This document shows, one piece after another, positions 1 to 36,565 of a DNA stretch of 36,565 bases (within the stretch, counting starts at the first letter, position 1; every line of letters starts with the position of its first letter). Under the pieces are notes generated by a model. The model saw nothing but the letters and a program-made list of their open reading frames with translations, did no database searches and was not told the origin of the DNA. The stretch lies in assembly GCA_948472945.1 (NCBI GenBank), contig CAOKVX010000023.1:1-36565 (forward strand). The letters run 5' to 3'. This DNA is from an uncultured Clostridia bacterium. Its GTDB lineage: Bacteria; Bacillota; Clostridia; Lachnospirales; Lachnospiraceae. A program made the position numbers and the translations under genes.

Positions 1-421
1 TCAGCATACCCAAGCTCGGCATACAGTCCACGAGAACCGTGTCGTAATTCTTTTTCACCTCATTGATGCAGGTTTTCAGTACGCTTTCACGGCTTATGGC
101 GTTAATCAGCCTTACTTCCAGCCCCGACAGCTCAATGTTGGACGGGAGCAGGTCAACGCCCTCGTCATGGTGCAGGATGCTTCTGGAAACATCGACGGGT
201 TTATCATCAATGATGTCCTGCATGATGGTGGAGAGCGTGTCGGACAAGTCGTCTGGTCGGCTGTATCCGAGCGACATGGTTAGGTTTGCCTGTGCATCGG
301 CATCAATGAGAAGTACCTTTTTGCCCTGCTGTGCCAGAGCCACGCCCAGATTGACCGCTGTGGTCGTCTTTCCAACGCCGCCTTTCTGGTTGGTTAAAGC
401 GATTACTTTGCAATTTGACAT
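1..421 (-). CDS. parA: ParA/Soj-family partition ATPase, partial (C-terminus beyond window)
   Basis: The first 140 codons of a ParA/MinD-type P-loop ATPase are present; the rest lies to the left of the window. Near the N-terminus is the deviant Walker A motif KGGVGKTTT, followed by VLLIDADAQANLT (the A' motif) and YDTVLVDCMPSLGML (the Walker B region). Such ATPases segregate plasmids, or stabilise integrative conjugative elements, together with a ParB partner that would lie downstream to the left. The ATG at 421 is preceded by AGGAGG at a good distance. An in-frame ATG eight codons further up would put the ribosome site inside the gene, so I rejected it. By inspection the sequence is more GC-rich than most of the window, which fits horizontal acquisition. 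Family assignment is confident; assignment to an integrative element is inference from context. Confidence 0.9.
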   Translation of the reverse strand, partial: MSNCKVIALTNQKGGVGKTTTAVNLGVALAQQGKKVLLIDADAQANLTMSLGYSRPDDLSDTLSTIMQDIIDDKPVDVSRSILHHDEGVDLLPSNIELSGLEVRLINAISRESVLKTCINEVKKNYDTVLVDCMPSLGML

Positions 422-491
422 AGGTGCGTCCTCCTTTCGCATAGATTTAGCCACTTTGTCAAGGTGGCTATGTAAGAGTACCAGAGAACGC

Positions 492-534
492 AAAAAAGCC
501 GCTTACTCTTAAAAATCAATAAGAATAAGCGGCT
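492..534 (-). terminator. Rho-independent terminator after the small element gene
   Basis: A 14-position stem (497-510 with 521-534, one mismatch) has a 10-nt loop. On the minus strand it is followed directly by a T6 run (492-497). It lies between the small gene starting at 726 and parA, so the two are probably separate transcription units. Confidence 0.8.
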
Positions 535-546
535 CTGTGATGTGCC

Positions 547-726
547 TTAGACATATTCAATTTTCATTCTCTTGACTGGTGCGTTTACGACTTTGAATAT
601 CAGCTCGTCAACGCAGTCTGTATATCTGCCCTGCTGAATGAGCTGGTTTTTCAGCTCTACAAGGCTATGTAATAAAATGTTCCGTTCTTGGCTATCCACA
701 TACAAATGGACTTTCTTTTCTCTCAT
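547..726 (-). CDS. Small conserved-looking mobile-element protein, function unknown
   Basis: This is a 59-residue protein (MREKKVHLYVDSQERN... ending KRMKIEYV) that is strongly charged and has no membrane segment. I chose the ATG at 726 over an upstream TTG/GTG pair because it follows a GGTTGGTG ribosome-site-like stretch by six bases. It is followed by a good terminator and then by parA. I recognise the type only as a small accessory ORF often seen near ParA in Firmicute integrative elements; no domain or function can be assigned. The coding call rests on its compact position between a terminator and a start signal. Confidence 0.6.
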   Translation of the reverse strand: MREKKVHLYVDSQERNILLHSLVELKNQLIQQGRYTDCVDELIFKVVNAPVKRMKIEYV

Positions 727-752
727 AAATTTCACCAACCTTACTTGTCCAA

Positions 753-980
753 CTATGCAACATCGGGAGTAGATACCAAAAGGTTAATTGTACGTTCATT
801 ACCTCGTTGAACCACTGTCGGATGTTCCGAAAACTCAACTTGATTATTTTCACCATACCGTACCACCTTATCCGAAGTCTTTAAAGAATATACTAAAAAG
901 CCTGTAAAATCAGATGATTCATTACTTTGTGATAATGGAACATTACCGCTGCTTCTCTGGGTACAGAAGAACTGGCGCAC
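753..980 (-). other. Doubtful open frame crossing the element/cotJC junction
   Basis: This is an open frame of about 75 codons on the minus strand. Its first ~8 codons (GTG start at 980) are simply the antisense of cotJC. The remainder (ending NLLVSTPDVA) comes from the element side. It contains no internal Met and has no convincing ribosome site. It may be the C-terminal remnant of a longer element protein cut by the junction, or it may be non-coding. I do not recognise any domain. Confidence 0.25.
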
Positions 981-1385
981 TTAGAAATAATTGCATCTAT
1001 AGTTCATCAGCTTACTAAAAATCTGACGCCGGACGAGATTGCCGCGTCGGGATTTGACAAATATTATGTTGACCATACGCTTGGATTATGGCCGCAGGCA
1101 GCAGGAGGGGTGCCATTTAACGCCTGCGAATTCCAGTGTAAGGGCGACCCTATAACCGACCTTGTCGAAGATATGGCGGCAGAACAAAAAGCAAGGTCAA
1201 CATACGAAAATATATTGAGGCTCGTCAAAGACCCTGAAGTTGCAGACCCTATCAGATACCTTAGGGAAAGAGAAATTGTTCATTTTCAGAGATTCGGCGA
1301 GGGCCTCCGCATAATACAGGACGACCTTAACTTTAAAAACTTCTATGCTTTTAATCCTGATTTTGACAGGAATAATTGCAGGTAA
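957..1385 (+). pseudogene. cotJC: 3' part of spore coat protein CotJC (manganese-catalase family), 5' end missing
   Basis: From about base 957 the plus strand reads LGTEELAHLEIIASIVHQL, then the family signatures GGVPFNACEFQCKGDPITDL, EDMAAEQKARSTYENILRLV and LREREIVHFQRFGE, ending at TAA 1383-1385. CotJC is a manganese-catalase-like ferritin-fold inner spore coat protein, and the His/Glu residues of that fold are visible here (ELAHLE, AAEQKAR, REREIVHFQRF). Full-length homologues have roughly 190-200 residues; only about 141 codons remain. The frame runs upstream to a TAA at 933 with no start codon or ribosome site, so the first ~60 codons, and any cotJA/cotJB partners, are absent. The upstream DNA belongs to a ParA-bearing element. 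The gene is therefore either interrupted by insertion, with the 5' half beyond the element, or joined artificially in assembly. Confidence 0.85.
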
Positions 1386-1412
1386 TTATTATATTTGGAA
1401 TAAAGAATGTAA

Positions 1413-1446
1413 ACAACCGGGGCGAAAACAATCTTGCCCCGGTTGT
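1413..1446. terminator. Bidirectional terminator between cotJC fragment and MBL gene
   Basis: A perfect 11-bp GC-rich stem (1413-1423 with 1436-1446) has a 12-nt loop and lies between the convergent 3' ends of cotJC and the metallo-hydrolase gene. T-rich DNA follows mainly on the minus strand. Confidence 0.7.
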
Positions 1447-1452
1447 ATTAGC

Positions 1453-2520
1453 TCACCGCCTCACGCATGCCGAATGGGCTCTGTAGCCCTCCGACTCCGC
1501 AGCCTCACCGGAATTAAAATACTTCCTGTTCTTCTCATAGGGAAGATTGCCGCAGTCTTCGCTGTGGTAAACTTTTGAGTTAACATTTCCTATAATATTT
1601 CGACCAATATTATTGTCAGCCGGCGTTCCCGGTACTTTTTGTACATTTACATCATCGTTATAAGTCTCCTTGGCCGTCACATTCAAAACATTTCCGTCTG
1701 ACGCAAACGTAACTGTTCCGTTTCTGTCCGTGCGGTATATGTAATCTGAAAAATTGCCAAGCCTTTTCACAACAAAGTCTGCGGGATGTCCGTAAGAATT
1801 ACCCTCGCCGACTGAAATTACAGAATACTTTGCTTTTACTTTACTCAGAAATAACATTGCGCTTGAATAACCCGAACCATGATGAGCAACCTGCAACACA
1901 TCTGATTCTAGGTTATACTTCTCAACAAGGCTGTTTTCTATATTGGCATCAATATCACCTGTAAATAAAAATGAATTATCCCCGTGCAAAAGTCTGATTA
2001 CAATACTGTTTTTATTACTTTCGTCGCTTTTCTTCGACGGTGAATAAACCGTCATCTGCGCTCCCGCCGCTATCTTAATCTTACTTCCGGCCTTGACTTT
2101 TTTAGTTTTTATCTTATTATCTTTTATAGCGTTGTCAAACTCCGTAATCTGCTTATTTTTCTTTTTTTCCTGATACTTTGCCCTCGTTACTTTTTTAACT
2201 TTATAATCCCTTATCACGAGGTCGGCTCCGCCCATATGGTCAGAATCGTTGTGCGTTATAATCATATTGCTTATGCTTTTAACCTTTTTTTCATCCAAAA
2301 AACTTTTCAATTTATTATATTCAGTTTCCTCACCCGTGTCTATTAGGACATTTTTACCTTTATATTGTATCAGCGTTGCACTGCCCTGGCCAACGTCGAT
2401 AAAGCTCACATTAAGCATCTGTTTTTTTGCTTCAGATGCAGGAGTACCGTATGGGTTGACTGCAGATAACAATAACAATACAAACGAAACCAATAAAAGC
2501 CTGACGCTAATCTTTTTCAT
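1453..2520 (-). CDS. Exported metallo-beta-lactamase-fold hydrolase, ComEC/Rec2 C-domain type, with Ada-like zinc tail
   Basis: The protein has 355 residues. Residues 1-31 are a signal peptide (MKKISVRLLL then a hydrophobic run). The MBL fold is shown by VSFIDVGQGSATLI, IDTG, THNDSDHMGG (89-98, metal ligands), FTGDID (186-191), AHHGSG (212-217) and SYGHPA. This is the type found as the soluble C-terminal domain of ComEC, here free-standing without the membrane channel. The tail (312-353), with YHSEDC, an F..G.EA segment and a final Cys, resembles the Ada-type metal-binding module often attached to these proteins. Substrate is unknown; extracellular nucleic acid or phosphodiester hydrolysis is plausible. 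The ATG at 2520 follows AAGGAG. A longer frame upstream has no ribosome site and would bury the signal peptide and the promoter. Confidence 0.85.
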   Translation of the reverse strand: MKKISVRLLLVSFVLLLLSAVNPYGTPASEAKKQMLNVSFIDVGQGSATLIQYKGKNVLIDTGEETEYNKLKSFLDEKKVKSISNMIITHNDSDHMGGADLVIRDYKVKKVTRAKYQEKKKNKQITEFDNAIKDNKIKTKKVKAGSKIKIAAGAQMTVYSPSKKSDESNKNSIVIRLLHGDNSFLFTGDIDANIENSLVEKYNLESDVLQVAHHGSGYSSAMLFLSKVKAKYSVISVGEGNSYGHPADFVVKRLGNFSDYIYRTDRNGTVTFASDGNVLNVTAKETYNDDVNVQKVPGTPADNNIGRNIIGNVNSKVYHSEDCGNLPYEKNRKYFNSGEAAESEGYRAHSACVRR

Positions 2521-2569
2521 ACCTACAAATCTCCTTAACAATATATAATTAAATTTAAACGACAGCGCT

Positions 2570-2598
2570 ATTATATCAGCTATTTTGGTAACATGCAA
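2570..2598 (-). promoter_or_regulatory. Sigma-70-type promoter of the MBL hydrolase gene
   Basis: On the minus strand, TTGCAT (2593-2598) and TATAAT (2570-2575) are separated by exactly 17 bp, about 50 bases before the chosen ATG at 2520. The surrounding 2521-2879 gap is very AT-rich and otherwise holds only the weaker opposing promoter and direct TTAATACTT repeats. Confidence 0.7.
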
Positions 2599-2716
2599 AT
2601 AATGTATATTTTTTCGCAATATACTTAAAGATTTTACCCTTGTTTTATTTGCCGGGATATCATACAATAAATATTGATGTATTTTTAAACTTTAACCTTT
2701 TGTATTAATATGACTA

Positions 2717-2746
2717 TTGCTTTATTATGATTAATACTTATATAGT
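2717..2746 (+). promoter_or_regulatory. Candidate promoter for the DUF1846 gene
   Basis: TTGCTT (2717-2722) and TATAGT (2741-2746) are 18 bp apart on the plus strand. This would give a leader of about 130 nt before the ATG at 2880. The surroundings are so AT-rich that chance matches are likely. Confidence 0.3.
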
Positions 2747-2879
2747 ACTTAATACTTGTATTATTTATATTATATTCATCAACAATTAAATTTAAAAGTT
2801 ATTTGTTTTTACATATGATAGCGGGGACAAGAGCATTTGTCATCCCTGACTGATACTTTACAAGGAGAGGAACACCGAA

Positions 2880-4352
2880 ATGAAAATAGGATTTGATAAT
2901 CAAAAATACCTGAAAATGCAGTCTGAACATATCATGGAACGTATAAGCCAATTTGGGGACAAGCTTTACCTCGAATTCGGCGGAAAACTTTTTGATGACT
3001 ATCATGCGTCGCGTGTGCTGCCCGGTTTTGCGCCTGACAGTAAGCTTCAGATGCTTATGCAGCTTTCCGACCAGGCCGAGATTGTAATATCAATCAACGC
3101 GACCGATATTGATAAAAATAAGATACGGCATGACCTTGGAATTACATACGATCAGGACGTGCTCCGTTTAATTCATGTATACAGGGAAAAAGGATTATAT
3201 GTAAGCAGCGTTGTTATTACTCGCTATACAGGACAGGTATCGGCAGATATATTCAAGACAAAGCTTGAGCATATGGGTATTAATGTATACCGACACTATC
3301 CTATTGATGGATATCCAAACAATGTAGCGCAGATTGTCAGTGATGATGGCTATGGAAAAAATGATTATATCGAGACGACAAGGCCGCTTGTAATTGTAAC
3401 CGCACCCGGGCCGGGCAGCGGAAAGATGGCAACATGCCTTTCACAGCTATACCACGAGAACAAACGCGGAGTAAAGGCGGGCTATGCGAAATTTGAGACG
3501 TTTCCTATATGGAACATCCCGTTAAAACACCCTGTAAACCTCGCATACGAAGCCGCAACAGCCGATTTGAACGACGTCAATATGATTGACCCATTCCATC
3601 TTGACGCTTACGGTACCACTACAGTAAATTATAACAGGGATGTCGAAATATTCCCTGTACTCGCCGCCATGTTTGAAGGTATTTACGGATACTGTCCGTA
3701 CCAGTCACCGACAGACATGGGAGTCAATATGGCCGGCAACTGTATAATTGACGACGATGCCTGCCGCGAGGCTTCAAAACAGGAGATAATTCGAAGATAC
3801 TACCAGTCCATGAACCGGCTTGCAAAAGATGAGGCGACCAATGACGAAGTGTACAAACAGGAACTTCTGCTTAAACAAGCTAAGATTACCACTAATGACA
3901 GACCTGTCGTTCCGGTCGCAAATGCGTTGGCGGATAAGAACTGTTCTCCTGCAGCTGCCCTTGAACTGCCTGACGGCAGCATAGCAACCGGCAAGACAAG
4001 CTCTCTGCTTGGCCCATCATCAGCAGTGCTGCTAAATGCCGTAAAAACCCTTGGAGGGCTTGACGATTCTCTGCATCTGATTTCACCGGATTTCATCGGT
4101 CCGATACAGGAGCTGAAAACAGAATATCTCGGCAGTAAAAATCCCCGCCTTCATACGGACGAGGTTCTGATTGCCTTATCTATGTGTGCAGTAAATGACT
4201 CTAACGCAAGAATTGCGCTCGAACAGCTGCCAAAACTAAAAGGGTGTCAGTTACATACCACAGTAATCCTTTCATCTGTAGATATGAAAACATTTAAAAA
4301 ACTCGGAATTGAACTGACGAACGAAGCTATCTATGAAAATAAAGCCGATTAA
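2880..4352 (+). CDS. DUF1846 domain-containing protein
   Basis: The 490-residue protein matches the DUF1846 family in length and in recognisable segments: MKIGFDNQKYLKMQSEHI at the start, FGGKLFDDYHASRVLPGF, the glycine-rich APGPGSGKMATCLSQLYHE (about residues 177-195, resembling a nucleotide or phosphate loop) and YGYCPYQSPTDMGVNMAG. Members are cytoplasmic, structurally characterised but biochemically unassigned; a role in nucleotide or cofactor chemistry would be speculation. AAGGAGAGG lies nine bases before the ATG. It stands alone between a divergent and a convergent gene, so it appears monocistronic. Confidence 0.9.
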   Translation: MKIGFDNQKYLKMQSEHIMERISQFGDKLYLEFGGKLFDDYHASRVLPGFAPDSKLQMLMQLSDQAEIVISINATDIDKNKIRHDLGITYDQDVLRLIHVYREKGLYVSSVVITRYTGQVSADIFKTKLEHMGINVYRHYPIDGYPNNVAQIVSDDGYGKNDYIETTRPLVIVTAPGPGSGKMATCLSQLYHENKRGVKAGYAKFETFPIWNIPLKHPVNLAYEAATADLNDVNMIDPFHLDAYGTTTVNYNRDVEIFPVLAAMFEGIYGYCPYQSPTDMGVNMAGNCIIDDDACREASKQEIIRRYYQSMNRLAKDEATNDEVYKQELLLKQAKITTNDRPVVPVANALADKNCSPAAALELPDGSIATGKTSSLLGPSSAVLLNAVKTLGGLDDSLHLISPDFIGPIQELKTEYLGSKNPRLHTDEVLIALSMCAVNDSNARIALEQLPKLKGCQLHTTVILSSVDMKTFKKLGIELTNEAIYENKAD

Positions 4353-4369
4353 ACAATTAACAAATAATT

Positions 4370-4448
4370 AACCTCTCTCCGCTGAATCAGAGCAGTTTAG
4401 CCAATGTTTTTACTCTAGCTCAACGGCGCCAATCAGCGGAAAGAGGTT
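4370..4448. terminator. Long hairpin between convergent genes, probable terminator
   Basis: Sixteen-base arms (4370-4385 and 4433-4448, one mismatch) enclose a 47-nt loop. It lies between the tail-to-tail ends of the DUF1846 gene and the C_GCAxxG_C_C gene, with moderately T-rich DNA on both sides. The loop is unusually long for a simple terminator. It lacks the AGCG-GNRA motif of the palindromic elements further right. Confidence 0.55.
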
Positions 4449-4455
4449 TAAATTA

Positions 4456-4914
4456 TTATACAGGCGGATTCTCTAATATGTACTCTTCCAAAATTCTTGC
4501 CGCTATTCCTATTTTGTCAGTACACGGACGTTTTTTATAATATTCGTTTGTTCTGGGCGATGGAACAGCACTATTGTCCTGTCCCTCAATTCCTAAAAGT
4601 TCCCTGCATATTATAGAGCCGGCTTCTTCCTTATATCTCGCAGCCAGTTCCTGAACAATTGCATACAGTTCTTTCTTTCCCTCATAATCGCCCGGTGCAT
4701 CATATCCATAAAGCATACCTACAACCATGAACATGCCGCTCACAGAACCACACACCTCACGCATACGGCCCATTCCTCCTCCGAACGAGGATGACAATCT
4801 CAGAGCCATATTTTTATCTATGCCAAGCATATCAGAAAATGCACATATTATACACTGTGAACAATTATAACCTTCAAGAAACGAATTTCTGGCAAGTTTT
4901 TCCCTATCCGTCAT
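4456..4914 (-). CDS. C_GCAxxG_C_C family redox-type protein
   Basis: This is a 152-residue cytoplasmic protein. The Cys pattern of the C_GCAxxG_C_C family is present: GYNCSQCI near the N-terminus, REVCGSVSGMFMVVG (the GCAxxG-like element), ICRELLG, and RPCTDKIGIAARILEE near the C-terminus. The family is common in anaerobes and thought to be metal- or redox-linked; no reaction is established. I chose the ATG at 4914 because GGTGGAG lies just upstream; a start six codons earlier would overlap that site. Confidence 0.85.
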   Translation of the reverse strand: MTDREKLARNSFLEGYNCSQCIICAFSDMLGIDKNMALRLSSSFGGGMGRMREVCGSVSGMFMVVGMLYGYDAPGDYEGKKELYAIVQELAARYKEEAGSIICRELLGIEGQDNSAVPSPRTNEYYKKRPCTDKIGIAARILEEYILENPPV

Positions 4915-5006
4915 ATTCTCCACCAATCTCAAGCAAAAATGCTTACATTTATCCTTTTCCTTATATTCTCAAATCTATCTGCTATATCTAATATATATGT
5001 TTTATA

Positions 5007-6521
5007 CTATGCTAACATCCAGGAATCCACCATAACACTTCCACACGTATCGCAGTCCAACGTGATAAAAAGGTCATGCACCTCTTTAATATCATCACAG
5101 TCCATATAAATATTACCCTTAAAAACAGAGAAATTGTCTGTGGAACCTGTCTTTGATATATTTACTTTTCCTAAAATATTTTCTTCGCATATTTCGTCAA
5201 TATAAAATTTAACTTCACAATCCGTATCTGACGCGGCTTTTAATGTTATATCCTTAAATGACTCTGTGGAAAAGTCTACGTTGCTAATACCTATCCATCC
5301 CTGTTTATCCACAAGGCGAAGGTTCATATCCATCTCTGTATTTCTATTCTCATTCGCGATATTTTTTGGTTCTGTTGAAACGCCCTCTCCCCATACGAAT
5401 GTAGCAGCCTTTGTCTCCTTAAATGGATTAAAATCCTTAAGCTGTGCCACAGTTCCATTTTTAGTCATTTTAGCGACATGAAGCGCTCCGTCGGCGGAGA
5501 CTGAAACCATGTCTACGTATGTTGTTCTGTACGCACATTTGTCAGGAACGTCCTCCAGCTTCAAATCAATATCAATCTCATATTGCGGTGTATGGTAAAA
5601 CATATAATATTTTCCATTAAACCCAAGTATACAGTGATGATTATTTCCCCATGCTTTTTGTGAAAAGTATTCGCTCTGCCCTGGATTCTGCATTATCTCA
5701 CCTTTATACTCAAACGGACCCATAGGATTCTTACTTGTCATGTATGATATCTGTGCTATTCCCATAGCGTCGCCGGCTTCCTTTGACCAATTGGTACAGT
5801 AACTATAGTAATATGTATCACCTATTTTATTAATTCCGGAATCTTCAAAAATATACGGTGCATCAATCTTTACGGCTTCGCCGTCAATACTAATCATATC
5901 TTTGCCAAGCTTTGCTACTCTTGCAGTTCCGGGAGCTCTCTGTTTTCCTTCCGGAACGCCGCCTCCAAAATATATGTACGCATCTCCGTTGTCATCCACA
6001 AGCACAGCCGGGTCAAACAGCCATTCCACACCGTCACAGCCCGGCGTTTCTCTTGTTATCATCGGCTTTCCAAGCGGGTCTCTCCAAGGTCCTACCGGAC
6101 TTTCCGACACAAGTACTCCAATATTGGCAGCAGAATTGGCAAAATACAGGAAGAACATAAGCTGTTCCTTACCAGTCTCAGGGTTAGTTACAGTATTATA
6201 GCATGCCGCCGGAGCCCAAGAGTTGCTTGCCCACTTCGCAATTCCGTCACGTCCGCTAATATCGTCAGACGCTACCTGTATAATACCGTGGTCAGTCCAA
6301 TTGACCATATCATCAGATGATATGCAGTTTATACTTTTTATATTTGAATAACTGTTCCTATAGTAATTACCGTTTTCATCCTTGTATAAGCTTCCGGAAT
6401 CATTACTTCCATATACATAAACAGTTCCCTCATATTCTATTGCATATGGATCAGCCATAAATCGCTGCGCAATAATCGGATTGTTTAATCCCCTTTCTTT
6501 TTTCACCGCAATTGAATTCAT
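5007..6521 (-). CDS. Cytoplasmic GH43 glycosidase (arabinofuranosidase/xylosidase type) with C-terminal beta-sandwich
   Basis: The protein has 504 residues and no signal peptide, so it probably acts inside the cell on imported oligosaccharides. GH43 five-bladed propeller residues are visible: D24 in FMADPYAIEY (base), D169 in EWLFDPAVLVDDNGDAYIYFGGG (pKa modulator) and E225 in YIFEDSGINKIGDTYYY (acid). Residues after about 390 (GWIGISNVDF, KDITLKAAS, CEVKFYIDE) look like a CBM6-type sandwich. This domain order resembles XynD-like arabinoxylan arabinofuranohydrolases; exact specificity cannot be read from sequence. It is the last gene of the sugar locus. The start is the first ATG of the frame, with only a weak, distant AAGGA upstream. 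Confidence 0.88.
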   Translation of the reverse strand: MNSIAVKKERGLNNPIIAQRFMADPYAIEYEGTVYVYGSNDSGSLYKDENGNYYRNSYSNIKSINCISSDDMVNWTDHGIIQVASDDISGRDGIAKWASNSWAPAACYNTVTNPETGKEQLMFFLYFANSAANIGVLVSESPVGPWRDPLGKPMITRETPGCDGVEWLFDPAVLVDDNGDAYIYFGGGVPEGKQRAPGTARVAKLGKDMISIDGEAVKIDAPYIFEDSGINKIGDTYYYSYCTNWSKEAGDAMGIAQISYMTSKNPMGPFEYKGEIMQNPGQSEYFSQKAWGNNHHCILGFNGKYYMFYHTPQYEIDIDLKLEDVPDKCAYRTTYVDMVSVSADGALHVAKMTKNGTVAQLKDFNPFKETKAATFVWGEGVSTEPKNIANENRNTEMDMNLRLVDKQGWIGISNVDFSTESFKDITLKAASDTDCEVKFYIDEICEENILGKVNISKTGSTDNFSVFKGNIYMDCDDIKEVHDLFITLDCDTCGSVMVDSWMLA

Positions 6522-6684
6522 ATACTTCTACCGTCCTTTTACTAATATTAGATTTCTATTATAACCTTTTATTAAGTTTAAATTATTTATACTTAACCAT
6601 TTAACCTTATTTAACTTTATTAATATATATTTTTGCTTTTTTTGGAACACTACAATTTTCATTTTAACTATATTTTTTTACTTC

Positions 6685-6720
6685 AATGGGCATCCAAAAC
6701 AAAATGTCCGAATGCCCATT
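6685..6720 (-). terminator. Hairpin after the secreted GH43 gene, possible transcript 3' end
   Basis: A perfect 9-bp stem (6685-6693 with 6712-6720) has an 18-nt loop and lies 45 bases downstream of the GH43 stop. An A-tract rather than a T-tract follows on the minus strand, so it may stabilise or process the message rather than terminate it. Confidence 0.4.
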
Positions 6721-6764
6721 AATATTAATTATTGTACTTCCGGCATATTGACAAGCTCTCTTTA

Positions 6765-8885
6765 TTAGTACTGCTTATAATAGTCAAAATCAACATAACC
6801 GCCGGCTTCTTTTGTAGCGTAATTAGTTAACCATGTTCTTGCTCCCATAAATGTGGTGCCGGTATCAAATCTCATGGAAAGTTCTTTGCCTATCTTAGTC
6901 CAGTTTTCTCCGTCAAGACTATAGAAGAAGTTAGCTTTGTCCGCTCTGGTTTTTCCTGTGTTAAATTTGTATTCAACCTTAAGATATACCGGCGTATCTC
7001 CGGTAATCTCCGAAGCAGCCTCATTCTCATTTATTGTATTGTTAGGCGAATTTTTTTCACACTGTCCGCTGCCTTGGAATATATACCTCTTTCCATTCTC
7101 ATCACATTTTACGCCGACCATTCCGTAGTCGCTTCCTACAGCTACAAGTCCGGCATAATCACCAGGTTTCATTCCGTTCGTGATAATAGCGGTCTCAGAT
7201 GTAAATTCAGGTCCGACTGTTCTCTGTGTAAGCGAATTTCTTGCATACCACACATTGTTACATGTACGTCCGTTTTTGATTCTGTAATAACCCGGATTCT
7301 CCGTCACCGACCAGTTATCATTGTCAGGATTATGATTCCATTGCCATACAAGTTTAAGCTTGTCGCCTTCGTTATATGTGAAATCATCATCACCAACAAT
7401 ATAATTGGACTTTCCGCTGTCATTCAGTCTGATTTTCATAGGTGCATCTGCCTTGCTTGCATGGAAATCTCCATTATCATCATAAGTTCCCATTATAGGC
7501 CAGTCTTTAAAGTTGTTTCCTTCTTCATCCGTATAGTCCCAGTTAACCGCTACTATAGAAGGAATACGTCCAACTGCATCATGGTCCTGGAAAAGTATTC
7601 CATACCAGTCTCCATATATTGTATCAACAATACCTCCCTGCGCGAGACCCGTACCATACTCGTATGTCGAACCGCTGTATACAATCTGCTCCTCCCAGTC
7701 CTCAGGAGTGCTGTCCGCAAGCTTCTTACTTCTGTAACATACCTCTGTTCTGAACCATCCGCTGCTAGGCGATGCAATTATAAGAAGGTAATAGTATTCT
7801 CCGACCTTGTATGCATGGACGCCTTCCCAAAGACCCCATCTGTCAACTTCCTTACCATCTACTATATCCTTTGGTTTTTTAAATAATTCTTTTGAATCGC
7901 CTACTCTTCTGACTTCTCCTCTACCTCCGTTGTCGGAGTCCACAAGCTCAATTTCCTGTAATATTGAACCGCCATATATGACATACATACTTCCATCGTC
8001 AAATATTAACGCAGGGTCATGAAAACTTGCTTTAATAAAGTATGAATCCCAAGTGCCGTTTTCTACATCATCAGTAGAAAATACAAAAAATCCGTAACCG
8101 TTACTGTTGAATATTACATAGTATTTTCCCTCATGATATCTGATTGCAGCAGCCCACGAGCCATTAGTATATACATTTTTATTGTTCTCAAGATTATTTG
8201 CGTCGTCATCAAACAACGTATCATATACGTAATTTACAATTTCCCAGTGAACTAAGTCGGTAGACTTCATAATTGGCGCACCCGGGCAAAGGTTCATTGT
8301 AGTGCTTACCATATAATAAGCCCCGCCTACCCGTATAAAGTCACAGTCCGGCACATCCGAGAATATCGTAGGATAATCTGCAACTGCAAGATTGTTCATA
8401 TCAAGTTCAGGTACAGGCGTAGGTTCCTGTGGTCCCGGTCCCGGTATATCCGTAACTGTCGGCTGTGTAGGAGCCGGTGTCGGTGTCTGAACATTTAATG
8501 TCTGCGTTGGCACCGGAGTTGGGACAGTCTTCTTAACATTTTTCACTGTCACATTACATTTAAGAGTTTTCTTTTTGCTGCCATACTTGACTGTTGCCTT
8601 AATTACTGATTTCCCTTTTTTCTTAGCGGTCACTCTGGCGCCCTTTGAGCCATTCTTTTTAACGGCCGCTATTTTAGTCTTGGATGATTTCCACTTTACC
8701 GATTTAATCTTACTCCCTTTAACTTTCAGCGCCGCTTTGTCGCCAACATACATAGTAAGCTTTGTTTTGCTAATCTTTGGCTTTGCAGCAGCGTCAGCAT
8801 TTAACGTGCCGGGAATAATTGATAACCCCATAGCAATAACAGATGTTATTGCTATCATTTTTTTTAAAGATGCATGATTTCTCAT
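6765..8885 (-). CDS. Secreted GH43 glycosidase with N-terminal BIG2-like domain
   Basis: The protein has 706 residues. In order it has a signal peptide (1-33, ending ADAAA), a lysine-rich BIG2-type Ig-like domain (about 35-117), a Pro/Thr linker (118-160), a GH43 propeller (about 168-490) and a C-terminal concanavalin-like sandwich (about 500-706). Catalytic candidates are D180 (VPDCDFIRVG), D290 (FHDPALIFDDG) and E354 (LWEGVHAYK). The pattern resembles GH43 subfamily 12-type xylosidase/arabinofuranosidases, where the residue after the catalytic Asp is variable; here it is Cys. The BIG2 domain may attach the enzyme to the cell wall. I chose the ATG at 8885, preceded by GGGGGT, over a start 11 codons earlier that lacks a ribosome site. 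It follows the CBM/LRR gene and a long hairpin. Confidence 0.88.
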   Translation of the reverse strand: MRNHASLKKMIAITSVIAMGLSIIPGTLNADAAAKPKISKTKLTMYVGDKAALKVKGSKIKSVKWKSSKTKIAAVKKNGSKGARVTAKKKGKSVIKATVKYGSKKKTLKCNVTVKNVKKTVPTPVPTQTLNVQTPTPAPTQPTVTDIPGPGPQEPTPVPELDMNNLAVADYPTIFSDVPDCDFIRVGGAYYMVSTTMNLCPGAPIMKSTDLVHWEIVNYVYDTLFDDDANNLENNKNVYTNGSWAAAIRYHEGKYYVIFNSNGYGFFVFSTDDVENGTWDSYFIKASFHDPALIFDDGSMYVIYGGSILQEIELVDSDNGGRGEVRRVGDSKELFKKPKDIVDGKEVDRWGLWEGVHAYKVGEYYYLLIIASPSSGWFRTEVCYRSKKLADSTPEDWEEQIVYSGSTYEYGTGLAQGGIVDTIYGDWYGILFQDHDAVGRIPSIVAVNWDYTDEEGNNFKDWPIMGTYDDNGDFHASKADAPMKIRLNDSGKSNYIVGDDDFTYNEGDKLKLVWQWNHNPDNDNWSVTENPGYYRIKNGRTCNNVWYARNSLTQRTVGPEFTSETAIITNGMKPGDYAGLVAVGSDYGMVGVKCDENGKRYIFQGSGQCEKNSPNNTINENEAASEITGDTPVYLKVEYKFNTGKTRADKANFFYSLDGENWTKIGKELSMRFDTGTTFMGARTWLTNYATKEAGGYVDFDYYKQY

Positions 8886-8931
8886 TCTGTCATACCCCCA
8901 TAATATCTTTATAGTCACGAATAGCCTTATA

Positions 8932-8978
8932 GTCAGAATAACAGTTTATTGTCATACGACATAAACTGTTATTCTGAC
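8932..8978. repeat. Perfect 18-bp inverted repeat between CBM/LRR and GH43 genes
   Basis: Arms 8932-8949 and 8961-8978 are perfectly complementary. The 11-nt loop can add three more pairs (GTC/GAC). No T-tract follows on the minus strand. It lies 46 bases before the GH43 start, so it could be an intercistronic stabiliser, a processing site or an operator. Confidence 0.7.
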
Positions 8979-9029
8979 TTATAATTTATTAACCTTTTCG
9001 TAAAATAACAAGGCCAGATGATATAATTA

Positions 9030-10178
9030 TTATTTTACTTTAGCTTTCTTTGATAATCCAGCATTTGTAAGCATTTTCTTGTAAGCTTTTTTCTTTGCCT
9101 TAGGAACTTTTACAACTGCCTTTGAAGATGTCTTCTTGAACGCTGCTCTGCCAATTGACTTGATAACAGTTGACTTGATAGTTATCTTCTTCAGCGATGT
9201 ACATCCCTGAAATGCATTCTTTCCAATTGTCTGTACATTAGAACCGATTGTAAGAGACTTAATATCATCTCCCTTGAACGCCTTGGCATTAATTGCAGTT
9301 ACATTGTAAGCATATCCTTCAAGAGTGATTGATGCAGGAATTGAAAGCGCTGACTTAGGTACGTCAAATCCAACAACACTAACCGTATCCTTGCCTGTAA
9401 CTTTATAGGTAATACCTTTAACTACTTCCTCATAACCAACCTCAAGGTCCGGACCTTCTACAATAGGTGGAAGCACAGTTCCAGGTGTTTCCACAGCCGG
9501 AGCCGGCGTAGGTGACGGCGTAGGTGACTGAACAGGCGCCGGTGTTGCAGCTACAAACTCTTTTATACAGAAATTATCTATATAATATTCTTCCTTATTC
9601 GGATCCTTATATGCATCACCCTGCGACTCAACAGCCTCCGGATAAGCAAACTCAAGATAAATAAACTTGTCACCCGTCTTATCAGCATACTCTGCCGGAA
9701 GTGTAAACTGCCATTCAATATGCTCCCAGTCTTCATTTGGTACAGCTACAGGCTGACCAATCTGACCCCAGTCAGGCATATAGTGAACTATCATTGCTCT
9801 GTTGTCTGTCTCATACTTCTCAGCCACACCATTGTCATGACGCGCATCAAATGATATAGTATAACGTTTGCCTACCTCAAGCTTATCAATCTTATACGCA
9901 AATGCTGAGTTCTCCCAATATCCATTTCTGGCAGATACCTTTACACATGCCCCGTCGGTACCTGATGCACCGTCATATGTACTGTTAAGTCCCTCAACAA
10001 TCTCCACCTTGGCGCTATTGCCATAAACGTCTCCAAGCTCTCCGTCATTGAAATCATAATTACATATTACTCCATCAGCAGCCTCAGCTGTACCAGGCCC
10101 TCCATTGACAATTACAAGTCCTGATACAAAGCACACTGCAGCACATGCAGCAAATACTTTAAATACATTTTTTCTCAT
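9030..10178 (-). CDS. Secreted CBM4/9/22-like carbohydrate-binding protein with LRR_5 (BspA-like) repeats
   Basis: The protein has 382 residues. A signal peptide (1-34, ending AEAA) is followed by a beta-sandwich segment (about 37-205) with the CBM4/9/22 pattern: CNYDFNDGELGDVYG, VKVSARNGYWENSAFAYKIDKLEVGKRYTISFDAR and WEHIEWQFTLP. A Pro/Thr/Ala linker (about 206-235) follows, then LRR_5-type repeats (INAKAFKGDDIKSLTIGSNVQTIGKNAFQGCTSLKKI) and a very basic tail. No catalytic domain is visible, so it is probably a polysaccharide-binding surface or secreted protein that presents substrate to the neighbouring GH43. GGAGGT lies just upstream of the ATG at 10178, ruling out starts 5 and 12 codons earlier. 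Confidence 0.8.
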   Translation of the reverse strand: MRKNVFKVFAACAAVCFVSGLVIVNGGPGTAEAADGVICNYDFNDGELGDVYGNSAKVEIVEGLNSTYDGASGTDGACVKVSARNGYWENSAFAYKIDKLEVGKRYTISFDARHDNGVAEKYETDNRAMIVHYMPDWGQIGQPVAVPNEDWEHIEWQFTLPAEYADKTGDKFIYLEFAYPEAVESQGDAYKDPNKEEYYIDNFCIKEFVAATPAPVQSPTPSPTPAPAVETPGTVLPPIVEGPDLEVGYEEVVKGITYKVTGKDTVSVVGFDVPKSALSIPASITLEGYAYNVTAINAKAFKGDDIKSLTIGSNVQTIGKNAFQGCTSLKKITIKSTVIKSIGRAAFKKTSSKAVVKVPKAKKKAYKKMLTNAGLSKKAKVK

Positions 10179-10229
10179 TCTACATACCTCCATAAAATTT
10201 GCATTATTATACATTATTAATACTAAATA

Positions 10230-10238
10230 ATTATACCA
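10230..10238 (-). promoter_or_regulatory. Extended -10 promoter of the CBM/LRR gene
   Basis: TGGTATAAT on the minus strand is an extended -10 with consensus hexamer, 52 bases before the start codon. No good -35 is visible, so transcription may depend on an activator such as the nearby response regulator. Confidence 0.55.
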
Positions 10239-10312
10239 TACGGCACAATATGTTTATATGTACATTTTTCGTTTAATTATGGACAAAAAACTTTTGTATA
10301 ATTTTAACAACG

Positions 10313-11422
10313 TCAATATGCCCTCGACTCCAAAACCTTTTCCGTAACTGTTATCATTTTCGCAGTTTTACCGCCATATTCTATAACACTCACATTATTT
10401 TCAGCCTGAAAACACGCTTCGTCAATATAATTGGTTTTCCTGCTTATCTTTTGCCCATTCTCAAGCTTTCTTATAGCTTCCTCTACATATGGCGCCGAAA
10501 GCGGATTACATTCAAAATCAGCATTTATCTTTCCCATCAAAACACACTCAAGACCGTCGTGTACCGCATCAAACGAAATCAGTATAGTGTCGCCCCCGAC
10601 GCCATACGTCATACCCGCTTCGTCAAGCGCGTCGATAACCCCCCAAGCTTCATTATCGTTATGGCATACAACGACGTCGACTTTTCCAAACATGCTTATA
10701 AATTCATCCATAACACGCTTCCCGGCCTCTTTCGTAAATTCCCCGTCCTTCTCGGCAAGCTTTGTCCAATTATCATGTTTATTTATATATTTGTCAAAAC
10801 CTGTCGTCCTGCCTTTCTGGGCAGCAGAACCTTCCGTTCCGGCCACTGTTACTATACTGATATCCTCCGACGACCTGCCCTTATTTTCAAGATATGATTC
10901 CAGCCATGCTCCGGCCGCCTCCCCCTCAGCCTCAAAATCAGAGCCAAACCATGCCTCATATAACTTTTCATCACAGTCTATCGTCCTGTCAATTACAAAT
11001 ACTTTTATATCCGCCTTTTTCGCCGCTTTCAATACGGCATTCCAGCCGTCTGTAACTATCGGGTCAATAACAATATAGTCTACTTTCTGTTCAACAAAAT
11101 CCATTACAGCCTGCTTTTGATAATCAGAATTATTGTCAGAATCAATAAACACAAGCTTATAACCGTTCTCTTCAGAAAATGTATCTATTGCGCTCTCCGT
11201 AGCCGCCTCTCTCCAAGCCGATTCATGTCCAACCTGAACAAATCCTATCGTTATAAGTTCATCCCCCGGCAAAACGGGTTCCGCGTCCGGCTTTTCGCTA
11301 GGTTTCCCCTTTTCATCATTTTGAACAAAAACATCAGTAGTATCGGCATGATTACAGCCAGACAATGAAACTATATTAACTATCAAAAAAATATTATATA
11401 CAAGTAAACATATTCGTTTCAA
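10313..11422 (-). CDS. YtfQ-like sugar-binding lipoprotein, orphan copy
   Basis: This is a 369-residue type I periplasmic-binding-fold lipoprotein with signal and lipobox LSGC (Cys about 23). The segments IGFVQVGHESAWREAATESA, VDYIVIDPIVTDGWNAVLKAAK, VFVIDRTIDCDEKLYEAWFGSD and VVVCHNDNEAWGVIDALDEAGM match the YtfQ galactofuranose/furanose-binding family. Translation probably starts at TTG 11422, eight bases after GGAGG; a GTG three codons earlier overlaps that ribosome site. It has its own promoter and follows the transporter terminator. It could therefore be a second substrate-specificity subunit for the upstream permeases, or a sensory binding protein for the YesM kinase. Confidence 0.85.
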   Translation of the reverse strand: MKRICLLVYNIFLIVNIVSLSGCNHADTTDVFVQNDEKGKPSEKPDAEPVLPGDELITIGFVQVGHESAWREAATESAIDTFSEENGYKLVFIDSDNNSDYQKQAVMDFVEQKVDYIVIDPIVTDGWNAVLKAAKKADIKVFVIDRTIDCDEKLYEAWFGSDFEAEGEAAGAWLESYLENKGRSSEDISIVTVAGTEGSAAQKGRTTGFDKYINKHDNWTKLAEKDGEFTKEAGKRVMDEFISMFGKVDVVVCHNDNEAWGVIDALDEAGMTYGVGGDTILISFDAVHDGLECVLMGKINADFECNPLSAPYVEEAIRKLENGQKISRKTNYIDEACFQAENNVSVIEYGGKTAKMITVTEKVLESRAY

Positions 11423-11460
11423 TGGGTACACCTCCGGTAATCATGCTTTTAAACATGAAA

Positions 11461-11489
11461 ATTATAACAACAATAACATTTATTTGCAA
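11461..11489 (-). promoter_or_regulatory. Sigma-70-type promoter of the orphan sugar-binding lipoprotein
   Basis: TTGCAA (11484-11489) and TATAAT (11461-11466) are 17 bp apart on the minus strand, about 39 bases before the TTG start. A near-consensus promoter right after the transporter terminator shows the gene can be expressed independently. Confidence 0.7.
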
Positions 11490-11561
11490 GCTCATACTTC
11501 ATGCGGAAAAGCTCAATGCCTTTTGTTATTATAATATCATTAGCAATATACCATTTAAGGC

Positions 11562-11598
11562 AAAATTAAAGGCAATGCCGCAAAAGACGGCACTGCCT
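11562..11598 (-). terminator. Terminator of the sugar ABC transporter operon
   Basis: An 11-bp stem with one mismatch (11570-11580 with 11588-11598) has a 7-nt loop and is followed on the minus strand by TTTAATTTTG. It lies 44 bases downstream of the last permease stop. Confidence 0.75.
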
Positions 11599-11641
11599 AT
11601 CAATAATAAAATAAAATGAAATTAGAATTTACTGCATCAAA

Positions 11642-12691
11642 TTATGCCCTGTGTTTCCAAGCCATAATCACACTCTGCAGAATAAGGAATATACAAAGCA
11701 TACCTGCTATAGTAATGTTCGTCCACCACGCTTCTCCAAGTCCGGCCAAGGCAACAATATTCTGAATTGTCGCGAGAGAGAGTACACCGAAAAATGTACC
11801 GATTATATTACCTACACCACCGGTAAGCATTGTACCTCCTATGATGGAGGATGCAATGGCGTTCATCTCCATTCCCAATGCATGGGACGGAGAACCGGAA
11901 CCACTGTTTAGGAAAAATACATATCCGCCTATTCCCGCAAGAATTCCGCATATGAGATGAGACAGGAATCTCGTCCTTCTAACATTAATACCAAGCATGA
12001 TTGCACTCTGGTTGTTTCCGCCCATCGCATAGAAACTACGTCCAAGCTTAGTCCATCTCAGTACACAGAACATTAAAATAACGATAATAAGCGCTACTAC
12101 AACACCCAATTCAATATAGGCGTCAATATAAATACCTTTTTTATTTACAGAACCCATTCCCGGAATCAATACACGCGTTGTCTTTAATTTTGAGAATGAC
12201 TCATTGACAACATTAAACGGCTCTTTGTGAACTATCGTTGTCATACCCCGGGCAAAGAACATACCCGCAAGCGTAACGATAAACGGCTGTATTCCAAGGT
12301 AAGCCACAAGAAATCCCTGTACAAGACCAAATGCAAGTCCGATTCCAAGAGCAATTAAAATAGAAACAACTAAATTGCCTCCCATGAAATCCAAATAAAC
12401 TGCACTGCACATACATACAAGAGCAGTCATACCGCCGACGGATATATCAATTCCGCCTCCAATCATCACTATACTCATACCACATGAAGCAATAATAAGC
12501 GCTGCATTCTGATTTAGAATATTAAAAAATGTCTGTGGTTTCAAAAAACCCGAGCCCTGAAATATGATAGCTCCTATATACATCATAAAAAATACAAAAA
12601 TAGTTATGCTAAGAAGCAGGTTTGTATCAGAAATCCGCTTAATCTTTGCACCAATTCCTTTATCGGATACCGCTGATTTATTTGATGACAT
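11642..12691 (-). CDS. yjfF: Sugar ABC transporter permease, YjfF-like
   Basis: The 349-residue integral membrane protein belongs to the BPD_transp_2 (ribose/galactose/furanose) permease family, with eight or more hydrophobic segments and the family's IVMIGGGIDISVGGMTALVCM and NAIASSIIGGTMLTGGVG motifs. It begins one base after the stop of the preceding permease gene with GGAGG upstream, indicating tight co-expression. By order (binding protein, ATPase, permease, permease) it corresponds to YjfF of the YtfQ-YtfR-YtfT-YjfF galactofuranose system. The symbol is by analogy; substrate may be a furanose such as arabinofuranose or galactofuranose. Confidence 0.85.
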   Translation of the reverse strand: MSSNKSAVSDKGIGAKIKRISDTNLLLSITIFVFFMMYIGAIIFQGSGFLKPQTFFNILNQNAALIIASCGMSIVMIGGGIDISVGGMTALVCMCSAVYLDFMGGNLVVSILIALGIGLAFGLVQGFLVAYLGIQPFIVTLAGMFFARGMTTIVHKEPFNVVNESFSKLKTTRVLIPGMGSVNKKGIYIDAYIELGVVVALIIVILMFCVLRWTKLGRSFYAMGGNNQSAIMLGINVRRTRFLSHLICGILAGIGGYVFFLNSGSGSPSHALGMEMNAIASSIIGGTMLTGGVGNIIGTFFGVLSLATIQNIVALAGLGEAWWTNITIAGMLCIFLILQSVIMAWKHRA

Positions 12692-12692
12692 A

Positions 12693-13775
12693 TTAGCTGG
12701 CCTCCTTTTTGCTTACTCTGATTTTCTTCCAAAATGATGAAAGTTTTTCTCTTACAACCGGCGCGCTCAAAACAACAAGGATAATAACCACAATCGCCTT
12801 GTATGCAGGAAGTGCGTTTGATGGAACTTTAAACTTATAAAGCGTTGTTGTAAGGAACTGTATTACATATGCACCAAGAATTGATGCAGTCATGCTGAAT
12901 TTACCTCCGCTGAGCGCATTTCCTCCAAGAGCAACTGCAAGAATGGCATCCATCTCTATATCTTTCGCAATCGTCGAGTAGTTAATACTTGATACACGGC
13001 TTACTTTAATCAATCCCGCAACTGCAACACAGAGACCAAGTATTACGAAAGAAAGGAACTTAATAAACGTAGGATTAATACCGTTAAGCCTTGAAGACTT
13101 AGCATTGATACCCACTGCCTGCGTATACAGCCCAAGATTAGTAAACTTAAGGACGAGAGCTATAATAATAACACACGCTACTGCAATGAAGAACGGCGTC
13201 GGAAGAGCAATTCCCGGTATGTTTCCGCCAAAATAGGTGAATTCCACCTCATTAACAATAGGGAGACGGTTACTGTTAATCCACGCTGCTATAGAACGTC
13301 CTGCAGTGAACAATATAAGCGTGGCCACCATCGGCTGAATCTTAAACACCGACACTAACATTCCGTTAAAAGCTCCAAAAAACATTGAAACAACACAAGC
13401 TACAAGAAATGCCACGATAATTGGCGCTTTCATTGTCTCAGGAGCCGATTCCGTTCCACATAGTATCCTGAGAATTACCGCACCGGCTATAGCTATAGCT
13501 GAACCGATTGAGATATCCTGTCCCCCTGTTGCCGCAGTTACAATTGTCATACCAATCGCAAGTATGGCAAGCTCCGAACCATAATCAAGTATAGAAATAA
13601 GGTTACCCGAAAGTACAGGATTACCGGCATTATTCTGCTCGATTCCTATTCGAAAAAATGATGGGTCAGCAATCAAATTAAATAAGATAAGCACCGCCAA
13701 AGCAGCCACCGGAATTATCAATTGCTTCATAGAGCCAAATAATGCAATAGATCTATTAGATTTTGTATTTCCCAT
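12693..13775 (-). CDS. ytfT: Sugar ABC transporter permease, YtfT-like
   Basis: The 360-residue integral membrane protein is of the BPD_transp_2 family, with IGMTIVTAATGGQDISIGSAIAIAG as the conserved motif after the second or third membrane segment and EMDAILAVALGGNALSGGKFS near the C-terminus. It forms the translocation channel with the next permease. It starts two bases after the stop of the ATPase gene, and its own stop is one base before the next gene, as expected for one polycistronic unit. The symbol is by analogy with the four-gene galactofuranose operon. Confidence 0.85.
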   Translation of the reverse strand: MGNTKSNRSIALFGSMKQLIIPVAALAVLILFNLIADPSFFRIGIEQNNAGNPVLSGNLISILDYGSELAILAIGMTIVTAATGGQDISIGSAIAIAGAVILRILCGTESAPETMKAPIIVAFLVACVVSMFFGAFNGMLVSVFKIQPMVATLILFTAGRSIAAWINSNRLPIVNEVEFTYFGGNIPGIALPTPFFIAVACVIIIALVLKFTNLGLYTQAVGINAKSSRLNGINPTFIKFLSFVILGLCVAVAGLIKVSRVSSINYSTIAKDIEMDAILAVALGGNALSGGKFSMTASILGAYVIQFLTTTLYKFKVPSNALPAYKAIVVIILVVLSAPVVREKLSSFWKKIRVSKKEAS

Positions 13776-13777
13776 TA

Positions 13778-15295
13778 TTATTTGTCACCTCCGGCTATAG
13801 TACTCATAATCTTATTCTGCGTTAAATCGCTGCCTGTAAGCTCTCCAACCACTTTACGGTCACGCATTACTATCATTCTGGAACATGTTCTAAGCATCTC
13901 GTCAGTCTCGGACGAAATAAACGTAACACTCATTCCCTCCGACGCGAGTTTAAGTACAAGTTTTTGAATTTCTACCTTTGTACCTACATCGATACCTCTG
14001 GTAGGCTCATCCAAAATCAGATATTCCGGATTCATGAGAAGCCAGCGTCCAAGTATAACTTTCTGCTGATTACCACCTGAAAGCGATTTGATAGGTGTAT
14101 CCGCGGACGCAGTCTTAATCTCCAAAAGCTTAATGTACTCCTCTGCAAATTTGTACTGCTGTGCCTTTGAAAACGGCCTGAAAAATCCTTTAAGAACCTG
14201 AAGAGCCAAAATAATATTTTCACGTACCGACAAATCACCGATTATTCCGTCAATCTTACGGTCTTCCGGAAGATACGCTATACCATTCTTCATAGCGTCT
14301 ATCGGTTTGTTTATTTTGACTTTCTTGCCATTCATCTTAACCTTTCCGTTAATCACCCTGTCAGCGCCAAATACTGCTCGCACACACTCGCTTCGCCCTG
14401 AACCGAGAAGACCTGTAAATCCATTAACTTCACCTTTATTAATGTAAAAGTCAAACGGCTTTATACCAGCATTGCTCTGAAGTCCCTCTGCTTCAAATAC
14501 AGGAACTTTCGAAGCATCGTCTCCCTTATATTCAAGCGCTTCACTCTTAATATCTGACATATCGTCAAGCTCTTTTCCGAGCATCTTTGCAACAAGCTTA
14601 ACTCTAGGAAGTTCTTCAATAACATACTCGCCTACAAGTTGTCCGTCACGAAGAACCGTAATCTTATCACAAACCTCATACACCTGATCAAGGAAATGTG
14701 TAACGAATATAATTCCCACGCCTTTTTCCCTAAGATTACGCATAAGAGTAAATAACTTTTCAACTTCGTTCTCGTCAAGCGAGGATGTAGGCTCATCAAG
14801 AATCAGTACTTTACAGTCCATATCCACGGCACGGGCAATAGCAACCATCTGCTGTATAGCAATTGAACAGCTGGAAAGCTGCTGTCTTGCCTTGGCAGGA
14901 ATTTCAAGCTGCTGCAATATCTTATCTGCCTTATCATTAATTTTTTTCCAGTTTGTAAGCATGCCTTTTGTACGGCCAATATACATATTTTCCGCTACAG
15001 AAAGATTTGGACAAAGCGTTATCTCCTGATACACTGTACTTATCCCAAGATTCTGCGCATCCTGAGGCGAACGTATTAGCGCCGCCTTATCAAGCCCCTT
15101 AAGGAAAATCTCCCCCTCATCCTTATCATAAACTCCTGTAAGAACCTTAATAAGAGTGGACTTTCCTGCTCCATTTTCTCCCATCAGTGCGTGAATTTCA
15201 CCCTCACACAATCTAAAATCAACATGTTGCAACGCACGTACTCCAGGGAAACTTTTGGATATATTTTTCATTTCCAATACGGACATGTCTTTCAC
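13778..15295 (-). CDS. ytfR: Sugar ABC transporter ATP-binding protein, tandem domains (YtfR-like)
   Basis: This is a 505-residue protein with two fused ABC domains, typical of monosaccharide importers. Domain 1 has Walker A GENGAGKST, a poor signature region (SSCSIAIQQMVAIARA) and Walker B VLILDEPTSSLDE. Domain 2 has a degenerate Walker A (GLLGSGRSE), a strong signature LSGGNQQKVILGRWL and Walker B YLILDEPTRGID. This asymmetry is normal for the family. It energises import by the two permeases that follow. The start is a GTG at 15295, eight bases after GGGGTG; an ATG three codons downstream is an alternative. It is separated from the binding-protein gene by a leaky terminator. Confidence 0.9.
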   Translation of the reverse strand: MKDMSVLEMKNISKSFPGVRALQHVDFRLCEGEIHALMGENGAGKSTLIKVLTGVYDKDEGEIFLKGLDKAALIRSPQDAQNLGISTVYQEITLCPNLSVAENMYIGRTKGMLTNWKKINDKADKILQQLEIPAKARQQLSSCSIAIQQMVAIARAVDMDCKVLILDEPTSSLDENEVEKLFTLMRNLREKGVGIIFVTHFLDQVYEVCDKITVLRDGQLVGEYVIEELPRVKLVAKMLGKELDDMSDIKSEALEYKGDDASKVPVFEAEGLQSNAGIKPFDFYINKGEVNGFTGLLGSGRSECVRAVFGADRVINGKVKMNGKKVKINKPIDAMKNGIAYLPEDRKIDGIIGDLSVRENIILALQVLKGFFRPFSKAQQYKFAEEYIKLLEIKTASADTPIKSLSGGNQQKVILGRWLLMNPEYLILDEPTRGIDVGTKVEIQKLVLKLASEGMSVTFISSETDEMLRTCSRMIVMRDRKVVGELTGSDLTQNKIMSTIAGGDK

Positions 15296-15324
15296 CAGTG
15301 TTTCACCCCTTATTATTTATTTAT

Positions 15325-15371
15325 AAAAAGCGCGGGCAAGCGTACTGACAATAACTTACGCTGCGCCGCGC
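15325..15371 (-). terminator. Intra-operon terminator/attenuator after the binding-protein gene
   Basis: A GC-rich hairpin (15330-15343 with 15358-15371: 6 bp, a 3x3 internal loop, then 5 bp) is followed on the minus strand by T5 (15325-15329). It sits between the binding-protein stop and the ATPase start, with no good promoter after it. It probably lets only part of the transcription through, giving an excess of binding protein. Confidence 0.7.
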
Positions 15372-15406
15372 TCTCTTAACAAATCACAAACTTATTACAA
15401 TAAAGA

Positions 15407-16468
15407 TTAATATCCGTATTCTGCTACATCTTCCTCTGTAATATCTTCATGTGAAAATCCTTTTTCCTGCATAACAATAGTTTTCTCGCTAAGTGTCTCG
15501 CCAGCCTCAAGTTTCTGGATTACTTCTTCAATATACTTAGCCTGGAAAGGATTACACTGTCCATCATAGTTCCACTCTCCGGCAAGAACAGCCTCAAGTG
15601 CAAACTTGTTAGTATCAAATCCCATGATGATTACATCACCATTAGCACCATGTGTAATACCATTCTTGTCAAGAGCTTTAACAGCGCCGTCAGCCATATT
15701 GTCATTCTCTGCATAAATTACGTTAAATTCCTGCTTGCTGTCAATAACTGACTGAACAATTTCCTGTGCTTTTGTTGCATCCCAGTCAGCAGTCTGCTGA
15801 ACTACAATTTCCCAATTATCTTCTGCGTCAACCTTTGACTGAAGCGCTCCTGTACGTCCTACCTGAGCTGCTGAACCCATCTGTCCCTGAATGTGAACTA
15901 TCTTAAAGCTTTCAAGGTCCTGTGTTGCAAGCCAATCAACAGCTGTCTTTCCTTCTGCATCCATGTCTGATACAATTGAAGCCTCATAAAGATCTTCCGG
16001 TGCGTCGATTGTACGGTCAAAGAGAATTACTTTAACTCCGTTATCCTTAGCATCCTGAAGAACAGTCTCCCATCCTGCAGTTCCTGCCGCTGAAAGGATA
16101 AGATAGTCAACGCCGTTCTGAATCATTGTCTGAGCGCTTGCTATCTGCTCCTCATTCTTCTCACCGTAAGCAAACTCTGCCTTGTATCCATTAGCCTCGC
16201 TGAACTTTTCCTTCAAATCTTTATCGTTAGCTGTACGATATCCTGACTCATTAGGATTGTTATTGATAATTCCTACATAAATCTGCTCGCCTGAAGCTGC
16301 AGAGCCATCACCTTCAGGTGCATCTGTTGCGTCTCCCTCTGCTTCATCAGTCGGAGCCTCTGTTGTCTGACTGTCATCAGGTTTATCTTCTTTCTTGTCA
16401 CCGCATCCGGCAAGAAGAGATGCTACCATAGCTACGCTAAGTACTACTCCTAAAAATTTCTTTTTCAT
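15407..16468 (-). CDS. ytfQ: YtfQ-like sugar-binding lipoprotein of the ABC transporter
   Basis: The 353-residue lipoprotein has signal MKKKFLGVVLSVAMVASLLAGC, the lipobox Cys at 22, and an acidic Asp/Glu/Thr-rich spacer (about 23-60) typical of Gram-positive surface binding proteins. The type I periplasmic-binding fold follows, with VGIINNNPNESGYRTANDKDL, VDYLILSAAGTAGWETVLQDAK, VILFDRTIDAPEDLYEASIVSD and NVIYAENDNMADGAVKALDKNG. It captures the sugar for the YtfR/T/F-like importer. The ATG at 16468 lies seven bases after AGGAGG; a competing ATG five bases earlier is out of frame. It is the first gene of the transporter unit and lies directly after the response regulator. Confidence 0.9.
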   Translation of the reverse strand: MKKKFLGVVLSVAMVASLLAGCGDKKEDKPDDSQTTEAPTDEAEGDATDAPEGDGSAASGEQIYVGIINNNPNESGYRTANDKDLKEKFSEANGYKAEFAYGEKNEEQIASAQTMIQNGVDYLILSAAGTAGWETVLQDAKDNGVKVILFDRTIDAPEDLYEASIVSDMDAEGKTAVDWLATQDLESFKIVHIQGQMGSAAQVGRTGALQSKVDAEDNWEIVVQQTADWDATKAQEIVQSVIDSKQEFNVIYAENDNMADGAVKALDKNGITHGANGDVIIMGFDTNKFALEAVLAGEWNYDGQCNPFQAKYIEEVIQKLEAGETLSEKTIVMQEKGFSHEDITEEDVAEYGY

Positions 16469-16546
16469 TTCATTTCCTCCTCTAATATAATGTCTGCTTT
16501 CGCAGTACATATAATTTTTTGAAACTATCTATTAGTTCCATAATTG

Positions 16547-16552
16547 ATTATA
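16547..16552 (-). promoter_or_regulatory. Candidate -10 for the transporter operon, no good -35
   Basis: A perfect TATAAT on the minus strand lies 78 bases before the binding-protein start in a very AT-rich gap. At 17 bp spacing the -35 region does not resemble TTGACA, which fits activation by the adjacent YesN-type regulator but is weak evidence. Confidence 0.35.
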
Positions 16553-16628
16553 AAATTTTTTAATACAAATTATCAGAACAAATTTCTAATAAAGGTGTAA
16601 ATATCTAATCTTGCTTTTGTTACATATT

Positions 16629-18155
16629 CTACCTTTTTGCTTTCCTGTAATCATCCGGTTTCTGACCTGTAACCTGCCTGAAAACCCTGCTGAAATACTT
16701 GGAGTCCTGATATCCAACCTGTTTGGCAACCTCATATACTTTCATATTGCTTTCTACGAGCAGGCGCTTTGCCTTACCTATACGGTAATTCCTAATATAT
16801 GAACTGAAATTAAGACCCATTTCTTTCTGGAACTGCGCGCTCAAATACTCGGGCGTGATATTTAGTCTGCCCGCAATCTCGTCAAGTGTAATTCCGTCCT
16901 TATAGAAATCATGAATCATCTTAATCGTCTTCTTCACGGTCAGGCCTATTCCGTCCTCATTATTTTTATCTTTAAACATTTCGCCAAAAACCATGTCCAA
17001 AATATCTTTCATCTCTCTGGAACTCTTTGCATTGTCTATTCTCTCAATAAGATTTTTCTGCACCGCTTCGGTGAGGTCGGTGTCACTTACGTCTTTCCCC
17101 GTCTCTCTGGCTGCCCAAATAAACCTGCTGTAAGCCTCTTTTACCTCAATCGGGTTAAACAGTCTGCCGCAAAAATAATAATCCTCAAATCTTTTTACTT
17201 CCCTTAACACTCCCGCCTTATCTTTCGCATATAAAGCCGCTATCATTTTATTTTCTATCTCCGAAGGATATACGCTCTTTTCCGCAAATATTTTTGTAAC
17301 CTGCGGAAATATTATAAGTACGTCATACCCAAAAATCATATTCCAGTGAAGATAACTGTTAATCAGCCTGTAGCTGCTGCGGATATTCCTAATTCCCTCG
17401 GTCGCTATCATTCCAAGGCATACGCGCTGAAGCGACACCGAATTCTTCCTGATATTATCCTGCATGCTTCGCTCAATAAACTCCTGATTATCCGTATCAT
17501 ACAATACGGTTACAAGAGTCATATCGTTAGGCATCTCAACTATAATGCTTTTCTGTTCCTCATACATGGAGACCATCTGTTCAATAGTCTTTTTTACCTT
17601 AACTGCATTTTCATCATAATAATATCCCAGATATGCAGTCATAATTGTAAATTTCGTATTCTCATTGATGCCATATTTTTTGTACAGAAACGTATTCATA
17701 TCGCAGTCCGCATCAACTATGCCGTTAAGCGCGGCAAATATTATAGTATTGAGCGAGCTTAGCGACTCCGGCACCAAATCTTTCGTCCCGGACTCGCTTT
17801 CAAGCCTCGACAGTGCGTTTGTAAGCTCGTCAATTGTAACCGGCTTCGTGAGATATTCTCTAACGCCTAATCTAATCGCAGTCTGTGCATAGGAGAATTC
17901 AGAGTATGCGCTCATTAGGATAGTATCCGGCATTTTCCCTTCACTCTTCAATTTTTCAAGCATTTCAATTCCGTTCATCTCAGGCATCAGTATATCGCTT
18001 ATTACTACATCCGGCGAATGTTCGCATATAAGCCTATACCCCTCCCTGCCATTGCTTGCCACGGCCACTACCTTATAGTTGTCGTTTATCCTCTCGACAA
18101 GATTACAGATTCCCTCCCGAATCCGAATCTCATCCTCAACGATGATTATCTTCAT
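16629..18155 (-). CDS. YesN-type response regulator with AraC DNA-binding domain
   Basis: The protein has 508 residues. An N-terminal receiver domain (1-120) has the acidic pocket (ED at 7-8), phospho-acceptor D54 in VVISDILMPEMNG, the SAYSEF switch residue and K104 in LTKPV. A middle region (about 130-390) of YesN type has no clear enzymatic motif. The C-terminal AraC helix-turn-helix pair spans about 405-508 (ITLDEIAGRLNITPEYLSAQF, then YEVAKQVGYQDSKYFSRVFRQVTG). It is encoded three bases after the kinase stop with AAGAAGAGG upstream, so the pair is co-expressed. It probably activates the transporter and glycosidase genes when phosphorylated by the kinase. Confidence 0.92.
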   Translation of the reverse strand: MKIIIVEDEIRIREGICNLVERINDNYKVVAVASNGREGYRLICEHSPDVVISDILMPEMNGIEMLEKLKSEGKMPDTILMSAYSEFSYAQTAIRLGVREYLTKPVTIDELTNALSRLESESGTKDLVPESLSSLNTIIFAALNGIVDADCDMNTFLYKKYGINENTKFTIMTAYLGYYYDENAVKVKKTIEQMVSMYEEQKSIIVEMPNDMTLVTVLYDTDNQEFIERSMQDNIRKNSVSLQRVCLGMIATEGIRNIRSSYRLINSYLHWNMIFGYDVLIIFPQVTKIFAEKSVYPSEIENKMIAALYAKDKAGVLREVKRFEDYYFCGRLFNPIEVKEAYSRFIWAARETGKDVSDTDLTEAVQKNLIERIDNAKSSREMKDILDMVFGEMFKDKNNEDGIGLTVKKTIKMIHDFYKDGITLDEIAGRLNITPEYLSAQFQKEMGLNFSSYIRNYRIGKAKRLLVESNMKVYEVAKQVGYQDSKYFSRVFRQVTGQKPDDYRKAKR

Positions 18156-18158
18156 AGC

Positions 18159-19967
18159 TTATACCTCTTCTTTCGGCAGCCTTATACACACAGTTGTACT
18201 TTTTCCATTCTCACTCACGACATTTACCCGTGCCTGCTCACCGTAATATAACTTTATCCTTAAAAAGGCGTTCTCCATCCCGATATGATATTTGTCGTCA
18301 TAATATCGGAACTGCCCGGAATTTATCATGTCAACCTGTTCCTGTTTCATTCCTCCGCCATTGTCGCATATTGATATCTCAAGCATGTCCGTCCGCCTTA
18401 TCGTTATATTTAACCTGTGAATGCCCGGCTTGTTTGCAAATCCATGAATTATGGAATTTTCTACAAACGGCTGTAACAGAAGTTTGTGGATATTATCCTG
18501 AAGCACTTCAGGCTCTACGTCTATGGTAAACTCAAATGTGTCCTTTAACCTTATCTGCTGAAGATGAATATACTGTCTCAGCCACTCCATCTCAGTTGCA
18601 ATAGTTACAATACTATTGCTGTCATTTATCCCATATCTGAGAATCTTTCCCAGCGCACTGATGGCATTGCTAATCTCAATTTCATTTTTATCTATTGCCA
18701 TCCAGTTAATAGTGTCTAGGGTATTATATAAAAAATGAGGGTTAATTCTGGCTTCAAGCGCTGCAATCTCCGCAACTCTCTCCCTCTCGGCGAGAAGCTT
18801 CTCATTATCCATCGAATACTGCAGCTTGTCGAGCATCATGTTAAGATGCTCGGCAATGGTTGCAACCTCTCTTGGCATTTTGGATTTAATGTCTATACGC
18901 ACATCCGTATCGCCTTTCCCCACAAGATTCATATTGTCAACCACGACATTTATATTTTTCATAAGATAACGTATGGTTATTATTATAATTAATATGGCAA
19001 GAATTCCCGACATGACGGCAAACAATATTACAAATCGCTGTAATTTTCTTATCTCTGACTGATATGCGTCGTTTAGAGATACATTTATTATATCCCATCC
19101 AAACTTATCGTCGTGAATAACCTGGGTCCTTATATCATCATTACCCATAACCCCCGTTTCCCTCACAAAATCGGCATACCTCTTTTCTTTTTCCAATTCC
19201 GAAAGGCCTTCCACATCTATCTGCCTTGAAAGATAGGACGAATCAGTATACGAAACTACGTAACCATTGCTGTCCACTATAAAATTAAGGTTCTCACTAG
19301 TATCTCCGCTGTCATAATTACATATATTCTCCAAAAGCTGCTCGTCAATACTTACTATTACCGCAGCCTGATATTCCACGCCTAAACATGTGTAAGTAAT
19401 TGTGTGGGCCATATGGAACAGATAATATTTTTTTGCCGGTATAGTTTTTGCATATTCGGTTGAGAAATATGTTGTCCCTTCATTTCCTACAGTCATCTGA
19501 TATATTTCAGACATTGACATGGAATAGTGGTTAATCCAAAAAGAATACGATGAAAACGGAGTTATCCTGTCATGAAAAAAGGAGTCCCCATCCTCCGTTA
19601 TTATAGTTATCGCCATGATATAATCTTTACTGAACAAAAGTGATGCAAGCTCTCTGTCAAGGTCTTTTCCGGCGCCGGTTTTATCGGTTTTCTCATAATA
19701 CATCTGCAGGCTGTCTTTCACATCCTGGTTATTATACAGCTGCGACATAATATCACCATATGAGTCTATCCACGTATCAAGCGCGGTTTTTGTCTGCTCA
19801 AGATTAGCCTCCGTAAGCTTCTGCACATTTTCCTGTATAATTGTAATATATCTGCTGTACATGACAAAATCAACAAGCAGAACCGGCACAAGCGAGGCAA
19901 TTAACATGCAGATAATAAACCTTCCCCTGAGACTGTTATTAAATTTTGCCCGCAACACAGTCACCAC
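18159..19967 (-). CDS. YesM-type membrane sensor histidine kinase
   Basis: The protein has about 602 residues. Membrane segment 1 is at 17-37, followed by an extracellular sensor region of about 270 residues (Cache-like by position), membrane segment 2 (312-332), a HAMP domain (333-385), a His_kinase domain with acceptor H411 in ARINPHFLYNTLDTINWMA, and an ATPase domain with DNGGGM and the GMENAFLRI G2 region. The extracellular domain may sense a sugar or a liganded binding protein. The GTG start at 19967 overlaps the end of the CFI-box gene, giving translational coupling. A GTG or TTG three or four codons downstream cannot be excluded, because the ribosome site AAGGTGG is close. Confidence 0.92.
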   Translation of the reverse strand: MVTVLRAKFNNSLRGRFIICMLIASLVPVLLVDFVMYSRYITIIQENVQKLTEANLEQTKTALDTWIDSYGDIMSQLYNNQDVKDSLQMYYEKTDKTGAGKDLDRELASLLFSKDYIMAITIITEDGDSFFHDRITPFSSYSFWINHYSMSMSEIYQMTVGNEGTTYFSTEYAKTIPAKKYYLFHMAHTITYTCLGVEYQAAVIVSIDEQLLENICNYDSGDTSENLNFIVDSNGYVVSYTDSSYLSRQIDVEGLSELEKEKRYADFVRETGVMGNDDIRTQVIHDDKFGWDIINVSLNDAYQSEIRKLQRFVILFAVMSGILAILIIIITIRYLMKNINVVVDNMNLVGKGDTDVRIDIKSKMPREVATIAEHLNMMLDKLQYSMDNEKLLAERERVAEIAALEARINPHFLYNTLDTINWMAIDKNEIEISNAISALGKILRYGINDSNSIVTIATEMEWLRQYIHLQQIRLKDTFEFTIDVEPEVLQDNIHKLLLQPFVENSIIHGFANKPGIHRLNITIRRTDMLEISICDNGGGMKQEQVDMINSGQFRYYDDKYHIGMENAFLRIKLYYGEQARVNVVSENGKSTTVCIRLPKEEV

Positions 19968-20836
19968 CTTGCCAGCAGATTTTTAACCATTGCGCAGTAA
20001 TGCGTCATACACTCTTTCATTTTATCATTTTTTATCATATCTATACACGGCAGTATATAATTATCGTACAATTCCCTGTATAGCTTTCCCGAATCAGGCT
20101 GTGTATTAATGATGCTTACAATACGCGGCGCCGTATCATAATACTCCTGTATCATTTGTCCGCCTCCCGGAACGTAAGCCATATAGCCATCCCTGAACGA
20201 ACGGAGAATGTTGAGCTCCTCACAGTCGTCACCCTTTCCGAGACTTTCACATACCGCCGTTGTAATATAGCAGAATCTCCTCTTAAAACCTGAATTTATT
20301 GTGTCATAATCGGCACAGCCAAGAACATTTCCCGTAAATGTCTCCGGCCACTTTTTGCCAATCATTTCAGCTATATAGTAGGAAAATTCCCTGCCTGTCG
20401 CGATAATACCGGGAAACACGTACATTACCATATATATGTTGAGGTCCATAAGATACCTGCCTCTGGGAAGCTTTTTCCCGTCCGCATCATATACGGCTTT
20501 TATGTCAAGAATAAAATCCGTGGCAATGTCCTCAACAATTTTTTTCATTGCATCTGACAGCTCAGGCCTATCCTGCACGGGACTGACTCCGTCATTGTTC
20601 TTACTGTTTTTATTTATAATTGACTTCACCGAGTTAATCGTATTTTCAGTATCAGCGTCTCTTTTAATGTATTTTTCATCAACAGAGCCGGCCTGTGACT
20701 CGGCCCTGTCGTTCATTTCCATAAAAATATAATTATATTTTCCGTAAAAACTTTCCACCGCGTCAGCGTATGTCTTAGCCTTGAACATTTTGTTATAATA
20801 TGCCGTTTCGCTAATCATTTTACTCAAATCACTCAT
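19961..20836 (-). CDS. CFI-box-type C-terminal domain protein, function unknown
   Basis: The 291-residue protein has no signal peptide or membrane segment. Residues 189-245 show the CFI-box pattern: FCYITTAVCESLGKGDDCEE, then LNILRSFRDGYMAYVPGGG and EYYDTAPRIVSIIN, with Cys at 189, 196 and 205. That module is found at the C-terminus of varied bacterial proteins and its biochemical role is unsettled; the three Cys suggest a metal or redox function. The N-terminal 180 residues are mostly polar and unrecognised. The ATG at 20836 follows GGGAGGAC; a start 20 codons earlier has no ribosome site. Its stop overlaps the kinase start by 7 bases, making it the first gene of the sensor operon. Confidence 0.75.
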   Translation of the reverse strand: MSDLSKMISETAYYNKMFKAKTYADAVESFYGKYNYIFMEMNDRAESQAGSVDEKYIKRDADTENTINSVKSIINKNSKNNDGVSPVQDRPELSDAMKKIVEDIATDFILDIKAVYDADGKKLPRGRYLMDLNIYMVMYVFPGIIATGREFSYYIAEMIGKKWPETFTGNVLGCADYDTINSGFKRRFCYITTAVCESLGKGDDCEELNILRSFRDGYMAYVPGGGQMIQEYYDTAPRIVSIINTQPDSGKLYRELYDNYILPCIDMIKNDKMKECMTHYCAMVKNLLARW

Positions 20837-20926
20837 ATTAGTCCTCCCGGGCAAATCCTGCCGCTCCACTGTCATAAACAAACTCGTCCGCCGCATATAA
20901 AAATGTATTTTGCGGGTTCACGCCAT

Positions 20927-20935
20927 ATTATAACA
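20927..20935 (-). promoter_or_regulatory. Extended -10 promoter of the CFI-kinase-regulator operon
   Basis: TGTTATAAT on the minus strand lies about 90 bases before the CFI-box start. A partial -35 (CTGGCA) lies 18 bp upstream. It diverges from the AraC gene promoter inside the 351-bp gap 20837-21187. Confidence 0.55.
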
Positions 20936-21095
20936 TTCGTTTTTGTTAATTGCCAGTGTTTTTACATTAGTCTTTTCTTTTCAATTTGTTTGCGCCGTCA
21001 GGAGTATGTGCATATTTCGGCGGGGCGTACTCCCGTTCATACTACACGCGGCGGTTCCAAGGCAGCAAAATGTGCGGCTGAAAATACACCATTAT

Positions 21096-21124
21096 TTGAC
21101 ACATGCTCGGATATGTATTATAAT
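21096..21124 (+). promoter_or_regulatory. Consensus sigma-70 promoter of the AraC-family gene
   Basis: TTGACA (21096-21101) and TATAAT (21119-21124) are separated by exactly 17 bp, a perfect consensus promoter 63 bases before the ATG. The rest of the gap contains no other gene that I can support. Confidence 0.85.
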
Positions 21125-21187
21125 CGTATTAATATTAAATATTTTCTTTTACTATGATATTAAAACAGACTTAAATGCGGTGAACGG

Positions 21188-22045
21188 ATGAACAATTTTT
21201 ATATTAATACATCAATCCTGCCCATTGTAGATTATGCGGGATATGGAGATAAAACAACGGAAAAACGACATAACCGGGGCGTAAATTATTACTCAATGAT
21301 TTACGTTACGGCCGGTTCACTGTCAGTCACAGAAAACAAGGCGCATTATATTGTAAACGAGGGAACGGTTTTTTTCATTCACAGAGACGGCGCAAATAAT
21401 ATTTCTTTTGAAAGCACGAAAAGTGTTACGTACATATACGTTAATTTTTTCATGCAGGATTTTGACGCGCCGTCGAACAATAAAATAATGCTTGGCAGGA
21501 CTGTCAGCATACAAAATACGGCGGCGCCTGAGGTCAGATATATATATCCTCTGCCACGTATACTTGAAAAAATAAGCGCGTCAATACTTGACAGGAAGAT
21601 TCACGAATACGCAGAGTATTTCCACTCGCCGGGACGTCTGACCGACCTTGAAATAAACACACGTTTTTACGACATACTCTCAGAATGTATCAAATACAAC
21701 AGCGAGCTATACAACCAGCACGGCAAATTATCAGACCGTATAATAAATTACCTCAATGAACACATGACAGCGCAGCTAAATACACTCGATATGGAAAAAA
21801 AATTCTTCCTTACGTATAAATATATGGGAACTGCTTTCAAAAAGGAAACCGGCGAGACAATTCTCGGTTACCACACAAAACTGCGTATGAACTATGCAAA
21901 ACGGCTTATAACAACTACTTTCTACAGTATAGACGAAATAAGCCGCATGACAGGATATACGGATGCATTATATTTCAGCCGCGTGTTTAAGAAACACTTC
22001 GGCTCGTCACCCAAAACTTTCAGAAAAATACAAAATAAATTATAA
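21188..22045 (+). CDS. AraC-family transcriptional regulator
   Basis: The protein has 285 residues. The N-terminal half (about 20-110) has the cupin-like AraC ligand pocket pattern (HNRGVNYYSMIYVTAGSLSV, NEGTVFFIHRDGANNISFES). The C-terminal about 100 residues have the double helix-turn-helix: LNTLDMEKKFFLTYKYMGTAFKKETG, then YSIDEISRMTGYTDALYFSRVFKKHFG, the signature second helix. It probably binds a sugar and controls nearby or unlinked carbohydrate genes. It is divergent from the sensor operon and converges with the AEC transporter; the stop codons of the two genes share TTATAA. It has a consensus promoter, so basal expression is likely strong, and a modest ribosome site (GCGGTGA). Confidence 0.9.
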   Translation: MNNFYINTSILPIVDYAGYGDKTTEKRHNRGVNYYSMIYVTAGSLSVTENKAHYIVNEGTVFFIHRDGANNISFESTKSVTYIYVNFFMQDFDAPSNNKIMLGRTVSIQNTAAPEVRYIYPLPRILEKISASILDRKIHEYAEYFHSPGRLTDLEINTRFYDILSECIKYNSELYNQHGKLSDRIINYLNEHMTAQLNTLDMEKKFFLTYKYMGTAFKKETGETILGYHTKLRMNYAKRLITTTFYSIDEISRMTGYTDALYFSRVFKKHFGSSPKTFRKIQNKL

Positions 22046-22975
22046 ACACATATAAACAACGAATGGTATTGACGCCATTGACGAGGCTGTGGTAATAAAT
22101 ACCGACCTGCACGCAAGCTTCTCGTCCCTGCCGTACTCCGTCGCAAACAGTACGGCGCTGTTTGCAACCGGCATGGAGGCCATAATAAGCGTGACCGCCG
22201 CCAGCATACCGTCGCCCGCTAACATATTGATCAGGGGCCACATAAGAAATGGTATTGCTATCTGCTTTACAATCGTGTAGATGTATATCCTGAAATCTCC
22301 GAACAGTTCGCGAGGATTCATAACCGCAAGGCTTGAACCTACAAGAAGCATTGCAAGCGTCGACGTAAGCCCTCCCACATTGTCAAGCAGCTCATCAATT
22401 ACAGGGTGGACAGGTATTCCTGCAAGAAATATTATAACGGAAATAATACAGCACAGCACACCCGGATTCAAAAGTTTTTTCAAACTAATAACGGATTTTA
22501 TATCAGCGCCGTCTTCCTGTCCATAGCTTATAAGAAAAACTCCAAGCGTAAATATTAAAAGATTGAATATACAATTGAATATGGCTGTGTAAAATACACC
22601 CTGTGTTCCATAAATGGCCTCAACAATCGGGAATCCCATGAACCCGACATTTGCAAACACAGTCATAAACATATACATGCCCTGCTGCTTTTTCTCTATC
22701 CTTAAAACCAGCACAATAATTACAGACAAAACAGCTAGGACTGCATACATTGCAAATGCAATACCAAACAGCCCTCCCATTTCCCCTTTACTGATATTGC
22801 CCATATTCTCAACAAATGAATGGATTATCAGCGCAGGGGTTGTTACAAACAAAACAAATTTTGTAAGATGCGCCCTTGTATGGTCGTCGATTATATTTAT
22901 CTTATACAAAACGTAGCCCAAACACATAAGTGCAAACAACTTTATCATCTGCAAAAGCAGCACAGTGATACTCAT
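22040..22975 (-). CDS. Auxin efflux carrier (AEC) family transporter
   Basis: This is a 311-residue integral membrane protein with about ten hydrophobic segments in two halves, as in AEC/BASS-fold carriers. Typical segments are FALMCLGYVLYKINIIDD, FANVGFMGFPIVEAIYG (the NxGFxGxP element of the first half), LLNPGVLCCIISVIIFLAG and VTLIMASMPVANSAVLFATEYG in the second half. Bacterial members export organic acids or amino acids; the substrate here is unknown. The ATG at 22975 follows AAAGGGAG; a start 12 codons earlier has no such site. Its last two codons (TTA TAA) overlap the AraC gene end. Confidence 0.88.
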   Translation of the reverse strand: MSITVLLLQMIKLFALMCLGYVLYKINIIDDHTRAHLTKFVLFVTTPALIIHSFVENMGNISKGEMGGLFGIAFAMYAVLAVLSVIIVLVLRIEKKQQGMYMFMTVFANVGFMGFPIVEAIYGTQGVFYTAIFNCIFNLLIFTLGVFLISYGQEDGADIKSVISLKKLLNPGVLCCIISVIIFLAGIPVHPVIDELLDNVGGLTSTLAMLLVGSSLAVMNPRELFGDFRIYIYTIVKQIAIPFLMWPLINMLAGDGMLAAVTLIMASMPVANSAVLFATEYGRDEKLACRSVFITTASSMASIPFVVYMCL

Positions 22976-23040
22976 AATATTCTCCCTTTTAGTAAATTGA
23001 CATATTGACAAATCAAATAAATACTCTTATGCCATTACAA

Positions 23041-23049
23041 ATTATATCA
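23041..23049 (-). promoter_or_regulatory. Extended -10 promoter of the AEC gene
   Basis: TGATATAAT on the minus strand, an extended -10 with consensus hexamer, lies 66 bases before the AEC start. The TTGACA at 23055-23060 is only 8 bp away and cannot serve as its -35. Confidence 0.45.
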
Positions 23050-23123
23050 CACACTGTCAAGGGGCGGCGCCCTTTCAATAGCGCAATCGCTTAATATTAT
23101 TTTTACAGGCCACGCAAATGATA

Positions 23124-25697
23124 TCACATAATCTTCAAAACGCCGTCTTTAATATCAAGCGTAACCTCGTCCCCCTGACCGATATCGCCTGAAAGAATCT
23201 TCTTCGCAAGAAGTGTCTCAACATTTTTCTGTATATATCTCTTAAGCGGCCTTGCCCCGTATACAGGGTCATATGCGCACTCGGCGATATAACCTTTCGC
23301 TGCGTCTGTGACGGCCAGTCTTATATCCTTGTCGGCAATCCTTTTATTTATGTCGGCGATTACAAGGTCGGTTATCATGTCGATATTGTCACGCGTAAGC
23401 GGCCTGAACATTATTATCTCATCAAGCCTGTTGAGGAATTCAGGTCTGAAAGAGGATTTAAGGCTGTTCATCACGCTCTCCTCATTCTCTTTCTTAATAT
23501 TGCCGTACTCGTCGATTCCGGAAAGCAGGTATTCCGACCCAAGATTGGACGTCATTATAAGAATTGTATTTTTAAAATCAACAGTTCTTCCCTGCGAGTC
23601 AGTTATCCTTCCGTCGTCAAGGATTTGGAGCAGTATATTGAATACATCAGGGTGGGCTTTCTCAATTTCATCAAAAAGTACAACCGAATACGGCTTTCTT
23701 CTGACTGCCTCGGTAAGCTGTCCGCCCTCCTCATACCCGACATATCCCGGAGGAGCCCCGATGAGTCTGGAAACAGAAAACTTCTCCATGTACTCGCTCA
23801 TATCAATACGAACCATATTCTGCTCATTATCAAACAGGCTCTCCGCAAGACTTTTTGACAGTTCAGTCTTTCCTACTCCGGTAGGTCCAAGGAACAAAAA
23901 TGAGCCAATTGGTTTTCCCGGGTCTTTAACTCCGGCCTTTGAGCGTATAATCGCCTCGGAAACTTTCGTAACGCCCTCGTCCTGACCGATTACTCTTTTG
24001 TGAAGTTCATCTTCAAGACCGAGAATCTTGCTTCTCTCACTCTCAGTTAGGCGTGCAACAGGGATTCCCGTCCACCTCGCCACAATTCCCGCAATCTCCT
24101 CCTCATCTACAATCTCCTTAACCATATCCGACGTCTTACTGTCGTTTTCCTCGCTTTCCTTTATCCTTTTGATAAGGTCAGGTATAACGCCGTACTCTAA
24201 TTTTGCGGCAGTCTCGTAGTCAATACTGCGCTTAGCATGTTCAAGCTCCTTTTTCTTATCCTCAAGTTCTCCTTTCAGTTTGTTAGTTACATCTACCGAT
24301 TGTTTCGCCACATCCCACTCTGATTTCATGATACCGTACTTTTCCCTCACCTCGGCAAGTTCTTTCTGTATAGTCCCAAGACGTTCCCTGCTAAACTTGT
24401 CGTCCTCCTTATTTAGGGCGGTCTCCTCAATCTCAAGCTGGGTTATCCTTCTCGATAAATCTTCCAGTTCCAAGGGCATTGAATCAAGCTGTGTCTTTAT
24501 GAGCGCACATGCCTCGTCTACAAGATCGATAGCCTTGTCAGGCAGAAACCTGTCAGTGATATATCTCTCTGACAGCACGGCAGCCGACACAAGCGCCCCG
24601 TCGGATATTTTAACTCCGTGATATACCTCATACCTCTCCTTTAAGCCTCTAAGAATAGATATTGCATCCTCAACCGTAGGCTCATCCACCAGGACAGGCT
24701 GGAACCTCCTCTCAAGCGCGGCGTCTTTTTCAATATACTGCCTGTATTCATTAAGCGTTGTCGCTCCTATACAGTGAAGTTCACCCCTTGCAAGCATTGG
24801 CTTCAGCATATTCCCTGCATCCATAGCTCCCTCGGTTTTACCCGCGCCAACTATTGTGTGAAGCTCGTCAATAAAGAGGATTATCTCTCCGTCGCTGTTT
24901 CTTACTTCCTCAAGAACAGCTTTCAGGCGTTCCTCAAATTCACCCCTGTACTTTGCTCCCGCAACAAGCGCCCCCATGTCAAGCGCAAATATCTTTTTAT
25001 CCCTTAGACCGTTTGGAACGTCGCCGCGGACTATCCTCTGTGCAAGTCCCTCGACAACCGCCGTTTTACCAACTCCGGGTTCTCCGATAAGCACGGGGTT
25101 ATTCTTAGTCTTTCTCGAGAGAATCCTCACAACATTCCTTATCTCGTCATCTCGACCTATAACAGGGTCGAGCTTCTGTTCGCGCGCCCTGTCAACAAGG
25201 TCGTAACCGTATTTATCAAGCACGTCATACTTATCCTCAGGATTATCATTGTCAACCGCTTTATTTCCCCTCACAGTTGCCAGCATCTCAAGAAATCGCT
25301 CTCTTGTTATATTAAACTCCTTCAAAAGACTCTTCACCGAATCGCTGCCATGCTTCAGAATGCTCAAAAATACATGTTCAACTGACACGTATGCGTCTTT
25401 CATCGCCTTTGCCTCATCCTCGGCATAAGTGACTACCTTATTAAAATCCCTTCCTACATACGGCTCTCCTCCGGAAACTTTTGGCCTTTTGTTTATAAGT
25501 CCCTCCACCTGTGCAAGCAATACCTCCTCGGAAATATCCATTTTCTTCATAATGCTTACAATCAGGCTGTCATCAATAGTAAGCAGCGCATACAGCAAAT
25601 GCTCCGTCACTATCTCCTGATTTCCGAATTCATCTGCGACAAGCGCACTTCTGTTGTACGCTTCCATAGTCTTTTGGGTAAATTTGCTAATATTCAT
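23124..25697 (-). CDS. clpB: ATP-dependent disaggregase ClpB
   Basis: The 857-residue AAA+ protein acts in the cytoplasm with DnaK to resolubilise aggregates. In order it has a Clp N domain (1-145), AAA1 with Walker [14 protein letters not shown] and Walker [16 protein letters not shown], a long middle coiled coil (about 405-520, rich in Glu/Lys) that separates ClpB from ClpC/ClpA, AAA2 with [16 protein letters not shown] and pore loop [13 protein letters not shown], and a C-terminal D2-small domain. Length is normal. The ATG at 25697 follows GGAGGTGG; a start 17 codons upstream has none. It stands alone with its own promoter. No CIRCE or CtsR heptad operator is visible upstream. Confidence 0.95.
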
Positions 25698-25815
25698 ATT
25701 CGCCACCTCCGTTTTACTGAATGTTAATATTTCACCCAAACATTGCACGTAATCTTAGCTTAAAATGTACTGTCTGCATATATATTGCTTTACGTGTTTT
25801 ATTTGTTCTATATGA

Positions 25816-25844
25816 ACTATAACACTAAAACAAATAAAATGCAA
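25816..25844 (-). promoter_or_regulatory. Sigma-70-type promoter of clpB
   Basis: TTGCAT (25839-25844) and TATAGT (25816-25821, preceded by TGT) are 17 bp apart on the minus strand. A 9-bp inverted repeat (25797-25805 with 25831-25839) brackets the -10 and could be an operator. The leader is about 110 nt. Confidence 0.65.
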
Positions 25845-25891
25845 CTAAAATATTTTTTCCTTTTTATTTTTTTGTATTCACACCTGTATAC

Positions 25892-25933
25892 ATCCATGCC
25901 TATAGGCATCCACGCTTATAGGAATCCACGCCC
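25892..25933 (+). repeat. 16-bp imperfect tandem repeat, about 2.6 units
   Basis: Units begin at 25892, 25908 and 25924 with ATCCATGCC or ATCCACGC. The first two full units end TATAGGC and TATAGGA. The third is cut after ten bases, where palindromic element A begins. Confidence 0.7.
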
Positions 25934-26002
25934 GAACACGGACTCTATTATGCAGGGCGGGGCCGCTTGCGCTAAGTTGCACAAATAGAGTCCGTGTTCA
26001 GG
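25931..26002 (-). repeat. Structured palindromic element A (short form)
   Basis: Nineteen-base arms (25931-25949 and 25984-26002) pair with one mismatch that would be a G-U in RNA. They enclose 34 nt. On the minus strand the loop holds AGCGCAAGCG followed by GCCC (AGCGCAAGCG is the complement of 25964-25973), the same motif as in elements B and C, but the central three-stem arm is absent. It lies in the 628-bp clpB-leuS gap, which holds no supportable gene. Confidence 0.65.
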
Positions 26003-26147
26003 CTGTGTACAGTAAAATACAGATGCGTGTTATATTATAAGTATTTTTGAAAGTATTTAAGTACTTTTGAAGTGTGAATCATAATTTGTCTTATTTCTAA
26101 AATGTATATCGTAACGATAATAAGATGTTCAGATTTACAATGTATTT

Positions 26148-26287
26148 GTCCCACGGATACGTATATGCTTTCACCCGGGTATTTACACACATCGGTTCTT
26201 GGGCTGCGTATTATGCAGCCTTAGAACCGCTATGTGTGTAACGAAGCGGGAGCGGCCCGGATAAAAGTTTATACGTATCCGTGGGAC
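26148..26287 (+). repeat. Structured palindromic element B (full form)
   Basis: Outer arms 26148-26165 and 26270-26287 form a perfect 18-bp stem. Inside are CCGGG/CCCGG (26175-26179 with 26256-26260), a 10-bp stem (26183-26192 with 26232-26241), a 7-bp stem (26193-26199 with 26223-26229) and a 6-bp stem (26202-26207 with 26215-26220) closed by loop GTATTAT. AGCGGGAGCG (26245-26254), a possible GNRA tetraloop closed by GC/GC, follows. The architecture matches element C while the paired bases differ. No ORF lies within it. It is near the leuS 3' end but in opposite orientation. Confidence 0.8.
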
Positions 26288-26325
26288 GGCGTACGTTCAT
26301 ACAATTGTACGTTTACTCACTTATA

Positions 26326-28755
26326 TCACTTCATAACAATATTTACAATTCTTCCCGGAACATATATTTCCTTAATTACATTTCCGGTAAGCTTATCGGC
26401 GATACTGTCCTTAGCCGCCGCAATAACATCATCTTTCGCTGCGTCAACGGAAACCTTAATAGTTCCCTTGGTCTTTCCGTTAATCTGTACTGCGAGCTCA
26501 ACCGAATTCTCAACGGTCTTTGACTCGTCATACTTCGGCCAGCCCTCGTTAAATATGCTGCCCTCATGTCCGTACTGCTCCCAAATCTCTGAAGCTGCGT
26601 GAGGCGTAAACGGTGCCAGAAGTATTGTCATAGTCTCAATCAGCTCTCTATCAATGCCGCCCTGTTTGTTCGCTATCTCGTACATTTTGTTATTGTACTC
26701 CATAAATCCGCTGACAACGGTGTTAAGACTGAAAGCTTCGAGCCTCTTTGTTATATCCATAATAAGCTTATGGCGGATTCTCTCTGTCTCCTCGGTAGGC
26801 TTGATGTCCTTATCCTTATTGTCCATCGCAAGTTTCCAGAAACGATTTATGAATCTGTAAATTCCGTCAATTCCCCTGTCGTCCCAGATTGAATCAAGTT
26901 CAGGCGGTCCGATGAAAAGCTCATAAAGCCTTAGGGAATCACAGCCGTAATCCCTGACAATATCATCAGGGCTTACTATGTTGCCGAGCGATTTGCTCAT
27001 CTTTGTCGCCGCACCCGTCTCCTTGTCTCGTCCACAGACCATTCCCTGATTAAAAAGCTTGGTGAACGGCTCGTCAAATTCAACCACACCTATATCGTGC
27101 AGGAATTTTGTATAAAACCTTGAGTACAGCAGATGTAAAACAGCGTGCTCCACTCCGCCGATGTACATATCGACCGGAAGATATTTTGACGCTTTCTCCT
27201 TAGAAACAAGCTCATCGCTGTTTTTGCTATCCACATAACGCAGGAAATACCATGATGAACCGGCCCACTGCGGCATTGTGTTAGTCTCACGCTTTGCAGG
27301 CGCCCCGCAGCATGGACACGTCGTGTTTACCCAATCTTCTATGTCTGCCAGCGGCGATTCACCCGTGCCGGTAGGCTGATAGCTGTCAACCTCTGGAAGA
27401 AGAAGCGGAAGTTCCTCCTCCGGAACCGGAACCGCGCCGCACTTCTCACAGTGTACAATCGGAATAGGCTCACCCCAGTAACGCTGCCTTGAAAATACCC
27501 AGTCCCTCAGCTTATAGTTGACAGTCTTGCGTCCAAATCCCATCTTTTCAATCATTATAGGGGCTTCTTTTTTGAGGACGGCCGACTCCATTCCGTTCCA
27601 GTCTCCCGAGTTTATCATTGTTCCCGAAGCGTCAGTGTACGCTTCGGTCATATTTTCTATCTCTTTGCCGTCTTTCGCTATAACCTGTATAATAGGAATA
27701 TCGAATTTCTTTGCAAACTCAAAATCCCTGTCGTCATGCGCAGGAACGCACATTATTGCTCCCGTGCCGTAATCGGCGAGCACATAGTCAGAAAGCCAGA
27801 TAGGCACTTTTTCATTGTTGAGCGGGTTAATCGCATAACTTCCTGTAAATACGCCTGTTTTTTCTTTATCCTGAAGTCTGTCAACTGACGATTTCATAGA
27901 CGCTTTGTATATGTAATTTTCAACCTCCGCAAGTTTTTCAGGCGTCGCAAGGAATTTTGCCATCTCATGCTCTGGGGCCAGAACCATAAATGTAGCTCCG
28001 TAAAGCGTGTCAGGCCTCGTTGTGTATACCGTTATTGACTCGTCTTTTCCGTCGACCCTAAATTCAACCTCGGCGCCGTAGCTTCTTCCAATCCAGTCAG
28101 TCTGCATTTTCTTAACTTTTTCCGGCCACTCCAGTTTATCGAGGTCCTCAAGAAGCCTGTCTGCATATTTTGTAATCTTTAGCATCCACTGTTTCAAATC
28201 TTTTTTTGTTACCTGCGCGCCGCAGCGCTCACAGCATCCGTTAACTACCTCTTCATTTGCAAGGCCCGTCTTACATGAAGGACACCAGTTAATCGGCATC
28301 TGTTTCTCATATGCCAGCCCCGCCTTAAACATCTTAACAAAAATCCACTGTGTCCATTTATAAAATTCAGGGTCGGTCGTGTTAACTTCCATATCCCAGT
28401 CATATATTGCCGATATCTCGTTTATCTGCTTCTTAATGTTGCTCACATTCTCGGCCGTAGATTTTTTAGGGTGAACGCCCATCTTAATGGCATAATTCTC
28501 CGCCGGAAGACCAAAAGCATCCCATCCCATCGGATGAATCAGATAATAACCGTTGAGCATCTTATAGCGGCTCCACACATCCGATATTACATATCCTCTC
28601 CAATGTCCGACATGAAGACCGTTTCCCGACGGATACGGGAACATATCAAGACAATAGTATTTAGGTTTTTTTCCATCATCGACATTAACAGGGTTCTTCT
28701 CCCAATTTTTACGCCATTTCTGCTCAATTTCCTTATGATTATAGGATACTGCCAT
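26326..28755 (-). CDS. leuS: Leucyl-tRNA synthetase
   Basis: The 809-residue class I synthetase charges tRNA-Leu in the cytoplasm. Visible features are the HIGH-type HVGH in [16 protein letters not shown], a Cys4 zinc motif ([14 protein letters not shown]...CCERCG), the CP1 editing domain with [19 protein letters not shown] and the conserved [17 protein letters not shown], a second Cys4 motif (CEKCG...CPCCG), the tryptophan-rich [13 protein letters not shown], the KMSKS loop in [10 protein letters not shown] and an anticodon-binding C-domain. Length is normal for bacterial LeuRS. The ATG at 28755 is well placed after GGAGGAAG. No T-box leader (no TGGNACCGCGG antiterminator) is visible, so leucine-tRNA control would need another mechanism. 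Confidence 0.96.
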
Positions 28756-28820
28756 TACTTTTCTTCCTCCGTTATTATAATTAAACGCCTATTACAGCCT
28801 ATTACATGTGTTCGTGCTAT

Positions 28821-28848
28821 ATTATATTAATTTAAACTTCATATACAA
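28821..28848 (-). promoter_or_regulatory. Candidate leuS promoter
   Basis: TATAAT (28821-28826) lies 16 bp from TTGTAT (28843-28848) on the minus strand, giving a leader of about 60 nt. The -35 is poor and the region AT-rich. Confidence 0.4.
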
Positions 28849-28902
28849 CATTTGCCCGTATCACACTTGTAATTGAATATTTATATAATAATATACCATC
28901 TT

Positions 28903-30363
28903 TTAATTTAATGTCAATGCCGAAGGCGATGCGTCGGAGCCCTGTGCAGGATTTACCGTTACGACCACGCGCGTTACAAGATTGCCGCTTTTTGCCGCAT
29001 TAGACGCCGTGACAATGATTTCGGCGCTTCCCTCTCCCAAAGCAGTAACATTACCCGATGCATCCACCGATACGACTGCAGGGTTAGATGAGGCAAAAGA
29101 GTATGACAGATTCGATTTGCCCGTAGCCCCCGCCGGAAGAAGCGATGTACGAATAATCGTCTGCTGTCCCTTTGTCAAAACCGCCTGATCTACGGAAGCT
29201 GTTACGCTGCCCGCATATTTTCCTACATTAACCGTACAGTACTGTTTAATATTAGAACCGTCTTTTGTTTTGGCGCTTATAACCGCACTTCCTGCTCCTA
29301 CCGCCTTTACCTTTCCTTTCGCATCAACAGTGGCAACATTAGTGTTGGATGATGTGAATTTCAATTCCTTAATAGACGCTTTGGACGGTGCGTATGACTT
29401 CATCTTGAGCTTAAATGATGAATCGCCAGCGTTTCCTCCGAGATAAAGTGATTTTGATGTCCTGTTCAGTTTAAATGATTTTATGAAAACCTGTCCGAGG
29501 ACATTATATTTTACCGAAAGCGAAGCCTTTCTTCCAATCTCGTCAGTCACCTTGAATTTTACTAAGTAAATACCGGCCCTGCCCGTGTTGACTTTCTTAA
29601 CCTTTTTCGCCTTAGCCTTTTTATCTTTCTTATATTTTACCGTGTAAGTTACTCTTTTTGACACATCAAATCCAGTCGTATTTTTTGCCGTAATTGTTTT
29701 AAGAATATTGACGTTTGATGCAAATCCTATGTTTGTATTGCCGCTGTTACCTTTCTTCAATGTTATCGAAGGCTTTTTATTATTGTAAGGATTAGCGGGA
29801 TTAGTATCGTCCGTAGGGTCCCATCCCCAATACCCCGACAGCTTAATTGCCTCAGGCTTTCCGAGCGGCCCCGGGTCCTTGGAGTTATATATTTCTACAG
29901 GAGTACCCGACGGCACATTGTTGTAAATCCACTTTGCATCCCTGACACAAAGCCTTACACAGCCGTGCGAGGCAACCTGTCCCAGTTTGTTGTACTGTGT
30001 GCACGACAAACTGGCAGGATTGTTGTTCTCATAATACCACACCGAATGAAACAGGATATGTCCTGTTATCCTTGTGCAGTACTGTCCGTATACAGGACCG
30101 TCCAGCTCGTGCCATCTTATCTTTTCCTTGAGCGGAAATGTTCCGAGCGGCGTTGCCGAACCCACCGAACATACCATCGCCTTGTACGGCTCGTACTTCC
30201 CTTTTTCATTCGCCTTATATATTGTCACGCAGTTCTGCTGCTTATTTATGCGAATCCTGTATGTAGACGCCGCCTGCGTATCTGAGTTCATAAAAATAAT
30301 CCCCAAGCCAACTGCCAGTAAAATATACAACGCCAACCTAAACTGTTTTATTTTATTATACAT
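28903..30363 (-). CDS. Exported L,D-transpeptidase (YkuD) with BIG2-like Ig repeats
   Basis: The protein has 486 residues. A signal anchor (about 7-31) is followed by a YkuD catalytic domain (about 34-157) with ILFHSVWYYE and SHGCVRLCVRDAKWIY, C135 being the nucleophile and the nearby His and Arg the rest of the active site. Such enzymes form 3-3 peptidoglycan cross-links or attach proteins to the wall. Next come an Ig-like region (about 205-290) and two BIG2-type repeats (about 300-385 and 390-480), with the SSNTNVATVDAKGKVKAVGAG and SSNPAVVSVDASGNVTALGEG signatures. GGGAGG precedes the ATG at 30363. It is monocistronic with a good promoter and a structured leader. Confidence 0.9.
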   Translation of the reverse strand: MYNKIKQFRLALYILLAVGLGIIFMNSDTQAASTYRIRINKQQNCVTIYKANEKGKYEPYKAMVCSVGSATPLGTFPLKEKIRWHELDGPVYGQYCTRITGHILFHSVWYYENNNPASLSCTQYNKLGQVASHGCVRLCVRDAKWIYNNVPSGTPVEIYNSKDPGPLGKPEAIKLSGYWGWDPTDDTNPANPYNNKKPSITLKKGNSGNTNIGFASNVNILKTITAKNTTGFDVSKRVTYTVKYKKDKKAKAKKVKKVNTGRAGIYLVKFKVTDEIGRKASLSVKYNVLGQVFIKSFKLNRTSKSLYLGGNAGDSSFKLKMKSYAPSKASIKELKFTSSNTNVATVDAKGKVKAVGAGSAVISAKTKDGSNIKQYCTVNVGKYAGSVTASVDQAVLTKGQQTIIRTSLLPAGATGKSNLSYSFASSNPAVVSVDASGNVTALGEGSAEIIVTASNAAKSGNLVTRVVVTVNPAQGSDASPSALTLN

Positions 30364-30387
30364 AATAGACCTCCCTTTATTCCCACG

Positions 30388-30428
30388 AGCCTGACTGACA
30401 TGCAGAAATACTGCGTGTCCAATCGGCT
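30388..30428 (-). promoter_or_regulatory. Hairpin in the 5' leader of the L,D-transpeptidase gene
   Basis: A 9-bp stem with one G-U (30397-30405 with 30411-30419, 5-nt loop) is nested inside a 4-bp AGCC/GGCT closing stem (30388-30391 with 30425-30428). It lies between the predicted transcript start and the ribosome site. Confidence 0.45.
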
Positions 30429-30444
30429 TCTATTACAGATTCTT

Positions 30445-30490
30445 ACTATAACAACATGTTGAAAATGTGTCAAGCAGGTCACATTTTCAA
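30445..30490 (-). promoter_or_regulatory. Promoter with overlapping operator-like inverted repeat, L,D-transpeptidase gene
   Basis: On the minus strand TTGACA (30468-30473) and TATAGT (30445-30450) are exactly 17 bp apart. An 11-bp perfect inverted repeat (30459-30469 with 30480-30490, 10-nt spacer) overlaps the -35 and spacer, a position suited to a repressor. Confidence 0.7.
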
Positions 30491-30658
30491 TGTATTTTTA
30501 TCATATTCATAATCCGCCTTTTACCGCCAAGATTTTTTCCATGCATTTGACTTTTTAGTTTCTATTACTTTCAGTCCGTTCAATTTGACCTACAGCCAGT
30601 CATAGCCGGAGACCGGACTTCATATAGTATAAAAACAAATAAGCTACAGGAGAATACC

Positions 30659-33277
30659 ATGTACACAAAATCAGTAAAAGAAGTCCTAAGAGCCTCCGGG
30701 GTTAATCCTGAAAAGGGTCTTGATTCGGGGGCATACGCCAAAAGATTAAAAAAATATGGCCCAAACGTCCTGCCGGAAGCAAAAAAAGAATCGGTTATTA
30801 AAAAATTTTTTTTGCAGCTAAAGGACTTTATGATATATACATTAATCGGAGCCGCAGCCATCTCATACACCGTCTCTTACATAGACGGAGAGCCCGATTA
30901 TATTGAGCCCTCAATTATTCTTTTAATAATTATCATGAACGGAATCATCGGGGTAATACAGGAAGTCCGAGCCGAAAACTCGATAAATGCCCTAAAAAAA
31001 ATGTGCGCCCCAACAGCAACCGTTCTCAGAGACGGCGTGTGGGCAAAGGATTCCGCCAAAAAGCTCGTACCGGGAGACATCATAATGCTTGAGACAGGAG
31101 CGCTTATACCCGCCGACGCAAGAATCATAAAATGTGAAAACCTGATGACTGACGAGGCGTCGCTAACCGGTGAATCGGCCCCTGTCAGCAAAACAACAGC
31201 AGAACTGCCATCCGGCACGCCGGTAAACGACAGGCTGAATATGGTTTACTCGGGATGCAGCATAAGCTATGGGCACGGCGTCGCAATAGTCACAGCTACA
31301 GGCCGCTCTACAGAGCTGGGACAGGTGGCCAGCATGCTTATAAATGAAATGACCCCGGATACCCCGCTGACAAGACGGCTTTCAAAAACCGGGAAAATAC
31401 TGAGCATAACGGCTCTCATAATCTGTATCATAATATTTTTTACCGGAATATTTAAAAACCGTCCCGTGCTTGAAATGTTCATGACTGCGGTCAGTCTAGC
31501 CGTAGCCGCAATTCCCGAGGGTCTTCCCGCTATCGTAACAATCATGCTGGCCAGAGGCGTTACTAAAATGGCCGCTCACAACGCCATAGTCAAGCGTCTT
31601 CCTGCAGTGGAAACGCTGGGAAGCACCACGGTCATCTGCTCTGATAAGACCGGAACCCTCACCGAGAACAAAATGAGGGTAATATCCGTCGCAAATTGCT
31701 CCGACATATTGAAAGCGTCAGATCCCCTGTATAAAACCACTCTCGAATACGCCGCCTTATGCAATAATTCTATAATACAGGAAAACGGCATAATAGGCGA
31801 GCCTACGGAAAATGCCCTATTGGCGGCCGCAAAAGAAATTACCGACATTGATTTGTTAAAAAGAAATTACAAGCGCATAAAAGAATTTCCTTTCACATCA
31901 GACCGCAAGCTTATGAGCACAATACACGCAAACGGAATTAGCGACAGCGCTTTTAGCGGCGGCGCTTTTAGCGGCGGCAGCAGAAATATACTTATATGCA
32001 AGGGCGCTCCCGACGTCCTGCTGCCTCTATGCACGCACTATTATGACGACGCATCAGCAAAAAAAATAAGCCCGTCTATACACAGCCGCATAATGAACCT
32101 CAACTCAGGACTTGCGCGCCAAGGTCTTAGAATCATAGCGGTCGCATACAGGGATCTGCACAGCGCAAAGGAAAAAAATCCTGAAAACAGCCTTACCTTT
32201 ATGGGCCTAATATCTATAGTGGACCCTCCCCGCAAAGAGGCTGCCGCCGCAGTACGCGAATGTAAAAAGGCCGGCATACATCCCGTTATGATAACCGGGG
32301 ACCACGCAGCCACAGCGGCATATATTGCGCGCGAGCTCGGAATATCAAAAAGTGAAAATGAAGTCATTACAGGCGATGCCCTAAACAAAATGTCCGAAGC
32401 CGAACTCTCAAAAAATGTACGCAGGTATAATGTTTACGCGAGGGTTACTCCGGAACACAAGCTGCGTCTCGTAAAGGCTTTTCAAAATAATGGGGAAATA
32501 GTTGCGATGACCGGGGACGGCGTAAACGACGCGCCCGCCCTCAAGGCCGCAGATATTGGCTGCGCGATGGGTATGAGCGGTACCGACGTCGCCAGAAATT
32601 CCTCCGACATAGTTCTCGAGGACGACAATTTTGCAACTATTACGAACGCAATACGCGAGGGGCGTACGATATATGATAATATAAAAAAGGCAATTCATTT
32701 TCTCATATCGTGCAACATAGGAGAGATTATGACCATATTCATGGCTATAATACTCGGATTTACCGCCCCTCTGTGCGCCGTGCAGCTATTATGGGTAAAC
32801 CTCGTAACGGATTCTTTCCCCGCATTATCGCTAGGAGTAGAGCCGCCGGACAGCAATGTGATGAACCGCCCGCCTGTATCACCCGAAAAAGGATTATTTT
32901 CTGACGGCATGGCGATAAAGATTCTAATAGAGGGAATGTTCATTGGAAGCATCTCTCTCGTGGCCTACGCATTCGGAATGAAATACGGCCCGGCTGAGGC
33001 CGGAACAATGTGCTTTGCGGTCCTCGGAATGTCACAGATTGCGCACTCTTTCAACTCAAAGAGCGAGCAGTCCCTGACAAAATCAGGCATATTTAACAAC
33101 AAAAAACTTGTGCTGTCCGCCATATTGTGTATCGCCCTGCAGGCAATCGTAATATGTATACCCGCACTGAACGCAGTATTTTCAACCGTAATGCTTACAG
33201 GAAACCAGTGGATTACGGTTATCATACTCTCACTTCTTCCGATACCTGTTGTCGAACTGCAGAAAGCACTAAGGTGA
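30659..33277 (+). CDS. P-type Ca2+-transporting ATPase (PMCA/SERCA-like)
   Basis: The 872-residue P2-type ATPase contains the cation-transporter N domain, the TGES actuator loop (170-173), M4 motif AAIPEGLPA (286-290), phosphorylation site DKTGTLT (D329), the KGAPD nucleotide-binding segment and the hinge TGDGVNDAPAL. Calcium-site residues are present in M5 (SCNIGEIMTIF) and M6 (NLVTDSFPALSLG). The M8 position equivalent to SERCA Glu908 appears to be Gln (GMSQIAHSFN), as in plasma-membrane types, suggesting one Ca2+ per ATP. It probably exports Ca2+. A 15-bp tandem duplication lies in the N domain. An AGGAG ribosome site precedes the ATG. It is transcribed alone, divergently from the L,D-transpeptidase gene. 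Confidence 0.92.
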   Translation: MYTKSVKEVLRASGVNPEKGLDSGAYAKRLKKYGPNVLPEAKKESVIKKFFLQLKDFMIYTLIGAAAISYTVSYIDGEPDYIEPSIILLIIIMNGIIGVIQEVRAENSINALKKMCAPTATVLRDGVWAKDSAKKLVPGDIIMLETGALIPADARIIKCENLMTDEASLTGESAPVSKTTAELPSGTPVNDRLNMVYSGCSISYGHGVAIVTATGRSTELGQVASMLINEMTPDTPLTRRLSKTGKILSITALIICIIIFFTGIFKNRPVLEMFMTAVSLAVAAIPEGLPAIVTIMLARGVTKMAAHNAIVKRLPAVETLGSTTVICSDKTGTLTENKMRVISVANCSDILKASDPLYKTTLEYAALCNNSIIQENGIIGEPTENALLAAAKEITDIDLLKRNYKRIKEFPFTSDRKLMSTIHANGISDSAFSGGAFSGGSRNILICKGAPDVLLPLCTHYYDDASAKKISPSIHSRIMNLNSGLARQGLRIIAVAYRDLHSAKEKNPENSLTFMGLISIVDPPRKEAAAAVRECKKAGIHPVMITGDHAATAAYIARELGISKSENEVITGDALNKMSEAELSKNVRRYNVYARVTPEHKLRLVKAFQNNGEIVAMTGDGVNDAPALKAADIGCAMGMSGTDVARNSSDIVLEDDNFATITNAIREGRTIYDNIKKAIHFLISCNIGEIMTIFMAIILGFTAPLCAVQLLWVNLVTDSFPALSLGVEPPDSNVMNRPPVSPEKGLFSDGMAIKILIEGMFIGSISLVAYAFGMKYGPAEAGTMCFAVLGMSQIAHSFNSKSEQSLTKSGIFNNKKLVLSAILCIALQAIVICIPALNAVFSTVMLTGNQWITVIILSLLPIPVVELQKALR
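31949..31978 (+). repeat. 15-bp tandem duplication inside the Ca2+ ATPase gene
   Basis: GCTTTTAGCGGCGGC occurs twice in succession, in frame, giving AFSGGAFSGG in a surface stretch of the nucleotide-binding domain between TIHANGISDS and SRNILICKGAPD. Confidence 0.85.
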
Positions 33278-33333
33278 AGATTGTGCAGATATAGGGGATT
33301 TCTGCATTGCGATTTCCTGACACTTTAATTTTT

Positions 33334-33550
33334 CAGGGCAATCACTTAAAATTATGTTTCAGGCTCCGGGCAACTATCTGTATTCATGTAGGGATATTTG
33401 CAGACATTGGTACTTAGGCAGCGTATTTTGCTGCCTTATGTACCACTATGTCTGCAATTAAAGCGCGAGCGTGCCCGGAATGAATACAGATAGTTGCCCG
33501 GAGCCTATATCAAATATTAAAAAGTGACTGCCCTGTTAATTTTTTACTGC
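33334..33550 (+). terminator. Terminator hairpin split by palindromic element C
   Basis: Arms 33334-33347 and 33522-33535 pair over 14 positions with one mismatch, and the right arm is followed by TTAATTTTTT. This is a good rho-independent terminator for the Ca2+ ATPase gene, except that its loop contains the whole 146-bp element C. Confidence 0.65.
33361..33506 (+). repeat. Structured palindromic element C (full form)
   Basis: Outer arms 33361-33387 and 33480-33506 form a perfect 27-bp stem. Inside are a 10-bp stem (33398-33407 with 33448-33457), a 6-bp stem (33408-33413 with 33440-33445) and a 7-bp stem (33416-33422 with 33430-33436) closed by loop GTATTTT. AGCGCGAGCG (33462-33471) and GCCCGG follow. 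Order, stem lengths and loops match element B, while most paired bases are different but still complementary. It occupies the 339-bp gap between the Ca2+ ATPase and GH13 genes. Confidence 0.8.
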
Positions 33551-33553
33551 CCC

Positions 33554-33583
33554 TATACAAACATACTCCGGATAGTATATAAT
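33554..33583 (+). promoter_or_regulatory. Promoter of the GH13 gene
   Basis: TATACA (33554-33559) and TATAAT (33578-33583) are 18 bp apart, about 33 bases before the ATG at 33617. Confidence 0.5.
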
Positions 33584-33616
33584 ACTACCCATATATTTTA
33601 TTCGGAGGATGATTTT

Positions 33617-34924
33617 ATGTGGACTGACAACAGTGTATTTTATCAGATATACCCCCTTGGGTTCTGCGGAGCCCCATTTGAGAACGACGGAATACCGTCA
33701 GACCGTATTACAAAGGTTTTGGACTGGATTCCTCATATTAAGGAATTAGGCGCAGACGCAGTATATTTTTCGCCGGTTTTTGAATCCGATACGCACGGAT
33801 ACAACACAAGGGATTACAAAAAAATAGACATAAGGCTTGGGACAAACGACAATTTCAGGGAAGTATGTGCCGCGCTTTCGGACAATGGCATAAGGGTCGT
33901 CCTCGACGGCGTATTTAACCATGTCGGACGGGGATTTTCCGCTTTCCGCGACGTGCTGGAAAACAGGCATAATTCCCGTTACAAGGACTGGTTTTTCATA
34001 GATTTCAACGGCAATTCAAACTATAACGACGGCCTTTGGTATGAGGGCTGGGAGGGCAATTACGACCTTGTTAAGCTCAATCTTAGAAATGAGGAAGTAA
34101 TATCTCATATTTTTGACGCTGTTGAGTTCTGGGTAAAAGAGTTTGGCATCGACGGGCTCAGGCTCGATGTGGCCTACTGCCTCGACATGGATTTTTTGAA
34201 AAGGCTGCGCAGCTTCTGCAGTCGGCTAAAACCTGATTTTGTTCTTATCGGCGAGCTCCTGCACGGCGATTACAACAGATTTGTAAACGAAGAAATGCTT
34301 CACAGCTGCACCAATTATGAATGTTACAAAGGCTTATATTCAAGCTTTAACTCCATGAACATGTTTGAAATTGTACACTCGCTGCTGCGACAGTTCGGGC
34401 CTGAAAACTGGACGTTATACAGGGGAAAGCACCTTCTTTGCTTTGTCGACAATCACGACGTTTCGCGTATCGCAAGCAGTCTTAGCAACGAGAACCATCT
34501 GAAACCAATCTACGCAATGCTTTTTAGCATGCCCGGTATTCCATGCGTATATTACGGAAGCGAATGGGGCGCAAAGGCTGATAAGAGCGAGGGAGACCCT
34601 GCCCTCCGCGCATGTTTTCCCCTACCGCTTCGCAATGAACTTACAGCGTATATATCCGTCCTCGCGGATGCGCACAAAAACAGCGACGCTCTTTGTAACG
34701 GAGATTTTTACTCAAAGGTTCTTCAAAACAAACACTGCGTATTTGAGCGAAACTGCGGCCATGAGCGCGTCTACTCGGCCATAAATGCCGACGCCGAGGC
34801 CGTGTCCGTCTCATTTGACGCAGGCACCGACAAACTTGTTGACCTCATCACAGGCAAAGAATATGATTATAACGGAAATATAACAATTCCTGCCTACAGC
34901 GCAATGTACCTGAAAGCTTTATAA
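33617..34924 (+). CDS. GH13 alpha-amylase-family enzyme, cytoplasmic
   Basis: The protein has 435 residues and no signal peptide. The (beta/alpha)8 barrel motifs are in order: DGVFNHVGR (region I, about 97-105), GLRLDVAYC (region II, nucleophile D184), VLIGELLHGD (region III, acid/base E213) and FVDNHDVSR (region IV, D281). A short C-terminal beta domain ends the protein (DLITGKEYDYNGNITIPAYSAMYLKAL). It probably hydrolyses or rearranges maltodextrins inside the cell (cyclomaltodextrinase/neopullulanase-like or oligo-1,4-glucan type); specificity is not decidable here. I chose the ATG at 33617 because GGAGG lies eight bases upstream; an upstream in-frame start at 33524 would span the promoter and sit in the element C terminator. 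The stop codon lies inside a perfect palindrome. Confidence 0.9.
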   Translation: MWTDNSVFYQIYPLGFCGAPFENDGIPSDRITKVLDWIPHIKELGADAVYFSPVFESDTHGYNTRDYKKIDIRLGTNDNFREVCAALSDNGIRVVLDGVFNHVGRGFSAFRDVLENRHNSRYKDWFFIDFNGNSNYNDGLWYEGWEGNYDLVKLNLRNEEVISHIFDAVEFWVKEFGIDGLRLDVAYCLDMDFLKRLRSFCSRLKPDFVLIGELLHGDYNRFVNEEMLHSCTNYECYKGLYSSFNSMNMFEIVHSLLRQFGPENWTLYRGKHLLCFVDNHDVSRIASSLSNENHLKPIYAMLFSMPGIPCVYYGSEWGAKADKSEGDPALRACFPLPLRNELTAYISVLADAHKNSDALCNGDFYSKVLQNKHCVFERNCGHERVYSAINADAEAVSVSFDAGTDKLVDLITGKEYDYNGNITIPAYSAMYLKAL

Positions 34925-34940
34925 AGCTTTCAGGTACATT
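34903..34940 (+). terminator. Perfect 38-bp palindrome over the GH13 stop codon
   Basis: Bases 34903-34921 and 34922-34940 are exact reverse complements with no spacer. The TAA stop (34922-34924) is at the centre, and AATCTTATTT follows. It probably acts as a terminator or 3' protecting hairpin. The remaining gap to 35063 shows nothing else beyond the short glnA terminator. Confidence 0.65.
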
Positions 34941-35049
34941 AATCTTATTTCTATATAAAAATATAAGAATCTTTAATATATTTCATATTTCCCATAACTT
35001 CAAAATATTTCAGCGTTTTCCAATAATCATCGCCATACGGTAAGATTTG

Positions 35050-35073
35050 AAAAAACTGACCGATTATAGGTCA
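35050..35073 (-). terminator. Short terminator overlapping the glnA stop codon
   Basis: A 5-bp stem, TGACC/GGTCA (35057-35061 with 35069-35073), has a 7-nt loop and is followed on the minus strand by a T6 run (35050-35055). The TAA stop lies in the loop. The stem is short, so it may be weak. Confidence 0.45.
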
Positions 35074-36503
35074 TAGTACATTTTGAATTCCGCCGGGTTA
35101 GGAATCTGTTCCATCTTCTTTAGTTCCGCACGTTTCCTGTCAATCCATATATCAATAAGGCGTTGCGGGAATACCCCGCCCTTTGTGAGATATTCGTGGT
35201 CGTTCTCAAGAGCGGTAAGAGCCTCTCCAAGCGACCTTGGAAGTCCCTTTATCTTCTTCTGTTCCTCCTCAGACAGCGTATAGAGGTTAAAGTCATACGG
35301 TCCCCATCCCTCTTTTGAAGGGTCAATCTTCTTCTCAATTCCGTCAAGGCCCGCCATGAGTATAGCCGAATATGCAAAATAAGGATTTGCGGTTGCATCA
35401 GGATTGCGCAGCTCAAATCGCTTTGCCTCCGGAGTTTTTGCGTATGCCGGAATTCTTATTACTGCGCTGCGGTTAGACGTTGCATATCCGACAGTTACAG
35501 GAGCCTCAAAGCCCGGTACAAGACGCTTGAATGAATTCGTCGAAGGATTGGTAAATGCACACAGAGACGATATATGCGAGAGCAGTCCGCCGATAAAATA
35601 GTGGGCCGTGCTGCTTAGGCCTGAATAGCCGTTTTCGTCATAGAATACAGGTTTTCCGTCCTTAGTCAGAAGCATATGTACGTGCAGCCCGTTGCCAGCC
35701 TCCTGATATATAGGTTTTGGCATAAATGTCGCGGTCTGTCCCTCCTGAGCGGCCATATTTTTAATAATATACTTTGTAATCATCGTATTGTCCGCCATCT
35801 GAGGCATGTCCGCAAGCTCTACCTCTATCTCCATCTGGCCGGGACCGCCCACTTCATGATGGTGGTATTTCACACGTATTCCCCAGTCTTCCATCATCAT
35901 GCACATACGGCTTCTAAGGTCATAACCTACATCCTGCGGGGCAGCTATGTGATAGCCTCCCTGATAAGGCACTTCGTAACCATTGTTGCCCATTGTGTCC
36001 AATCTGCAGTTCCAGTCAGCCTGCCTTGTATCTATACTGTATCCGCACTGTTCCGGCGTAACCTCATAACGCGCGCTGTCAAAAAGATAAAATTCAAACT
36101 CAGGTCCTATAATCATCCTGTCGGCAATTCCGGTCTCTTTCATATATTCTACCGCGCGCAGGCTTACATTTTTAGGATACTGGTCAAAAGGCTTATTCTC
36201 CCCTTTTCCTATAGTGCACACATTGCCGCACATAGTCAGTGTAGGAACCGACGCAAACGGGTCTACATATGCCGTATCAGGGTCTGGGAGAAATACCATG
36301 TCGCTCTTCTCCACGGGAGCATATCCGTAATTGGAACCGTCAAACCCGATACCCTGAGTAAATGTACTTTCACCAAACCTTTCAACCGGAATTGTAATGT
36401 GTCTCCACCGTCCGTCGATATCCGTCATCTTAAAGTCAATCATACGGATATCATTTGCCTCACAAAGTTTCTTAATCTCCCCAATTTTATTCTCACTGCT
36501 CAT
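35064..36503 (-). CDS. glnA: Glutamine synthetase, type I
   Basis: The 479-residue protein makes glutamine from glutamate, ammonia and ATP. GSI motifs are present: the beta-grasp N domain with DIDGRWRHITIPV and GFDGSNYGYAPVEKSDMVFLPDPDT, then GPEFEFYLFD (metal Glu), KYHHHEVGGPGQMEIEV, GNGLHVHMLL (metal His), NPSTNSFKRLVPGFEAPV, RSAVIRIP and LRNPDATANPYFAYSAILMAGLDG. The Tyr of NLYTLSEEE corresponds to the adenylylation-loop Tyr of GSI-beta enzymes, and the C-terminus (PNPAEFKMYYDL) resembles that group more than the shorter Bacillus GSI-alpha. Whether adenylylation occurs is unknown. The ATG at 36503 lies seven bases after AGGAG; a TTG two codons upstream is less likely. Confidence 0.95.
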   Translation of the reverse strand: MSSENKIGEIKKLCEANDIRMIDFKMTDIDGRWRHITIPVERFGESTFTQGIGFDGSNYGYAPVEKSDMVFLPDPDTAYVDPFASVPTLTMCGNVCTIGKGENKPFDQYPKNVSLRAVEYMKETGIADRMIIGPEFEFYLFDSARYEVTPEQCGYSIDTRQADWNCRLDTMGNNGYEVPYQGGYHIAAPQDVGYDLRSRMCMMMEDWGIRVKYHHHEVGGPGQMEIEVELADMPQMADNTMITKYIIKNMAAQEGQTATFMPKPIYQEAGNGLHVHMLLTKDGKPVFYDENGYSGLSSTAHYFIGGLLSHISSLCAFTNPSTNSFKRLVPGFEAPVTVGYATSNRSAVIRIPAYAKTPEAKRFELRNPDATANPYFAYSAILMAGLDGIEKKIDPSKEGWGPYDFNLYTLSEEEQKKIKGLPRSLGEALTALENDHEYLTKGGVFPQRLIDIWIDRKRAELKKMEQIPNPAEFKMYYDL

Positions 36504-36518
36504 AAACAAACTCCTCGT

Positions 36519-36524
36519 ATTATA
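36519..36524 (-). promoter_or_regulatory. TATAAT just upstream of glnA
   Basis: A consensus -10 lies 15 bases before the ATG. Used as a promoter, it would start the transcript at or inside the ribosome site, and no -35 is evident. A small AGACC/GGTCT hairpin lies further up, at the window edge. Confidence 0.3.
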
Positions 36525-36565
36525 TAGTAGTAGTTTTTAGAGACCCTCTCCAAGGTCTTTCTAAC

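Follow-up and report, generated by a model that had tools for sequence, protein, structure and literature searches.

The BOX, RUP and SPRITE repeats of pneumococcus are, according to the available part of their description (PMC3049150), short interspersed repeats with a strong secondary structure, which are restricted to a lineage and likely affect co-transcribed genes; the repeat family analyzed here is like them in these respects. The Correia repeat enclosed elements of Neisseria share with it an inverted repeat around a conserved core and a position near genes. Most of their locations are common to strains and some are mobile, and RNase III can bind or cleave them (PMC2649163, as far as its text was available). 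The elements of the REP/RAYT system are likewise palindromic, intergenic, often found downstream of genes and present in many copies (PMC3733652, part of the text). In the same text REPs are given as 20-40 bp long with a GTAG or CGTC tag, whereas the present elements measure about 140 nt; a CGTCC end occurs on some copies other than B and C, the two full copies in the window, i.e. in the whole stretch of 36,565 nucleotides that was analyzed. Like bacterial MITEs, C and the copies of genome G213 have terminal inverted repeats and target duplications; unlike them, the family has two unrelated kinds of ends on one core, and B and a copy in genome G254 (L160) are without such ends. Finally, copying of one hairpin arm from the other by template switching, which makes compensatory change instant, has been proposed for rRNA hairpins (PMC8794818) and reported in yeast coding DNA (PMC8604942), both sources being available in part. 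The present case would be alike in mechanism but would differ in being a repeat family, the arms of which reach about 60 nt.

On the basis of the accessible descriptions the family is BOX/CREE-like in kind, and distinct by its free arms, by the presence of its core on unrelated ends and by a measured conservation in place. More specifically, the host, the three-way core, the GNRA mini-hairpin and the free arms set it apart from BOX, RUP and SPRITE as described, as does the presence of the same core in MITEs with different ends; the Correia elements, as described, differ in host, in the repeat itself and in lacking free arms. A literature search at the level of titles and the start of abstracts, with most subscription journals beyond reach, did not find a description of the family. 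The part of PMC8040213 at hand reports 250 palindromic candidates from human microbiomes, and the hairpin family may be among these (the tables of that paper lay outside the comparison).

The positions and folds that an earlier note, made from the sequence, had given for B and C were reproduced (Table 1). The + strand of B folds with -86.7 kcal/mol (z -12.1) and that of C with -94.5 kcal/mol (z -14.1); of 200 shuffles, 0 folded equally well in either case. The outer stems of 18 bp (B) and 27 bp (C), the conserved loops, the AGCG motif and the complementary pairs named in the note are all as claimed, and the full elements are 140-146 nt long. In a scan for AGCGNRAGCGNSCCSG with at most 1 mismatch, 3 matches were found in the window, against 0.01 expected; the third is element A, which was absent from the earlier note. 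That the elements could not be assigned to a known class is in agreement with Rfam (release 15), which gave 0 window matches at gathering scores. The sole Rfam matches at E<=1, to miRNA-precursor models, were far under the cut-offs and were taken as generic hairpins. Inspection of the sequence by eye revealed no T-run behind either arm of B, and considering that the U-run is missing after both arms, B is no standard intrinsic terminator.

Table 1. Features of elements A, B and C and of the adjacent gene, in window coordinates
Feature	Position	Strand	Description and evidence
Element B, full copy	26148..26287	+	CM R1, 94.8 bits at 26167-26266
Outer arms of B	26148-26165 / 26270-26287		perfectly complementary
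Core of B	26167..26266	+	three-way junction: GGG/CCC stem, long hairpin, GC-GGGA-GC mini-hairpin; covariance model and covariation
AGCGGGAGCGGCCCGG motif of B	26245..26260	+	GNRA mini-hairpin and closing stem; motif scan, loop survey
Element A, shortened (long inner hairpin missing)	25930..26003	-	motif scan
Motif AGCGCAAGCGGCCCCG of A	25958-25973	-	motif scan
Element C, full copy	33361..33506	+	CM R1, 113 bits at 33382-33484
Outer arms of C	33361-33387 / 33480-33506		perfectly complementary
Core of C	33382..33484	+	covariance model
AGCGCGAGCGTGCCCG motif of C	33462..33477	+	motif scan
MITE around C, 202 bp	33334..33535	.	terminal inverted repeats CAGGGCAATCACTT... / ...AAGTGACTGCCCTG
Left target-site duplication of C's MITE	33325..33333	+	TTAATTTTT, 9 bp
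Right target-site duplication of C's MITE	33536..33544	+	TTAATTTTT, 9 bp
leuS, leucine--tRNA ligase	26326..28755	-	TIGR00396, 1062 bits; stop 38 bp from B

Further copies were gathered by pattern and BLAST searches, and 12 of them were aligned to build a covariance model (R1); in this alignment 20 of the 34 predicted pairs showed a double change. On the window's own genome R1 gave 35 matches at E<=0.1, which represent 29 distinct places after merging 6 opposite-strand matches; the weakest of these places may be chance. With the own genome counted, matches were obtained in 8 out of 10 genomes of the genus and, at E<=0.01, in 114 of the 299 genomes (113 of 298 genera) of a sample of the family, where 13 candidates were scored per genome, so that per-genome counts are lower bounds. 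In a class-wide sample only 8 of 341 genomes gave matches, all 8 within the same bacterial family, and from the record names given below we infer that the host family of the repeat is Lachnospiraceae. The covariance-model search that the earlier note had proposed thus recovered copies in the own genome as well as in other Lachnospiraceae; the palindromes do form a family, as it held, and a larger one than it reported. Lachnospiraceae records made up most of the matches listed in the named scan (at least 120 stretches), for instance Anaerobium acetethylicum, Anaerosporobacter faecicola, Anaerocolumna, Mobilitalea and Kineothrix; other labels among the matches listed were Gastranaerophilales, Bacillus, Muribaculum and Clostridiaceae. 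A phage origin was rejected, the exact core pattern being found in 0 viral contigs in a scan that was confined to this pattern.

Several candidates were filtered out. From a pattern search over 98 genomes L007-L012, L014, L018, L021, L022 and L025-L027 were dropped because they looked chance-like by eye, and the short forms A, L001, L002, L017 and L023 were left out of the counts. From 169 listed model matches 131 rows were used; the unused ones either duplicated a place in the set or matched the opposite strand of a palindrome already counted, apart from a cut-off match (L096:2692) and L067. Tandem copies exist. All in all, the family is a common Lachnospiraceae element without an Rfam match that is apparently held at gene borders, and it may shape transcript ends across many gut and rumen bacteria.

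The common core of the copies is a three-way junction in which a GGG/CCC stem meets a long hairpin and a GNRA mini-hairpin, and it is flanked by self-complementary arms that are free in sequence. Within 117 distinct copies 93.8% of 3937 cells pair, against a shuffled mean of 66.7% and 27.3-42.9% when partners are slid by 1-3 columns; pairing is favoured here, as the alignment had been made to fit the model. Double-change cells numbered 1088 (shuffled mean 299) and 32 out of 34 pairs showed a double change, so that pairing is indeed kept while the sequence changes, as the earlier note had concluded from two copies. The unpaired positions are conserved to different extents, and here the origin of the model in 12 such copies is a bias toward conserved features. 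Of 116 four-base loops in the mini-hairpin 115 are GNRA, always with a purine in third position; among the 117 copies, 107 have TTA as the 3' internal loop and 109 have CT or TT as the bulge. Less strictly kept is the apical loop, with GTATTTT in 39, GTACTTT in 16 and GTTTTTT in 14 of the 117 copies and mostly related sequences in the rest.

The reading that we favour, with about even confidence, is that B and C represent a mobile, cis-acting gene-border element, the arms of which are renewed at the DNA level while the core is kept. Mobility, family and structure are well supported by the sequence comparisons, arm copying is probable, and a cis-acting function is what we infer from conservation and place. 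The hairpin would form at the replication fork or during movement, and one arm would then template the other; such template switching would renew the pairing of the arms, which would change in concert and could even grow symmetrically. Once inserted, the element would become a cis-acting part of the neighbouring transcription unit, and for this reason its core would be kept. Its commonest role would be that of the first strong structure past a stop codon (a transcript-end hairpin or a processing site), and a rarer one that of a leader hairpin ahead of a ribosome-binding site. Some copies, C included, ride within MITEs. Given the two unrelated kinds of MITE ends on the same core, more than one enzyme probably mobilises the element in trans.

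The case for arm copying is strongest in genome G315. In this genome 11 pairs of copies with cores that are at least 95% identical have arms that are on average 71% identical (lowest 63%). Arm length varies among its nine copies from 28 to 59 nt, and no copy has a gap or more than 1 mismatch between its arms. Four copies have arms of equal length, and among these 13 of 32 arm pair positions differ in the Watson-Crick pair, 7 of which require transversions on both sides; nevertheless, 125 of the 128 cells are Watson-Crick. Such matched length changes with few intermediates are as expected from arm-to-arm template switching, which is probably the best account of these arms, judged by their sequences. 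Among the six genomes with near-identical-core pairs strongly diverged arms were found in G315 only, the mean arm identity of such pairs being 0.98 in G213, 0.93 in G157, 1.0 in G046, 0.87 in G001 and 1.0 in G002. Several mismatches or gaps were present in the arms of copies from G254, G046 and G002. A possible, though clearly less probable, account carries the same process further and regards the element as a self-templating palindrome: in its arms foldedness instead of sequence would be inherited, and its core would be domesticated family-wide as a device at gene borders and read by a dedicated putative protein or nuclease.

That the elements move can be deduced from several sites. The copy L160 lies on a 183-bp unit in G254, for which the site is intact in G519. 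Eighteen further genus loci were compared: in 13 of them the alignment clearly crosses the site and the unit is lacking, with lengths differing by -34 to +24, and 5 were unclear. The duplication at L160 is at most 2 bp, and neither of its arms was found at the empty site by eye, so that the arms were rejected as inverted copies of the target. L157 was likewise discarded as a clean insertion case: G519 lacks it, but a further difference of 13 nt separates the two loci. In G213 the units are about 260 bp long, with terminal repeats and duplications. Terminal inverted repeats are present in 8 out of 8 copies (the right end of L137, with one base deleted, was placed by hand) and the end matches are 8-9 bp in all 8, against 2 of 56 cross-pairs with at least 8; the target duplication proper is about 7 bp. 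For G157 no target duplication was found in the 2 units with both ends, and 14 of 16 copies yielded no end pair within the search range. A transposase gene would not fit into C or into the G213 copies. The terminal repeats of C also occur on small MITEs without the core in G008, a related genome; one of these MITEs (L055) has its own 9-bp duplication, TCCTTATTT; a second one that was inspected (L049) showed none. The CAGGGC ends were found only in G000 and G008 among 61 genomes, at 21 places and on no long unit, and ends of the GTGTCAAAAGCCC type at least 69 times in G213 and at least 111 times in G157. No autonomous copy was noticed in a limited search among the CAGGGC ends of the 61 genomes and the GTGTCAAAAGCCC-type ends listed. 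The ends of C are unrelated to those of G213, so that the core is shared by ends of two unrelated kinds. The earlier note had set the palindromes apart from simple MITEs; considering that C sits in a MITE flanked by a 9-bp duplication and that the G213 units have terminal inverted repeats and duplications, this contrast was drawn too strongly.

The terminal repeats and target duplications, the small same-end MITEs without the core, the insertion polymorphism and the tandem copies would all suit purely parasitic, MITE-like repeats, and BOX, RUP and SPRITE were judged parasitic by their authors, according to the accessible part of PMC3049150. The core would then be a mobilisation need only, pairing would stem from mutation bias, and conservation in place would reflect turnover, gene conversion or ascertainment. 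We consider this explanation rather unlikely on account of the copies that are shared between genomes. Ten orthologous elements are common to G254 and G519 in the fetched loci, which are 86-95% identical over their main aligned pieces. Identity amounts to 787/803 (98.0%) in the core, 530/608 (87.2%) in the arms and 892/1161 (76.8%) in the far flanks; both members of each orthologous pair were detected with the model, a procedure that is biased to conserved cores and makes the contrast between core and flanks an upper estimate, and this is a point in favour of the parasitic explanation. On this basis the orthologous core seems to be selected in place. When trimmed separately, the orthologous cores have a mean identity of 96.8% (90-100%), against a mean of 71.5% and a maximum of 85.4% for the 90 non-orthologous core pairs. 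Conversion among copies would blur this distinction and is disfavoured, as the orthologous cores resemble each other much more than they resemble other copies. Moreover, no MITE ends were seen at B and L160. For L359 the G254 stretch fetched as counterpart (L370) did not align with it.

The orthologous copies also inform about the pace of arm renewal. In three of the ten (L159/L354, L162/L355 and L155/L353) the arms were apparently rewritten on both sides with the core unchanged, as judged by eye. Among the orthologues, changes at paired positions comprised 16 to or from wobble, 10 to A.C, 23 losses and 12 gaps, and double changes of which 7 were kept and 2 lost. The many single-sided changes in these arms and stems indicate that arm repair is not immediate.

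Covariation is the standard proof of RNA structure, and the earlier note took the compensatory changes as a sign of selection on structure. The covariation is real, but this conclusion was too strong, for arm copying at the DNA level is a possible source as well. The type of pairs that was found is relevant in this respect. When every kind of mismatch was scored equally, the inner hairpin contained 1818 Watson-Crick, 7 G.U, 12 A.C and 106 otherwise mismatched pairs, and the outer arms 2640, 58, 36 and 80, respectively; a looser arm alignment of 128 copies yielded 4434, 119, 145 and 378. In the model alignment, which prefers wobble over other mismatches, G.U and A.C pairs numbered 173 and 73 in total; leaving out the conserved loop-closing G.U reduced them to 73 and 72, and removing the shift-prone columns as well, so that the best-aligned helices remained, to 51 and 15. 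For comparison, 23 tRNAs at the same loci had 468 Watson-Crick, 28 G.U and 0 A.C pairs, the last number being weak since the tRNA finder itself favours standard pairs. Whether G.U exceeds A.C hence depends on the method. Yet all counts agree that wobble, the loop-closing pair excepted, is less frequent here than in tRNAs (a G.U share of about 0.4-2% against 5.6%). The scarce wobble and the gap-free differences in arm length suggest that part of the covariation stems from arm copying at the DNA level, and that such copying can mimic the signal of RNA selection. Given the arm changes in G315 and the scarcity of wobble, covariation alone is no proof of RNA selection. The importance of the core rests on separate evidence, namely the conserved loops and the orthologous cores.

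The same counts bear on the view that an RNA is selected on the AGCG strand, as a leader or as an independent small RNA, and that its pairing is maintained by ordinary compensatory mutation. The GNRA loop with its constant third purine is RNA-like and weighs against the DNA-level reading that we favour. Likewise, the loop-closing pair is G.U in 100 of 115 copies on the AGCG strand, and G.U outnumbers A.C in the outer arms and, by 51 to 15, in the best-aligned helices, which keeps room for selection at the RNA level. In fact, the recount on the model alignment made us regard an RNA as somewhat less improbable than before, and lowered our confidence in the mobile gene-border element from slightly above even to even and that in the self-templating palindrome a little. 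Against an RNA speak the low G.U share relative to tRNAs, the inner hairpin, where A.C outnumbers G.U, and the symmetric changes in arm length, so that we still think this view doubtful.

The position relative to genes was analyzed for 120 copies with both neighbours, the neighbours being mechanical reading frames of 90 codons or more. To the right of the core, an opposite-strand stop lay no more than 110 nt away in 52 of 72 copies, and to its left a same-strand stop lay no more than 110 nt away in 21 of 59, a bias with p 4e-5 when relatedness and tandem copies are left uncorrected. The left neighbour of the AGCG strand was on the + strand in 59 and on the - strand in 61 of the 120 copies; this strand thus shows no preference for the downstream side of a gene, which is a further argument against a selected RNA. 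Promoter-like sites left of the core were not enriched either, the mean promoter score there being equal to that of shuffles. A start codon lies 34-61 nt beyond the end of the G254 copies L157, L159 and L160, as would befit a leader. The location at gene ends that the earlier note had considered therefore holds for many copies, and not for these three. There were 54 proteins with a stop abutting the element. Of the 20 that were scanned, 15 had assorted Pfam hits and 5 none, and these hits were too assorted to derive a function from the neighbour genes.

It has also to be considered whether the folded single strand serves as the DNA substrate of a recombinase or HUH transposase, following an attC- or REP-like logic. 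The mostly Watson-Crick pairing, the conserved unpaired positions and the free stem sequence would fit such a substrate. Nevertheless, we hold it to be very improbable, considering the target duplications in G213 and for C and the distribution of the Y1 transposase (PF01797), which occurs in 14 of the 16 genomes that lack copies and in 11 of the 22 that have them. Unlike in the REP/RAYT system, the transposase is missing from several genomes with many copies (PF01797 is lacking in G000, G001, G008, G046 and G213, several of which have many). The idea of a single-strand recombinase put forward in the earlier note was evaluated for Y1 transposases only and found no support there, as PF01797 does not follow the copies.

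Gyrase-binding BIMEs are a comparison for a cruciform-forming DNA site that would bind a chromosome or topology protein, which is in our view very unlikely: free yet well-paired arms would favour extrusion and the place after or between genes would suit it, with one element per gene end at the convergent gene pairs of L153 and L020, but the fixed loop orientation and the strand bias demand a further reason, and presence at leuS is patchy. At the leuS site a model match was found in 1 out of 10 genus genomes, the window's own, and in at least 8 of the 9 others an ordinary terminator follows the gene, as judged by eye.

At locus L171 of genome G001, five matches to the covariance model R1 are interspersed with two reading frames, 172 and 176 amino acids long, that are nearly identical to each other. 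A Pfam scan of one of the two gave no match, but the end of this frame resembles the C-terminal end of Rpn-type nucleases. Groups of 3-4 elements arrayed in tandem were found at three loci of genome G157 (L146, L148 and L150, with a constant spacing of 211, 148 and 187 bp, respectively) and in Anaerobium acetethylicum (L223, 3-4 copies, constant spacing 178 bp). In the right flanks of L078, L086, L094 and L031 (G002), short tandem repeats follow the outer arm ends; judged by eye, these repeats are similar to the arm itself, which gives the impression of an amplified arm end.

Genome G000 holds a copy (L002) whose inner part, by eye, is partly inverted relative to B, the full copy in the window. 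A template-switch event could have produced this partial inversion. Another copy (L068) carries an extra palindrome of roughly 40 nt within one side of its inner hairpin.

Positions of individual loci and of a separate palindrome in the window
Feature	Position	Location
L171, elements among reading frames	G001:C2:87000-91500	
L002, inner part partly inverted	G000:C13:12526-15541	
L068, extra palindrome	G000:C6:43709	
Perfect 19-bp palindrome without spacer	window 34903-34940	at end of amylase-like gene
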